Below are positions 1 through 64,000 of a stretch of 64,000 bases of DNA, one piece after another. The notes beneath the pieces were generated by a model. That model had not been told where the DNA came from. It did no database searches and saw nothing but the letters and a program-made list of their open reading frames with translations. The DNA lies in NCBI RefSeq assembly GCF_003725955.1, contig NZ_QIBZ01000007.1, positions 1 through 64,000 of the forward strand, read 5' to 3'. Source of the stretch: Slackia isoflavoniconvertens. GTDB lineage: Bacteria; Actinomycetota; Coriobacteriia; Coriobacteriales; Eggerthellaceae. The translations under genes were made by a program, and so were the position numbers. How positions within the stretch are numbered: the stretch's first letter is position 1; each line of letters opens with the position of its first letter.

Positions 1-340
1 GCGATCGACCGAGATTGGAGCCATATCGACCTGGGAAGACGCAGGACGGGCGTTTGCACGCCCGTCCTGCTAACTGCGAAAACGCCGGTTACGGCACGAG
101 TGTTCGGCTAACAATGAAAATCAACCTTTACGCCGGTTGCCGAGCAGCGCCGACCCCTGAGCGATCAAAGCGTTTTGAGAATCGCCAAACCGCGCACAAG
201 GGCCCGACTCGCGGCAATCGGCTCTACGCTCACGCCCTAGGGCGTCCTTCCGTAAAACCAAAAGCCGGCACCCCCGTTAACATGCTATACGCTCTGAGCA
301 TTGAATACATGGGGGGGGGCTTGCAATTAACCAGCGCTTC
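1..340. other. Intergenic stretch with hairpin, palindrome and G9 tract
   Basis: I see no convincing gene here. A 12-bp perfect inverted repeat (GCAGGACGGGCG, 41-52, with its complement at 59-70) has no clear T tract. A 14-bp palindrome ACGCCCTAGGGCGT lies at 232-245. A run of nine G lies at 311-319, about 20 bases beyond the ppx stop codon. A 109-codon open frame on the plus strand has no recognisable protein character and was not called. Confidence 0.5.
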
Positions 341-1279
341 CTAAAGCGCGTTTCTTGCCGCGTCAAGCACAATGCCGATAAGAATATCACTCTCGCTCAC
401 CGTGAAGCCGTCAAGATTCGCAAGGTCCATGACCGCACCCAGAATCACAAGGCCCGCCGGAAAAATACCCGCCCGCTTGGGCTGGATGCCTGCAACCTTC
501 ATGCGTTCGGCGAGCGGCAACGCCCACATGCGCTTAGCCACTTCGTCGAATTCAGTGCGCGTCACGCGAGTACCATGAACCTTCGATGAGTCATAGGGCA
601 CCAAAGCGTCTCGCACGGCCACCACACTCGTGGGCGTCCCCGCAACCGCAACAAGACGGTCGCACAAATTGCGCGTTTCGAAAAACGGCGCGAGAGTCTC
701 GTGCGCCCATGCCGAAGCCGCAGCAAGCTCGCCTTTCGTCGGCGGGTCACCGGCCAAGAATCGCTCCGTCATGCGACGGCAGCCGATGTTGAAAGAATGC
801 GATGCTCGCACCGCAACATCAGGCACAAGGTCGCCAGCCGATCCATTCGCTCGACCAAATACCATCTCGGTCGAACCGCCACCGATATCGGCAAACAGCA
901 AATCCTCATTGCGAAAATCATTCGACGCACCCAAAAACGACAGCGCCGCCTCACGCTCGCCCGGAATCACCGACAGTTCAACGCCGACTTCACGCAGACG
1001 CGACACGAATACTCCCGAATTGCGCGCATCGCGACTCGCGCTCGTGGCAAGAGCGACCACGCGATCGACCGCACATGCATCAATAACCTTGCGGTACTCA
1101 GCGACCTGGGCAACCGTGCGATCGATTGCCTCAGGCAAAAGTTCGCCTGAAGCATCGACCCCTTCGCCCAAATTCGTGATGGCGCTTTGGCGAGCCACCT
1201 GCCGCGTGCCCGAAGCATCCACGTCCGCAACGAGCAAACGGCTCGTTACTGTTCCGATATCGATTGCAGCGACCCTCAT
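341..1279 (-). CDS. ppx: Ppx/GppA family phosphatase (exopolyphosphatase)
   Basis: 312 aa, sugar-kinase/Hsp70/actin fold. These enzymes hydrolyse terminal phosphates of polyphosphate and/or pppGpp in the cytoplasm. Visible are the N-terminal phosphate-1 loop (AAIDIGTVTSRLLV), the region around residue 80 (ALATSASRDARN) and the second phosphate loop (FADIGGGSTEMV). ATG at 1279 is chosen because AAAGGTG lies 5-6 bases upstream; the in-frame GTG at 1288 would sit directly on that ribosome-binding site. The length matches the short actinobacterial form, without the long C-terminal HD-like region of E. coli Ppx. It follows divIC, as in many actinobacteria. Which substrate is preferred cannot be read from the sequence. 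Confidence 0.9.
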   Translation of the reverse strand: MRVAAIDIGTVTSRLLVADVDASGTRQVARQSAITNLGEGVDASGELLPEAIDRTVAQVAEYRKVIDACAVDRVVALATSASRDARNSGVFVSRLREVGVELSVIPGEREAALSFLGASNDFRNEDLLFADIGGGSTEMVFGRANGSAGDLVPDVAVRASHSFNIGCRRMTERFLAGDPPTKGELAAASAWAHETLAPFFETRNLCDRLVAVAGTPTSVVAVRDALVPYDSSKVHGTRVTRTEFDEVAKRMWALPLAERMKVAGIQPKRAGIFPAGLVILGAVMDLANLDGFTVSESDILIGIVLDAARNAL

Positions 1280-1329
1280 GCGACGCACCTTTCTGCTCGC
1301 TCTTCCATCTTGCTTTCATTGTAAAGAAA

Positions 1330-1352
1330 GAGCCGGGGAATTTCCCCGGCTC
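1330..1352 (-). terminator. Rho-independent terminator of divIC
   Basis: An 11-bp perfect GAGCCGGGGAA inverted repeat, followed on the minus strand by TTTCTTT. It lies 10 bases past the divIC stop and before ppx. Confidence 0.85.
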
Positions 1353-1362
1353 GAATCGTGCT

Positions 1363-2634
1363 TTATTGAGCGTCGCTATACCCGAAAAGAGGGTCGAGCA
1401 CGCCCGAGTACCATGTGTCGGGCGTTTTCACGCTCGCGGAATCGATTTGAGAATGCACCGTATCAGGCGTCGACGACGTTTCGTCTTCAGAAAGGCCAAC
1501 CACAACGCCAGCGGTCTCGCCCTTCGACACCCAACCAAGCTGCTCGCGCGCAACATCTTCGATGCCCTCGTCGGTCGAAAGCCGATCGATGTCGCTTTGG
1601 ATAGCTGCGTTGCGCTCGCTGAGCAGGGCGTATTCCGCCTCAAGCTTGTCTTGCGTGCGCAAACCCACGTAATACTGCTGCGCCATAGGATACAAGAACC
1701 AAAGAGCCGCGGCGATGCAAATCAAAATGCCGAGCGCATAGACCCAAATCGGTGCGCTCAAATGGGCTTTTGTCTGCGACGCGCGACTTGTGGCAGCCGC
1801 GCCTCGGCCGCCACGAGCACTGCGTCCCTCGCTCGAACCGCCAAGGTCGTTGAAAGCTCGCTTATGATTACGACCCATCTCGCCCTTGTAGACCGCCGCC
1901 CGACTGCCCGCTTGCGCAGGAGCGCCAGCGTCGCCTCCAAATTGGCGATTGAAAAGCTTCTCGGCTTTGGCCTTGGCCTTCGACTTCTGACGGCGCTCCT
2001 TTTTCGAAAGGCGCGAACCATACGACGTCTCGTCCTCGTCATTCTCGATATCATCGGGATCGAATACCTCGACCGCAGCACGGGGCTGCGCCGATGCGCC
2101 ACGCGAGTTGCGCGACTCGTCCGAACGAGAGGAGCGGCGCGAATTCAAGCGGGCCGAACCGTCGCCGAAGAGCTGCTCGTCAAGATCGTCGAATGCCGAA
2201 AAAGCACCCAAATCGAAGCCGGACGGCCTCGACGCCTTTCGGTCCGATGCCGAGCGCGAGGAGCGAGCCGGACGCGAACTCACGCGCGAATTCGCCGCGA
2301 ACGATGCTTCGCGGTCATCGTAGGGAGTCGGCTCAACGATAGGCTGGATACGTCCAGAGCGCGTGACTTTCGAGAATCGGGCACGTTCGCCGCGGGCGAA
2401 ACGGTCGCTTGAAAACGAATCGAGCGATTGGGAATAATCGAGCCCGCGAGCGGAAGAGGTTTCGCCAACAGCATGAGAGCCGACACGACCCGATGAGGCA
2501 TAGACGTCGCGACCGCGCATGGATGCGCTTTCGTCATATCGAGCAGCACGCGACTCAACAACATCTCGCGACGCACGCGAAGATGCGCGGTTCGAGCCGT
2601 CAAATGAAATGATATTGCTGCTGTTGCGCGACAT
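1363..2634 (-). CDS. divIC: Septum formation initiator (FtsB/DivIC family) with long N-terminal tail
   Basis: 423 aa. The C-terminal part is a FtsB/DivIC cell-division protein: one transmembrane helix at about 297-317, then a short extracytoplasmic coiled coil (about 325-350) and the family's end motif (VAREQLGWVSKGE). FtsB/DivIC joins FtsL and FtsQ/DivIB in the divisome. Unusually, about 290 residues precede the membrane segment. They are rich in Ser, Arg, Ala and Asp and predicted to be disordered and cytoplasmic; ordinary family members are only 100-200 aa. Start MSRNSSN is chosen because the upstream frame has no coding character and AAGGGG lies about 12 bases upstream. The eno-divIC-ppx order is typical of actinobacteria, with the antiporter gene inserted between eno and divIC here. 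Confidence 0.85.
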   Translation of the reverse strand: MSRNSSNIISFDGSNRASSRASRDVVESRAARYDESASMRGRDVYASSGRVGSHAVGETSSARGLDYSQSLDSFSSDRFARGERARFSKVTRSGRIQPIVEPTPYDDREASFAANSRVSSRPARSSRSASDRKASRPSGFDLGAFSAFDDLDEQLFGDGSARLNSRRSSRSDESRNSRGASAQPRAAVEVFDPDDIENDEDETSYGSRLSKKERRQKSKAKAKAEKLFNRQFGGDAGAPAQAGSRAAVYKGEMGRNHKRAFNDLGGSSEGRSARGGRGAAATSRASQTKAHLSAPIWVYALGILICIAAALWFLYPMAQQYYVGLRTQDKLEAEYALLSERNAAIQSDIDRLSTDEGIEDVAREQLGWVSKGETAGVVVGLSEDETSSTPDTVHSQIDSASVKTPDTWYSGVLDPLFGYSDAQ

Positions 2635-2813
2635 AAAAAAATGAGGCCCCTTGCATCGTGATGTGTTTGAAGTGGATGTAATGCTGTGAGCTAGTTTCCG
2701 TTCATGATACCACGCAGACGGCAGGCGCGGCATCCAATCGACCACGCGCATGCTTATTTTCACGAACAGAAAACAAGCCCAGGTTATCGCGCTGTATCCT
2801 CCCTCAACGCAAA

Positions 2814-2840
2814 AGGGCCAGGGAGCAATCCCCTGGCCCT
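2814..2840 (-). terminator. Terminator of the ArcD-like antiporter gene
   Basis: Stem AGGGCCAGGG with its complement, followed on the minus strand by TTTTGCG. It lies about 35 bases after the stop codon. Confidence 0.8.
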
Positions 2841-2874
2841 AGCGCATCACTTCTGCGCAACGAAAACGTTCGAG

Positions 2875-4344
2875 TTAGATAACCGAAATCGTACCCGTCG
2901 CAATGCACACGATGCTGATCACGAAGAACGCGACAATAGCGGCGGCAACCACCTTGTCGAGCGTTTTCGGCAGGAACGCCTCGTTACGCTCTTTCTGGCC
3001 ATACCAGTACAAAACAATGCCCGGCGCAAACAGAATGGTCGTGATCATGAGACCCGTAAGGCCGCCCGCGTAAATCAGGAAGATCGAGTAGAAGAAGCCG
3101 ACGATGCCAATACCGCGGTAGAACGCTAGTTTGCCGCCCGTAACGCCTTCGAACCCGTCCTTCTTAAACGCACACACGAGCAAGAACATCGAACTGAAGA
3201 AGTACGGAATCAAAATCATCGAAACCGACACGCCATAGAAGAACTGGTACGTTTGCTCAGAGAACAAAATGATGATGAGGAACGCCTGAACGATGAGGCA
3301 GGTCACCGTAAGGGTGACGATAGGGGCGCCCTTGCGATTTTCCTTCGCGAAGACTTTCGGGAACACGCCCTGCTTCGCAGCCTCGTGAGGACATTCGGAA
3401 GAGATGATGGTGTAGCCCAGCATGGCACCCAGAAGAGACAGGGCAACGCCCAAATTCACAAGTGCCGCGCCCCACGGTCCAACGACGGCCTCGAGCACGC
3501 CCGCCATCGACGGGTTGGGAAGCTCTGCAAGCTCAGCGCGAGGCATAACGCCCATGGACAGAATGGAAACCAGCAGGTAGATGCACAGAATGCCAATGAA
3601 TGCGGTGACGGTTGCGCGGCCTACGTCTTTGCTGTATTTCGCGCGACCGGAAATGGCGACAGCACCCTCGATGCCCAAGAAGATCCAGATGCTCACGCCC
3701 ACGGTGCCAACAACCTGATCCCACAAGCTCGGTCCATCGGGCTCGCCCCAGAAGTTGTCCATGAAGATTTCCGGGTCGAAGTGCATGCTGAACAGGATTG
3801 CGACGATCGCAACGAACAGCGGAACCAGCTTGGCGATAGTCGTGATGATGTTGACGCTCGCAGCCTCTTTCACGCCGCGGCTCACCAAAAGCCAGCAAAT
3901 CCAAACCACGATGGATGCGCCGATGACCGAAGGAAGGTTATTACCCTCTCCGAACAGGGGAACGAAGTACGAGATGGACGCGAACAGAAGCGTGGTGTAG
4001 GAAACGGTGGCAAGCAGCGCCGAAATCCAGTAGCCATAGGCCGAAATGAAGCCCATGAACTCGCCCCAACCTGCGCGAGCATACGAATAGATGCCGCCCA
4101 CCAATTCAGATTTATATTTGCTCAGTGCGTAGAAGCACATCATGAGCGAGAAAACGCCGATGCCGCATACGACCCAGCCGATGAGCACGGCACCCGTATT
4201 CGCGCCCGCCGCGGCCATATCGCCGGCCATGGTGAAGACGCCACCGCCGATAACGGCGGTAATCACGGCCGCAATAAGATGCGGCAGCGACAGGCCATTG
4301 GGATCGTTCACCTGAGATGACGAGCCCCCGTTGGACTTTGCCAT
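2875..4344 (-). CDS. APC-superfamily amino acid antiporter, arginine/ornithine type
   Basis: 489 aa integral membrane protein with about 12-13 hydrophobic helices. The N-terminal motif of the basic amino acid/polyamine antiporter family (LIAAVITAVIGGGVFTMAG) is clear, and the overall sequence resembles ArcD-type arginine:ornithine exchangers. These import arginine and export ornithine for the arginine deiminase pathway, a main ATP source in Eggerthella-like anaerobes. No arc catabolic genes are in the window, so the substrate is inferred. ATG at 4344 is preferred because AGCAGGAA lies just upstream. It is transcribed away from eno and has its own terminator. A 14-bp palindrome (4446-4459) lies about 100 bases upstream. 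Confidence 0.8.
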   Translation of the reverse strand: MAKSNGGSSSQVNDPNGLSLPHLIAAVITAVIGGGVFTMAGDMAAAGANTGAVLIGWVVCGIGVFSLMMCFYALSKYKSELVGGIYSYARAGWGEFMGFISAYGYWISALLATVSYTTLLFASISYFVPLFGEGNNLPSVIGASIVVWICWLLVSRGVKEAASVNIITTIAKLVPLFVAIVAILFSMHFDPEIFMDNFWGEPDGPSLWDQVVGTVGVSIWIFLGIEGAVAISGRAKYSKDVGRATVTAFIGILCIYLLVSILSMGVMPRAELAELPNPSMAGVLEAVVGPWGAALVNLGVALSLLGAMLGYTIISSECPHEAAKQGVFPKVFAKENRKGAPIVTLTVTCLIVQAFLIIILFSEQTYQFFYGVSVSMILIPYFFSSMFLLVCAFKKDGFEGVTGGKLAFYRGIGIVGFFYSIFLIYAGGLTGLMITTILFAPGIVLYWYGQKERNEAFLPKTLDKVVAAAIVAFFVISIVCIATGTISVI

Positions 4345-4445
4345 AGTATTCCTGCTTTCTTTAGCGACTCGTTGAAACACCGAACACCCCTGCACAGCGT
4401 TTCAACATAACTCATTCACTATACCCCACATAGTGCAGGGTTTTC

Positions 4446-4459
4446 GGACGAATTCGTCC
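4446..4459. repeat. 14-bp perfect palindrome, possible operator of the antiporter gene
   Basis: GGACGAATTCGTCC lies between eno and the antiporter start. A possible -10 (TATAGT on the minus strand, about 4420) and an 8-bp inverted repeat (CCCTGCAC 4388-4395, GTGCAGGG 4433-4440) lie between it and the gene. The regulator is unknown. Confidence 0.35.
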
Positions 4460-4480
4460 CAAGTTTTCCCGCGGCAACAA

Positions 4481-4508
4481 GAAAGCCCCAGCAACTGCCA
4501 GGGCTTTC
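4481..4508 (-). terminator. Terminator of eno
   Basis: Stem GAAAGCCC/GGGCTTTC with TTGTT following on the minus strand, about 37 bases past the eno stop. Confidence 0.7.
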
Positions 4509-4545
4509 GCGATTCACTCTTGCGCAAAGTCGATTCGACGCAAAA

Positions 4546-6743
<2,198 letters not shown>

Positions 6744-6756
6744 GCCGCAAGTATAA

Positions 6757-6782
6757 AAGAGGAAGGCCGAAGCCCTCCTCTT
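6757..6782 (-). terminator. Terminator of the small helical protein gene
   Basis: An imperfect 11-bp stem (AAGAGGAAGGC and its near complement) with TTATA following on the minus strand. It lies directly in front of the EcfT gene. Confidence 0.65.
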
Positions 6783-6839
6783 GAAATGCGTATTCCATTG
6801 TTTTCGCCCCGAGAAAGCCCGAGCAAGAATCGAGAGAAC

Positions 6840-7178
6840 CTACTCCCCTGCCTTATTGGCATTGCGCTGCGAGACTTCCTTGGCCATTTCAGCCGCTTTG
6901 TCGCCAACTTCTTTCGCGGTGTCCATGAGCTTATCGCTTACAGCTTTCGCGTCATCCAACGCCTTCTCGGTCGCATTCTTCGCCTCGTCGATAAGGCCCG
7001 GAATATTTTCGCGCGCCTGGTCGGTCAACGCCTGGCGCTTTTCGCGAGCGCTTGCAACGACGCTTGGGGCCTGTTCTTGAGCGGTATCAATCATTTTGTC
7101 GGTCGCAGCTTTCATATCGCCCGCTAATTCCTGCGCGGCATCGATTGCGCTATTGAGGATTTTTCCAAACTCAGACAT
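6840..7178 (-). CDS. Small LEA/apolipoprotein-like amphipathic helical protein
   Basis: 112 aa, no Cys and no signal peptide. Nearly the whole chain is Ala/Lys/Asp/Glu-rich with an 11-residue-like periodicity (for example DKMIDTAQEQA and DKLMDTAKEVG), as in LEA-type or apolipoprotein-like amphipathic helices. Function is unknown; such proteins are often linked to stress or membrane-surface binding. AAGGAGGCATCTC precedes the ATG. It lies between the rplQ operon and ecfT with its own terminator, so it is probably transcribed alone. Confidence 0.7.
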   Translation of the reverse strand: MSEFGKILNSAIDAAQELAGDMKAATDKMIDTAQEQAPSVVASAREKRQALTDQARENIPGLIDEAKNATEKALDDAKAVSDKLMDTAKEVGDKAAEMAKEVSQRNANKAGE

Positions 7179-7227
7179 GAGATGCCTCCTTGCAATAGGT
7201 TCCCCTCGTCTTTATATGGTAACGCAA

Positions 7228-7253
7228 AAACGCCGCCCCGAAGGACGGCGTTT
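7228..7253 (-). terminator. Terminator of the alpha (rplQ) operon
   Basis: Stem AAACGCCG/CGGCGTTT with a TTCG-containing loop, then TTTTTGCG on the minus strand, about 30 bases after rplQ. Confidence 0.85.
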
Positions 7254-7282
7254 GTTTTGCTATATTCCCGTTGAAAAGCGAG

Positions 7283-7786
7283 TTATTCGGCTTTTTCCTC
7301 GGTAGCAGCTTCAGCCTCGACGGCTTCTTCAGCCTTGGGCTCTTCGACGGTCTCTTCGGCCTTGGCCTCTTCAACCTTCTTCGGAGCAGCCTTAACAGCT
7401 TCGGCCTTCTTCTCAGCCTTCTTCACGGGCTCGGTCACGAGCTCCATGATAACCATGCTAGCGTTGTCGCCCTTGCGGGTGCCAAGCTTCATGATGCGAG
7501 TGTAGCCACCCTGGCGGTCGGCCCACATGCCCTGCTGAACCTTCTCAAAGATCTCGCGAACGAGCTCTTTGTCGCCGAGAGCGGCGATAGCGAGACGGCG
7601 AGAATGCAGGTCGCCACGCTTGGCCCAGGTGATGATGCGGTCGACGTCGGGACGAATCTCCTTAGCGCGGGCTTCAATGGTCTTAATGCGATCATTGGTG
7701 AACAGCGCCTGCACCAGGGACTTCTTCATGGCCTTAGTATGGCTGGCATCGGTGCCCAGCTTGCGGCCCTTCTTGTAATGCCTCAT
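7283..7786 (-). CDS. rplQ: 50S ribosomal protein L17
   Basis: 167 aa. The first 115 residues are a standard L17 (MRHYKKGRKLGTDASH start; TKAKEIRP-like helix; GYTRIMKLGTRKGDNASMV). An additional tail of about 50 residues, rich in Lys, Ala and Glu, extends beyond the normal end; similar acidic/basic tails occur in actinobacterial L17. It is the last gene of the alpha operon, following rpoA by 15 bases. Confidence 0.97.
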   Translation of the reverse strand: MRHYKKGRKLGTDASHTKAMKKSLVQALFTNDRIKTIEARAKEIRPDVDRIITWAKRGDLHSRRLAIAALGDKELVREIFEKVQQGMWADRQGGYTRIMKLGTRKGDNASMVIMELVTEPVKKAEKKAEAVKAAPKKVEEAKAEETVEEPKAEEAVEAEAATEEKAE

Positions 7787-7801
7787 CGTGTAGTCTCCTA
7801 G

Positions 7802-8752
7802 TTATTGCTTCAAGTTGAGGTCCATAGAGATCAGCTTGTCCTTGACCTCTTCGATGGACTTCGCGCCAAAGTTGCGGATGTTGAGCAGGTCGTTCTCGGA
7901 GAACTCGACCAGCTGACGCACCGAATGGATGCCTGCGCGCTTCAAGCAGTTGTAAGAGCGGACGGAAAGGTCCAAATCCTCAATCTGCTTGTCGAGCTCG
8001 GCGTTGGCCTCCTGGCCCTCCGGTGCGAAGATGGACGGAATCTCGCCCTCTTCCTCGTCGACAATATCAGCCAGCGAAAGGAAGGCACCCATGTACTGGT
8101 CGATGATGTTCGACGCACGACACACCGCTTCGTTAGGAGCGATGGAGCCATCAGTCTCAACTTCGAGAACCAGCTTGTCGAAGTCGGTGCGCTGACCCAC
8201 ACGCGTGTCGCTCACTGCGAGAGTGCAACGACGCACGGGAGAGAACAAGCTGTCGACGTGGATAATGCCAATGGGGTCCTCGGTGCGCTTGTTGCGCTCA
8301 GCCGAGACGTACCCACGGCCCACGCCAATGCGGATGCTCATGTTCAGCGTGCCGCCATCGGCAACGGTGCAAATGACGTGCTCGGGGTTAATGAGCGTGA
8401 ACTCGGCGGGAACCTTCACATCGGCGCCGGTTACCGTGCACGGGCCCTCGACCGAAATGGTGGCCGTGGCTTCCGTGTAGTCCTCAGAGAGGGCCGAGAA
8501 AACAAGGCCCTTCACGTTGAGGACGATATCGGTGACGTCTTCGATGACGCCTTCAGCGGTCGTGAACTCATGCTGAACGCCTTCGATCTGGATAGCCGTG
8601 GCTTTGGCTCCGTCCAGCGACGACAGCAGAACGCGACGCATGCAGTTACCCAGCGTGTATCCGAAACCACGCTCAAGCGGCTCGACGATGAAGCGGGCGA
8701 CGGTGTCGTTCACTTCTTCGGTAGTAACGGTTGGCCTCATGAACTCTGCCAT
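7802..8752 (-). CDS. rpoA: DNA-directed RNA polymerase subunit alpha
   Basis: 316 aa. The N-terminal dimerisation domain (about 1-230) carries the EPLERGFGYTLGNCMRRVLL motif that nucleates polymerase assembly. After a short acidic linker (EEEGEIPSIFAPEG), the C-terminal domain (about 250-316) has LDLSVRSYNCLKRAGI and FGAKSIEEVKDKL, which contact promoter UP elements and activators. It lies between rpsD and rplQ as in most bacteria. Confidence 0.98.
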   Translation of the reverse strand: MAEFMRPTVTTEEVNDTVARFIVEPLERGFGYTLGNCMRRVLLSSLDGAKATAIQIEGVQHEFTTAEGVIEDVTDIVLNVKGLVFSALSEDYTEATATISVEGPCTVTGADVKVPAEFTLINPEHVICTVADGGTLNMSIRIGVGRGYVSAERNKRTEDPIGIIHVDSLFSPVRRCTLAVSDTRVGQRTDFDKLVLEVETDGSIAPNEAVCRASNIIDQYMGAFLSLADIVDEEEGEIPSIFAPEGQEANAELDKQIEDLDLSVRSYNCLKRAGIHSVRQLVEFSENDLLNIRNFGAKSIEEVKDKLISMDLNLKQ

Positions 8753-8782
8753 AGTTTGTAAGCCTCCTTAAGCCGCGGTTAA

Positions 8783-9379
8783 TTACTTCGAGTAGAGCTC
8801 GACGATAAGCTGCTCGTTGATGTCCAAATCGATCTGGTCGCGGTTGGGGAGAGACAGCACGTTGCCCTGAAGCTTCTCGATGTCAACCTCGAGCCATGCA
8901 GGAACCTGCATACGCTCATTGGAAACGAGAGCGCTCTTGATAACGAGCATCTCCTTGGCCTTGTCGGCCACAGCAACGACATCGCCGGGGCGAACGCGGT
9001 AAGACGGAATGTCGACGCGCTTGCCGTTAACGGTGATATGACCATGGGAAACGGTCTGACGGGCTTCCTTGCGGGTGCGAGCAAAGCCCAGACGGAACAC
9101 GACGTTGTCGAGACGCGACTCAAGGATGCGCATCAGGTTCTCGCCGGTGATGCCGGGCTGACGCTTAGCCTTGTTGAAGTAGCCGCGGAACTGCTTCTCC
9201 AGAACGCCATAGATGAACTTGGCCTTCTGCTTCTCGCGCAGCTGCATGCCGTACTCAGATTCCTTACGGCGACGCTTGGGCTGGCGAATGGATTCCTTCT
9301 TAGAGCTGTAGCCGAGCACGACCGGATCAATACCGAGCTGGCGGCAGCGCTTAAGAACCGGAGTTCTGTTGATTGCCAT
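8783..9379 (-). CDS. rpsD: 30S ribosomal protein S4
   Basis: 198 aa. It is a primary 16S rRNA binder and an operon regulator in other bacteria. The S4 RNA-binding domain is clear ([21 protein letters not shown] and [18 protein letters not shown]). The N-terminal region has only one Cys (residue 12), so this is the zinc-free C-minus form. It lies between rpsK and rpoA. Confidence 0.98.
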
Positions 9380-9400
9380 AGTGATTCGATCCTCTCTTAA

Positions 9401-9796
9401 TTAGCAGCGGCGACGCTTGCAGGGGCGGCAGCCGTTGTGCGGGATGGGCGTGCAATCCTGAATGCTAGAGACCTCGAGGCCAGCAGCCTGCAGGGAGCGG
9501 ATGGCGGTCTCGCGACCAGAGCCGGGGCCCTTCACGAAGACGGCGACCTTTTTCAGGCCATGCTCCATAGCGGTTTTGGCAGCCTGCTCGGCAGCCATCT
9601 GCGCAGCAAACGGGGTGGACTTACGAGAGCCCTTGAAGCCCACGGTGCCAGCAGAATTCCAGGAAATCACGTTGCCCTGAGGGTCAGTGATGGAAACGAT
9701 GGTGTTGTTGAAAGTGCTCTTGATGTGAGCCTGTCCCACCGCAATGTTCTTGCGCTCGGAGCGCTTGATGCGGGTGCGAACGTTCTTTTTAGCCAT
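9401..9796 (-). CDS. rpsK: 30S ribosomal protein S11
   Basis: 131 aa, with family motifs [18 protein letters not shown] and [10 protein letters not shown]. The last residues read CRPCKRRRC, whereas most bacteria have CRPPKRRRV, so two positions near the decoding-site tail are cysteines here. It is translated between rpsM and rpsD. Confidence 0.98.
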
Positions 9797-9807
9797 GTGT
9801 CAAACCC

Positions 9808-10176
9808 CTACTTCTTCTTGCCGCCGATTTGCTTACGCGGGCCCTTGCGGGTGCGAGCATTGGTGTGGGTACGCTGGCCACGAACGGGCAGACCCTTGCG
9901 GTGACGGAGGCCACGGTAGCAGCCAATCTCCATCAGACGCTTGATGTTCTGCGAAACCTCGCGGTGCAGGTCACCTTCGACGGTGAGGTTCTTGTCGATG
10001 TATTCGCGGATCTTCTGCAGATCGTCTTCGGAGATATCCTTGACACGGATGTCAGGGTTAACGCCGGTCTCTGCAATGATCTTCTTGGCGGTCGTGTTGC
10101 CGATGCCGTAAATGTAGGTCAAACCGATCTCGATGCGCTTCTCGCGAGGGAGGTCGACGCCGAAAAGACGAGCCAT
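9808..10176 (-). CDS. rpsM: 30S ribosomal protein S13
   Basis: 122 aa. It contacts the large subunit and P-site tRNA. It starts [24 protein letters not shown] and carries the C-terminal [14 protein letters not shown] motif with a basic KKK tail. It follows rpmJ by 21 bases in the alpha operon. Confidence 0.98.
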
Positions 10177-10197
10177 GGTATATCTTCCTCTCTCTTT

Positions 10198-10311
10198 TTA
10201 GCCCTGGCGCTGCTTGTGACGAGGGTTCTCGCAAATGACGAGGACCTTGCCATGACGCCTAATGATCTTGCACTTGTCGCACATCTTCTTGACCGAAGGA
10301 CGGACCTTCAT
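10198..10311 (-). CDS. rpmJ: 50S ribosomal protein L36
   Basis: 37 aa, the usual L36 length, of the zinc-binding (C-plus) form: CDKC, then a third Cys and a His (CENPRH). ATG at 10311 is fixed by AAAGGAGACAAGC upstream; the open frame extends further but is not coding. It lies between infA and rpsM. Confidence 0.97.
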
Positions 10312-10508
10312 GCTTGTCTCCTTTGAATGTGCGGCTTCCCTTCGGCTGACGGATTTGCCTCTGGGGAACCATTTACTCTTCACTCTATGAAACACGCCCA
10401 GCCGCAGGCGATGTTTTCACTTTTTGCGCCCCGAAGGGCATGCGCTTGAGAGCGCACTAAAGCACCCTGCCGGCTCACTTGCGCGATATGGCGGGTGCAA
10501 CGTACCGC

Positions 10509-10727
10509 TTATTTAAAGCGATAGGTGATACGGCCACGGCTCAGGTCGTAAATCGAAAGCTCGACCGTGACTTTGTCGCCGGGCAGAATCTTGATGTAAT
10601 GCATGCGCATCTTGCCAGAGATATGAGCGAGAATCTCATGGCCGTTCTCGAGCTCGACTTTGAACATTGCGTTCGGGAGAGCCTCCAGAACGGTGCCCTC
10701 AAGTTCGATGACGTCTTCTTTAGCCAA
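10509..10727 (-). CDS. infA: Translation initiation factor IF-1 (TTG start)
   Basis: 72 aa from the TTG at 10727, exactly the standard IF-1 length ([27 protein letters not shown] start, ending [11 protein letters not shown]). This OB-fold protein binds the 30S A site during initiation. The TTG is preferred because AAGAGGAAG lies 5-8 bases upstream and family proteins begin at this residue. An in-frame ATG at 10775 would add 16 residues without family resemblance. It is the first gene of the alpha operon; about 200 bases separate it from rpmJ. Confidence 0.93.
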
Positions 10728-10775
10728 GAATCTTCCTCTTCCCAAACTCTGTCGATTACGCTGTGCGCACTGCAA

Positions 10776-11154
10776 ACGCAGCGACCGAATACTTTACCAG
10801 AGGTAAGGCAGAATCGCACGTATATTGATTAAGCTTTCACGAGGACACCACAACCCATGGCGCCTTCGCGTCGCACGTTGTGCATATTACCACGTTTTTC
10901 CCGTCTCCTTAGAACGTTCACCTGCGTTTTTCGTCTTTTTGTGAAACTTTATTTTAAGGAACTGCATACCGTTTTGGATATTGGTTTCTTATAGGAACCT
11001 ATACCCTTTTCGGAAGAGTTGCCACAAGACTGAAACGGAGACGCTCGGGCGCGTTGGAAGACTTTAAAAGCCTCGCCCAATACCCCAGTGTTACAATAGA
11101 GCCATCGAAGGCGCGCATACCAATGCACGGCAAACTCAAGGGATTGGAGCCGTT
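10776..11154. promoter_or_regulatory. Divergent promoter region between infA and usp
   Basis: A 380-base gap holding the promoters of the alpha operon (minus) and of the stress-protein gene (plus). For the latter an extended -10 (TGTTACAAT, 11089-11097) lies about 58 bases before the ATG. No confident -35 was found for either direction, and no gene was seen. Confidence 0.45.
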
Positions 11155-11598
11155 ATGTCAATGCAATACAAGCGTATTTTCGCTGCTCTCGATGGTGCGA
11201 AAACTCAGGAAATGGTCGCCGAACGCGCGATTGAGCTCGCTGCAAGCGAGCATGCCGATTTGGTGTTTGGCCACGTGGTTGATTCCGTGCCCTATGAGGC
11301 GGCAGGCACCGACTTTGCCGCACTGGCAATGGACATGAAGAAAAAGCTCGAAGAATCGCTCGGCGATATGCTAGAAGCCGCCCGCAACAACCCCGACATC
11401 CCCTCTGTTGGCGTCGTCGTGAAAGCCGGTCGCATTACCGAGACTTTGAACGAGGAGCTCATCCAGCCGTTCGATCCCGATTTGGTCATTTGCGGCGAGC
11501 GCGGCCTGAGCAACATCAAGTACGTGTTCGTTGGCAGCGTTTCCACGTACCTCATTCGTAATTTGCGCTGCGACGTCCTTGTTGTAAAACAGGATTAA
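11155..11598 (+). CDS. Universal stress protein, UspA family, ATP-binding type
   Basis: 147 aa, single Usp domain. The ATP-binding signature Gly-x2-Gly-x9-Gly-Ser is present (GERG, nine residues, then GS), so this is the nucleotide-binding rather than the UspA-like form. It begins YKRIFAALDGAKTQEMV. The exact role is unknown; family members help survival during starvation or oxidative stress. TTGGAG lies 7 bases before the ATG. It is a single gene convergent with tsaE, sharing a bidirectional terminator. Confidence 0.9.
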   Translation: MSMQYKRIFAALDGAKTQEMVAERAIELAASEHADLVFGHVVDSVPYEAAGTDFAALAMDMKKKLEESLGDMLEAARNNPDIPSVGVVVKAGRITETLNEELIQPFDPDLVICGERGLSNIKYVFVGSVSTYLIRNLRCDVLVVKQD

Positions 11599-11611
11599 TT
11601 CAGTACGAACA

Positions 11612-11642
11612 ACGGGAGCCCCTGCGGCTCCCGTTTCTTTTA
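11612..11642 (+). terminator. Terminator of the universal stress protein gene
   Basis: Stem ACGGGAGCC with complement GGCTCCCGT (11626-11634) followed by TTTCTTTT. It lies between convergent genes and may also serve tsaE. Confidence 0.85.
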
Positions 11643-11731
11643 GGTAGCTTAGTACCTTTTCGATACTTACTTTCTTTTTATTTAGTACTTAGTTCCTAGA
11701 GATTATTTAGGATATTTACAACTTCAAGAAA

Positions 11732-12184
11732 CTAAAACAGACCGTCGACCATCTCGCGGGCACGCTCCCCCGTCGCATGTGCATGAATCGTGCGCGTGCC
11801 ATCTTCAGACACCTTGAAATCGAGTACGAGGCAGTCGTCGGGTGCGGCCTCTTCGAATTTATCGCCCCATTCTACAAGCGACACGCCATCGCCTTCGGTA
11901 ATGCCGTAATAGTCGATATCTTCGAGCTCTTCGGGCTCTTCCAAACGATACAAATCGAAGTGATACAGCGGCAAGCGGCCATCGTGGTATTCGCATACCA
12001 AATTGAACGTGGGGCTTGTGGGAACTTCGGCAATACCGAGTCCCGCAGCGAAGCCTTGCGTGAAGTGGGTTTTGCCCGCGCCCAAATCTCCCACGAGCAA
12101 AATCACATCGCCTGGCTGCACACGCTCAGAAATCGCGCGAGCAAGTTGCTGGGTTTCTTCAACGCTATGGCTTACGTACGGCAT
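11732..12184 (-). CDS. tsaE: tRNA threonylcarbamoyladenosine biosynthesis ATPase TsaE
   Basis: 150 aa. P-loop protein that acts with TsaB, TsaC and TsaD to make t6A37 in ANN-decoding tRNAs. Walker A reads GDLGAGKTHFTQG, followed by the family motif VPTSPTFNLVCEY and the HFDLYRLEEPEELEDI block. ATG at 12184 (MPYVSHS) is chosen from AAAGGGA 7-8 bases upstream; the longer frame overlaps the upstream terminator. The partner genes tsaB and tsaD are not in the window. Confidence 0.92.
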   Translation of the reverse strand: MPYVSHSVEETQQLARAISERVQPGDVILLVGDLGAGKTHFTQGFAAGLGIAEVPTSPTFNLVCEYHDGRLPLYHFDLYRLEEPEELEDIDYYGITEGDGVSLVEWGDKFEEAAPDDCLVLDFKVSEDGTRTIHAHATGERAREMVDGLF

Positions 12185-12243
12185 GCAAGTCCCTTTCTGA
12201 ATGCCATCCCGAACGTCGAAAGCGAAGCGTCGGGCAATAAAAA

Positions 12244-12267
12244 GAAGGTCCCGTTGCCGGGACCTTC
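12244..12267 (-). terminator. Terminator of the class I aldolase gene
   Basis: Stem GAAGGTCCCG with complement CGGGACCTTC and a TTGC loop. TTTTTATT follows on the minus strand. Confidence 0.85.
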
Positions 12268-12300
12268 CGAACAAGCTCTTCGATTGTACGCGAATTCGAC

Positions 12301-13239
12301 TTACAGCGCGAAGTCTTTCTCGCCCTTGAAGACCGCCAGAGCGTCGGCGACGCTGTAGTCAGCGAGGGTGATGGCGGAAATCGCCTTGGTCAAACGCACG
12401 GCCTCGTCGAGGGAGCGCTGGTGAATGTTGCGACCAGTCGCGTTGCCGCAGGCATGGCCAACATGGATCTGATCATGCAGCTGCGTGAGGAACGTTTCGG
12501 CGTCGACGGTGGAACCGCCAGCGCACACAAGGCCCGTGCGGCCAGCAGCGGCGGAAGCGACTGCGAGGTTCTCGGCGGAGGTTGCTTCGTCGGTGGCCTT
12601 CGGCGGGTTCACCTTCACGAAGTCGGCACCCAGGCACAGCGCGACGCCAGCGGCGCCAGCGATGAGGGCAGGAGCCTTCTCATCGGCAACAGCCTTGCCG
12701 CGAGGGTAAATCCACAGAACCACAAGCAAGCCGGCGGCATGGGCCTCGGCGATGAGCTGGCCGGCCTCGGCGAGCATGGTGCTTTCGTATTCAGAACCCA
12801 GGTAGATGGTGTAGCCCAAGCCCACCACGTTCACGCCGTTCGCGCGCATATCGAGCACGGCCTCGAGGTCGTGCAACTGCGGGCTGTAGGGATCGTCCTG
12901 GGCGGTTTTCACAAGATTGGTCTTCGAATTCATCTTGACCAGGTAGTTGACCTCGGGATAATCGGCAGCATAACGAGCAACGAGGCCGCGCTGGCCGGCG
13001 CACACGCCGCACACGCCTTCGCTGGCAATTTTGAACAGATGCTCGGGATCGAGGTCGGCGGGGTCGATGCCTTCGCCGTAGAAGTCGCCATTGAGATGCT
13101 CGATCTTCTGGTCGCATGCGAACAGCATCAAACGGCCGGTACCGCGCGTGGCGGCCATATAATTGTCAATGTACGTCTCGCGAGCGTCGGCGCTCACGTC
13201 GGCGGGAACCTTCACCTGATCACGGGTGATTTCGGGCAT
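12301..13239 (-). CDS. Class I fructose-bisphosphate aldolase, DhnA/FbaB type
   Basis: 312 aa TIM-barrel Schiff-base aldolase of the DeoC/LacD superfamily. It cleaves fructose 1,6-bisphosphate to two triose phosphates, or runs in reverse. Visible are the N-terminal FACDQKIEHLN motif, the WIYPRGKAV strand, the probable Schiff-base lysine in GADFVKVNPP, and the phosphate-binding CAGGSTVD loop. ATG at 13239 follows AAGGAGGAACGAC. A related aldolase activity on other keto-sugar phosphates cannot be excluded. Confidence 0.88.
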   Translation of the reverse strand: MPEITRDQVKVPADVSADARETYIDNYMAATRGTGRLMLFACDQKIEHLNGDFYGEGIDPADLDPEHLFKIASEGVCGVCAGQRGLVARYAADYPEVNYLVKMNSKTNLVKTAQDDPYSPQLHDLEAVLDMRANGVNVVGLGYTIYLGSEYESTMLAEAGQLIAEAHAAGLLVVLWIYPRGKAVADEKAPALIAGAAGVALCLGADFVKVNPPKATDEATSAENLAVASAAAGRTGLVCAGGSTVDAETFLTQLHDQIHVGHACGNATGRNIHQRSLDEAVRLTKAISAITLADYSVADALAVFKGEKDFAL

Positions 13240-13280
13240 GTCGTTCCTCCTTGTGAAGATACGGTTTGCAAACGTCATCA

Positions 13281-13393
13281 CCGCAGACGGCGCGATGGCC
13301 GCTTCGCGTATGACCAATCAAGTTTAGCCGATGCCGCACAGCTTCAAAGCGCTTTCACAGGAACGGCAGCGACATCGCCGCAGACGGCGCGAT
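13281..13393. repeat. 16-bp direct repeat with inner hairpin
   Basis: CCGCAGACGGCGCGAT occurs at 13281-13296 and again at 13378-13393, 97 bases apart, between nadE and the aldolase gene. Each copy holds a CCG/CGG-type inverted repeat. It could be a short REP-like element. Confidence 0.4.
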
Positions 13394-13427
13394 TTTGAGG
13401 GCGGGCGCAATATGCCCGCAGGCAACA

Positions 13428-14246
13428 CTATTCCGCGTATGGAATAACGGGGAATTGCGGCTCGAGGGCACGCTTGAACGCATACGCCTCCACACGTTTG
13501 GTAATGCGTTCGACCTCTGCCGCGTCATAGCCGGCAGCAACGAGTTGCTCGACGCTTTTGCCGCGTTCTTTGTAATCGATGAGCAGCTTGTCGAGCTCGG
13601 CATAGGTGGTGCCGAGCGAGGTCTCATCTTGCTGGCCGGGAGCGAGCTCGGCACTCGGCGGCTTCACGAGCACATGTTCGGGAATGGGGGCCACCCGTCC
13701 CGCCGCTTCAGCGTGAGCATTCACCCAACGTGAAACTGCATACACGTCGGTTTTATACAAGCCGCCAATAGGGGCATAAGCGCCAGCCGTATCGCCATAA
13801 AGCGTGGAATAGCCCATCATGGCCTCGCTCTTGTTGCCAGTGTTCACCATGGTCCACCCGTAGAAGTTCGCAAGCGCCATGAGCACAATCATGCGGCATC
13901 GAGCCTGGGTGTTCTCACCCGCCGTTGAGCGATCGAAACTCGGGCACAGGTTCGACAACTGACTCTCGAACACCTGATATGCCTCCGCGATGCTTACGCG
14001 CTCGGCACGAATACCCAGGTTGCGGGCAAGTTCCTGAGCGTCGACCAAGGAATGTTCGGTGGAATAAGGACCGGGCAGCATATAGCCGTGCACGTTTTCG
14101 GCGCCGAAGGCATCCACGCACATGCATGCAACCAGGCTCGAATCGATTCCGCCCGAAAGTCCCAAAACAACGCCGCGGCCTCCAATGCCCTCTACGAATT
14201 CTTTCAGGCCCGCAACACAGGCCGTATATTGCTGTTCAGGGTTCAT
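13428..14246 (-). CDS. nadE: NAD+ synthase, ammonia-dependent type
   Basis: 272 aa. It converts deamido-NAD to NAD with ATP. The PP-loop SGGIDSSL (about residue 30) and the MGYSTLYGDTAGAYAPIGGLYKT region are characteristic. There is no N-terminal nitrilase (glutaminase) domain, so ammonia is the direct nitrogen donor. ATG at 14246 is preferred; GTG at 14255 would abut the AAAGGAA site. The need for ammonia fits the nitrogen-scavenging genes 5-10 kb away, but that link is only inference. Confidence 0.94.
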   Translation of the reverse strand: MNPEQQYTACVAGLKEFVEGIGGRGVVLGLSGGIDSSLVACMCVDAFGAENVHGYMLPGPYSTEHSLVDAQELARNLGIRAERVSIAEAYQVFESQLSNLCPSFDRSTAGENTQARCRMIVLMALANFYGWTMVNTGNKSEAMMGYSTLYGDTAGAYAPIGGLYKTDVYAVSRWVNAHAEAAGRVAPIPEHVLVKPPSAELAPGQQDETSLGTTYAELDKLLIDYKERGKSVEQLVAAGYDAAEVERITKRVEAYAFKRALEPQFPVIPYAE

Positions 14247-14334
14247 AGCACGCACTTCCTTTCACGTTTTTGAAAGTCTAGCTCAAGGCTGTTTCTAAGG
14301 CATTTCGAACAACGCATGACAATAAAATAAAGAA

Positions 14335-14364
14335 AAGCGGCCGCGCACCTTTGCGCAGCCGCTT
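14335..14364 (-). terminator. Terminator of hypB
   Basis: A 12-bp stem with one mismatch (AAGCGGC, GCGCA and complements) and TTTTCTTTATTTT following on the minus strand. It lies about 110 bases past the hypB stop. Confidence 0.85.
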
Positions 14365-14475
14365 GAAATCGAGAAAACAATGGCGGTCTCTCAAATGCCA
14401 CAAGGGGCGCTCCGCTCGATTCAAAAGGAACCGCTCTAGCCAACCTTCACCCCAGATGATTCCAGCATAACAGGC

Positions 14476-15135
14476 TTAGGCCTGCTGGAGCGCATGGATG
14501 CGATCGCGCAGCCAATTGGCCCAAGCGTCAACGCCCTCACCCTTCGTCGCCGCGATGGGGAAAATAGGTGCCTTCGGATTGAGTTGGGCAACTTCGTCGC
14601 GGAAAGCTTTCTCGTCGAAATTGAACACGCTCATGGTGTCGACCTTGTTCAGGATGATGGCCTCGCTCGCCTGGAAAACGCCAGGATACTTCAGCGGCTT
14701 GTCGTCGCCTTCTGGCACGGACAAAATCATGACCTTGGCGCCTTCGCCCAAGTCGAAATCGGTGGGACACACGAGATTGCCCACATTTTCGACAATGATG
14801 AGGTCGAGGTTGTCCAAGTCGAGCGCATCGACCGCGCGGCGAATCATGTCGCTTTCAAGATGGCACGCGCCACCCGTGTTGATTTGCACCGCAGCAATGC
14901 CCTGAGCGCCAATGCGCTTCGCATCGACGTCGCTCGCGATATCGCCTTCGATAACGGCGATGTTGAACTCGTCGCGCAGCGCTTCAATGGTGGCAAGAAT
15001 GGTAGACGTTTTGCCTGAGCCGGGGCTTGCGAGCAAATCGAGCACGAACACGCGCTTTTCGGCGAACAGTGCGCGGTTCTCCTGCGCAAGGCGATCGTTC
15101 TTGTCGAGAATGGGTTGTTTCATATCTATTTGCAT
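14476..15135 (-). CDS. hypB: Hydrogenase/urease nickel incorporation GTPase HypB
   Basis: 219 aa SIMIBI GTPase that delivers nickel to [NiFe] hydrogenase precursors together with HypA. The P-loop (LLASPGSGKTS), the metal-site Cys-His pair (GGACHLESDM), the NVGNLVCPTDFDLGE motif with a second metal Cys, and the NKVD guanine-specificity motif are present. The N-terminal His-rich nickel-storage tail is absent. GAGGAGGAATCCC precedes the ATG. hypA lies 1.2 kb away beyond the oppositely oriented map gene. No hydrogenase structural genes are in the window. Confidence 0.95.
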   Translation of the reverse strand: MQIDMKQPILDKNDRLAQENRALFAEKRVFVLDLLASPGSGKTSTILATIEALRDEFNIAVIEGDIASDVDAKRIGAQGIAAVQINTGGACHLESDMIRRAVDALDLDNLDLIIVENVGNLVCPTDFDLGEGAKVMILSVPEGDDKPLKYPGVFQASEAIILNKVDTMSVFNFDEKAFRDEVAQLNPKAPIFPIAATKGEGVDAWANWLRDRIHALQQA

Positions 15136-15380
15136 GGGATTCCTCCTCTTCTAACGCTGCGCTCAGTGTAGTGCATTTCGTGCGCGATGCGACGCGCGGC
15201 GGCACCGCAGCACACCAATGGCATGTATCGCGCGGAAACGGTATTGAAGGCGAGATGAACGATTCGTCAGATGTTTCCCTTGGCTTTCTTTCTGCAATGA
15301 CCACGCCTGAAATGAGCGCTACAATATCTGAAACTATTTTTGCGGCCGATCGCGGCCGCCCGAGCGAAACGAGGATCGCA

Positions 15381-16265
<885 letters not shown>

Positions 16266-16308
16266 TTTCTTCTACTTCTATCATGGTCGCCATTCATGCG
16301 CCCCATAC

Positions 16309-16341
16309 AAAATCGCCCCGAGAAAAACTCGGGGCGATTTT
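16309..16341. terminator. Bidirectional terminator between map and hypA
   Basis: A 14-bp perfect stem AAAATCGCCCCGAG/CTCGGGGCGATTTT with a five-A loop. It carries T tracts in both directions between convergent genes. Confidence 0.9.
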
Positions 16342-16704
16342 TTACTCTTCGTTTTCGTCGGGAATATCGACTTCGATCGAATCGATTCGCAGTTCCTTGC
16401 CTTCGATAAGGTCGGCAAAACCACCGCATTCAGGACACATCACATGGAAGCGATCATGGGTAAATTCATGGCCACACTCCACGCAGCGGCTCTTCGGCGG
16501 CACCATGGTGATGTCGAGCTTCGAGCCTGAGAACAGCGGATCGTTGTCGGTAATGGCCTCGTACGCAAAGGTGAGAGCGTCCTCGATAGCCTCGGTCATC
16601 TCGCCTACGGAAAGCGACACTTTCAATACCTTGTCGGCATGGTTCGCCTCGGCCGCCTGGCGCACGCTCTCAACAACGCCCGTCACCATTCCAAGCTCGT
16701 GCAT
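16342..16704 (-). CDS. hypA: Hydrogenase nickel chaperone HypA
   Basis: 120 aa. The nickel-binding start MHELGMV, with its conserved His2, and a zinc ribbon of two Cys pairs (CVECGHEF and CPECGG) define HypA. It passes Ni to HypB and the hydrogenase large subunit. The C-terminal end is acidic (DIPDENEE). It overlaps the shared terminator after map. Confidence 0.94.
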   Translation of the reverse strand: MHELGMVTGVVESVRQAAEANHADKVLKVSLSVGEMTEAIEDALTFAYEAITDNDPLFSGSKLDITMVPPKSRCVECGHEFTHDRFHVMCPECGGFADLIEGKELRIDSIEVDIPDENEE

Positions 16705-16917
16705 GATTACCCTTTCCGCCGTTCTGCCGAACGGCGGAACGGATTGACGCTACAAAGCTGTCCAGCACGGCATCTTGGCCCTCAGACTTCACCTTGCGTA
16801 GCGCTGCTACGCGGCGGCTTGCCTTCGGGCCAACCTGCCGCACCGGACAGCTTTTCGCTGACTTTTCCTATCAAGTAAGAATACCGAAAGCGCCACCTTC
16901 GCAGATGGCGCTTTCGG
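16705..16917. other. Intergenic stretch between hypA and tatC with several hairpins
   Basis: No gene is seen. Inverted repeats CCGTTCtgccGAACGG (about 16722) and GCGTAGCgctGCTACGC (about 16797) lie here, besides the tatC terminator. They are upstream of hypA and could affect its expression. Confidence 0.4.
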
Positions 16918-16918
16918 T
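16883..16918 (-). terminator. Terminator-like hairpin directly after tatC
   Basis: A 13-bp perfect stem ACCGAAAGCGCCA with its complement begins at the last base of the tatC stop region. The following minus-strand sequence TATTCTTACTT is only moderately T-rich. Confidence 0.65.
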
Positions 16919-17781
16919 TAGTCGTCCAGGTCCATGTGTTCTTTGAACTTCTTCTTGGCCTTCTTCTTGGTTTCGTCCCATTCGGCAGCAATCTCGGCAT
17001 CTTCGGCCGCCTCGCGGGCCTCTTCCTCCTGGCGCTTCTTTAAACGGTTGCCCAGAACGATTCGTGCGACCAGCAAGCTGGCTTCATACAGAATGATCAT
17101 GGCGCCAAACATGAGCAGCATGGTAACAGGCGAAGCGTCGGGCGTTGCCATAGCGGAAATGACCATAAGCACGATGTAAACCGTACGCCACGAGCTGCGA
17201 AGCTTCTTATAGGGAACGATGTCGAAAATAACCAAGTAGAACACGACGAGCGGCAGTTCGAATGCGACGCCGAAACACAGCTCGAAGTTGATGATGACAT
17301 CGACCCACGATTTGGCGTCGGGCAGGATTTGCGCGAAGCCGCCAGCCTGATCGGTGAGCCACTGCACAGCCGGATGCAAAATGAACAGATAGCAGAACAC
17401 CGTGCCGAAGATGAACAAGAACACGCCCACGGCGAACGTGGGAATGAACCACTTGCGCTCGTTAGGCTTCAAGGCCGGCAGGAAGAACGCGAGAATCTGC
17501 CACAGAATAATAGGCATGCATGCGACAACCGACGCCCATAGCGCAACCTTGAAACGAATCGTGAACGAGCCGAACACGTCGAGCACGTTCAAAACCACCA
17601 AGCCATCGTCGCCCTTTGGCAGGTAATCAGCTACGGGCAGGCACATAAATTGAATGATGGTAGGCGTTGCCATATAGAACACGCACATGGCAATAAACAG
17701 GGAAACCACGATGCGCACCAAACGCATGCGCAGCTCACCCAGGTGATCAAAAAGCGGCATTCTCGCCGGACCGATAGGCAT
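16918..17781 (-). CDS. tatC: Sec-independent protein translocase TatC
   Basis: 287 aa, six transmembrane helices. TatC recognises twin-arginine signal peptides. Family motifs are present: LFDHLGELRMRL at the N-terminus, ALKPNERKWF in the middle, and SAMATPDASPVTMLLMF near helix 5. A charged Lys/Glu-rich cytoplasmic tail of about 45 residues follows. The start lies 3 bases after the tatA stop with AGGAGGAGTAGCCC inside tatA, so the two are co-translated. Confidence 0.97.
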   Translation of the reverse strand: MPIGPARMPLFDHLGELRMRLVRIVVSLFIAMCVFYMATPTIIQFMCLPVADYLPKGDDGLVVLNVLDVFGSFTIRFKVALWASVVACMPIILWQILAFFLPALKPNERKWFIPTFAVGVFLFIFGTVFCYLFILHPAVQWLTDQAGGFAQILPDAKSWVDVIINFELCFGVAFELPLVVFYLVIFDIVPYKKLRSSWRTVYIVLMVISAMATPDASPVTMLLMFGAMIILYEASLLVARIVLGNRLKKRQEEEAREAAEDAEIAAEWDETKKKAKKKFKEHMDLDD

Positions 17782-17784
17782 GGG

Positions 17785-18531
17785 CTACTCCTCCTTCTGG
17801 GTCGCGGCGGACTCGTTGGCAGCGTCGGCCGCTGCGGGACGCTTCTTCTTTTTAGCAGGCTTGGCCGTGCCGAGAATCTCGCTCGCGAGTTCGGCCTCGG
17901 CGGCACGCTCGGCGTTGACTTCGGCTTGGGCTTTTTCGGTTGCTTCCATGCGCGCGGCCATGACTTTCTCATGCACCGTTGCGGGCTTGGTTGCGGCAGC
18001 CAGCTCTTCAGCTTTCGCCTTCGCCTTGGCGGCATCGCCGCTCAGGGCCTTGGCGGCCTCGGCGCTCAAGGCAGCGTTCGCAGCAGTCGCGGCCGCAATG
18101 CCCGCGCCAGCCTCGCCGGGCTTCGCCTGCACTGCGGCGGCAGCGGCGGCTTCGGCTTTCTTCTTGGCGGCTTCGGCTTCGGCAGCGGCTTCAGCGCGCA
18201 CTTCCTTGGCGGCTTTCATCGCAGCCTCGCGCTTCACCTTGTCGGCGCGCTCTTTGTCGTATTTCGCCTTACGAGAAGCGAACGATTCCTTCTTCTCGAT
18301 TTTCTGCTTGTTCTCTTTGTCGATCTGCTCCATCGGGTTTTTGACGGAGTCATCGGTCAAGGGGTCGTAGATTTCAGTCTTTACGACCTTGTTCATTTCA
18401 TCCTGGGCGCTGCGGAACTTCGAAATCGCCTTGCCAACGGTTTTCGCGATGGCGGGCAATTTGTCGGGACCGAAAATCAAAAAGCCGAACAGGAGAATGA
18501 GGAAGAGCTCAGTTCCACCGATACCAAACAC
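17785..18531 (-). CDS. Twin-arginine translocase TatA/TatB-family subunit with long Ala/Lys tail
   Basis: 248 aa from GTG 18531. The first 25 residues are a TatA/B transmembrane helix and hinge (FGIGGTELFLILLFGFLIFGPDKLP), with Glu near position 8 as in TatB-like proteins, followed by an amphipathic helix. The remaining 170-odd residues are a low-complexity Ala/Lys/Glu tail; TatA is normally 60-90 aa and TatB 130-170. GTG 18531 is chosen because AAAGG lies about 8 bases upstream and it gives the family's MFGIGG-type start; ATG 18555 is the alternative. TatA versus TatB cannot be decided from sequence alone. Confidence 0.85.
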   Translation of the reverse strand: MFGIGGTELFLILLFGFLIFGPDKLPAIAKTVGKAISKFRSAQDEMNKVVKTEIYDPLTDDSVKNPMEQIDKENKQKIEKKESFASRKAKYDKERADKVKREAAMKAAKEVRAEAAAEAEAAKKKAEAAAAAAVQAKPGEAGAGIAAATAANAALSAEAAKALSGDAAKAKAKAEELAAATKPATVHEKVMAARMEATEKAQAEVNAERAAEAELASEILGTAKPAKKKKRPAAADAANESAATQKEE

Positions 18532-18688
18532 GGGACGACCTTTCCATTCGTGCATACAACCGTGCCATATTACCACACGCACGGGCGGGGCTAGCGCGCA
18601 AGGGGGTGTGAAACGCCCTCCATATTGAACCCATGCCACGTGCATACTTGGTTCACTTCTTACACATATGAGCACGTGGACATAAAGA

Positions 18689-18718
18689 AAGCCCCATTCT
18701 CTCAGAAGAATGGGGCTT
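18689..18718 (-). terminator. Terminator of the amt-glnK operon
   Basis: A 12-bp perfect stem AAGCCCCATTCT with its complement, followed on the minus strand by TTCTTTATG. It lies 60 bases after glnK. Confidence 0.88.
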
Positions 18719-18777
18719 GTTCGTGCACGTCAAGAATCGACAGACGGCAATCTGGCGAGTGCGGTTCAGGAGCAACC

Positions 18778-19116
18778 CTATACCGCCCCTTCTCCGCTTT
18801 CGCCAGTACGAATGCGAACCACCTGCTCGACGGGCGAGACGAAAATCTTGCCGTCGCCTACCTCGCCGGTACGGGCGGTATTGCAAATAAGCTCGACGGT
18901 GGAATTGACCTTATCATCCTCGACGACCACGGTGAGCATAATCTTCGGCAGCATGTTCACGATAACCTCGCTGCCGCGGTAGTACTCTTTCCAGCCATGC
19001 TGATTTCCGCAACCCTGCACCTGGGAAATAGTCATGCCTTTGATGCCAGCCTCGAGAAACGCATCCTTGAGCGCTTCAAGCTTCGCCGGACGAACGATGG
19101 CTTCAATCTTTTTCAT
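18778..19116 (-). CDS. glnK: PII nitrogen regulatory protein (GlnK/GlnB) with Val at position 51
   Basis: 112 aa, complete PII fold. It senses ATP/ADP and 2-oxoglutarate and blocks Amt when nitrogen is plentiful. Start MKKIEAIVRP, T-loop region (GWKEYYRGSEVIVN, residues 41-54), and the B-loop TARTGEVGDGKIFV are present. The odd point is residue 51: most PII proteins have Tyr here (RGAEY), the site uridylylated in enterobacteria and adenylylated in actinobacteria. Here it is Val, so this PII should not be covalently regulated there. Tyr45 and Tyr46 remain. It lies 32 bases after amt in the same operon. Confidence 0.95.
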   Translation of the reverse strand: MKKIEAIVRPAKLEALKDAFLEAGIKGMTISQVQGCGNQHGWKEYYRGSEVIVNMLPKIMLTVVVEDDKVNSTVELICNTARTGEVGDGKIFVSPVEQVVRIRTGESGEGAV

Positions 19117-19148
19117 CGATGGCTCCTTTCGAAATTCCGAGCTACCAG

Positions 19149-20423
19149 TTAGTCCAGGCCATTGAACGCGGGGTATGCGCTCTCGCCGTGCTCGCGAGCA
19201 TCAAGGCCTTCAGCTTCTTCCTCGACGGACACGCGCAGGCTGCCCTTAAACAGAACCTTCACCACAAGGCCGATGATGGCCGACATTACAGCAACGAACA
19301 CGATAGTGATAAGGATGCCCTCAATCTGAGCGATGAGCAGCGTGGGATCACCGGTGTACAGCAGGCCGCCGAAGTCGGTCCAGGAGAGGTCGGGCACACA
19401 GAAGATGCCGGTGAGCACGCCGCCCACCATGCCGCCGATGCCGTGGCAGCCGAATGCGTCAAGAGCATCGTCGTAGCCAAGCTTCGGCTTGAGGAACGCC
19501 ATGGCCGAATAGCAAATGGGGGAAACGATGAGGCCCATGACAACAGCGGCCCACACATCAACGAAGCCAGCAGCCGGGGTGATGACGACCAAGCCGGCAA
19601 CGATGCCCGTGCATGCGCCAACGAGCGTCGCCTTGCCAGAGCGCAGACGCTCAACGAGCATCCAGGAAATCATAGCGGCAGCAGGTGCAACCATAGTGTT
19701 GAGGAACGCGAGCGCAGCAACGCCATCGGCAGCGAATGCAGAAGCGCCGTTGAAACCGAACCAGCCGAACCACAGAAGCGAAGCACCCAAAGCAACAAAG
19801 GGAATGTTGTGCGGGCGATAGCTCATCATGCCGTAGCCGCGACGCTTGCCGAGCAGCACGCACAGGATGAGACCCGTAAGACCAGAAGAGATATGCACAA
19901 CGTCGCCGCCAGCGAAGTCGAGCGCACCAATGGTGTCGCCGATGAGCGGGCCGTCGCCACCCCACACCATGTGGGCCAAGGGGGCATACACGAGCAACAG
20001 CCAAATAGAGATGAACGCGAGCACCGCACCAAACTTCATGCGGCCAGCCAAGGAACCCGTGATAATGGCGATGGTGATAATGGCGAACGCAGCCTGGAAA
20101 GCGACGTCAACGAGCACGGGGTACGTGTCGTGGGAAAGCGCCAGATCGCTGCCACCCAACATGTTATCGAGCAGCCCCACGCAGAAAATCTGGTCGAAGC
20201 CGCCGAAGAACGGACAGCTGCCGTCGCCGCCGTAGGCGAACGACCAGCCGGCCACAATCCACAACACGCCAACGAAACCAATTACGGCGATTGACATGAA
20301 CATGGTGTTCAACACATTTTTGCGGCGAGAAAGGCCGCCATAGAAAAATGCAAGTGCCGGCGTCATCAAGAACACCAACATTGCGCCCAGAATCATGAAT
20401 CCGGTGCTGCCTGGATCAAACAT
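19149..20423 (-). CDS. amt: Ammonium transporter Amt
   Basis: 424 aa, about 11 transmembrane helices. It transports ammonium across the membrane. The pore twin histidines are both present (GGDVVHISSG and FGCHGIGGMVGG), as are the family's GGLSRRKNVLNTM segment and the WFGWFGFNGASAF motif. Start MFDPGSTG at 20423 follows GAAGGGAGCAATC. glnK follows it. Two GlnR-like boxes lie about 220-250 bases upstream. Confidence 0.97.
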   Translation of the reverse strand: MFDPGSTGFMILGAMLVFLMTPALAFFYGGLSRRKNVLNTMFMSIAVIGFVGVLWIVAGWSFAYGGDGSCPFFGGFDQIFCVGLLDNMLGGSDLALSHDTYPVLVDVAFQAAFAIITIAIITGSLAGRMKFGAVLAFISIWLLLVYAPLAHMVWGGDGPLIGDTIGALDFAGGDVVHISSGLTGLILCVLLGKRRGYGMMSYRPHNIPFVALGASLLWFGWFGFNGASAFAADGVAALAFLNTMVAPAAAMISWMLVERLRSGKATLVGACTGIVAGLVVITPAAGFVDVWAAVVMGLIVSPICYSAMAFLKPKLGYDDALDAFGCHGIGGMVGGVLTGIFCVPDLSWTDFGGLLYTGDPTLLIAQIEGILITIVFVAVMSAIIGLVVKVLFKGSLRVSVEEEAEGLDAREHGESAYPAFNGLD

Positions 20424-20640
20424 GATTGCTCCCTTCTTCCGGCGGGCGCATTGATTGTCGTTTGTGGAGTGGCCGTTCCCCATGCGTTTCCGAAATAAGG
20501 CTCGCGAAACCGAATATTCGAAAATGGCCTCTCCACACCCGGCGTTCTGTGCGCCCATGGATATGACGCACTTCATTATGGGGAGCTTCGACGCGCGCAA
20601 GGGGCGCACAAAGATGAGTTAACGGCTGAAAAACCAAGCC

Positions 20641-20676
20641 GTAACAAAGGCGAAACTGGCGTTACGAACAGGAAAT
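20641..20676. promoter_or_regulatory. Double GlnR-like box upstream of amt-glnK
   Basis: GTAAC (20641), six bases, GAAAC (20652), four bases, GTTAC (20661), six bases, GAAAT (20672). This matches the actinobacterial GlnR consensus gTnAC-n6-GaAAC twice. A possible -10 for amt (CATAAT on the minus strand, 20575-20580) lies about 60 bases closer to the gene. Confidence 0.6.
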
Positions 20677-20767
20677 ATTCAAGTAATGAGGACGAAATAA
20701 ACGCGCGCGTCTCCCGAATTCGGCCGCGGAAAGCGCAAGCATGGGACCGCCCTGCCGCAAGCCAGGC

Positions 20768-21091
20768 TTACACGCGCGAGATGAGCAGCTGGTTCACCGA
20801 AACGCCCTGCTCCGCCGCCTCCATTACCACACGCCGATGCTGCTCGGGGGTCATGCGCAGAGCGTATTTTCCCGAATAGGTGCGGCATCCCAAAGGAACA
20901 GGCGGCTGTTCTCCGCTTTCACGCATATCGGCAAGAACATCGGCGACAAGCTCGCTCAAGCCGTTGAGCGCCTCTTTCTGAGAATCGGCAACATTCGACA
21001 AGCTCGGGAATTCCGAAACGGACGCCACGAATGCGCCATCTTCGCCCGACCAAAAAACGCGATACGTATACATGTCAGCGGTTGCCTTCAT
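20768..21091 (-). CDS. hicB: HicB-family antitoxin with ribbon-helix-helix domain
   Basis: 107 aa. The N-terminal half is the partly degraded RNase H-like HicB fold that occupies the toxin (TYRVFWSGEDGAFVASVSEFP). The C-terminal 30 residues are a ribbon-helix-helix DNA-binding segment (YALRMTPEQHRRVVMEAAEQG). It neutralises HicA and probably represses the operon. Its ATG lies inside the end of hicA (17-base overlap) behind GGAGGTGTTGAGCG. Confidence 0.88.
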   Translation of the reverse strand: MKATADMYTYRVFWSGEDGAFVASVSEFPSLSNVADSQKEALNGLSELVADVLADMRESGEQPPVPLGCRTYSGKYALRMTPEQHRRVVMEAAEQGVSVNQLLISRV

Positions 21092-21335
21092 CGCTCAACA
21101 CCTCCATAAGGTCGATTGCTCGAAGCAGTTGCGAAACCTGATATGGCGCGACGAACCCTTTACGATTTTGGATATTGATGCGCGGATTGCCTTGCCAGGA
21201 CGTTTTGAACACATGATGCGAACCGTGCGTTCGCGGCTCACCAAAATATGCCCTGCGCACCCTATCGGCATCACGAAATCGCACGTGGCGAGGGTTGCGG
21301 CGCAGTTCCTCGAGCAATTCTTCTATCGTAGCCAT
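21075..21335 (-). CDS. hicA: HicA-like type II toxin
   Basis: 86 aa. Double-stranded-RNA-binding-like fold of the HicA mRNA interferases. The active-site histidine motif appears as THGSHHVF, followed by INIQNRKGFVAPYQVSQLL, the usual end of the domain. ATG 21335 is chosen, with GGAGGAGG directly upstream at short spacing; two upstream ATGs lack a site. The toxin gene precedes the antitoxin gene, the common hicAB order. Activity was inferred, not shown. Confidence 0.82.
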   Translation of the reverse strand: MATIEELLEELRRNPRHVRFRDADRVRRAYFGEPRTHGSHHVFKTSWQGNPRINIQNRKGFVAPYQVSQLLRAIDLMEVLSDEGNR

Positions 21336-21345
21336 ACCTCCTCCG

Positions 21346-21369
21346 AATGATATCATATTTAATATCATT
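21346..21369. promoter_or_regulatory. Inverted repeat operator candidate of hicA-hicB
   Basis: AATGATAT (21346-21353), 8-base spacer, ATATCATT (21362-21369): a perfect 8-bp inverted repeat starting 11 bases upstream of the hicA ATG. It overlaps a TATGAT-like -10 and is the expected kind of site for an autoregulating HicB. Confidence 0.6.
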
Positions 21370-21493
21370 AATGAAGGCTTGCCTTCCTGTGCGAGCCTTC
21401 GCGTGGAAAGAAGTTAGCACTGAAACCTTGCCCGATTCTTGCCTAGACCCCCTGCTTTTCCTCTTGTTTTCGCGCCGTTTTCCTGCACTTTCG

Positions 21494-21583
21494 CTATTGC
21501 ACGGTCTGCTTCGCCCCCACCAAATCGAGCAGCTCTTGTTTCGAGTGGACCTCAAGCCTGGAATAGAAATGCCGCGCATGTGT
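21494..21583 (-). pseudogene. Stump of a LuxR-type regulator (last turn of the HTH domain)
   Basis: On the minus strand, ending at a TAG (21494-21496), a frame reads HFYSRLEVHSKQELLDL and runs on for eight residues (VGAKQTVQ). This is the C-terminal end of a LuxR/FixJ helix-turn-helix domain. Only about 30 codons remain and the rest of the gene is missing. The resemblance stops at about 21583, where an opposite-strand flavoprotein stump begins. Confidence 0.65.
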
Positions 21584-21584
21584 C

Positions 21585-21698
21585 GACCAGGGCAGCACGT
21601 ACTGCGTGCCTTATTACGACAACCCGGGCTCTTCCGTCGGCCTTGCCCCTGGCTCCGGCGTGTACGCGGGCAACGTCATCAACGAGTTTCTGGGCTAA
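21585..21698 (+). pseudogene. Stump of an FAD-dependent oxidoreductase C-terminus
   Basis: On the plus strand 37 codons ending at TAA read DQGSTY then CVPYYDNPGSSVGLAPGSG and end NEFLG. This resembles the C-terminal FAD-binding end of the fumarate-reductase-like flavoproteins that are abundant in Eggerthellaceae, often beside LuxR regulators. The start of the gene is missing. It abuts the LuxR stump, so a deletion probably joined the two ends. Confidence 0.6.
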
Positions 21699-21748
21699 AC
21701 CCAGAAACTTCGCTTTCTGCGATACCCCTCTTTTAACCCCTCCCATAC

Positions 21749-21782
21749 AAGAGAAGACCAACCCTCAGGTTGGTCTTCTCTT
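21749..21782. terminator. Long hairpin after the GlnR-like gene
   Basis: A 15-bp perfect stem AAGAGAAGACCAACC with its complement and a CTCA loop. T-richness lies within the stem end (CTTCTCTT) rather than after it. It lies between the flavoprotein stump (plus) and the regulator (minus) and may serve both. Confidence 0.65.
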
Positions 21783-21809
21783 CATTGCATGCAAATGGGC
21801 CTTGCGCGT

Positions 21810-22484
21810 TTAGCTCTGCCACAAATAGCCAGCGCCACGCACGGTTTCGATATGCTGGGCAACCTCGGGGCCGAGCTTAGCGCGCAGGCGGCGCACATGC
21901 ACATCGACCGTGCGGCTGCCGCCGTAATAGTCGAAGCCCCACACCTGGGAGAGCAGCACCTCGCGCGAGTAAATTCGTCCCGGATGCGTGACCAAAAACG
22001 ACAGCAGGGCATATTCCATGAACGTCAAATCGATAGGCTCGCCATTGACCTTCACCTGATATGTCGCCAAGTTCACCGTGAGCGCGCCCATATGGATGAA
22101 GTCGGCATCGCTCGTCATTTCGCCTGGCCACAATAGGCGACGGCAGCGAAGCTTGATCTCGTCGTCACTCGCGCCGCTGCATGCAAAATCGCTCGTCACG
22201 CGCACGGGCAGGCGCACCGACTTCATGCGCGATTCGTCGAGCATCAAAAACAGCGCGGAATCGCCGCCGCTGGCAAGCTCGGCTTCGATGGCCGAAATGT
22301 CACACCCGCCATTGGTATCGTCAATCACGAGCAAGTCAACGCCCAAACCGTGACCGGAAGAAAGCGCCTGCGCAGGCGGCACTTTCAGCGAACGCACGTC
22401 GGCATCCATAGAAGAGAATAACGCGGACGCACGTTCGAGCGTGATAGTGCGGCCGCACGAAACAAGAATCGTCTTGGAATGCAT
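21810..22484 (-). CDS. GlnR-like OmpR-family regulator with degenerate receiver
   Basis: 224 aa. The C-terminal winged helix is a clear OmpR/PhoB DNA-binding domain (LTFMEYALLSFLVTHPGRIYSREVLLSQVWG, with GSRTVDVHVRRLRAKLG). The N-terminal 110 residues have the size of a receiver but lack the acidic pair after strand 1 (it reads ILVSCGR) and the usual Lys. It should therefore work without phosphorylation, as actinobacterial GlnR does. It starts 11 bases after glnA with GGGAGG upstream, so it is co-transcribed with glutamine synthetase. The GlnR assignment rests on this context, the receiver and the boxes nearby. Confidence 0.75.
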   Translation of the reverse strand: MHSKTILVSCGRTITLERASALFSSMDADVRSLKVPPAQALSSGHGLGVDLLVIDDTNGGCDISAIEAELASGGDSALFLMLDESRMKSVRLPVRVTSDFACSGASDDEIKLRCRRLLWPGEMTSDADFIHMGALTVNLATYQVKVNGEPIDLTFMEYALLSFLVTHPGRIYSREVLLSQVWGFDYYGGSRTVDVHVRRLRAKLGPEVAQHIETVRGAGYLWQS

Positions 22485-22495
22485 AGCGCGCCTCC

Positions 22496-23827
22496 CTACA
22501 GCCTTGCCAGATAACGATCGATTTCCCACGAGCTCACGTGCGCGCGATATTCCTCCCATTCGGCGCGTTTGGCCGAAATGAGGTTCTCGCAAATCACATC
22601 GCCAAGAATCTCGTGCATGAGTTCCGATTTCTCGAACTCGTCAATCGCCTGGGAGAGGTCGCGCGGCAAGTATTTCAAGCCGCGTTCGGCGATTTCAGCC
22701 TGAGAAAGCTTGAATAGGTTTTCTTCAACCGGCGCACACAGATCGAGGCCTTCCTCGATGCCCTTGAGGCCCGCTCCAAGCATGGCAGCGTACGCTAAAT
22801 ACGGATTCGCCGCCGAATCGACGCTGCGCACCGCAATGCGCGTCGATGAGGGCTTGCTCGGCTTGTAGCGAGGCACGCGCACCATGGCCGAACGGTTTCG
22901 GCTTCCCCACGACACGAGCACGGGAGCGTCGAAGCCTGGCACCAAGCGCTTGTAGGAATTCACATATTGGTTGGTGATCAGCATGTATTCTGGCGCGTAC
23001 TTCAAAAGGCCGGCGATATAGCTCTTGGCGACCGATGAAAGCCCCATGCCATCGGGGTCGTTCGTATCAGCAAATGCGTTGCCGCGCTCGTCGAACAGCG
23101 ACTGATGCACATGCATCGCGCTTCCCGGTTGACCCTCGATAGGCTTCGGCATGAACGAAGCATGCACGCCCTGCGCATGGGCCGTTTCCTTAATGACAAG
23201 GCGCGCGGTTACCACGGCATCGGCGGCGGAAAGCGCGTCGCAGAAACGCAAGTCGATTTCCTGCTGTGCCGGAGCCGCTTCATGATGCGAGTACTCAACG
23301 GGAATGCCCATCTTCTCGAGCGTGAGCACCGTTTCACGGCGAAGGTCGGACGCATTGTCGAGCGGCGCCAAGTCGAAATAGCCGCCCTTGTCGATAGGCT
23401 CAGGCGCGGAATCGCTCTTGAAGCAGAAATACTCGACCGCCGTGCCGATATTGACCGAATAGCCCATCGCGCCTGCACGCTTCAGCATATTCATGAGCAC
23501 ATGGCGCGAGTCGCCGGCAGCCGGCGCCCCGTCGGGCGTGCGCAAATCGCAGAACATGCGCGCCACGCCATCGTCGCTCGGGCGCCATGGCAGCACTTGG
23601 AAAGTCGACGGATCAGGGTGCACGAGCATATCGGAATCTTGCAAACTCGCAAGCCCTTCGATAGACGAGCCGTCAAAGCCGATGCCTTCTTCAAACGCGA
23701 TTTCGATATCGGAAGGCGTAATGGCGACATTTTTCAGATTGCCGAAAATATCGGTGAACCACAATCGCAAAAAGCGAATGTTGCGCTCTTCGATTTGCTT
23801 GATGACATATTGCTTCGTATCAATCAT
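22496..23827 (-). CDS. glnA: Glutamine synthetase type I (alpha form)
   Basis: 443 aa, dodecameric GSI. It makes glutamine from glutamate, ammonia and ATP. Visible are the FTDIFGNLKNVAI start, the Asp50-type latch region (IGFDGSSIEG), the metal-binding segment (EYFCFK), the Glu flap region and the ATP-binding KPSSTRIAVRS. The length is that of GSI-alpha; the tyrosine-adenylylation loop of GSI-beta is missing, so control is likely transcriptional or by feedback. ATG 23827 follows AGGGGGCTTTC. GlnR-like boxes lie 85-115 bases upstream. Confidence 0.96.
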   Translation of the reverse strand: MIDTKQYVIKQIEERNIRFLRLWFTDIFGNLKNVAITPSDIEIAFEEGIGFDGSSIEGLASLQDSDMLVHPDPSTFQVLPWRPSDDGVARMFCDLRTPDGAPAAGDSRHVLMNMLKRAGAMGYSVNIGTAVEYFCFKSDSAPEPIDKGGYFDLAPLDNASDLRRETVLTLEKMGIPVEYSHHEAAPAQQEIDLRFCDALSAADAVVTARLVIKETAHAQGVHASFMPKPIEGQPGSAMHVHQSLFDERGNAFADTNDPDGMGLSSVAKSYIAGLLKYAPEYMLITNQYVNSYKRLVPGFDAPVLVSWGSRNRSAMVRVPRYKPSKPSSTRIAVRSVDSAANPYLAYAAMLGAGLKGIEEGLDLCAPVEENLFKLSQAEIAERGLKYLPRDLSQAIDEFEKSELMHEILGDVICENLISAKRAEWEEYRAHVSSWEIDRYLARL

Positions 23828-23895
23828 GAAAGCCCCCTGACGGCCGTTTTGAGCAAAGTCCGCTTGCGGCGAAAAGCGGACCGCAGTTATCAGGA

Positions 23896-23940
23896 ATAAT
23901 AGCATCGTGGGTGTTTATGCGGCTGTTAAAGGAATGTTAC
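23896..23940 (-). promoter_or_regulatory. glnA promoter with phased GlnR-like boxes
   Basis: On the minus strand GTAAC (23936-23940), TTAAC (23925-23929) and TAAAC (23913-23917) repeat every 11-12 bases and lead into a TATTAT -10 (23896-23901). No -35 hexamer is visible, as expected of an activator-dependent promoter whose regulator covers that region. Confidence 0.5.
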
Positions 23941-23963
23941 GAAGAAAACTCGAATCTATGAAT

Positions 23964-23989
23964 AAGCGCCCGAACGAATTCGGGCGCTT
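23964..23989 (-). terminator. Terminator of the EAL-domain protein gene
   Basis: An 11-bp perfect stem AAGCGCCCGAA/TTCGGGCGCTT, then TTATTCAT on the minus strand. Confidence 0.7.
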
Positions 23990-24017
23990 GAAGTTTCGGA
24001 TTCTGTAGCATGAGCCG

Positions 24018-26306
24018 TTATTCGATGGCCTGCGGCGAAGCCGATTGGGTCTGGCTCGCGATGAGTTCCTCGCAATCGGCTGGAGGCATGGGCTTGTGGT
24101 AATAAAAGCCCTGCACAAAACGACAACCGAGATTTTTAAGGAAGTCGACCTGACCTTTCGTTTCAACGCCCTCAACAACCACGGGCAGCTTAATCTTCTT
24201 CACCAGATTGATGGCCGATTGTACGATTTCGCTGCCGCGCTCGCTCGGCTCGACCGACATGAAACAACCATCGAGCTTCACGCAGTCGATATTCATGTCG
24301 CGCAGCATAGAAAGCGAGGATTGACCGCTGCCGAAATCGTCCATATATACAGCGTAGCCCATCGACTGTACTTGTCGTGCGAGCCTGTTCACGGACTCGC
24401 AGTCGCTCACGAATGCGCTTTCGGTTATTTCGACTTTCACATAGCGCGCAGGCACGCGATAGCGCCGCGCGAACCGATCGAGAACCGCCGCGACATCCAT
24501 AGACATGATGTCGACATGAGAAACGTTAATGGAAATGGGAATCACGGGATCACCCGCATCAAGGCGATCACCTATCCATTTAAAGACCTGCTTCCAAATA
24601 CAACGGTCGAGCGAGCTCACAAAGCCGTTACGCTCAAGCACCGGCACAAATACCGCAGGCGATACGTAAGCCCCGTCAGCGGTTCGCCACCGCGCAAGCG
24701 CTTCAGCGCCCACAATACGACCCGTCGAAATGTCGCACTGGGGCTGCAGGAAGAACGTGACGTTTCCGCTATTCAAAGCGCGCTGGAAATCGGAGAGCAA
24801 CGAGTGCTCCATCTCGTTTTGCTGGTATTCGCCCGCATCGAAATATTGAATACGATCTTTGAGCTCATGCTTCGCCTTGCCCAGGGCGAATTTCGCCTTG
24901 TCGCAATCGGCAAGCGAAATATCGGCACCGCGTTCAAGCGGAAAAACGCCAAACGCTGGCAAGAAACCGATGGCATCATCATGAGCGGAAACGATAGCGA
25001 AAATGCGGTAGTACAGGCCATCGATTTGCTTTTTGTCGAATGGCATGCATACCATAAAATTGTCTTGGCCCCAATGGCCCGCGAAGCCCACGCCGTGCGC
25101 CTCCATATCGCGCAAAACGTCGCCAACCTCACCGAGCAGCGCGTCGCCCTCCCGCTTTCCATACCAATCGTTGAAAATGCGCATATGGCCCAAATCAATG
25201 GATACCATACAGCGCCGATCATCGGGATGCTTTATCGCATAGTCGTTTGCGTGGCGCAAGAAGTCGTTGATACGAGACAAACCCGTGATTGGATCGGTAC
25301 TATGGGCCGCCGTCGCGTTGCGCGTTGCGGCACATGAAAGAGGGTGACTCTGCCCGGAAGATTGCCTGGAATGATTCACGACCTCAGCGACACGACGATA
25401 CAAATCGTCAATCACCATCGTGGGACGTACCGCAATACGCGGATATCGCGCAATTGCCACCGTGGCGGGAAGCAGAACGTCCATACTGCCCACACGCACG
25501 GGTTCGGTCACAAGACGAAGAACGTCATTCGCCCAGCCTTGCAAATTGCGGCCATCGTCGCGATCGAGTACAAGCACGTATTGCAAACCGTATGAGCGAT
25601 ATAGATGGGCGCCTTCCGCAAATCGCACATCGGCGCCTATACGCTCGATGGCCCGAGTGATTACACCGTTTGACACCTCGATGCCGTATGACACAATAAA
25701 TTCTGACATGTCTCCGATTTGCAGCACGATGAAATCGGCACCCTGGTTGTTTTCGCGCCTATGGGTCAACTCAGCATTGAGTTCGCGAACATCGTCGATG
25801 CCCGTTATTGGGTCGCTTCCCGCCGCTATGCTGCGATTCACGATGGTTCCCGCAAATATGCGCGGCTCGTCGGAACCGCCTTCCATCACGACGCCTTGGC
25901 AATCGACCGTCACATAGCGCCCCGACGCGTTTTTCGCGCGATACGTGAGACGGTGGGCCTTCTTCTCACCAGAAAAAACCTGGTCGATATCGTTGGACCA
26001 GGCCCCACGATCGGAAGGATGAATGCGTTCAATCCAAATAGAGCCGGCATCGTACATCATGTCACCCGGCAAACCGAAATCGACCACCGCGTTATGCGAC
26101 CACCGCGACCAATTGCTTTCGATATCGCACATAAATAGATAATGGCCTTCAGCCGTGAACGACATAGCCTGGAAAAGACGGCGTTGAATGCCCTGAGGGT
26201 CTTGGAACGCACGAGGGGGCGCCGTGACGTCGGCCGGCCCCTGCACCTCGATAGCATCGTTTTTTGGGGTCCCTTCCTGAGGCACCACCGCATTTTGTCG
26301 CGCCAT
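24018..26306 (-). CDS. PAS - degenerate GGDEF (two) - EAL protein, probable c-di-GMP phosphodiesterase
   Basis: 762 aa, no membrane segment. Order: PAS fold (about 40-150), two GGDEF-fold regions each beginning DPITG (about 160-310 and 330-480), then an EAL domain (about 490-740). The second GGDEF signature is degraded to HWGQDNF and the first lacks any recognisable loop, so cyclase activity is unlikely. The EAL domain keeps its residues: GAEALARW, SINVSHV, EITES, MDDFGSG, VKLDG and VEGVET. It should thus hydrolyse c-di-GMP in response to a PAS signal. ATG 26306 follows GAGAAGGTACTGT. It sits between glnA and gatD, with no obvious functional tie. Confidence 0.88.
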   Translation of the reverse strand: MARQNAVVPQEGTPKNDAIEVQGPADVTAPPRAFQDPQGIQRRLFQAMSFTAEGHYLFMCDIESNWSRWSHNAVVDFGLPGDMMYDAGSIWIERIHPSDRGAWSNDIDQVFSGEKKAHRLTYRAKNASGRYVTVDCQGVVMEGGSDEPRIFAGTIVNRSIAAGSDPITGIDDVRELNAELTHRRENNQGADFIVLQIGDMSEFIVSYGIEVSNGVITRAIERIGADVRFAEGAHLYRSYGLQYVLVLDRDDGRNLQGWANDVLRLVTEPVRVGSMDVLLPATVAIARYPRIAVRPTMVIDDLYRRVAEVVNHSRQSSGQSHPLSCAATRNATAAHSTDPITGLSRINDFLRHANDYAIKHPDDRRCMVSIDLGHMRIFNDWYGKREGDALLGEVGDVLRDMEAHGVGFAGHWGQDNFMVCMPFDKKQIDGLYYRIFAIVSAHDDAIGFLPAFGVFPLERGADISLADCDKAKFALGKAKHELKDRIQYFDAGEYQQNEMEHSLLSDFQRALNSGNVTFFLQPQCDISTGRIVGAEALARWRTADGAYVSPAVFVPVLERNGFVSSLDRCIWKQVFKWIGDRLDAGDPVIPISINVSHVDIMSMDVAAVLDRFARRYRVPARYVKVEITESAFVSDCESVNRLARQVQSMGYAVYMDDFGSGQSSLSMLRDMNIDCVKLDGCFMSVEPSERGSEIVQSAINLVKKIKLPVVVEGVETKGQVDFLKNLGCRFVQGFYYHKPMPPADCEELIASQTQSASPQAIE

Positions 26307-26417
26307 ACAGTACCTTCTCACAATCCACGCACTATTGAGGTGCTGTCGGTCGTGAACAAGCTGTTCACGTGCCGCATAATCCACTCATCGCCAGAAATCA
26401 AGCGATAACTGCTCAAA

Positions 26418-27194
26418 TTATCGCACATTCAAACGTTTCGCCATCACACGATTTGCCTCAAGCTCAACGGCATCGTCGAGCGGAACCAGCTCGAGCGCAT
26501 CGCCGCGACGGTCAAAGGCCCGCGCGATAAGATAGTCGGCGACCTGCGGGTTTTTCGGCAACAGGGGGCCATGCAGGTAGGTTCCAATAAGGTTGCCCTG
26601 ATGCACGCCCTCAAAGCCGTCTTCACCATTGTTGCCGAATGTTTTGCCGAGCACGCGGCCAAGCGGCTTTGCGTCGGAGCCGAGCGTCGTGCGTCCGCCG
26701 TGGTTTTCGAACCCGACAATCGGCGCATCGCAAATATCGCTTTGGATAACGGCATTGCCGATAAGACGGCCCTCGCCGCGCACGGTTTCCATATCGATGA
26801 CCCCAAGGCCTTCGACCACCACATCGTCCATGGCGTAGCTATGACCCAAGAATTGGTAGCCGCCGCATACCGCGAGCAGCACGCCGCCATCGGCCACATA
26901 GGCGGAAAGCTCGCTTTTTCGCGCGACCATGGCGTCTTTCACGATCATTTGCTCTCGATCGGCGCCACCGCCGATGAACACGATATCGGCTTGCGAGAAA
27001 TCCATGGCGTCGCCCATACCAATCTCGCGCACCTCGACGGGCAAACCGCGCCACTGCAAACGGCGCGTAAGGGCAATCACGTTGCCACCATCGCCGTAAA
27101 GGTTCAAAAGCTCGGGGAACAAATGCACGATGGTAAGCGGTTTCACATCGTCGCGCACCGAGGGCATGTGAGCCCATTTCAAAGAATCGACCAT
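26418..27194 (-). CDS. gatD: Lipid II isoglutaminyl synthase, glutaminase subunit GatD
   Basis: 258 aa class I glutamine amidotransferase of the CobB/CobQ-like type. It releases ammonia from glutamine for MurT, which amidates D-Glu of the peptidoglycan stem. The nucleophile Cys lies in VLLAVCGGYQFLG and the catalytic His in GTYLHGPLLPKNP. The start lies 3 bases after murT, so the two subunits are translationally coupled. Confidence 0.93.
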   Translation of the reverse strand: MVDSLKWAHMPSVRDDVKPLTIVHLFPELLNLYGDGGNVIALTRRLQWRGLPVEVREIGMGDAMDFSQADIVFIGGGADREQMIVKDAMVARKSELSAYVADGGVLLAVCGGYQFLGHSYAMDDVVVEGLGVIDMETVRGEGRLIGNAVIQSDICDAPIVGFENHGGRTTLGSDAKPLGRVLGKTFGNNGEDGFEGVHQGNLIGTYLHGPLLPKNPQVADYLIARAFDRRGDALELVPLDDAVELEANRVMAKRLNVR

Positions 27195-27197
27195 GGC

Positions 27198-28559
27198 TTA
27201 TTCCTCCCCCTTCGCGGCGGCTTCAAGGCCTTCGAGCTCGCGGCGAACGGCCGGCAGCGCGGTGTAGTTCGCAATGATGTACACCTTGCCATCGTCGACG
27301 CGCGTCGCAGCCAACACATCGGCGACGTTCTCAACGATTTCGGCCTGGATGCCCGCATACTTCAAGCGCACCTGCATATCGTTCGCGCGCGTGCCGCCCA
27401 CAAAGGCGCGCAGGCCTTCGATCTGCGACCAACGTTCGAAGTCGATATCCCAAAACCACGACACGTCGTGACCATCGGCGTCGTTGTCATTCACGAATAG
27501 CGCGAGCACGCGACCGCGCTCGTTGAGCACGATGCGAATGTTTTGGTTGAAGCCCGTGGGATTCTTCGCGAGGTTCGTCATGACCTTGCGCTCTCCCAAA
27601 TCAAACGTTTGAAGGCGACCGTTCGTCGGGTGGTACTCGCGCACGGCAGCCTGATAGTTTTCGAAAGACACGATGCCCGACAGCTTCGAGATGGCATAGG
27701 CGGCAAGCACGTTGTACACCATGTAGGCGCCCGTGTGCCCCGTATGCACGCTGCGGCCATCGATATCGAACACGAAGCCGTCTTCCTCCAGACGCACATT
27801 CGTCGCCGCAAAAGCGAGCTCGGGACGCGCCCACCCGCAATCGGGACAACGATAGGCGCCGAGCTGGCCATAGTGCACGTAGTCGTATTCCAACGCGCCG
27901 CCGCACTTTTGGCAGAAACGGCTATCGGAAATGCGGTCGGCGGAAAGGCCCATGTCGCTCGCGATGCCGAACGCAAGCGATTTGTTGGGAATGCGGTCGG
28001 CAATGGCCGCGCACAGCGGATCGTCGCCGTTGAACACGAACGTGGTTTCAGGCGTTTTCGCGAGCGCTTCGGCGATGGTGGCCTGAATGCGGTCGATTTC
28101 GCCAAAACGGTCGAGCTGGTCGCGGAACAGGTTCAGCAGCATGAAATAATGCGGGCGAAGGCGAGGCAGCACATACTTGGTGTACATCTCGTCGCATTCG
28201 AAGCAACCCACGGGCGCCTGCGCGGCGCTCGCGGCGTCGACAACCTTCGACGTGTCAGGCGCGAGCATGAGCGACGTCACGATGCCCGACTGCAGGTTGT
28301 TTCCCTCGCGATTGCAATACAGCGGCACGCCCGCGGTTTGCAAGCAATCGGCAACGAGGTTCGTGGTGGTGGTTTTGCCGTTCGTGCCCGAAATCACGGC
28401 TACGGGATTCACCTTTTTCGCCAGGTCGACCAAAACCATGGGGTCAACCTTAAGCGCCATAGCGCCCGGGATATTTCCCGCAGAGCGATGCATGAACGTT
28501 TCGCCGCCCCATCGGGCCGCTCGACCCAAAGCCACGGCAGCCGTCGCACGAATTCCCAT
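27198..28559 (-). CDS. murT: Lipid II isoglutaminyl synthase, ligase subunit MurT
   Basis: 453 aa Mur-ligase-like protein. With GatD it converts the D-isoglutamate of lipid II to D-isoglutamine. The ATP loop (VISGTNGKTTTTN), a central zinc ribbon of two Cys pairs (CQKCGG and CPDCG) and the C-terminal DUF1727-type domain are visible. ATG 28559 (MGIRATAAV) follows GAGGTGACATAT. It forms an operon with gatD, lying between two glutamine-metabolism genes. Confidence 0.94.
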   Translation of the reverse strand: MGIRATAAVALGRAARWGGETFMHRSAGNIPGAMALKVDPMVLVDLAKKVNPVAVISGTNGKTTTTNLVADCLQTAGVPLYCNREGNNLQSGIVTSLMLAPDTSKVVDAASAAQAPVGCFECDEMYTKYVLPRLRPHYFMLLNLFRDQLDRFGEIDRIQATIAEALAKTPETTFVFNGDDPLCAAIADRIPNKSLAFGIASDMGLSADRISDSRFCQKCGGALEYDYVHYGQLGAYRCPDCGWARPELAFAATNVRLEEDGFVFDIDGRSVHTGHTGAYMVYNVLAAYAISKLSGIVSFENYQAAVREYHPTNGRLQTFDLGERKVMTNLAKNPTGFNQNIRIVLNERGRVLALFVNDNDADGHDVSWFWDIDFERWSQIEGLRAFVGGTRANDMQVRLKYAGIQAEIVENVADVLAATRVDDGKVYIIANYTALPAVRRELEGLEAAAKGEE

Positions 28560-28653
28560 ATATGTCACCTCGCGAATATCGCCACAACAAGAAAGGGGCA
28601 TGCGGCCCCTTTCGCTTCTTATCATTCTATCATTGGCGCCAATGCGTCACCCG

Positions 28654-28690
28654 CAGACCTGTTAAACGCTCAGAGCATTTAACAGGTCTG
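28654..28690. repeat. Repeated hairpin element, copy 1
   Basis: CAGACCTGTTAAACGCT, CAG loop, then its complement with one mismatch: 17-bp arms. The 14-base core and the same mismatch recur at 42650-42680. It lies after the type III glutamine synthetase gene and before murT and may act as its terminator, although no T tract follows. Confidence 0.7.
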
Positions 28691-28741
28691 CCGAATAAAC
28701 GTCAGCGAGCACGGGCCCATGAGTCTAGCCGCAAGGCCAGA

Positions 28742-30835
28742 CTAGCAGTAGAAAAGCATGTCGTCGTATGTCGGAACGGGCCAATAGTCGCTTGCGACAA
28801 TAGGCTCCATAGCGTCAACCGCGGCACGCAGGGCATCCATCGCGGGGCGCACCTTGTGGGCGTACGCGTTGGCCTGCTCTTGGGAATCGGCAATCGCCTC
28901 GGCCGCGACATGGGCATCGCGCAAAGCATCGAGGCCGTCGTAAATCGCGTTCACGCCTTCGGTGAGCGTCTTGAGTTCTCGGTGCTCGTGCGACATGGGC
29001 GCATCGGGCATCGCGGCGGTCACCGTGGTAATGCCCTTGGCGATCTTCGTGGCATATGCGCTGATCACGGGCAAATACGTGCGACGCGCCATGACTTCCA
29101 TGGTGTTCGCTTCAATATTCATGAGCTTGTTATACTTCTCAAGCTTCACCTCGTAACGGCTGCGTGCCTCGACGGGCGAAAGCACGCCCATCTCAGAGAA
29201 CAGCTCGAGGTTCTTCTCGGCAACGAAGCACGGCAACGCATCGGCGGTCGTGGCGAAGTTGCACAGGCCACGGCGCTCGGCTTCGACATGCCATTCCTCA
29301 GAATAGCCGTCGCCCGAGAACAGGATGCGCTTGTGCGCCTGCAGGCTCTTGCGAACCCAATTGAGCGCGGCATGCTCGAATTCCATGTCGCCGCGCGCCT
29401 CCATGGCATCGGCGAATTCCTTGAGCGTTTTCGCCACGGCGGTGTCGAGCACGGTATTCGCGTCGGACACGTTCACGCTCGAACCCGGCATGCGGAATTC
29501 GAATTTGTTGCCCGTGAAGGCGAAGGGGCTCGTACGATTGCGGTCGGTCGTATCACGCTCGAGGTTCGGCAGCACGTCAACGCCGAAGTCGAGCTGCTCG
29601 CGCAACGTGTGCGCGGCAGTTTCGCCCGAAGTAAGCGCGTCGATGATGCTCGAAAGCTCATCGCCCAAGAAGATCGAGATAATGGCCGGCGGAGCCTCAT
29701 GCGCGCCCAAGCGATGGTCGTTTCCGCAGCTTGCAACGCTCATGCGCAGCAAGTCTTGATAATTGTCGACCGCCTCAATAACACAGGTAAGGAATACGAT
29801 GAACTGCAAGTTCGCCTCAGGCGTGTCGCCCGGGTCGAGCAGGTTCTCGTCCTCGGTGCCGAAGCTCCAGTTGTTGTGCTTGCCCGAGCCGTTAATGCCC
29901 TCAAACGGCTTTTCGTGCTGCAAGCACACGAGGCCATGGTGGCTCGCGAGCAGCTTCATCATTTCCATGGTGAGCAGGTTCTCGTCAACCGCGCGGTTCA
30001 CGTTGCAAAACACCGGGGCGAGCTCATGCTGGCATGGCGCGACTTCGTTGTGCTTGGTTTTCGCGGCAACCGCGAAGCCCCACAACTCGTCGTCGAGCTC
30101 TTTCATAAACGAATTCACCGTAGGGCGAATGGCGCCGAAGTAATGCTCGTCGAGCTCTTGGCCCTTGCACGGCGGCGCGCCAAACAGTGTGCGGCCGCAC
30201 ACGATGAGGTCTTGGCGACGCTCGTAATCTTTTTCAGAAATAAGGAAGTATTCCTGCTCGGTGCCCACGTTGACCGTGACGTGAGCGGGATTTTTGCCGA
30301 ACAGCGCAAGCACGCGTTTCGTCTGCTTGTCGAGCGTGGCCATAGAGCGCAGAAGCGGAGTCTTCTTGTCGAGCGCCTCGCCCGAATAAGAGCAAAACGC
30401 CGTGGGCACGCACAGCACTTCGTCTTTAATGAATGCGGGGCTCGTGGGATCCCACGCGGAATAGCCGCGCGCCTCAAACGTTGCGCGCAAACCGCCATTG
30501 GGGAAGCTCGATGCATCGGGCTCGCCCTGAACAAGCTCTTTGCCCGAGAATTTCACAATCGCCGTGCCATCGCCCACCGGATCGAGAAAAGCGTCGTGCT
30601 TTTCCGACGTGATGCCCGTAAGGGGCTGGAACCAGTGCGCGAAATGCGTGGCGCCATGCTTGAGGGCCCATTCCTTCATGCCGTGGGCGACGGCGTTTGC
30701 CACGTCAAGATCGAGCGGCTTGCCCTCCTTCACGGTTTCAGAAAGCTTCTTGTACACGTCAGAGGGCAAATATTCCTTCATGACGTGATCGGAGAAGACC
30801 ATGGTTCCATAACGACTCGTGAGGTCGGCGTTCAT
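28742..30835 (-). CDS. glnN: Glutamine synthetase type III
   Basis: 697 aa, the typical GSIII size, far longer than GSI. It is a second glutamine synthetase, common in anaerobes. Family blocks are present: GTEQEYFLI, KHNEVAPCQHELAPV, KPFEGINGSGKHNNWS, HRLGAHEAPPAI and NRTSPFAFTGNKFEFR. ATG 30835 (MNADLTSRYG) follows TTAGGAGCCCAC. A GAAAC-n6-GAAAC pair, like half of a GlnR box, lies 62-77 bases upstream. It is probably a single-gene unit. Confidence 0.94.
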   Translation of the reverse strand: MNADLTSRYGTMVFSDHVMKEYLPSDVYKKLSETVKEGKPLDLDVANAVAHGMKEWALKHGATHFAHWFQPLTGITSEKHDAFLDPVGDGTAIVKFSGKELVQGEPDASSFPNGGLRATFEARGYSAWDPTSPAFIKDEVLCVPTAFCSYSGEALDKKTPLLRSMATLDKQTKRVLALFGKNPAHVTVNVGTEQEYFLISEKDYERRQDLIVCGRTLFGAPPCKGQELDEHYFGAIRPTVNSFMKELDDELWGFAVAAKTKHNEVAPCQHELAPVFCNVNRAVDENLLTMEMMKLLASHHGLVCLQHEKPFEGINGSGKHNNWSFGTEDENLLDPGDTPEANLQFIVFLTCVIEAVDNYQDLLRMSVASCGNDHRLGAHEAPPAIISIFLGDELSSIIDALTSGETAAHTLREQLDFGVDVLPNLERDTTDRNRTSPFAFTGNKFEFRMPGSSVNVSDANTVLDTAVAKTLKEFADAMEARGDMEFEHAALNWVRKSLQAHKRILFSGDGYSEEWHVEAERRGLCNFATTADALPCFVAEKNLELFSEMGVLSPVEARSRYEVKLEKYNKLMNIEANTMEVMARRTYLPVISAYATKIAKGITTVTAAMPDAPMSHEHRELKTLTEGVNAIYDGLDALRDAHVAAEAIADSQEQANAYAHKVRPAMDALRAAVDAMEPIVASDYWPVPTYDDMLFYC

Positions 30836-30896
30836 GTGGGCTCCTAAATCGATTGTTCGTTCAGTGAAAACGAGGCCGTGGCATGCCTTCATAAAA

Positions 30897-30912
30897 GTTT
30901 CCACCATGTTTC
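30897..30912 (-). promoter_or_regulatory. GlnR-like half boxes upstream of glnN
   Basis: On the minus strand GAAAC, six bases, GAAAC, i.e. 11-base phasing as in GlnR b-sites. No gTnAC a-site is present at the expected upstream distance, so support is weaker than for amt. Confidence 0.35.
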
Positions 30913-31034
30913 GAGAGCCATTCTAACGGTATGTGTGCGCTTTCGCCGCCTAAAGCGCGCAAGCGGCAAAAACTATACGAATCAATGCAAGATGGTCGTC
31001 ACACGACGAAGGGGTGTATGCCCCGCAAGCAAAA

Positions 31035-31061
31035 CGCCCCGCTTCATACCAAAGCGGGGCG
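31035..31061 (-). terminator. Terminator of the DUF3825 protein gene
   Basis: A 10-bp stem CGCCCCGCTT/AAGCGGGGCG with TTTTGC following on the minus strand. Confidence 0.8.
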
Positions 31062-31074
31062 CTCTTCATAGTTT

Positions 31075-32856
31075 TTAGGAAAGGCGCAGCGACGTGTTGA
31101 GCCAATCGCTGTCGGGCCGACAAATGAGCCTTGCATTGTTGTAAGCCATCTTCATGGTAAGGATCGTTTGCCCAATATAGGCCCCCGATTCCATAAGCTC
31201 AACGACAAGCGCGACATCGGGCTGCTCGTTTTCGGTAAGATCGAGCGGAAGAAGCAGGCTCATCGTGTTCTTTGTGGGATAAAACGCCGGAACGGCCGTT
31301 TTGAAATTCCACTCGACACGCTTTTGGGCAAGCTCGATAGCGTCATCGAGCCTATTGATAAGCCTGCGCTTGATTCTCACGTTGTCCTCGACAGCCTCGC
31401 GAAGCTCATCGTACGCGGCGCATCTCGACGTGTCGTCCTCGGCATGCATCGTTTTGTCGAGCGCCTCTATCGCATCATCTGCGCCACGAAGCTCTTCAGC
31501 GAGAAATGCCTTCGGCAATCGATCGATGTTGTCGAGAAGAATGTGGTCGACATCGCGCTGAAGCGTTCGACTCCCGTCAAAAAGCAGGTCATCCTTCTTT
31601 TCGACATACGACGCCCTTTGCGGCAGAGGCTCAAACGAAGCCACGAGCTTCTTTCCCCACATTCTCGAACCCGCTTTGCAGAACGCCTCGAAGCGCCAAG
31701 GCTGCTCCATGTTCGACGGGGAGAAGCACGCATAAATCGCCTCATACGTTGCGTCGACGAGGCCCGTATTGAATGCGGCAATTCCCCTTTCGCGGTTTTC
31801 GAGCACTTTGCCCTCAGCCTGCAACCTATAGAAGGTATACGTGAGATAGCTTTTGAGAATCGAATTCGACTTCGGCTCATCGTCGGCTTCGAACCCCCAC
31901 TTTTCAGCGAGAGCCATCTCGGCAAGGCTTTCGATCGTATCGTCGAAATTCCCCAGGTAGGCCCAATCGAAAAGCGCGTGGCCAGCGCGCACCTTTTGCC
32001 GAGCGAAGTTGTCCACGAAGCAGACATGCCACGGCAACGCACCCGGCCTTTCCGCCCCGCGATCGCGTTTGATGGAAACCTCGACGAGCGTTTCTCCGTC
32101 GTCGCGCACGATGCTCACGGGGAAAATGACCTTGCCTTCGTAATACCGAAGCACACGGTTGGACAGCGCATAGTCCCAATCGCGATTCAGCAATTCCAAT
32201 ACGTCGATATTGCGCTGCTCATATTCGGCAATCTGCTCGTTGCGACGCTGCGACACCCAGACGAACGAAGAAAACTCGGCATCCATTGAATCGAGCTCGT
32301 TCAAAACGGCAAGGGGCACAGGGTTCACGAGATAATCTTCGGATTCCTGCATACCCGCAAAACCGTCCTCCATAAGCGCCGGGAGCGGCTCTTTGGGGAG
32401 TCGGGGCTTTTCCGATTCGGCCTTCGCCTCGGCAACGCAATCGCGACGCAGCTTCATATGCTCGACAATGGGAACATACGACAGAAACCACGCAGGCCCA
32501 CCTTCCTGCGCATTCTCAGAGATAGAGAGCTCAACGGCCTCGCCATTCGCCATTTCGATATGCGTTGGGAAGCTGATCGTTTTCGCGTTGTGCATGCGCA
32601 ATGCACCCTGAGAAAAAGCCTCGCGCCAGTCGGCGCTGACAAGGCTCATGAAATCGAGACCCGGCCCATACAAGCTCGAGAGTTTCGACCTCGACGCATA
32701 CGGAATGAAAGCGAGCTTCAGCAAATCGTCCGACAACTCGCCAAGAAGCCCTGCAGGAACGGGGGCTTCGACATATTTCTGCAAGCGAGCAGCGCTTGCG
32801 ATGAGCTGGCGATCGGCATCGCATAAAAGGCCTTCGTTCATCTGCTGCTCATCCAT
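31075..32856 (-). CDS. DUF3825-domain protein with duplicated N-terminal module
   Basis: 593 aa, no signal peptide or membrane helix. Residues about 295-580 match the pattern of DUF3825: ALFDWAYLGNFDDTI, then AAFNTGLVD, the FEPLPQRASY stretch, and the end block VVELMESGAYIGQTILTMKMAYNNARLI. Upstream, residues about 33-129 and 177-283 look like two diverged copies of one module. Each has a leucine-rich start, an RDW or ADW motif, ALxxxxLR, then FP and a short acidic strand. No catalytic motif is known to me. ATG 32856 follows AAGGAGACCTCT. It is a single gene between glnN and the amidohydrolase. Confidence 0.6.
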   Translation of the reverse strand: MDEQQMNEGLLCDADRQLIASAARLQKYVEAPVPAGLLGELSDDLLKLAFIPYASRSKLSSLYGPGLDFMSLVSADWREAFSQGALRMHNAKTISFPTHIEMANGEAVELSISENAQEGGPAWFLSYVPIVEHMKLRRDCVAEAKAESEKPRLPKEPLPALMEDGFAGMQESEDYLVNPVPLAVLNELDSMDAEFSSFVWVSQRRNEQIAEYEQRNIDVLELLNRDWDYALSNRVLRYYEGKVIFPVSIVRDDGETLVEVSIKRDRGAERPGALPWHVCFVDNFARQKVRAGHALFDWAYLGNFDDTIESLAEMALAEKWGFEADDEPKSNSILKSYLTYTFYRLQAEGKVLENRERGIAAFNTGLVDATYEAIYACFSPSNMEQPWRFEAFCKAGSRMWGKKLVASFEPLPQRASYVEKKDDLLFDGSRTLQRDVDHILLDNIDRLPKAFLAEELRGADDAIEALDKTMHAEDDTSRCAAYDELREAVEDNVRIKRRLINRLDDAIELAQKRVEWNFKTAVPAFYPTKNTMSLLLPLDLTENEQPDVALVVELMESGAYIGQTILTMKMAYNNARLICRPDSDWLNTSLRLS

Positions 32857-32925
32857 AGAGGTCTCCTTGACTCTCAATACATACCGTCGCGATTCGTTGG
32901 GTTTCGCGCTTGTGTTCGCCCAGCG

Positions 32926-34176
32926 TTATTCTGCCAGAAAATCGATGGCATATTGGGCGGCAAGCGCCGCACCGTTTTTCAGAACGCTTTCATCGACCGT
33001 ATAGTACCCGCTGTGCTGAGGATACACCGCATCAACATCGGGGTTTCGGCAGCCAAGGAACACAAACACGCCAGGCACGATATCGAGATATTCGCTAAAG
33101 TCTTCACCTGCGAGGGTACCTTCGTAATCGCTGACCGCCTCTTCGCCGAACAGCTTCACGACAGACTTGCGGCAACGCTCGGCGCATTCGGAATCGTTCG
33201 ACAGGCCGGCATTGCCTTCTTGATACGTGAGTTTCGCCTTCGCGTTGAACGCTTTCGCCGAACGCTGGATAAGATGTTCCAGGCGCTCGGGCATGGCTTT
33301 GCGCGTTTTGTCGCTCCACGTACGAATCGTGCCCGTAAGGTAGGCCGAGCCAGCCATGATGTTGCGGGCTTCGCCTCCATGGATTTCGCCCACGGTAACC
33401 ACGAGGGGCTCGAAGGGGGAAATGTCGCGGCTCACAAGAACCTGAAGCGCCACCACGATTTCGGCCGCAACCACCACGGCATCGACGCCCTTGTGGGGCA
33501 TGGAGCCATGAGCGCTCACGCCCTTGATATCGATACGGAACCAATCGGTGTTGGCCATACGCTGACCAGGCGCGCATGAAATAGTTCCCGCATCGACTTC
33601 GCTCCAAATATGCGTGCCGAAAATCGTATCGACGCCATCGAGCGCCCCCGCCTTGATCATCATGCGAGAGCCAACGGAGCATTCCTCGGCAGGCTGGAAC
33701 AGCAGGCGCACTTCCCCATGGATTTCATCGGTCATGCCCAAAAGAATGCGCGCCGCGCCGAGCAGCATGGACATATGGCAGTCGTGGCCACACGCATGCA
33801 TGACGCCTTCGTTTTCCGACGCATACGGAGCGCCCGTGAGCTCGGTTACAGGCAGGGCGTCAATGTCGCTTCGCAGCGCGATGCGACGGCGCGGATTTCC
33901 CTCTGCGTCATACGCGTCGGGCGCCGTTCCTTTGATGGTCGCGATAATACCGTTTCCAGGTACGCGGGTGTATTCGATACCCATAGAGGCAAGACGCCAG
34001 CAAAGGGCATTTGCCGTCTCGGTCTCTTTCAGCGATAGCTCGGGATGCTTATGGAAATAACGGCGCTCAGCGATGATTTCCTTCTCTATGTCTGCCGCGC
34101 GTTGCTTGATTTCCTCGCTGACTTTGCAGCACTCCTGGTTGCGCTGCTTTTTCTTGGCTTTTTCGGCGCTTGACAT
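32926..34176 (-). CDS. M20-family amidohydrolase (N-acyl amino acid/hippurate hydrolase type)
   Basis: 416 aa metallohydrolase. The metal-binding motif HACGHDCHMSMLLGAA, the Glu pair in FQPAEECSVGSRMM, and the lid-domain region SAHGSMPHKGVD are clear. Such enzymes remove acyl groups from amino acids or cleave short amides. The first 20 residues are Lys/Glu-rich and not a signal peptide. GAGGAAGGTACGCGAG precedes the ATG. The natural substrate is unknown. Confidence 0.88.
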   Translation of the reverse strand: MSSAEKAKKKQRNQECCKVSEEIKQRAADIEKEIIAERRYFHKHPELSLKETETANALCWRLASMGIEYTRVPGNGIIATIKGTAPDAYDAEGNPRRRIALRSDIDALPVTELTGAPYASENEGVMHACGHDCHMSMLLGAARILLGMTDEIHGEVRLLFQPAEECSVGSRMMIKAGALDGVDTIFGTHIWSEVDAGTISCAPGQRMANTDWFRIDIKGVSAHGSMPHKGVDAVVVAAEIVVALQVLVSRDISPFEPLVVTVGEIHGGEARNIMAGSAYLTGTIRTWSDKTRKAMPERLEHLIQRSAKAFNAKAKLTYQEGNAGLSNDSECAERCRKSVVKLFGEEAVSDYEGTLAGEDFSEYLDIVPGVFVFLGCRNPDVDAVYPQHSGYYTVDESVLKNGAALAAQYAIDFLAE

Positions 34177-34382
34177 CTCGCGTACCTTCCTCGCCCATAC
34201 CGGCGTTTTACATATTTCCCATTCAACCCTAACACAAGCATGCTACGGCAGCGGTCACAAGGGCGTGAGCTGTGCTCATGATTCGTATCTTTGCCATAGT
34301 TCGCAACCGCCCATTCCACTGGCGACTCAAAGAAGGCGCCCAACAATGAAAACTCCACGGGCGCGCTGGCCCCAAACGCAAA

Positions 34383-34412
34383 AATGCCGCCCCGGTTTCC
34401 CGGAGCGGCATT
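34383..34412 (-). terminator. Terminator of rpoBC
   Basis: Stem AATGCCGC plus CCGG with complements, followed by TTTTGCG on the minus strand. It lies 25 bases past rpoC. Confidence 0.88.
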
Positions 34413-34437
34413 CAATGTCGTTTATGCGACTCGCACG

Positions 34438-38811
<4,374 letters not shown>

Positions 38812-41800
38812 TTACTCTTCCTCTCCTTCGCCGAAGGTGGACTTCGGCTCATCGGAGCCGATCAGGCTCTCAACATCGGGGTTCGCGTCGGTCACGTCGT
38901 TCATCATGCTCTGAAGGTCGGCAGCGATGTCGCTCAAGGCATCGGCCTGTTCCTTCTCGGTCTTGGAAGCGTCGTTCATCATGTTCGAGAGCATGTCATC
39001 GTCACCCTCGTTGTGATGACGGCTCGCCATGGCCGCCTTGGCTTCAAGCTCGGCGGCGTCGAAGTCGATCGCCTTGTGGTCTTCGCCGATCATCTCGACG
39101 TTGAGGCCCAAGGACTTGATTTCCTTCAACAGAACCTTGAACGACTCGGGCACCTCCGCGGGCGGGATGTTCTCGCCCTTGACGATGGCCTCGTACGCCT
39201 TCACACGGCCCGACGTGTCGTCGGACTTGATGGTCAAAATCTCCTGCAGCACGTTGGAAGCGCCGTACGCGTACAGCGCCCAAACTTCCATCTCGCCGAA
39301 GCGCTGGCCACCGAACTGGGCCTTGCCGCCAAGAGGCTGCTGGGTGATGAGGCTGTAAGGGCCGGTCGAGCGAGCGTGGATCTTGTCGTCGACCATGTGG
39401 CCCAACTTCAAGATGTAGGGGAAGCCGACCGTGATGGGCTCGCGGAAGCGCTCGCCCGTGCGGCCGTCGTAGAGCCACGTCTTGCCGAACTCATTGAGCT
39501 GCGGCACGAACTCGTCGCGGGCTTTATCGCCGTACTTCGCATGGTTCAGGTTGATGAGGTTGCGGTTCGCCTTGCCAATGACGTCGACGATCTCTTCCTC
39601 GGTCGCGCCGTCGAACACGGGGGTTGCGACGTACTTCGGACCCTCGACGGCCTCGGTGGTTTCGGCCTCGTCGGACCAACCCCACTTAGCAGCCCAGCCA
39701 AGGTGGCATTCGAGCAGCTGGCCGACGTTCATACGGGAAGGAACGCCCAGCGGGTTCAGCATGACGTCGATCGGCGTGCCGTCGGCGAGGTAAGGCATGT
39801 CTTCAACAGGCAGAACGCGAGAGATAACACCCTTGTTGCCGTGGCGGCCAGACAACTTGTCGCCCTGCTGCACCTTACGCTTCTGAGCGATGTACACGCG
39901 CACGAGTTCGTTGACGCCCGGAGCCATGTCGTCGCCGTTTTCGCGGCTGAAGCGATAGATGCCCACAACGCGTCCGCCAGCGCCATGAGGCACCTTGAGG
40001 GACGTGTCGCGAACCTCGCGAGCCTTATCGCCGAAGATGGCGCGCAGCAGGCGCTCCTCAGCGGTGAGCTCGGTTTCGCCCTTCGGGGTGACCTTGCCGA
40101 CCAGAACGTCGCCAGGGAACACCTCGGCGCCAACGCGAATGATGCCGTCGGCATCGAGGTCGGCAATCATGTCGTCGGAGATGTTCGGAATCTCGCGGGT
40201 GATTTCCTCGGGGCCGAGCTTCGTGTCGCGAGCGTCGACTTCGTATTCAGAAATATGGATAGACGTGAGCAGGTCTTCAGCAACAACGCGCTCGGACACG
40301 ATGATAGCGTCCTCGTAGTTGTAGCCTTCCCAGGTCATGTAAGCGACCATGAGGTTCTGACCAAGCGCCAGCTCTGCGTGGTCGCAGCTGGGGCCGTCGG
40401 CCAAAACGTCGCCCGCATGGACTTCGTCGCCCTTGCGCACGATAGGCTTGTTGTTGATGCAGCCGCTCTGGTTGGAACGCTGGAACTTCGGAACCAGGTA
40501 CTCGTCGAACTCGCCTTCATCATTCTTGATGATGATGGTAGAGCCGTCGACGTAGTCGACCACGCCAGGGTTCTGGGCAACGAGCACTTCGCCCGAGTCA
40601 ACCGCGATGCGGTGCTCGATGCCGGTGCCGACGTACGGAGCGTGGGGCTGCAGCAAAGGCACAGCCTGACGCTGCATGTTCGAACCCATGAGGGCGCGGT
40701 TTGCGTCGTCGTGCTCCAAGAACGGAATGAGCGAGGTAGCGACAGAAGTCATCTGACGAGGAGACACGTCCATGTAGCCGACGCGCTCGGGAGCGACTTC
40801 CTCGGGCTCGCCGAAGACGCCGTCGGCGTCACGGGTGCGGCACAGAATCTTTTCAGACGGCACGAACACGCCATCGATGGTCTCGCCGAATACGCGCGTC
40901 TCGGGGTCGAACTTCTCCATAGCCTGGGCGATGGCATAGTTCTCTTCCTCGTCGGCGGTGAGGTAGTCGACCTCGTCGGTCACCTTGCCGTCGATAACGC
41001 GACGGTACGGAGTTTCGATGAAGCCGTAGCTGTTCACGCGAGCGAAGGTCGCCAGCGAGCCGATAAGGCCGATGTTCGGGCCTTCAGGCGTCTCGATGGG
41101 GCACATGCGGCCGTAGTGCGAATTGTGAACGTCGCGAACCTCGAAGCCTGCGCGCTCGCGCGACAGACCGCCAGGGCCCAGAGCAGACAGACGACGCTTG
41201 TGCGTGATGCCTGCGGCGGGGTTTGCCTGGTCCATGAACTGCGACAGCTGCGAAGAGCCGAAGAATTCCTTGATGGCAGCCACAATGGGGCGAATGTTCA
41301 CGAGGCTCTGCGGAGTGATTTCGTCAGGCTCCTGCATGCTCATGCGCTCGCGCACAACGCGCTCCATGCGCGAAAGGCCGATGCGGAACTGGTTCTGGAT
41401 GAGCTCGCCGACCGTGCGGATACGACGGTTGCCGAAGTGGTCGATGTCGTCGACCTGATAGCCCTCTTCACCCTCATGAAGGGCAACGATGTAGCGCATG
41501 GTTGCGACGATGTCTTCAATGGTGAGCGTAGAAGCGTCGAATTCGGGATCGAAGCCAAGCTTCTTGTTCGCCTTGTAGCGGCCGACCTTGGCGAGGTCGT
41601 AGCGCTGCGGGTTGAAGAACAGGCCGTCGAGCAGCGTGCGCGCGGAGTCGATCGTAGGAGGCTCGCCCGGACGGAAACGCTTGTACAGCTCGATGAGCGC
41701 CTCTTCCTTGGTGGTCGCGGGGTCGCGATCGAGCGTGCGCAGAACCATCTCGGAGCTGCCGAGGATATCGATGATTTCTTCGCGGGTGTCGGCGATGCCG

Positions 41801-42405
41801 AGGGCGCGCAAAAGCAGCGTGGCCGGCTGCTTGCGCTTGCGGTCGATGCGAACCGACAGAATGTCGCGCTTGTCGGTCTCAAACTCGAGCCATGCGCCAC
41901 GAGAAGGAATAACCTTCGCGCCGTAGATGGTCTTGTCGGACGTCTTGTCGCGCTCGGCGCTGAAATAGATGCCGGGCGAACGAACGAGCTGGGAAACCAC
42001 AACGCGCTCGGTGCCGTTAATAATGAACGTGCCACGAGGGGTCATGAGCGGGAAATCGCCCATGAACAGGTCGTTCTGATCTTTGATTTCGCCGGTTTCG
42101 CGGTTGATGAAACGAATCTTGGCATAGAGGGGCGCCTGGTAGGAGACGTCTTTCTCTTTGCATTCGTCGACGGTGTACTTCGGTTCGCCGAAGTGATGCT
42201 CGCCGAGCTCGACGCACATATCTTTGGTCGAATTCTCGATGGGGCACACGTCGTTGAAGGCTTCGGTAATGCCTTCTTCCATGAACCACTTGAAACTGTC
42301 GGTCTGGATGGCGATGAGGTTGGGGACATCGACGATGCCAGGGATCTTCGCGAACGAATGACGCTCCCTGTATACGCCGGCGCCGGTCTTTTCTGCCTTG
42401 GCCAC
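38812..42405 (-). CDS. rpoB: DNA-directed RNA polymerase subunit beta
   Basis: 1197 aa. The rifampicin-pocket region ([20 protein letters not shown] and [16 protein letters not shown]) reads as wild type; the serine of the rifampicin cluster and both arginines are present. The C-terminal block [24 protein letters not shown] joins beta prime. A further tail of about 90 acidic residues follows. AAGGAAGGAAGACCTGTGGCC-type purine-rich sequence lies shortly before the ATG. The order rpoB-rpoC is standard; rplJ and rplL are not upstream here. Confidence 0.98.
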
Positions 42406-42496
42406 AGGTCTTCCTTCCTTTGGGGTAAAAAGACGATATTCTTACCGTTTCGGCAGCCCTTTGGACGTGCTTACACGGCTAATTACGTAAACGAAA

Positions 42497-42525
42497 AATT
42501 TAAACACATTGAGAAATTAAGTCAA
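42497..42525 (-). promoter_or_regulatory. rpoB promoter
   Basis: On the minus strand TTGACT (42520-42525), a 17-base spacer and TAAATT (42497-42502) form a near-consensus housekeeping promoter about 85 bases upstream of the rpoB ATG. Confidence 0.7.
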
Positions 42526-42649
42526 GACTTTTTTTCACGAACTGTGTTGAGTTTCTGGTTTTGGAGATTTCCTTCAAGAGCTGGAACAGGCAAAATGGCA
42601 TGCGACAATCTTTTTGCGCCTTAGTTTCTTTTAGATAGTACTGCCTTGA

Positions 42650-42680
42650 ACCTGTTAAACGCTACGAGCATTTAACAGGT
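42650..42680. repeat. Repeated hairpin element, copy 2
   Basis: ACCTGTTAAACGCT, ACG loop, then its complement with the same single mismatch as the copy at 28654-28690. The two copies differ only in the loop and arm length. It lies between the EamA transporter and rpoB. Confidence 0.7.
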
Positions 42681-42727
42681 GGCGAGCTCAAAAAGGCAAC
42701 ACCCACGGGGATAAAACTGGGCAAGAA

Positions 42728-42751
42728 AAAGCCGCCCTTTCGAGCGGCTTT
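42728..42751 (-). terminator. Terminator of the EamA transporter gene
   Basis: Stem AAAGCCGC/GCGGCTTT with TTTCTTG following on the minus strand. Confidence 0.8.
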
Positions 42752-42825
42752 CAAGAAACATCCGCTGCCCCAAGGGCGCGCTTTGGGAAGATCGCGGCCT
42801 CGGAGAGAGAAGACAGCGCGAATGC

Positions 42826-43785
42826 TTACAGCGAGTGATTCATGCTCGTACGAGTCTGCGCGACCTCGAAGGCGGGGTCGAATGCGGGAAGCTCTTCGAC
42901 CTGGTCTTTTTCGGCGCGAGAATCGAGCAGCGTGGCGGCAACGGTGCAGCCCACGATAATCGCGGCACCCAGCACGCCCATCATCGAGAGCACCTCGCCG
43001 AGCACGAAGAAGGAAATAATCGCCGTAACAACGGGCTCAGAGCACAGGATGACCGAAACGGTCGCGGCGGGAATGTGCGCGAGGGCCTTATTCTGCAGCC
43101 AGAACGCCAAGCACGTGCCGGCGATGGCGAGGAAGGCAACCGCAGCCCACGTGCCCACTGAAACGGTGCCGAAGGCAGGCGCGGGCTCGGTCGCAACCGC
43201 GCCGCCCAGCGAGAACAGGAAAGCTCCGCCGGTCTGCACGGCCGACATGGCGGCAGGGCCGATTTCAGAAAGGCCGCGTTCGGAGAGCACGATGCCCAGC
43301 GCGAACAAAGCGGAAGAGCCAAGGCCCACGAACTCGCCCATGCCGAACGACAGCGCGCCGCCGTTGCAGCACAGAAGGTACAGGCCCGCGAGCACCGCGA
43401 TTTGCAGGACCAACGTGCTCAAGCGATACGTGCGGCGCATAAGCGCGAGCGCGATCACCGGCGTGAACAACATCGGCAGAGAAATGAAGAAGCCCGCGTT
43501 GGTGGCGCTCGTCATATCGACGGCCAGCGAGCTCGCGACGAACGCGACCGCGTACACCACGCCGACGGGGAGCCACGCGCTCACGCGGGAGCCGCGCAGA
43601 CCTTTGACGATTTGCTTACCAAACAGAGCCATGAACAAAGCGAAGGCCAGGCCAAAACGAAGGGTTTGGCACCACAGCGGAGAAACCTCGCCATAAGCAA
43701 CCTTCATAACGACGTTGTCTGCGCCGTAGAAAATCGCCTGCAGCACAACGAATGCCGCAAATACCATGTTCTTACCCTGCGTCAC
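42826..43785 (-). CDS. EamA/DMT-superfamily transporter
   Basis: 319 aa, ten hydrophobic helices in two EamA repeats (second repeat begins near GEFVGLGSSALFALGIVLSERGL). The end of the last helices shows the family pattern (LCSEPVVTAIISFFVLGEVLS). These proteins export amino acids or other metabolites. GTG 43785 has GAGGA about 9 bases upstream; ATG 43767, just before the first helix, is an equally possible start. It is divergent from a LysR gene, which likely controls it. Confidence 0.82.
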   Translation of the reverse strand: MTQGKNMVFAAFVVLQAIFYGADNVVMKVAYGEVSPLWCQTLRFGLAFALFMALFGKQIVKGLRGSRVSAWLPVGVVYAVAFVASSLAVDMTSATNAGFFISLPMLFTPVIALALMRRTYRLSTLVLQIAVLAGLYLLCCNGGALSFGMGEFVGLGSSALFALGIVLSERGLSEIGPAAMSAVQTGGAFLFSLGGAVATEPAPAFGTVSVGTWAAVAFLAIAGTCLAFWLQNKALAHIPAATVSVILCSEPVVTAIISFFVLGEVLSMMGVLGAAIIVGCTVAATLLDSRAEKDQVEELPAFDPAFEVAQTRTSMNHSL

Positions 43786-44055
43786 TTTGAGCCGTCCTCT
43801 TTCTTCAATAAGCGCAAGAAGCTCCAAGGCCTTATCGAAGAGCCTTGAAACCACTTGCTTGTTTTGGGTGTTTACGGGAGCTTCATCGTCGTTTCGGCGG
43901 TCGCCATTGCCTACTTCGACTTCCCGATGATGCGTATACTACGAGGTTGTTGAAATAAAGTAAAACTAGAGTATTTTGTAATAGGTAAAGAGTTTCTTAT
44001 ACCCCGTTGATTTCACACGTAAAGAAGGAAATAGCAGGAGAAACGGCAGGTTTTC

Positions 44056-44970
44056 ATGACGTCGAAGTATGAAGCCTTTGTGTTGGCGGCCGAGACAGGT
44101 AGCTTCAAAAGCACCGCCGAACAGCTTGGCTACACCCAGGCGGGCATTAGCTATATGATGAGCTCGCTCGAATCCGAAATGGGCACGGCACTTTTCGCGC
44201 GCGATCATTCGGGCGTTCGCCTCACCGAGGACGGCCGCAACCTTTTACCTTGGATTCAAGACGTGTGCACGAGCGAGCGAGCGCTTCAAGCGCGTTTGGG
44301 CGAAGTGAGGCATTTGGAAAGCGGCACGGTGCGCGTCGCTGCATTCGCATCGACCGCCATTCGCTGGCTGCCAGGCATCGTAGATGAATTCACAAACGCC
44401 CATCCGAAAGTCGAACTCGAATTCGCGTGTTTCGAAGACCAAAGAGCAATCGAAGAAGGCGTGCTGCGCGGAGAATTCGACTGCGGATTCATCGTTTTGC
44501 CTCCTCGGGAAAAGTTTTTCGTCATACCCCTGGTCCAAGACCCGATTTATGTCGCGCTGGCTCCGCACCATCCCCTCGCCCAAGAAGACTTTTTCCCTCG
44601 CGAGGCGCTTGCAAGCGAACCGTACATCAAAATTCGAAACCCAGACTACAGCGAATACGACGCCGTATTCGATCGGCATGAGGTTGTGCCGCGCACGCGT
44701 TTCGTCATGGATAACGACTTCGCCGTTATGGGCATGGTGAACAAAGGCCTCGGCTACAGCCTTTTCCCAAAGCTCATTTTGCGCAAGGCGCCCTTCCAGC
44801 TTGCGCGCATCGAGCTGGAGATTCCCACCCACCGCGAACTTGGAATCGCCATGCGGTCATGGGACCGCGCCTCAATGGCCGCGAAAGCCTTCGTTGAAAC
44901 CGTTCGAACCTGGGTTGCCGCTTGGGACGAGCGCGTTGAATTCGATGAACGCTGGGATAATCTGGGATAG
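44056..44970 (+). CDS. LysR-family transcriptional regulator
   Basis: 304 aa. The N-terminal winged helix (AAETGSFKSTAEQLGYTQAGISYMMSSLE) binds DNA, and a periplasmic-binding-like effector domain follows (VRVAAFASTAIRWLPGIVDEF, HHPLA, and GYSLFPKLIL). It is divergent from the EamA transporter across 270 bases, the classical arrangement for an activator of an exporter. AT-rich sequence at 43930-44010 should hold both promoters and the operator. The effector is unknown. Confidence 0.9.
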   Translation: MTSKYEAFVLAAETGSFKSTAEQLGYTQAGISYMMSSLESEMGTALFARDHSGVRLTEDGRNLLPWIQDVCTSERALQARLGEVRHLESGTVRVAAFASTAIRWLPGIVDEFTNAHPKVELEFACFEDQRAIEEGVLRGEFDCGFIVLPPREKFFVIPLVQDPIYVALAPHHPLAQEDFFPREALASEPYIKIRNPDYSEYDAVFDRHEVVPRTRFVMDNDFAVMGMVNKGLGYSLFPKLILRKAPFQLARIELEIPTHRELGIAMRSWDRASMAAKAFVETVRTWVAAWDERVEFDERWDNLG

Positions 44971-45007
44971 CAGCAAACGCCGCACACGAAAAAGCTTTCG
45001 CATACGC

Positions 45008-45040
45008 AACGCGGCCGAGGCGCAATGCCCCGGCCGCGTT
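45008..45040. terminator. Hairpin between lysR and the LCP gene
   Basis: A 10-bp stem AACGCGGCCG/CGGCCGCGTT with a 13-base loop between convergent genes. The T tract is weak (GTTCGTTACTT). Confidence 0.6.
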
Positions 45041-45133
45041 CGTTACTTCGAAATCGTCCCCGCAAGAAGATGCCGCGACTACGCCGGCAACCGAGGCGCC
45101 TCACCGCGCGCATGGCGGCTACAAGGAAAGTGC

Positions 45134-46684
45134 TCAGCCCTTGTAGTCTTTGCCCACGATAACCAAATAGGAGCCCTCATAGGTGTAGCTGCCATCATTT
45201 ACCGTAGGAGTGCCGCAGCCAAGTAACTTGGCGATGCTCTTCGCAACGCTTTCGTCGGTCCCCTTGTCGTAAATGACGAGCGTTTTGCCGTAGTTATACG
45301 AATCGGCATCGAGCGTATTCGTTACGTCGTAGCCTTTGTTCGTAAGCGTGCTTGCAGCTGTGGCGGCAACGCCCGATACGCCGCTTCCGTTTTGCACTTC
45401 GACCTGTTCACCGTGGCCATAGTCGGAAAGGCTCGACTCCTCGCCGCTCAAAACGGCTTGAGCCACCGCTTCGCCACCAATACTGCCGTCGGTCACGCCG
45501 CCGTTATTCATCGAAGCCGACTCGTCGGGCGTGGGAGAAAGGCCCTGATCGATGCGCTTCATCATGGCCGCCCAAGCTTCGTTATTGCTATATTCGTACC
45601 AACCGCCATCTTCATACGATGAAATGGTCGGGTTCATGGTCGAATAGATATCGGTAGACGGGTCCATGCCTCGCATCGAATTGGCGACAGCGGCAATATC
45701 GGTCACCGACATGTCAGTGGTAATGTAATCGCACAGCGCCGTAACGGTGCTCGCCATGGTCGCCGGGTCGCTGGCCAACAGCTTCTTCGCAATCGCGCCA
45801 AGCACCATGCGCTGGTTCGCCGCGCGATAGTAGTCGCCGCCGCCGTAGCCAGCATCTTCGTAGGCATGGCGGCTGCGGCACAGAATAAGCGCCTGGTCGC
45901 CATTGATCGTCTGTTCGCCGGCAGAGAGGCTGCCACCCGCTTCGGGATCGTCGATATCAATGGACACATTCACATCGACTCCGCCAAGCGCATCGACGAC
46001 CGCTTTGAAGCCATCAAAGTTGATTTCCGCATAATGGGAGATTGGCACGCCCGCAAATTCCGAAACCGTTTTCACCGCAAGCGACGGGCCGCCAAGCGCA
46101 TAGGCGGCATTGATCTTATTTATGCCGTAGCCGTCGATATCAACCAGCGTATCGCGCTCAATGGAAACGAGCGTCACCTTCTTTTGCTGCGGATCGATGC
46201 GCGCGAGCATCATAGAGTCGCTGCGATACGCATCGCCAAATTCACCGCTCGCATCACGGTCTTCTGATTTGTCAGTGCCCATGAGGAGCATATAGAACGG
46301 TTCGGAAAGCGACTTGTCGACAAGCGCGCCGCGCGTTTCGTCATCGATGCCAAAGCTCAACTTGCCGTTGAGAATCCCCATATAGGCAAGCACCGCGCCG
46401 CCGCCCACGAGCAACACCGCAAACAACGCTCCTATTACGCCACCAATGATTTTTCGGCGCTTCTTCTTTGCGCGAATGCGCGCATATTCAGCTTGAGTTG
46501 AATCGCGGGAAAACGATGCGGCGCGCTGGCGCGCACCCGTATCGCCATACGCAGCGCGCGAATAGGAACGGGCAGCAGAAGCCTGGGGGCGCGATGCATC
46601 CTCATTGCGGCGAGGGGTATTTGACCGACGAGACGACTCACCCGACGGGAAAGAATCAAAAGAGCTACGGTGCCGAGGGGCCAT
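45134..46684 (-). CDS. LytR-CpsA-Psr family protein with LytR_C domain
   Basis: 516 aa. An N-terminal Ser/Arg-rich cytoplasmic tail (about 75 residues) precedes one membrane helix (KIIGGVIGALFAVLLVGGGAVLAY). The LCP catalytic domain follows, with GTDKSEDRD, RSDSMMLARIDP, VSIERDT, INAAYALGG and a second arginine motif (LCRSRHAY). LCP enzymes ligate wall teichoic acid-like or capsular glycans to peptidoglycan. The last 90 residues are a LytR_C domain (EVQNGSGVSGVA). A paralogue lies upstream on the same strand. Confidence 0.92.
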   Translation of the reverse strand: MAPRHRSSFDSFPSGESSRRSNTPRRNEDASRPQASAARSYSRAAYGDTGARQRAASFSRDSTQAEYARIRAKKKRRKIIGGVIGALFAVLLVGGGAVLAYMGILNGKLSFGIDDETRGALVDKSLSEPFYMLLMGTDKSEDRDASGEFGDAYRSDSMMLARIDPQQKKVTLVSIERDTLVDIDGYGINKINAAYALGGPSLAVKTVSEFAGVPISHYAEINFDGFKAVVDALGGVDVNVSIDIDDPEAGGSLSAGEQTINGDQALILCRSRHAYEDAGYGGGDYYRAANQRMVLGAIAKKLLASDPATMASTVTALCDYITTDMSVTDIAAVANSMRGMDPSTDIYSTMNPTISSYEDGGWYEYSNNEAWAAMMKRIDQGLSPTPDESASMNNGGVTDGSIGGEAVAQAVLSGEESSLSDYGHGEQVEVQNGSGVSGVAATAASTLTNKGYDVTNTLDADSYNYGKTLVIYDKGTDESVAKSIAKLLGCGTPTVNDGSYTYEGSYLVIVGKDYKG

Positions 46685-46835
46685 AGGTTTGCTCCTTGCT
46701 ATCGAACGTCAAACGCGACGCGCTCAATGCACGCGCAAAACGAATAATTATCCTATCAGGCAAGATATGCATTGCGTCGACAATTCCACAAAAGCCCACA
46801 GCACTGAAAACCTCCTGAAAGGTTCACTACAAAAA

Positions 46836-46855
46836 AGGCGGCCGGAGCCGCCTTG
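46836..46855 (-). terminator. Terminator of the upstream LCP gene
   Basis: Stem AAGGCGGC, CGGA loop, GCCGCCTT, followed on the minus strand by TTTTGTAG. Confidence 0.85.
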
Positions 46856-46866
46856 GTTATTTCGGA

Positions 46867-48348
46867 TTAATATGCACCACTCGTCGAGTCCGAGGCGCCA
46901 TCGTATGCATCCGTTCCACCGCTCGATAGGCCGTCGGCCCCATACGCCGAACCGGCTCCAGAAGTACCGTAGTCATAATCATACGTGGAGGAATTCGACG
47001 ACCCATAGTCCGACCCGTAGCTGCCGTCATAGCCAGAACCATAGCTGCCGCTTTCGTAACCGGAATTGTAGCCAGAACTATAGCCGGAGCCCGTAGCCGA
47101 ATCGTAACCGCCATAGCTCGAGCCGCCCGACGAGACACTCGACCCCGAAAGCAAGCCGCCCGTTTCCTGAATACCAGTTACGGTGCCGTCAAGAGTTCCG
47201 CCATTGTTGGCATTGCGATTCTCGTCCTCATACGGCGGCAGGCCCGCATCGACACGCTCCATCATTTTGCGCCATGCATTGTTGTCGCTGTATTCGTACC
47301 AAATATTGTTCTCATACGATGCATACGTGGGGTTCATCGCCGACCAAATATCGCTATCGACATCAATGCCGCGCATGCTCGTGGCAACGGAAATGATATC
47401 GGTCACTTCCATGTCGGTCGTAACATAACTTGCCATGGCAGAAAGCGTATTGGTCATGGTAACGACGTCGGCAGACATGAGCTTCTTCGCAATTGCGCCG
47501 AGTACCATGCGCTGGTTCGCCATGCGGTAATAATCGCCCGATCCGTAATCGTCGTAGGCATGGCGGCTGCGGCACAGAATAAGCGCCTGGTCGCCATTGA
47601 GCGTTTGCTGGCCCGCTTCAACGCGTCCGCCCGCTTCGTCGTCATCAATGGCCATGGGAACATCGACTTCGATGCCTCCCAAGCCGTCAACCGCCGCTTT
47701 AAACCCATCGAAGTCAACCGATACGTAATGGGAAATGGGCACGCCGGCGAACCTCGAAATAGTGCTCACCACGAGCGGCGCTCCGCCATATGAGGCGGCG
47801 GCGTTGAGCTTGTTCGGACCATAGCCCTCGATATCCACATAGGTATCGCGCTCGATGGACACCAGGGCCACGGTTTTCTGAGTAGGATCGATTCGGGCGA
47901 GAATCATGGAATCGCTGCGGAAGGTGTCACCCGCGAATTCGGCGCTCTGCTCACGTTCTTCGGACTTGTCGACGCCCATAATAAGGCAATAGAATGGCTC
48001 GCCCGGCTGCACTGTTTCGTTCGACAGGGAAGCTTTCAGCTCGTCAGACACGTCCTCGTGAAGCTTGTTGCCGATAGAGTTCATGTAGACCACGCCCGCG
48101 AATGCCGCGCCTCCCACAAGAAGAGCCAAGGCCAGCACCACGATAAGGGCAATTATGGGACCACGCCTGCGCTTTTTGGGCGGTTGGTAGCAATCGCGCG
48201 AATAGGCTTGAGCGCCATAGCCCGCGCTTGTAGGAGCGCCCATAGGCGCATAAGTGATTGCTCCGCGAGAATTGCGGTGCACAGAGACGGGACGCATTCC
48301 CTGAGGAACCGCGCCCTGGTTTTGTTGTGTGTGTTTGCGTTTATTCAT
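46867..48348 (-). CDS. LytR-CpsA-Psr family protein with Gly/Ser/Tyr-repeat tail
   Basis: 493 aa. Membrane helix (IIALIVVLALALLVGGAAFAGVV) and LCP domain with RSDSMILARIDP, VSIERDTYVDIEGYG, LNAAASYGG and LCRSRHAY, closely like the paralogue 200 bases downstream. Instead of a LytR_C domain it ends in about 110 low-complexity residues built of Gly, Ser, Tyr and Asp (repeats such as GYDSG, SGYNSGYES and YGSDYG). That tail is extracellular and may bind wall polymers or self-associate. ATG 48348 has AAGGGG rather far upstream (about 14 bases). It is divergent from the deacetylase gene. Confidence 0.9.
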   Translation of the reverse strand: MNKRKHTQQNQGAVPQGMRPVSVHRNSRGAITYAPMGAPTSAGYGAQAYSRDCYQPPKKRRRGPIIALIVVLALALLVGGAAFAGVVYMNSIGNKLHEDVSDELKASLSNETVQPGEPFYCLIMGVDKSEEREQSAEFAGDTFRSDSMILARIDPTQKTVALVSIERDTYVDIEGYGPNKLNAAASYGGAPLVVSTISRFAGVPISHYVSVDFDGFKAAVDGLGGIEVDVPMAIDDDEAGGRVEAGQQTLNGDQALILCRSRHAYDDYGSGDYYRMANQRMVLGAIAKKLMSADVVTMTNTLSAMASYVTTDMEVTDIISVATSMRGIDVDSDIWSAMNPTYASYENNIWYEYSDNNAWRKMMERVDAGLPPYEDENRNANNGGTLDGTVTGIQETGGLLSGSSVSSGGSSYGGYDSATGSGYSSGYNSGYESGSYGSGYDGSYGSDYGSSNSSTYDYDYGTSGAGSAYGADGLSSGGTDAYDGASDSTSGAY

Positions 48349-48567
48349 GGAGCGTATTATCGCCCCTTTCGAGGTCAACAACCAAAAGCACACGCAAGTG
48401 TTCGAAACCTTAACACAACCTAACAACAAAACCATATGCCGAAACTGCACCCAACGTCCCAAACTCTTTTGAAAAAAGCGAGTCGTTACCTTTCCAGCCA
48501 CACAACGCGTTACACTGAAGGTATAGCAAACCCAAACGAAACCGCCCACGCCAACCGAGGAGCGAGA
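48349..48567. promoter_or_regulatory. Divergent promoter region, LCP gene and polysaccharide deacetylase gene
   Basis: About 220 bases between two divergent cell-envelope genes. A TATAGC -10-like hexamer (about 48521) precedes the deacetylase start. Pairs of TTAACACAACCTAACAACA-type AT-rich sequence lie in the middle. Nothing more specific is visible. Confidence 0.35.
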
Positions 48568-50079
48568 GTGTCGCACGATAACGACTTTCCCGAAAAGCAC
48601 GGCGCACAGCGCACGCGCACGCACGCTCGCCCTCGCCCGGCCAAAAAGCCGCTTGCCGCGCAAGAGGGGCAGCGCATTCCCGCGCGTCACGCCGATGAGC
48701 ACGCATACCCGGCCAAAGCGCTCAGCCGCTCGAGCGAACCGCGCACGCCACGCGCTCAGGTTCCCACCGATTCACGCGCGCCGCACGTCCAGGCATCCGC
48801 CGAGCAGCACATGCCGACAAGCAGAAAGCCCATCGACTCCCACGCTCGGCGCACCCATGCGCCCGGCGAGCCGCGCCCGCCTCGCAACCAAACACCCGTT
48901 GCCCAAACATCAACGTCGAGGCCCCAAAAAACCGTGTTCGCCATTGCTGGCGCGTGCGTTGCGCTCGCACTCGTCCTGTTCGGCGTCGTGCATTGGCAAA
49001 GCACTAGACCCATCGACATCATGGTGAACGGTCAAGAACTGCAGCTGCCTCGCACCGCAACCGTTAACGACGCATTCGAGGCAGCGGGCTCGCCCGCAAC
49101 GGCAGGCAACATGCTCGATATTGACGGCGAACTGCTGCAAGAAGGCAGCGGCACAGCCTATACGGCAACGCTCGATGGACACGAGCTCGACCCCACTACC
49201 GCAGCCGACACACCGCTCGATGGCCACACGAGCATCGATTTCACAAACGGAGTCGACGTCGAAGAGCCATCCAACGTAGCCGAAAACCAGCCCATCGCCC
49301 ATGGCGCCCAAGACGTCGGACATGGGCCGCTGCACATCGTCACCCAGAAAGGACAAGATGGCTCAGGCACAATTAAAACCGGCCAGGTTTCCGGAAAACA
49401 TCAGGTCATCGAGGTAACGAGCGACCCCGTCGACACCATCATGAAGCGCTGCTACCCCGACACGCAAGGTGAAAAGGTCGTGGCCCTCACTTTTGACGAC
49501 GGCCCATGGGACGACACCAACGAGCTGCTCGACGTGCTGCGCGACAATGGCGCGAAAGCCACGTTCTTCACCGTTGGCAACCGAATTTCGGGCAACGGAG
49601 TCGATACCGTGAAACGAGAGGTCGCCGAGGGCCATCAAGTCGCGACCCACACGTGGGACCACGCGGCGGGCGACGGCCAAAGCGTGAACCTTTCCTATAT
49701 GAGCGCCGAACAACAGCGCGAAGAAGTCACGAAAGGCCTTCAGGCAATCGAAGACGCCACCGGACAAAAGCCAAGCTTCGTGATGCGCGCGCCCGGAGGC
49801 AACTTCCCTACCGAAGTATGGAGCAATGTGGAAGACCTCGTGGTTGCCGACATTGGTTGGGACGTCGACACCACCGATTGGAAGCGGCCGGAGGCGAGCC
49901 GCATCGCGGCAGAGCTTATGCGGATTACGCCCGGCGATATCGTGCTCATGCATGATGGCGGCGGAAACCGAGAGAACACCATTGAAGGCCTGCGCATTGC
50001 TCTGCCGAAGCTCGTGCAAGACGGCTGGAAGTTCGTCACGATTGACGAACTTATGAAATACCCTACAAAAGACAGCTGA
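48568..50079 (+). CDS. Membrane-anchored polysaccharide deacetylase (NodB domain)
   Basis: 503 aa from GTG 48568 (CGAGGAGCGAGA upstream). The first 120 residues are Pro/Arg/Ala-rich and disordered; a membrane helix follows (VFAIAGACVALALVLFGVVHW), then an external region of about 130 residues. The NodB domain has all five motifs: TFDDGPWDD, THTWDH, RAPGG, DVDTTDW and VLMHDGG. It likely deacetylates peptidoglycan or another wall glycan, fitting the divergent LCP glycan ligases. The substrate is not determined. Confidence 0.9.
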   Translation: MSHDNDFPEKHGAQRTRTHARPRPAKKPLAAQEGQRIPARHADEHAYPAKALSRSSEPRTPRAQVPTDSRAPHVQASAEQHMPTSRKPIDSHARRTHAPGEPRPPRNQTPVAQTSTSRPQKTVFAIAGACVALALVLFGVVHWQSTRPIDIMVNGQELQLPRTATVNDAFEAAGSPATAGNMLDIDGELLQEGSGTAYTATLDGHELDPTTAADTPLDGHTSIDFTNGVDVEEPSNVAENQPIAHGAQDVGHGPLHIVTQKGQDGSGTIKTGQVSGKHQVIEVTSDPVDTIMKRCYPDTQGEKVVALTFDDGPWDDTNELLDVLRDNGAKATFFTVGNRISGNGVDTVKREVAEGHQVATHTWDHAAGDGQSVNLSYMSAEQQREEVTKGLQAIEDATGQKPSFVMRAPGGNFPTEVWSNVEDLVVADIGWDVDTTDWKRPEASRIAAELMRITPGDIVLMHDGGGNRENTIEGLRIALPKLVQDGWKFVTIDELMKYPTKDS

Positions 50080-50125
50080 ACGAACTTACGCTCAGCATTC
50101 ATAATCGCCCGCACCCATAAACGCA

Positions 50126-50158
50126 AAATGGCGGCCTCGAAGTGCGAGGCCGCCATTT
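50126..50158. terminator. Bidirectional terminator between deacetylase and sigma-54 activator genes
   Basis: A 13-bp perfect stem AAATGGCGGCCTC/GAGGCCGCCATTT, then TGTTTTAC on the plus strand and TTGCG on the minus strand. It lies between convergent genes. Confidence 0.85.
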
Positions 50159-50161
50159 GTT

Positions 50162-52549
50162 TTACTCAATCTCAATCGATGTTTTCACTCTAATGCCGAT
50201 TTCGGCCATACGCTTGCGAAGCACAGCATACGTCACGCCCAAGAGCTCTGCCGCCAAAAGCAAATCGCCATCAGCCCCTCGAATCGCCTTGACGATACGC
50301 ATGCGATCAGCTTCTGCCACATTTTCATCTTGCGAAAACGCGCCCGTAGTTCCGGCGGGGAACCCCGCGCTTGAAGCAACGGAAAAAGCGGCATCCTGGT
50401 CTTGTCCCGAATGCAATTCCCCCGATTGCCAACCTGCCGAATGCTCGCTCGGCTCATCGGCCGCACGCAACCCAAAACCAGCCATCGCATCGAAGCCGAC
50501 GCCATAGGGCGACGCCCCAGAAACAACCTCGCCAAAAGGAGTCGACTCCTGGTAGCCATACCCCATTGCCGACGGCCTATCGTACGCTCCTGCCCCAACG
50601 CGGTCGAACACCGCCGAAGGCGAATACATGCCCGTCGGCAAGCCTCCACCCACCGGCGCCATGCGGCCAGACTGCCCAGCGACCGCCGCCATTGAGAGCG
50701 CGGGGCCTTCGAACGACATGCCCACCGATACGGCGTTCGCGACATGGACGGGCAAATCCTCAAGGGTCACCTTGGCCCCCTCTCCTGCCATAATAAGGCT
50801 GCGTTCAACAACGTTGCGCAACTCTCGCACATTGCCGGGCCAAGTGTAATTCGCAAGCGCCTTCATAACGTCTTCAGGCAGGGGAGTGCACGGCAGACGA
50901 AGCGAGTCTGACAAATCTCGATTGAAATGATCGACGAGCAAGGCCACATCGCCTTCACGCTCGCGCAAAGGCGGCAGGGATATTTCGACCATGCTCAGGC
51001 GATAGTACAAATCGGCGCGGAAACGGCGCTCATTGATAAGGCATCGAATATTCTGATTCGTAGCAGCCAGAAAACGCACGTCAAGCTGATGCGGCTCGGT
51101 CGACCCAAGGCGCGTGACGCTTTGTTCCTGAATGACGCGCAGCAAGCCCACCTGCAAATCGAGGGGCATTTCGCCAATCTCGTCCAAAAACAGCGTTCCG
51201 CCTTCGGCCGCTTCAATCTTTCCGATCGAACCGCCTTCTTTGGCTCCCGTAAACGCGCCCGCCTCGTAGCCAAACAGCTCGGCCGCGAAGAGGTCACGGG
51301 GAATCGCCCCGCAATTGATTGCAACGAACGGCCCCTTGCGGCCGGACATGCGATGCAAGGCGCGCGCCACAACCTCTTTGCCTGCACCCGTCTCACCCAA
51401 AAGCAAGACATTGGTCTTAATGGGCGCCACCTTGCGAACGAGTTTATCGACCTTGCCCCATGCAGGCGACTCGCCGATATAGTCGACAACGTCTTTCACC
51501 GAAGCGCGGCCAAGCGACTTGCGGCTCCCCTCTGCGCGAGCCCCTCCCCCGTTCGATGCCTGGCCCTTTCCCGACTTTGAAGAAGAGTCAGCCCCAACGG
51601 ACGGCACATCGAACACGCACACAACGAACGAGAGCCCGTTGCCAACGTCAACCGCCGACCGATGCAAAAGCGCCAACTCGCGTTCTACCTTCTTTCGCCC
51701 CTCTTTGAATACCACGGGCAAGGGCTCGCCTTCTTTCACGGGCGACTCGAGTACATATTTCACGCCCGTCTTCTTCGAGAGGTACGCGGAAAGCGATTGG
51801 GACCCATAGGAAAACGTCTCATACCGAGGGATATAGGAATGCATGGCTTCATTTGCGATGAGCACATTGCCGCGCCTGTCGAGAACAAGCACCGGCTGAT
51901 TCATGAGGCGAATAAGCGGCTTGAAGAATTCAGCCGTCGATAGTTTCGCCCGCATGCCACGACCGGCAAGGAAGAGCTCATTGGCCAAATCGACCGCTGT
52001 CGCGCACATATCAAGGGCGCATTCGGGAAGCATTCCGAACGGGTTATTGAGGTTCATGGCGCCGAAATACACCCCTCGGTTATCGAGGAAGGGGGCGCTC
52101 ACGCCAGAATAGGTTTGAGAAATGGCCCTATACTGTTCGAAGCCATCAGCGCGTACGGGCTTCTTCTCGTAAGGAACAATGGTCGCGTTTCCCGTTCCCA
52201 CGACTTCCTCGAGCACATACGTGCCGAACGTGCGCGGATAATAGCTCAAGGGCGACTGAAAGCCGAACACAAAGCTTTCCTGATCCATAAGCGAGACGTT
52301 GCAATTCAGTAATGCCACAAGCATGCGCATAACGGGCATATTCGCCGCCAGCGAGTGGGCATAAGCCCGCTGCTTTTCGGCAAGCAGCTTTTCGTCCATA
52401 GAAGGAAAGTCGCTCGACCAAGGATTCACGCCCGCCGCTCGGCAGCGCTTCCATGAACGCGCGATTTCGGGGCGAACAACGCTTTCGTCGATTTCGCCCG
52501 TCGCAATGAACCTTCGCCACGCTTCAACTTGACTTTTCTGATCGTACAT
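50162..52549 (-). CDS. Sigma-54-dependent enhancer-binding activator (GAF-PAS-AAA+-Fis)
   Basis: 795 aa. Order: GAF-like sensor (about 70-200, as in AcoR), PAS (about 215-310), AAA+ domain (about 355-600), a Gly/Ser/Met/Tyr-rich linker of about 130 residues, and a Fis-type HTH at the end ([16 protein letters not shown]). Walker A GETGAGK (385-391), the sigma-54 contact loop GAFTGA (431-436) and Walker B GGTLFLDE are intact, so it should remodel sigma-54 holoenzyme. ATG 52549 follows GAAGAAGGGGTCG. It lies 74 bases after rpoN on the same strand and near three -24/-12 promoters, making the acyl-CoA genes its probable targets. Confidence 0.92.
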
Positions 52550-52623
52550 CGACCCCTTCTTCCCCATTGCCTCTATGCGGGCCCCCCAATTGGCCCATCG
52601 TCACGCAACGTCGCGCGCGTCCA

Positions 52624-54084
52624 CTACGAATCGCACGACCACCGACGACGCGATTGCGCTTCGATGCCGAGAGACTCTCGATACTTCGCAACCGTGCGTC
52701 GCTTTATCTCAATGCCCTTCTCATTCAGCGCGGCGCATATCTTCGCATCGCTCAATGGATGGCTCTTGTCCTCTGCGGCGATAAGGTCTTTAATCATCTG
52801 CTTGATTTCGAACGACGAAACAGCACCCGTTGTCGCCTGCGCCCCAAGACCCATGCCAGAAGAAACCCGCGGCATGGCGCGCGTGAAAAACATTTTCAGC
52901 GGGAACGTTCCCCATGGCGTTTGGATATATTTTCCCTGCACAGCTCGACTCACCGTAGATACATGAATGTCAAGAGCATCGGCCGCCTGCTGCATGGTCA
53001 GCGGCGAGAGCGCCGAGCCGCCCGTGAGGAAAAACTTGAACTGCCGTTCTACCAGAAACACGCCGAATCGCTGCAGCGTTTGACGACGTTGTTCAAGATT
53101 GCGCAAAAAGGAATCAGCTTCCTCGCGCTTCTCGCTCAAATACGCCGCTACCTCACGCGCAAGGCCCTCTTCTTCCATCATCGCCACGTACTCGGCGTTC
53201 AACGCCAGGCAATTTTTGGAAGCTCCCACCACCTCAACGGTAAAATCGGAGCCCTTTCGGCGCACGATGATATCGGGGATGACATAGCGCGAATCGGGGC
53301 GTTGATAGAACGCCGAGCCTGGACGAGGGTTCATGCCGCGAACCACGCGCTTCATGCGAGCGACCTCATCGACGGACACGCCAAGTTCTCGAGCGATTGC
53401 AGGTAGCCTGCCTTGGGCGAGATCGTCGAGGTAGCCTTCTATGAGCTCCGACATAACTTCGGGATGCGGCTCGTCGTCGGGAATCTGAAGCTTCAGACAT
53501 TCACGAACATCATGCGCGCCAACGCCTCGCGGCTGAAGGCGCTGCAACGCCTCGAGCAGCCTTTCGGCACACGCATATTCGACATCGCACTCAAACGCCA
53601 CCATGCCGACATCGCCAACGAAGTACCCGTCGTCGGTCACGTTATCGATAAGAGCATTCATGACCCCAAGGTCGCAAGCGCTCAGATGCAAATCGGTCAC
53701 CTGAAGGTGCAGGAACTCATGCAGCGTTTCGGTCTCTATGCAATCATCCTGGATACGAGAAAAGTCCCACTCGGTTGCGCCCGCGATTCCAAGCGTATGG
53801 CGAGGAGCCGACCAACCCGTAACGTCGTACGCCTTCGCTTCGGCACGCTCCTTCGCCTCTTCGAATGCCGACTCGCTCGGAAGGGCATCGTAGCTGAATA
53901 AATCGTCTTCGTAATTGATTTCAAGAAGAGGGTTCGACTCGGCCATAGAGGCAATGCGATCGGGAAGCGAGGCAACTGGCAACGCAAGCACTTCAAGGCC
54001 CTGCATCGAAACGGGGGCGAGACGCGTTTTCGTCTTCGTGGACGTTCTCGGCGTCAAGCCCGTCGACAAAGTACCAGAAACCAC
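52624..54084 (-). CDS. rpoN: RNA polymerase sigma-54 factor
   Basis: 486 aa. Region I (LAPVSMQGLEVLALPV to SNPLLEI) is followed by an acidic region II. The core-binding domain (MNALIDNVTDDGYFVGDVG), the HTH (MQQAADALDIHVSTVSRAVQGKYIQTPWG) and the RpoN box (KRRTVAKYRE near residue 465) are all complete. It directs polymerase to -24/-12 promoters and needs an AAA+ activator, encoded just downstream. The start is a GTG at 54084 with AAGGGGGC upstream. Sigma-54 is generally regarded as absent from most actinobacteria, so its presence here is notable. Confidence 0.94.
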   Translation of the reverse strand: MVSGTLSTGLTPRTSTKTKTRLAPVSMQGLEVLALPVASLPDRIASMAESNPLLEINYEDDLFSYDALPSESAFEEAKERAEAKAYDVTGWSAPRHTLGIAGATEWDFSRIQDDCIETETLHEFLHLQVTDLHLSACDLGVMNALIDNVTDDGYFVGDVGMVAFECDVEYACAERLLEALQRLQPRGVGAHDVRECLKLQIPDDEPHPEVMSELIEGYLDDLAQGRLPAIARELGVSVDEVARMKRVVRGMNPRPGSAFYQRPDSRYVIPDIIVRRKGSDFTVEVVGASKNCLALNAEYVAMMEEEGLAREVAAYLSEKREEADSFLRNLEQRRQTLQRFGVFLVERQFKFFLTGGSALSPLTMQQAADALDIHVSTVSRAVQGKYIQTPWGTFPLKMFFTRAMPRVSSGMGLGAQATTGAVSSFEIKQMIKDLIAAEDKSHPLSDAKICAALNEKGIEIKRRTVAKYRESLGIEAQSRRRWSCDS

Positions 54085-54121
54085 AAACGCCCCCTTCGCT
54101 TTGGTTTAGGCCTATCTATTC

Positions 54122-54163
54122 CGACCCGGTTTCACGCACGCACGTCCGAGGACGCACGGGTCG
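54122..54163. repeat. Nested palindrome upstream of rpoN
   Basis: CGACCCG (54122-54128) pairs with CGGGTCG (54157-54163), and inside lies CGTCC-GA-GGACG. It is 38 bases upstream of the rpoN start and about 130 bases upstream of the GNAT -24 element, so it could be an operator or activator site for either. Confidence 0.4.
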
Positions 54164-54289
54164 TTAAGCCGTTTACATTGCACTATGCAATTCCGCATCT
54201 GATATTCTATCTATTTCAAATGGCATATAAAGACGAAAAGCATCGAATTTGACTATGAGTTTCTGAAAAGTCGAACAAATATGACATTC

Positions 54290-54305
54290 TGGCACAAAAT
54301 ATGCT
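54290..54305 (+). promoter_or_regulatory. Sigma-54 (-24/-12) promoter of the GNAT gene
   Basis: TGGCACAAAATATGCT: the GG and GC doublets have the exact sigma-54 spacing and 6 of 6 bases match in TGGCAC. Expected transcription start about 54316, 49 bases before the GNAT ATG. Confidence 0.65.
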
Positions 54306-54364
54306 TGACATATAAGCGTTAGTATATGCCAGAAATGCCGTTTAAATCTTTCTGGGGGATGAAC

Positions 54365-54916
54365 ATGAACACATCGGGGAACGGCATCGCACAGACGCAT
54401 GAAACGGACGCGTTGGATTTGAGTACCATGACGAAGCACGAAATGCCTTACGGAATTGACGCCATAGCCGAAATTCGTATGTCGACCCCAGCGGATTATC
54501 CCGCCATTATTCGCATGGGCGAGGCGGCCGACATGGGCACGCTCGACGGCTTCGAGGACACGCTTGTCGCGACACATCTCTCTGGCGGCATCGCGGCATT
54601 TTGCCGCCTTCGCATCTACGACGGCATCGCACACGTCAATCCAATCGTCGTCGACGAATCGCTGCGCGGCCATGGCGTGGGCGCAGCGCTCATGAAAGCC
54701 GCGCGGGAGCGCTACGGCGAACTCCGCTTCGTCGCTCGCGGCTATGCGGTGGGGTTCTACAAGTTCATTGGATGCACCCCCGTCGAATGGGATGAAATTG
54801 CCCCCGAAGTCGCATCCGATTGCGATGATTGCGAAAAGCGGGACGAATGCCAGCCGCTCCCGATGAAGTACCCTATCGAAAACGAAGAGCGCGCAATCAC
54901 CACTTCCCTCGATTAA
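54365..54916 (+). CDS. GNAT-family acetyltransferase with C-terminal cysteine cluster
   Basis: 183 aa. A GNAT fold spans about 40-150, with the acetyl-CoA loop RGHGVGAAL and the closing strands VARGYAVGFYKFIGC. The last 30 residues carry a Cys cluster (DCDDCEKRDEC), which could bind a metal or be redox active. ATG 54365 follows GGGGGATGAAC. It is the only gene behind a good -24/-12 promoter and is divergent from rpoN. The acyl acceptor is unknown. Confidence 0.75.
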   Translation: MNTSGNGIAQTHETDALDLSTMTKHEMPYGIDAIAEIRMSTPADYPAIIRMGEAADMGTLDGFEDTLVATHLSGGIAAFCRLRIYDGIAHVNPIVVDESLRGHGVGAALMKAARERYGELRFVARGYAVGFYKFIGCTPVEWDEIAPEVASDCDDCEKRDECQPLPMKYPIENEERAITTSLD

Positions 54917-54934
54917 TCAGGACAAACAAAAAAA

Positions 54935-54954
54935 CGCGCGACAAATGCCGCGCG
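54935..54954 (-). terminator. Terminator of the wHTH gene
   Basis: Stem CGCGCG/CGCGCG with an 8-base loop, then TTTTTTTG on the minus strand. It lies 36 bases after the stop. Confidence 0.7.
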
Positions 54955-54990
54955 ACGTAGCCTCATAGCCTCTTTATCGCATGAAGCGGG

Positions 54991-55281
54991 TTATTCAATC
55001 CCTACCAAGAACGCTTTGCCGGCATCAGTGACGGAAAGCGCATTCGCCAAACGACCGCCATCGTCTCGATAGCGCGCTTCGCTGTTCACGAGGCCCGAGC
55101 CGACAAGACGGCGTATGGCCGCATGTACGCGATATTCGCTCACGCCGACAACCTTCGCCATCTCTCGACGAGAAAGCGAAGCAGGCTCGCCATTCTGCTT
55201 TTCATAACGCGCGACAAGACGCAGAATCGACACCGTAACCACGGCAACGTCATCCCAGCTCGTACGGCCATGACCTGCCAT
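54991..55281 (-). CDS. Small winged-helix DNA-binding protein
   Basis: 96 aa. A single MarR/Rrf2-like winged helix: SLSRREMAKVVGVSEYRVHAAIRRLVGSGLV, then a wing with Asp/Gly/Arg residues (ARYRDDGGRLANAL). ATG 55281 follows GAAGGAGGCGGTTCC. Its target is unknown. It lies alone between the GNAT gene and a hairpin-rich gap. Confidence 0.75.
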   Translation of the reverse strand: MAGHGRTSWDDVAVVTVSILRLVARYEKQNGEPASLSRREMAKVVGVSEYRVHAAIRRLVGSGLVNSEARYRDDGGRLANALSVTDAGKAFLVGIE

Positions 55282-55711
55282 GGAACCGCCTCCTTCACCA
55301 AAGACGCGTCCGCCGTTTCGTCCTCCAAGCAAAACGCAACTTATACATACATACATATTCGCATTGACAAATCATTAACAAGCTTCAGTGCGAATCCCCC
55401 CAAAGGGATGAGCCGTATGATAGGAGACCCCTCCCCCCATCGTCAATTAAAAACTGCACAACATTCGCCATCGTTGTGCGAGCGGCGTCTACGCGCCCTC
55501 AAACGTAGAAATGCCCCGACAATTGCGGGGCATTTCTACACAAGCTTGGTAAGCGCAAGGCAACCAGCGGCGCTCTGGCTTCACGCCGCTCATAATTCGC
55601 ATCGCGCATACGATGCAGCCCTAAGGAGATGGCTGCGGCGAGGCCCCCTGTCCGACCGGGGGCCTCGCCGCAGCCAGGTCTCGCAACCTGGCCTTGGAGC
55701 GAAGAGAATGA
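55282..55711. other. 430-base gap with strong hairpins
   Basis: No gene is seen. A 14-bp stem GTAGAAATGCCCCG and complement (55505-55539), an 18-bp perfect stem (55631-55648 with 55658-55675) and a following 6-bp stem CCAGGT/ACCTGG (55674-55691) lie downstream of the TIGR03084-type gene. None has a strong T tract. Confidence 0.6.
55631..55691. repeat. 18-bp perfect hairpin plus second stem
   Basis: GGCTGCGGCGAGGCCCCC pairs perfectly with 55658-55675 across a 9-base loop, and a 6-bp stem follows directly. It lies 20 bases after the stop of the gene at 55712 and could block 3' exonucleases or end transcription. Confidence 0.6.
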
Positions 55712-56509
55712 TTAGCGCTGATTCTTTGCCTCGGGAGCAGGATCTGCGGGACCAGCATATGTCTGAACGATAGAGGCATACGTGCGAGCTTCGTCGCCCA
55801 CAACCTCAAGATCGGTGTCCATCCAATTGCGACGGCGAATCGCCACGAGCGCCCAGTCACGAGCGGAGCCCTTAATATAATTCGGGCTCGCAGGATCACC
55901 CTTCGCCCATACCTCACCCGAAGGCAAGGTGAGCTCAAGGTACATCGGAACCTCGGGGTCGAAGGTGAGGCCATTCACGTTGTACATGTTCGGACGGCCC
56001 TGCCACGAGAGGAACAGCGTGGAGGCAATGCGATCTTTGACAACGGGTTCAATGCCAAGAGCGTCGTAGATATCGACGCTATGAGCCCAAAGCTCCATAA
56101 GGCGCGCAGACGCAAGCGAACGATTGGACATGGGGGGAATGCCGGCCGCCCAAGGCACGCGGCTCTTGGGGCCACCCGCAATAAACGCCTCATTCATGAT
56201 GGTGCGCTGCTCGCGCCACCAGGAAAGAATTTCGGCGCCGGTCATGTCCTGGCACTTCAAAACATGGTAATGCTCGTCCTGGTCGCTGAATGCGTCCGCG
56301 ACGGCATTCACGCTCTCACCACGGCCATTAAGCAGCTCCGCGGCGCAATAATCGAAAAACGCGATATGGGCAATGACGTCTTTCAGCTTCCACGTCGTGC
56401 AATACGACGCCATTTTGTTCCAGTCTTCCTCAGAGAAATCCTGGACAAGCACGTCAACCTGCGCCTGCTCAGCAAGCAAGTCACCCATCGGGTCAAAGAA
56501 TTCAGCCAT
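55712..56509 (-). CDS. DinB-like/maleylpyruvate isomerase-family protein (TIGR03084-like)
   Basis: 265 aa. An N-terminal DinB-like four-helix region has the family's metal-site histidines (DVIAHIAFFD, and later LWAHSVDIYDALG). Actinobacterial relatives are annotated as mycothiol-dependent or TIGR03084 proteins of unknown function. ATG 56509 (MAEFFDPM) follows AAAGGGGAACGAC. It lies 180 bases after the CaiA-like gene on the same strand, so it may belong to that sigma-54 unit. Its role in the acyl-CoA pathway is not known. Confidence 0.7.
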   Translation of the reverse strand: MAEFFDPMGDLLAEQAQVDVLVQDFSEEDWNKMASYCTTWKLKDVIAHIAFFDYCAAELLNGRGESVNAVADAFSDQDEHYHVLKCQDMTGAEILSWWREQRTIMNEAFIAGGPKSRVPWAAGIPPMSNRSLASARLMELWAHSVDIYDALGIEPVVKDRIASTLFLSWQGRPNMYNVNGLTFDPEVPMYLELTLPSGEVWAKGDPASPNYIKGSARDWALVAIRRRNWMDTDLEVVGDEARTYASIVQTYAGPADPAPEAKNQR

Positions 56510-56690
56510 GTCGTTCCCCTTTCTTTTGATTCCGTCGCCCATCGCGCGATGAAATCACGTCACTACACGGAAGCCTGAGTGCTTTGGCTTTGGCCACGCG
56601 TCAAAGCCTGCATGCTCTTTAGGCACGCTCGATACACCAGACTCCCATTCGTTGGCTTTTCACGCGAGCAATACACGCCCGCGACCCACA

Positions 56691-57866
56691 TTAGTCTTGA
56701 TAGAGTTTCTGAATAGCGCGGCCTGCAATATGAATCATGATTTCATCGGTGCCGGCGCCAATACGATAGACGCGCTGGTCACGCCACAAGCGAGAAATAC
56801 GGCAATCCTTGGTGTAGCCGATACCGCCCATGACCTGCAAGGCCGTGTCGCACACCTCGAACGCCGCGCGGCCACAATACAGTTTCGCCACCGCGGAATC
56901 GATTTGCACCGGTTCGCCGTTGTCAATCTTCCATGCGGTCTTGTACACCCAGTTGCGCATGTTTTCAATCTTCATGTACATCTCGGTGATGTGCTCCTGG
57001 ATGAGCTGGTTCTTGCCGATGGGCTTGCCAAACTGCACGCGCTGGGTTGCGTAATGCGTCGCATCCTCAAACGCGCATTCGGCGGCACCGAGGCTCTGGG
57101 CACATGCGATAAGGCGCTCGACCTCGAAATTCACCATTGCCTGCATGAAGCCATTGCCCTCAACGCCCACGAGGTCCTTCTCTTCGAGGACGACGTCTTC
57201 CATATGAAGCTCGCAGGTATTGCCCATATTCCAGCCGATTTTCTCAAGCGGCTCGATGGAGATACCCGGCGTGAGGTTGCCCTCGTCATCGCGCAGGGGT
57301 ACCCACCACATGCTGAACTTCGAACGATTCTCGCGCAAAGTGGGATCGTCGGCCGCATTGCGTGCGACGCAAAGCATGTACTTCGAGTTCACGGCGTTGG
57401 TCATGAACGATTTATTGCCATTGAGGTACACCTTACCATCGCGACGCTCGTACGTAGAAGCGAGCGAGCTCGAGTCGGAGCCGGCACCAGGCTCGGTGAA
57501 ACCAAGCACGAAGCCCGGTCGACCAGCCATAACCTCAGCGAAACACTGCTCCTGCTGCTCAGGGGAACCGTATTCCGTCATGTCTTTGAGCGCGCACAGG
57601 TTGCCGTACACATAGATGGGCGCACCATTTTTGCAGATGCGCTCAGAAACCAGCATAAGCGTCATCACGTCAACGGGCGTACCACCGAACTTCTCGTCGA
57701 CGCCGAGCATCTGAAAGCCGTTTTCAAGCAGCGCGTCAGTAAATTCCGTCGGCCACTCATGCTTCTCGTCGCACTCTTTGAAATACTGCTCAGTGCCATA
57801 GCGCTCCATCAGCTCGTCGACGCTCTCGAGCAACAACTCTTGTTCTTCGGTAAGGGCGAAATCCAT
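56691..57866 (-). CDS. Acyl-CoA dehydrogenase, crotonobetainyl-CoA reductase (CaiA)-like
   Basis: 391 aa flavoprotein. It resembles E. coli CaiA along its whole length: start MDFALTEEQELL, TEPGAGSDSSSL, RDGKVYLNGNKSFMT, AFEDATHYATQRVQFGKPIG, VMGGIGYTKDCRISRLWRDQRV and the end GTDEIMIHIAGRAI. Members oxidise acyl-CoA or run in reverse to reduce 2-enoyl-CoA. ATG 57866 follows GAGGAAAGGAAAACC. A consensus sigma-54 promoter lies 83-98 bases upstream and separates it from the ligase terminator. The natural substrate is unknown; no carnitine transporter or CaiB is nearby. Confidence 0.85.
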   Translation of the reverse strand: MDFALTEEQELLLESVDELMERYGTEQYFKECDEKHEWPTEFTDALLENGFQMLGVDEKFGGTPVDVMTLMLVSERICKNGAPIYVYGNLCALKDMTEYGSPEQQEQCFAEVMAGRPGFVLGFTEPGAGSDSSSLASTYERRDGKVYLNGNKSFMTNAVNSKYMLCVARNAADDPTLRENRSKFSMWWVPLRDDEGNLTPGISIEPLEKIGWNMGNTCELHMEDVVLEEKDLVGVEGNGFMQAMVNFEVERLIACAQSLGAAECAFEDATHYATQRVQFGKPIGKNQLIQEHITEMYMKIENMRNWVYKTAWKIDNGEPVQIDSAVAKLYCGRAAFEVCDTALQVMGGIGYTKDCRISRLWRDQRVYRIGAGTDEIMIHIAGRAIQKLYQD

Positions 57867-57948
57867 GGTTTTCCTTTCCTCTGTTTCCCGCATCCTTGCT
57901 TAACGTTCACAACATCGCATGACTGCGCTGCGATTCTGATAAGCAATT

Positions 57949-57964
57949 AGCAAGAAGCGTGCCA
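57949..57964 (-). promoter_or_regulatory. Consensus sigma-54 promoter of the CaiA-like unit
   Basis: Minus strand TGGCACGCTTCTTGCT, a full match to TGGCACG-n4-TTGCW. It differs at one base from the promoter at 62649-62664. Expected start about 57938, 70 bases before the ATG. Confidence 0.85.
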
Positions 57965-57969
57965 AAATG

Positions 57970-58001
57970 AAGAGACGCTGCCCAAAAGGACAGCGTCTCT
58001 T
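57970..58001 (-). terminator. Terminator of the CoA-ligase gene
   Basis: An 11-bp perfect stem AAGAGACGCTG/CAGCGTCTCTT, then CATTTTGG on the minus strand. It lies 31 bases past the ligase stop and only 5 bases before the next -24 element. Confidence 0.8.
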
Positions 58002-58032
58002 AAAAATATAATTCAACATTCGGAAAGGGCCG

Positions 58033-59601
58033 TTACTTCTCGACGTGAGCGTCAAAATAGGCAACGACGTTTTTCATTCGAATCTTTCCCGCATCATCGC
58101 GGCCCAAGTTGTCAACGAACAGTACATAGCGCGGCTTTTTGTAGCTTGCGATATAGGCCTTGCAGGCCTCCTGCACGTCTTGCGCCGTGAGGGTTTTACC
58201 CTTCACCGGTTGCACCACGGCAGCGACAGCCTCGCCCATCACCGGATCGCTCGTGCCAAAGACCACGCAATCGGCCACATCGGGATTTCTCAAAATGGCG
58301 GTTTGCACTTCATTGATGAACACGTTTTCGCCGCCCGATTTGATCATGTCCTTTTTGCGGGCGCACAGGTAGTAGTAGCCGTTTTCGTCAACGCGCATGA
58401 CGTCGCCCGTATGCAGCCATCCATCGGGCGTAATGGTGTTTGCGGTAATTTCAGGCTGCCCATAATAGCCACTCATCACCGCGGGGGATTTGACAAGGGC
58501 CTCACCAGGCTCGCCAGGCGCCACATCGTCTCCTTCATCGTCGACGATGCGTATTTCCATCTCATCCATCGGCTTGCCAAGTGCATCGAGCAGCGGGGAA
58601 TCCTCTTCCAGCATCTCGCGCGTCAAACGCATCGTAATGCCGGAGCCGCTTTCGCTCTGCCCCCAGCCGTAATTGATTTCAGCATTGGGGAATGCGCCGT
58701 ATATCGCCCGCACGATTTCGGGCGTCATGGCGCCCGCCGCGCTTTGCACAATGCGAACGGTCGACAAATCGTGCGACGACACGCCACCATCGCGGACGAG
58801 GCGAACGTAGGTCGTCGGCGGCAGCAGAATCATATGCGTCACCCCATGCTCATCGATTTGGTCGAGCACGGCGTGCGCATCGAACTTCCCGCAAATGACG
58901 ATCGTTGCGCCAGCCGAAAGGGCACACATGAACCAGCTATGGCCACCATGGTGCTCAAGCGGGCATTGAATAAGGACGACAGGGTGGTCCATTTCAAGCA
59001 TGGCGTTCGAGCGCAGAATAACCCGAATTTCCGCCAAATCCTGCCCATGAGTACGGCATGCGCCTTTCGGAAGGCCGGTTGAGCCGCCCGTAAACTGCAC
59101 GCGCGAAAGAGCGCCCTCGTCACGGAAAAGCTCAAGGTCAGGCTCAGCGGGCGCGGAAAGGTCGAACAAGCGCGGTGCGAACGGCGTCGATGCGCCAACG
59201 GCAAGAAGGTCGAGCTCGGGATTGAAATCGCGACGGCTCTCGACGACTTTCTCTTCGAATTTCTTCGCGAATACAAGGAGCTTCGCATCGACCGCATTCG
59301 TGAGATATGCGATTTCGCGAGGAATAAGTCGATAGTTCAAAGGAACGGCAACCGCTCCGATGCGCTGAATCGCCAAATAGACGGCGATAAGCTCGACGCT
59401 GTTCTCCATGAGATAGGCTACCTTGTCGCCTGTTTCCACGCCTCGATTGCGAAACGCACGGGCGATTTTGCAAGCCAAGGTATCCAGCTGCTCATACGTT
59501 TGGGTAATCTCGCCGCATACGCAGGCAACACGCTGCGGGCGCTTTTCAACATTCTCAAGAAATGGCTCGATAATGTTGCCATATGTTGTTGCCCCAGACA
59601 C
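58033..59601 (-). CDS. Acyl-CoA synthetase (CaiC-like AMP-forming ligase)
   Basis: 522 aa from GTG 59601 (GAGGGGGCCAAG upstream); ATG 59625, eight codons earlier, has no clear site. ANL-family ligase: P-loop TGGSTGLPKGA, the GWGQSESG adenylate motif, HTGDVMRVDENGYYYLCARKKDMIKSGGENV, and the C-terminal catalytic lysine (DDAGKIRMKN). It activates a carboxylic acid to its CoA thioester. It follows the enoyl-CoA hydratase gene on the same strand, the third gene of the unit starting at 62589. The acid is unknown. Confidence 0.88.
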   Translation of the reverse strand: MSGATTYGNIIEPFLENVEKRPQRVACVCGEITQTYEQLDTLACKIARAFRNRGVETGDKVAYLMENSVELIAVYLAIQRIGAVAVPLNYRLIPREIAYLTNAVDAKLLVFAKKFEEKVVESRRDFNPELDLLAVGASTPFAPRLFDLSAPAEPDLELFRDEGALSRVQFTGGSTGLPKGACRTHGQDLAEIRVILRSNAMLEMDHPVVLIQCPLEHHGGHSWFMCALSAGATIVICGKFDAHAVLDQIDEHGVTHMILLPPTTYVRLVRDGGVSSHDLSTVRIVQSAAGAMTPEIVRAIYGAFPNAEINYGWGQSESGSGITMRLTREMLEEDSPLLDALGKPMDEMEIRIVDDEGDDVAPGEPGEALVKSPAVMSGYYGQPEITANTITPDGWLHTGDVMRVDENGYYYLCARKKDMIKSGGENVFINEVQTAILRNPDVADCVVFGTSDPVMGEAVAAVVQPVKGKTLTAQDVQEACKAYIASYKKPRYVLFVDNLGRDDAGKIRMKNVVAYFDAHVEK

Positions 59602-59706
59602 CTTGGCCCCCTCATTTCGGCCCATGCAAATTCATCAAGCACCCTTCAATACCAAGGGCGCAATGGGCGGCCGCCGATGCCGGCAAAGCCGCCCGTCCCA
59701 AAAGCC

Positions 59707-60474
59707 CTAGCGGGCGAACTTCTCCATAGTTTTGGCGTAGGCTTTCGTCGTGGTGCAGAACGGGGAACTCGTCTGCTCCAGCGCGAGCGAAGCCTGGAGA
59801 TTGGTATCGCTCAAAGAGTTCAGCATCCCCTTCGCCACCTGGATAGACGCATCGGGCATTTCCGCCAATCGACGCGCGAGTTCCATCGTTGTTTCCTCGA
59901 GGGATTCCGACGGAACCACGCGGTTCGCAATGCCGAGCTCGCCCAGTCGCACGCCAGAAATGCGATCGCCCAGGAAGAGGATTTCTTTGGCGCGCTGCAT
60001 GCCAACCAATTCGGGCAAGAATTTCACCACGCCCATCTCGGGAGCAATGCCGATTTGGCAAAACGCCGGAATCACAGTGGCCGTCTCGCTCACGCATACC
60101 AAATCGCTCGCGAGCATGAGCGCGAAACCGCCGCCCACGGCATAGCCGTCGACCATGGCCACAATCGGCTTGGCAATAGTGCGCATGGCGGTGACGGTGC
60201 GGCAATACTTGCGATACGTTTTACGCGCGTGCTCGGGGGTGTTTTCCTCGGGGGAGCTTTGGCTCAAATCGCCGCCGCTCGTAAAGCAGTTGCCCGAACC
60301 GCGAAGGACGATCGCGCGAACTTCTGGGTCCTCGTCGGCAGTATGGAAGCATTCCGTCAGTAAATCCATCATGGTGGCGTTAATGGCATTTTTCTTTTTG
60401 GGCTGGTTCAGATACACAACCGCAACGCCGTCTTCGCCTTTTTCCATGTAGACCATATCGGTGTTTTCGCTCAT
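59707..60474 (-). CDS. Enoyl-CoA hydratase/isomerase family protein
   Basis: 255 aa crotonase fold. The oxyanion-hole region (CFTSGGDL) and the helix VDGYAVGGGFALMLASDLV with IGIAPEMGVVKFLPELVG, where a catalytic Glu sits, are evident. Likely hydrates or isomerises a 2-enoyl-CoA. ATG 60474 is preferred over GTG 60483, which touches the GGGAG site. It starts 12 bases after the oxidoreductase gene and leads into the ligase. Confidence 0.87.
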   Translation of the reverse strand: MSENTDMVYMEKGEDGVAVVYLNQPKKKNAINATMMDLLTECFHTADEDPEVRAIVLRGSGNCFTSGGDLSQSSPEENTPEHARKTYRKYCRTVTAMRTIAKPIVAMVDGYAVGGGFALMLASDLVCVSETATVIPAFCQIGIAPEMGVVKFLPELVGMQRAKEILFLGDRISGVRLGELGIANRVVPSESLEETTMELARRLAEMPDASIQVAKGMLNSLSDTNLQASLALEQTSSPFCTTTKAYAKTMEKFAR

Positions 60475-60486
60475 AGCAGGCACTCC

Positions 60487-62589
60487 CTAGATGGCGCAAG
60501 CGGCAACGTAGCCAGCCTTGGTCGCATCGGCGATACGATGCGGCTCATCGGCGTCACCAACCAAATACACCTCGTCGCAAATGCCCTTGAGAGATTCAGC
60601 CAGAGCATGGTTCGGCTTGAATCCCAACGTAATCGCGACGGTTTTCGCGGGAACGAAAATCTCGGTCTGATTGCCCTCTTTATCGGTCTGAACAGCCTTG
60701 ACTCCCTTATCGGTAATCTCGGTGACCTTGGTGAGCGCATGCATTTCGATGTTTTCGGCCTTCTTGAAGCCATTGATCAGGCCGAAGCGATCGGAGCCGC
60801 CCACGTCGTAGCCGATCTTCTTTTTCTCCTCGATAATGGTGGCGCGGCGCCCGGTCTCCATACACAGGTGACCCAGCTCGCAACCCGGCAAGCCGCCGCC
60901 GATGATGGCGACCTCGCGGCTCACAGGCCAATTCATGGCCGTAGTCGCCCAACGGGCAAAGCTCGGAGTGTAGTGCATCTTCACAACGTTGGTCGCACCC
61001 CACCACATAAAGTTGTTGAATGCGCTCTTGGTGTGCGGCGTGTTGCCGTTGAGCATCTCGAGCAGGTCGTGGGACTGGAGCACGTTGGCGTTATCCACGC
61101 CAGGAACATCGAGCGTCATAACATCGCCACCGATTGCGACGATAACAGCATCGGGCTTGGCCGCCTTAACCACGGAAGCATCGACTGGGGTCTTCAAATG
61201 CACCTTGATTTCGGGATGCGATTTCACCAGGTTGTTCATGTAGTCGAGATAACGCTCGTGATAAGGACTGAAAATCGAAGACATCTTCACGCAGCCACCC
61301 AGACGGGGGCCTGCTTCGTAAAGATCGACCTCATGGCCGCGCTCAACGGCGCACACGGCTGCATTGATGCCAGCCGGGCCAGAACCCACGACCATCACGC
61401 GCTTTTTCTTCTCCGCTTTCGGGTACATCTCGTGATCGAGCTCTGCGCCCAAATGGGGGTTCACGCCGCAGTAATTCATCGGCTTGCCCTGGCTCACCAC
61501 GTCATCGAGGCAACGGCAGCACACGATGCACTTGCGCATATCGCAGGTTCGATCTTCCATGACCTTTCGAGGAAGGTCGGGGTCGGCGATGCTGTAACGA
61601 AGGCCAGCGATCACGTCGACCTTGTCCGCCTGAAGAGCTTGCTCCATAGCGGTCGGGTCGGTATTGCGGTAACCCTGAGCCACCGGTTTCTTGGCGACGG
61701 TCTTGATTTTCTGGGAAATCCACGTCCAGTGGCAATCTTCGATAACTTTCGTGGTCAGAGGCTCGCTCGTCTCGTGCCAGCCCACGGCCAAATCGTGCAA
61801 GTCGGCGCCAGCCTCTTCAAGCATGGGCGCAATCTGCAGCGCTTCCTCCATGGAAAGGCCCTCGCCAGCAGGGCTCTTGATGAAGTCGATCGGGCTCCAA
61901 CGAACGACGATGGGGAAATCGGGGCCCAAGGCCTCGCGCACGCCCGCGATGACCTCGCATGCGAAGCGGGCACGATTCTCGATGCTTCCGCCGTATTCGT
62001 CGGTGCGGTTGTTCGTCGCCTTCGCCATGAAGCGGCTCATGATGCCGCCAACGCCCGCCATAACCTCGATGGCGTCGAAGCCAGCTTCCTTGATGACGCG
62101 AGCGCCATTGATGTATTGCTTCTGGAAGTCGTGGATTTGCTCAATGGTCATGGCCTTGAAGCCGCTCATGAATTTCAGAATGGCGATATCGGAGGGGCCA
62201 TACGCGCTTTCGGGAAGCTCGTCGGAGGGCTTCCAATCATGCACGCAATAAAGCTGAGCGCAAATAAGGCCATCATGCTTGTGCACGGGGTCGACCATAT
62301 ATTTCTTCAAGTCGGGAATGCACGTCTCGTCGTAGCACGAAGGCAGAGCATGAATCATCGGATTGCTCGCCTCGAGCTCATTACGTTTCCAGGGAACAAT
62401 GGTCTGAATAATCATTGCCGTCTGGCCAGCGGCGCGCTCTTCAAGATAATTCGCGAGACGTTGGGTGGGACGATTGTCGGGCGTAACATAGCCCAAACCA
62501 GGCGACATCGACGTGGTAATCATGCGGTTCTTCAGCGTAACGCCATTGACCTTCAGCGGGGAGCCGAGGATTGGGTACTCTTTGCTCAT
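60487..62589 (-). CDS. Old-yellow-enzyme / 2,4-dienoyl-CoA reductase-like iron-sulfur flavoprotein
   Basis: 700 aa. N-terminal FMN TIM barrel (about 1-370; NGVTLKNRMITTSM start; FDAIEVMAGVGGIMSRFM), then a 4Fe-4S Cys cluster (CIVCCRC with a Cys before and one in NYCGVNP), then a pyridine nucleotide/FAD domain with VMVVGSGPAGINAAV and the second nucleotide motif VAIIGGGLPGCELG. This is the FadH/BaiCD/enoate reductase architecture; members reduce C=C bonds of enoates or enoyl-CoA with NAD(P)H. GAAAGAGGGGTTTCGCGC precedes the ATG. It is the first gene of its unit, 60 bases after a consensus sigma-54 promoter. Confidence 0.9.
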   Translation of the reverse strand: MSKEYPILGSPLKVNGVTLKNRMITTSMSPGLGYVTPDNRPTQRLANYLEERAAGQTAMIIQTIVPWKRNELEASNPMIHALPSCYDETCIPDLKKYMVDPVHKHDGLICAQLYCVHDWKPSDELPESAYGPSDIAILKFMSGFKAMTIEQIHDFQKQYINGARVIKEAGFDAIEVMAGVGGIMSRFMAKATNNRTDEYGGSIENRARFACEVIAGVREALGPDFPIVVRWSPIDFIKSPAGEGLSMEEALQIAPMLEEAGADLHDLAVGWHETSEPLTTKVIEDCHWTWISQKIKTVAKKPVAQGYRNTDPTAMEQALQADKVDVIAGLRYSIADPDLPRKVMEDRTCDMRKCIVCCRCLDDVVSQGKPMNYCGVNPHLGAELDHEMYPKAEKKKRVMVVGSGPAGINAAVCAVERGHEVDLYEAGPRLGGCVKMSSIFSPYHERYLDYMNNLVKSHPEIKVHLKTPVDASVVKAAKPDAVIVAIGGDVMTLDVPGVDNANVLQSHDLLEMLNGNTPHTKSAFNNFMWWGATNVVKMHYTPSFARWATTAMNWPVSREVAIIGGGLPGCELGHLCMETGRRATIIEEKKKIGYDVGGSDRFGLINGFKKAENIEMHALTKVTEITDKGVKAVQTDKEGNQTEIFVPAKTVAITLGFKPNHALAESLKGICDEVYLVGDADEPHRIADATKAGYVAACAI

Positions 62590-62648
62590 GCGCGAAACCC
62601 CTCTTTCTCATGTTTCATATATGCAACCACCTTGATGCATAGGAACTA

Positions 62649-62664
62649 AGCAAAAAGCGTGCCA
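62649..62664 (-). promoter_or_regulatory. Consensus sigma-54 promoter of the oxidoreductase-hydratase-ligase unit
   Basis: Minus strand TGGCACGCTTTTTGCT, a full match to the sigma-54 consensus. Expected start about 62638, 49 bases before the ATG of the oxidoreductase gene. Confidence 0.88.
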
Positions 62665-62757
62665 AACAGCGCAGTCCCGCATCGCATGCTCAGTTGTAAA
62701 GCCGTAAAAGGAGCCTGGCGACGCTCTGTCCGTGAGCGCCGCACAGATAAGACAGCC

Positions 62758-62787
62758 GGCTCGCACCCCGTATCGCGAACGCGAGCC
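62758..62787. promoter_or_regulatory. Inverted repeat, candidate activator-binding site
   Basis: GGCTCGC (62758-62764) and GCGAGCC (62781-62787) with a 16-base spacer, about 110 bases upstream of the -24 element at 62664, the distance at which sigma-54 activators bind. No copy was found upstream of the other two -24/-12 promoters, so support is limited. Confidence 0.35.
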
Positions 62788-62947
62788 AACGTACCCTGAG
62801 CAAACATCATGCCGACAGTCGCAGCATTCGTGCGCAATCGTCCCTTATGCATAGGCATGTTTTTTGCTACAACAGGGCTAATGGAGAAATAGTGTGCTCG
62901 GAAAGCGCGCTTGAAATCAAACGATTCACGAGAGGGTGTGGCCTTCC

Positions 62948-63715
62948 ATGGCAAAGAAGACCGTCGATATCAATGTCGGGAAAAGCAAGTTCTCGCGAAA
63001 CCAAAAAACAGGAGGCTCGACGAGCGTTCAGCTCGACTGCGCCAACGGCAAGCTCCCCTTCGACATCGCCATCGAGCTTCCCGATGGCCGCGCCCATGCC
63101 GTGGTAAGGCGAGGACGCACGCTGCCGATTCACCAAGAGGAGCTGTTCTCTACAGCATCGTCATATCAAACCGCAATGGAATTCCATGTCGTTTACGGAA
63201 ATCGCCCTTTGGCGAAAGACTGCGAAAGCATCGCGCGCATTCGCCTTCGAAATATTCGCTGGTCGGCAGCCGGGGTTCCGAAAGTCACGGTCAATTTCGA
63301 CGTGGATAAAACAGGCCTGCTCACCATTGGCGTCAACAATCTCGATCGAAAAGACGAAGCCATCGTTGAGACGAACGAGATTCCCACGGGGTTCAACGAG
63401 ACCGCGCACGCTGCCGAAGGCGAAAACGCCGCATCCGATGCCGCGGAACGCGAACGTATTCGCGAGCTCGACGAAGCCCGCGAATTGCTGCGACGCCTCG
63501 ATGATGAGTATCACGTATCAAAGCGCGCCATGAAATGGGGCGAAAAACGCGAATACAAGCGCGTCCGCAAGAGCATCGTCGACATCGTCTCGCAACCGCT
63601 GTCGAAAACGAGCAATGCCGATATGAAAGCGCTTCGACTCAACATGCAGGACATGCGCGGCCAAAAACGCGTGCTTGACCAGCGAAAGGCGCAAGTTGAA
63701 GGCTGGTATGACTAA
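62948..63715 (+). CDS. Orphan Hsp70 substrate-binding-domain protein (no ATPase domain)
   Basis: 255 aa. Residues about 36-140 read as the beta-sandwich substrate-binding domain of DnaK: LPFDIAIELPDGR, then LFSTASSYQTAMEFHVVYGN, then RPLAKDCESIARIRL, and GVPKVTVNFDVDKTGLL. Residues about 165-255 are charged helices, like an Hsp70 lid. The whole nucleotide-binding domain is missing, yet nothing suggests a broken gene: the frame starts at its own ATG 62948 with GAGAGGGTG upstream. It may bind unfolded peptides without ATP control or interact with a J-protein or DnaK. No chaperone gene adjoins it. Confidence 0.75.
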   Translation: MAKKTVDINVGKSKFSRNQKTGGSTSVQLDCANGKLPFDIAIELPDGRAHAVVRRGRTLPIHQEELFSTASSYQTAMEFHVVYGNRPLAKDCESIARIRLRNIRWSAAGVPKVTVNFDVDKTGLLTIGVNNLDRKDEAIVETNEIPTGFNETAHAAEGENAASDAAERERIRELDEARELLRRLDDEYHVSKRAMKWGEKREYKRVRKSIVDIVSQPLSKTSNADMKALRLNMQDMRGQKRVLDQRKAQVEGWYD

Positions 63716-63820
63716 CGCACGATAACAGCTTGTCCAAATTACCGCACGACCCGAGCGCGGGCATCGCCAAGCGGTAAAATGAAGCCAACTGCCCCGAACA
63801 AGAGAGAGGATGAGGGGATT

Positions 63821-64000
63821 ATGGCAGAAATGAAAGACGCGGCATTCCTTGCCGAAGCCGACAGCTGGATCGACACTCATTGGGAAGAGATCGTCGAAGA
63901 AATCGGCAATCTCGTCGCTGTTCCAAGCGTCGTCGACTTCGACGCCGCCACGCCCGAGCACCCCAGCGGCCCCGACGCGCACGCCGGCATGACGGCGGCG
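63821..64000 (+). CDS. M20-family dipeptidase (PepV/Sapep-like), 5' part
   Basis: 60 codons, running off the window end. The start reads MAEMKDAAFLAEADSWIDTH and continues with EEIVEEIGNLVAVPSV and a Pro/Asp-rich segment, as in the N-terminal part of Sapep/PepV metallopeptidases. GAGGATGAGGGGATT precedes the ATG. The metal-binding motifs lie beyond the window, so the call rests on the N-terminal pattern only. Confidence 0.65.
   Translation, partial: MAEMKDAAFLAEADSWIDTHWEEIVEEIGNLVAVPSVVDFDAATPEHPSGPDAHAGMTAA

Follow-up and report, generated by a model that had tools for sequence, protein, structure and literature searches.

Genes and candidate promoters at the locus

The window, the whole stretch of 64,000 nucleotides that we analysed from Slackia isoflavoniconvertens, contains a sigma-54 gene and its putative activator within a cluster of acyl-CoA genes. 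The features are, in order of position:

50162..52549 (-), enhancer-binding protein (EBP): DhaR-like N-terminal sensor, AAA+ domain with GAFTGA, C-terminal Fis-type helix-turn-helix (HTH)
52624..54084 (-), rpoN (sigma-54), all regions present
54290..54305 (+), probable sigma-54 promoter TGGCACAAAATATGCT, between rpoN and the GNAT gene, before GNAT
54365..54916 (+), GNAT acetyltransferase, conserved cluster member
55712..56542 (-), DinB/MDMPI-fold protein, cluster member conserved at 78-92% identity
56691..57866 (-), CaiA/YdiO-like acyl-CoA dehydrogenase, predicted enoyl-CoA reductase (NCBIfam NF008997, 635 bits, cut-off 537)
57949..57964 (-), putative sigma-54 promoter (-24/-12) TGGCACGCTTCTTGCT, upstream of the dehydrogenase gene
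57970..58003 (-), predicted terminator, a hairpin followed by T-rich DNA, 3' of the ligase gene
58033..59625 (-), AMP-forming acyl-CoA ligase (CaiC-like role)
59707..60483 (-), enoyl-CoA hydratase/isomerase (ECH; CaiD-like role)
60487..62589 (-), OYE-family Fe-S flavin oxidoreductase, 2,4-dienoyl-CoA reductase/BaiCD-like
62649..62664 (-), putative sigma-54 promoter TGGCACGCTTTTTGCT, upstream of the OYE-ECH-ligase operon
62853..62868 (+), possible sigma-54 promoter AGGCATGTTTTTTGCT, before the HSP70-like gene
62948..63715 (+), HSP70-like protein, conserved cluster member that matches the Hsp70 model in its C-terminal portion only

The two minus-strand 16-mers had been described in a first-pass annotation as near-identical and fully consensus. 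Their positions are exact and they differ at a single base. Both read TGGCAC(G)-N4-TTGC with the exact -24/-12 spacing. Both are intergenic, correctly oriented and close to a start codon. They are the only two matches to TGGCACN5TTGCT in the window, where 0.01 would be expected by chance. The gene order also agrees with the annotation: one site precedes the CaiA-like dehydrogenase, the other the oxidoreductase-hydratase-ligase unit. The annotated distance of 50-70 bases to the ATG holds for the OYE operon (59 bases, ATG at 62589) but not for the dehydrogenase (82 bases, ATG at 57866). Both start codons were chosen with a ribosome-binding site; the open reading frame start of the dehydrogenase at 57893 lies nine codons upstream of the ATG chosen. 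The predicted terminator would separate the transcription units of ligase and dehydrogenase.

The two plus-strand sites have one mismatch each, at 54290 in the -12 element. The 54290 site is retained in the DNA between rpoN and GNAT or DinB genes of other species (L076:4103, L073:3994, L071:7076), and is perfect at L117:12628 and L126:14955. Orthologs of the HSP70-like gene in other genera have comparable sites upstream. The first-pass annotation had missed both plus-strand sites, as well as six perfect intergenic sites on a second contig.

It had correctly reported rpoN and a GAFTGA-type activator nearby. RpoN contains the activator-interacting, core-binding and DNA-binding domains (Pfam Sigma54_DBD, 171 bits) and the RpoN box (KRRTVAKYRE); its activator-interacting domain scores slightly below the Pfam cut-off (22.3 vs 23.8). 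The EBP combines an AAA+ domain, with Walker motifs and GAFTGA, and a DNA-binding HTH that scores just under the HTH_8 cut-off (21.1 vs 22). Its sensor, a GAF-PAS region, matches E. coli DhaR(N) in Foldseek (E = 2.3e-11; mean pLDDT of the model 70). The TM-score of the whole is low (0.31), hence the domain arrangement either differs or is poorly modelled. At 216 bits the protein is the sole strong EBP in the genome, the next best match reaching 33 bits. The genome thus has a single rpoN and a single EBP that reaches 200 bits, side by side at 50162-54084. Contamination as the source of rpoN was rejected: rpoC is encoded on the same contig as the window, and complete genomes contain the cluster as well.

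Sites and genes across the genome and the family

A whole-genome scan for the promoter pattern, as the first-pass annotation had suggested, was run as TGGCAY-N5-TTGCT and returned 12 matches, compared to 0 for the reversed control. Eight of the 12 lie in intergenic DNA upstream of genes that belong to one pathway; two of these sites fall in the window, the other six on contig 12. The contig 12 sites lie 35-125 bases from the start codon, before three CaiB-like CoA-transferases, MFS transporters and a glutamine-amidotransferase-like gene. When up to one mismatch is allowed, eight sites fall within 19 kb of this contig (0.67 expected). The remaining four genome-wide matches were rejected, as they apparently lie inside coding frames. 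The G after TGGCAC, part of the sigma-54 consensus, recurs in 84%, though the search left that position open.

Genome-wide counts are weak in some species; in G001, for example, the count equals that of the control (5 vs 5). Hence we used position and orthology as evidence beside the counts. Across the family the excess of sites in rpoN-positive genomes is modest (p = 0.0006, or 0.017 with controls subtracted, phylogeny uncorrected). In alignments, sites before orthologous genes of other species are conserved while the flanking intergenic DNA has diverged. Counterparts of the 62649 site lie upstream of OYE in G011 (L070:18982) and upstream of MFS-OYE in G001 (L072:4594). The 57949 promoter is absent in these two relatives, where the dehydrogenase lies directly 3' of the ligase. 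Dyad counting and inverted repeats revealed no shared upstream enhancer motif among the promoters. Individual enhancer candidates were dismissed, being located in upstream coding sequence or drawn from non-independent homologs.

Fifteen Eggerthellaceae genomes, Eggerthella lenta probably among them, carry the same cluster with rpoN and the EBP embedded in it; the 107 rpoN-negative genomes all lack it. Dehydrogenase orthologs (at least 82%) show the same split, 15 of 31 rpoN-positive against 0 of 107 rpoN-negative genomes; those at 82-91% are confined to the former. The RpoN proteins of cluster-bearing genomes form one clade. An EBP of at least 200 bits is found in 29 of the 31 rpoN-positive genomes, and no EBP match exceeds 36 bits in the nine rpoN-negative genomes tested. 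All three genomes with two full-length rpoN genes have two EBPs of this strength. In other genera the promoter after the EBP gene precedes fixAB-type electron-transfer flavoprotein (ETF) genes, whose products appear to complete a CaiABCD-Fix-like reductase system. The Slackia etf genes were rejected as sigma-54 targets: they form unlinked pairs on contigs C1 and C17 that lack a good upstream site.

A proposed dedicated regulon and its alternatives

We propose, with a probability of about 87%, that 57949 and 62649 mark sigma-54 promoters within a single dedicated acyl-CoA reduction regulon. Promoters, RpoN, the sole EBP, the gene families and their co-inheritance can be read from the sequence itself. 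The first-pass annotation had proposed a sigma-54 regulon built around acyl-CoA metabolism. The genome-wide scan, the intergenic position of most matches and their conservation bear this out, but the regulon would exceed the two units it named. Its assignment of control to the 50162-52549 activator appears well supported too, since rpoN and a true EBP each occur once in the genome, the two are adjacent, and the pair travels with the cluster. Most likely, rpoN and its matching activator switch on adjacent genes for the uptake of organic acids, their attachment to CoA and their reduction.

How the regulon is activated and induced, which way the chemistry runs and on which substrate, we infer as follows. 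RNA polymerase with RpoN would wait, closed, at every -24/-12 site. The ligand of the EBP sensor domain is probably one of the pathway's substrates or products. The GAF-PAS-AAA+-HTH activator would then hydrolyse ATP and open all sites. The output would be MFS uptake carriers, type III CoA-transferases, CoA ligase and enoyl-CoA hydratase, together with two reductases, the OYE-type dienoyl/enoyl reductase and the CaiA/YdiO-like enoyl-CoA reductase. Organic acids from the gut, either unsaturated or hydroxylated, may thus be reduced as CoA thioesters, most likely serving as electron acceptors.

The same genes could instead form a true cai system under sigma-54 control, specifically for the reduction of carnitine and crotonobetaine. 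We consider this rather unlikely. CaiA-, CaiC-, CaiD- and Fix-like partners are found, and acylcarnitines are among the metabolites that E. lenta depletes most in mice (PMC10234575). The three CoA-transferases have L-carnitine CoA-transferase as their best match (346-355 bits) and E. coli CaiB as the closest solved structure (255 bits), yet none of them reaches the 413 bits set as cut-off for the carnitine family. Similarly, the dehydrogenase passes NF008997 but fails the cut-off for crotonobetainyl-CoA dehydrogenase (403 vs 540 bits). The carriers are of the MFS type, with no CaiT-type carnitine/butyrobetaine antiporter encoded in the clusters that we examined, and three CoA-transferases plus an OYE suggest several or other substrates.

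Alternatively, the promoters are genuine but the main signal arrives by another route, for example through the BTAD regulator of the cluster or a distant EBP. This seems quite improbable. Sigma-54 polymerase requires a GAFTGA-type AAA+ activator, and just one was found in the genome. The gene for the large BTAD/AAA regulator does form part of the transporter/CoA-transferase locus, and G001 and G011 have kept it, but its product has no detectable sigma-54 interaction domain. In E. lenta, transmembrane LuxR regulators govern other pathways (PMC9734109). Very improbable indeed is that the sites arose by chance or are conserved for another reason, with transcription starting from sigma-70-type promoters. 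A few TGGCAY-N5-TTGCT matches do occur by chance in any Eggerthellaceae genome (mean of 2.6 in rpoN-negative ones), and one conserved instance is accounted for by coding sequence: the site before Eggerthella caiA lies within the ligase reading frame, where its bases code for a conserved peptide, TGTELAK; we rejected it as a probable non-promoter. Against this reading stand the clustering and intergenic placement of the sites, their retention before orthologs and their co-occurrence with rpoN and EBP.

Beyond the dedicated regulon, we lean slightly towards a broader picture, in which sigma-54 in Eggerthellaceae would be a portable, pathway-dedicated factor and no global regulator. RpoN, EBP and acyl-CoA reductase cluster would be gained and lost together, and genomes with two such clusters would have two rpoN-EBP pairs, one per cluster. 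A survey from 2011 listed Actinobacteria as lacking sigma-54 (PMC3162934), and our literature searches found no description of sigma-54 in Coriobacteriia or Eggerthella. Here sigma-54 is intact in a member of the Actinomycetota and tied to a single activator and one pathway, in a family of gut bacteria noted for drug, steroid and diet chemistry. The promoter pattern offers a route to defining the whole pathway from sequence. If the E. lenta copy works alike, then regulon, inducer and hence substrates are directly testable with published genetic tools (PMC9734109).

Comparison with known systems

Chlamydia and Borrelia have small genomes with one sigma-54 and one EBP (PMC3162934), as Slackia does. 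In Slackia, a member of the Actinomycetota, the pair instead sits inside its own catabolic cluster and shows a patchy distribution together with it. With DhaR/AcoR-type activators the EBP has in common the fold of its N-terminal sensor, matching DhaR(N), the central GAFTGA AAA+ domain, the C-terminal HTH and nearby target operons. It differs in its long linker ahead of the HTH, in adjoining rpoN as the sole EBP of the genome, and in a sensor region of at most 18% identity.

The bai operon, with BaiCD of the 2,4-dienoyl-CoA reductase type, likewise combines an OYE Fe-S flavoenzyme with a ligase, a type III CoA-transferase and an MFS carrier, but the Slackia OYE falls well short of the BaiCD cut-off (312 vs 825 bits). 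E. coli caiTABCDE-fixABCX shares the CaiB-type CoA-transferase, CoA ligase, enoyl-CoA hydratase and CaiA-type acyl-CoA reductase, and in several genera also the fixAB-type ETF. In contrast to E. coli cai, the Slackia cluster has MFS carriers, an additional OYE reductase and several CoA-transferases. Whereas the E. coli system is regulated by CaiF, CRP and FNR, the Slackia cluster carries sigma-54 and a dedicated EBP within it.

Two predicted promoters, rpoN and its activator

The first-pass annotation had placed two consensus sigma-54 (-24/-12) promoters in front of acyl-CoA genes, close to rpoN and a GAFTGA-type activator. Both 16-mers are present where they were reported, and both regulatory genes are intact:

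50162-52549 (-): activator, an enhancer-binding protein (EBP)
52624-54084 (-): rpoN
57949-57964 (-): predicted promoter before a CaiA/YdiO-like acyl-CoA dehydrogenase
62649-62664 (-): predicted promoter before an operon of OYE-family flavin oxidoreductase (OYE), hydratase and ligase

TGGCACN5TTGCT matches the window at these two places only, with 0.01 matches expected from shuffles. When two mismatches are allowed, 74 matches face 76 expected. There is no excess, and therefore only near-perfect sites are informative. Each downstream start codon has a ribosome-binding site. The proposed distance of 50-70 bases to the ATG holds for OYE (59) but not for the dehydrogenase (82). The promoter at 57949 is not present at the equivalent loci of Slackia equolifaciens (G001) or a second relative, G011; hence match quality and position alone argue for it.

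From end to end, the encoded RpoN can be aligned with sigma-54 of the E. coli type, and its RpoN box is retained as KRRTVAKYRE. The activator carries Walker A and GAFTGA motifs and a C-terminal HTH, and is the one real EBP (PF00158) of the genome (216 bits; runner-up 33 bits). The predicted structure of residues 1-355 (mean pLDDT 70) best matches E. coli DhaR(N) (E = 2.3e-11). This model suggests that the N-terminal part may be a cytoplasmic ligand-sensing GAF-PAS region, which would fit substrate induction. A search upstream of the predicted promoters identified no enhancer for the activator.

Elsewhere in the window, a 2746-codon open frame (34384-42624, +) has no Pfam match. It runs antisense to a pair of long ORFs on the minus strand, of which one, the first, reads as rpoC and the second is presumably rpoB, and it is probably not a gene.

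Sites across the genome and its relatives

The genome-wide scan proposed by the first-pass annotation, run as TGGCAY-N5-TTGCT on the 2.25 Mb (53 contigs) of this genome, which shares its genus with G001, gave 12 matches against 0 for the reversed control. Eight of them fall between genes (the two in the window plus six on contig C12), and the other four lie inside apparent coding frames. C12 has eight sites (at most one mismatch) within 19 kb, where 0.67 are expected. Downstream lie MFS transporters, three CaiB-like type III CoA-transferases and a gene whose sequence reads as class I glutamine amidotransferase-like. In some species the enrichment over the whole genome is only modest. The proposed sigma-54 regulon around acyl-CoA metabolism, with control by the neighbouring activator, is supported; in extent, the regulon of predicted promoters exceeds the two window units claimed.

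The two loci of the window genome are joined without a break in G011, and their gene order is found again in G001, split over two contigs: CaiB3, CaiB2, CaiB1, MFS, regulator, MFS, HSP70-like, MFS, OYE, hydratase, ligase, dehydrogenase, DinB-like, rpoN, EBP and more. Sigma-54 sites precede its successive units. The gene set recurs in further genera, including G357, a single 3,632,260-bp contig that is probably Eggerthella lenta DSM 2243. Before MFS2 and GNAT, alignments show the -24/-12 element as the conserved block of the intergenic DNA. One conserved look-alike in Eggerthella was rejected, being accounted for by coding sequence. At the first spacer position, which the search did not specify, 84% of the 78 collected sites have G, in agreement with the published sigma-54 consensus. 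Sites near rpoN make up 5/6 in G406, 5/10 in G413 and 6/8 in G011.

Between the HSP70-like gene and CaiB3, five genomes keep back-to-back sites with 3 bases separating their -24 elements (L109:1863-1897, L111:11038-11072, L113:9094-9128, L117:1619-1653, L126:1901-1935). The pair is nearly palindromic, and therefore two polymerases could hardly bind simultaneously. The stand-alone protein at 62948-63715 matches only the C-terminal part of Hsp70; it is conserved in the cluster and has its own possible sigma-54 site.

Inheritance of rpoN, EBP and cluster

Among 138 Eggerthellaceae genomes, 31 have RpoN (PF04552), spread over 14 of 48 genera. A sample of 396 genomes from the phylum contains 21 with a match, 18 of these above the family cut-off. 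In 29 of the 31, RpoN is accompanied by an EBP scoring 200 bits or more; nine rpoN-negative genomes tested gave none above 36 bits. Outside Eggerthellaceae the figure is 1 to 3 EBPs per genome. The EBP of G439 (L115:3113-5214) is split into two ORFs, possibly by a frameshift or sequencing error.

Dehydrogenase orthologs (at least 82% identity) occur in 15 genomes, all rpoN-positive (Fisher p = 7e-12, ignoring phylogeny), and lie close to rpoN wherever both positions are known. Every bootstrap tree places the RpoNs of these 15 genomes in a single clade. G452, G461 and G517 each have two full-length rpoN genes and two EBPs, the second module lying amid CoA-transferase, acyl-CoA dehydrogenase or OYE genes. 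These second pairs (L121/L122, L119 and L125, respectively) are distant from the first, and the genes beside them are other acyl-CoA dehydrogenase, CoA-transferase, ligase, ETF (electron-transfer flavoprotein) or OYE genes.

Regulation by sigma-54 is in itself familiar. What is unusual is sigma-54 in Actinomycetota, and its form: one sigma factor and one activator, devoted to a single acyl-CoA reduction cluster and passed on together with it.

Pathway and the Cai/Fix system

The dehydrogenase scores above the cut-off of NF008997, presumably the E. coli YdiO family, and below that of crotonobetainyl-CoA dehydrogenase. The CoA-transferases are CaiB-like yet below the CaiB cut-off, and OYE resembles NCR, 2,4-dienoyl-CoA reductase and trimethylamine dehydrogenase. 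In Eggerthella, G406 and G413, the promoter immediately downstream of EBP leads into FixA/FixB-like ETF genes, which would be expected to supply the electrons. In the window genome the ETF genes are located elsewhere, with no good sigma-54 site before them. The Eggerthella acyl-CoA ligase (L079:12413-15001) is fused to a metallo-beta-lactamase-fold domain; the 530-residue Slackia ligase is without it.

Classing the cluster as a carnitine pathway is not justified. E. lenta depletes acylcarnitines in mice (PMC10234575), which for the pathway's substrate is a lead only. Together, the gene set would function like Cai/Fix-type reduction of CoA-activated unsaturated acids. The cluster and the Cai/Fix system are alike in their CaiB-like transferases, their dehydrogenase and, in Eggerthella, G406 and G413, the FixA/FixB-like ETF.
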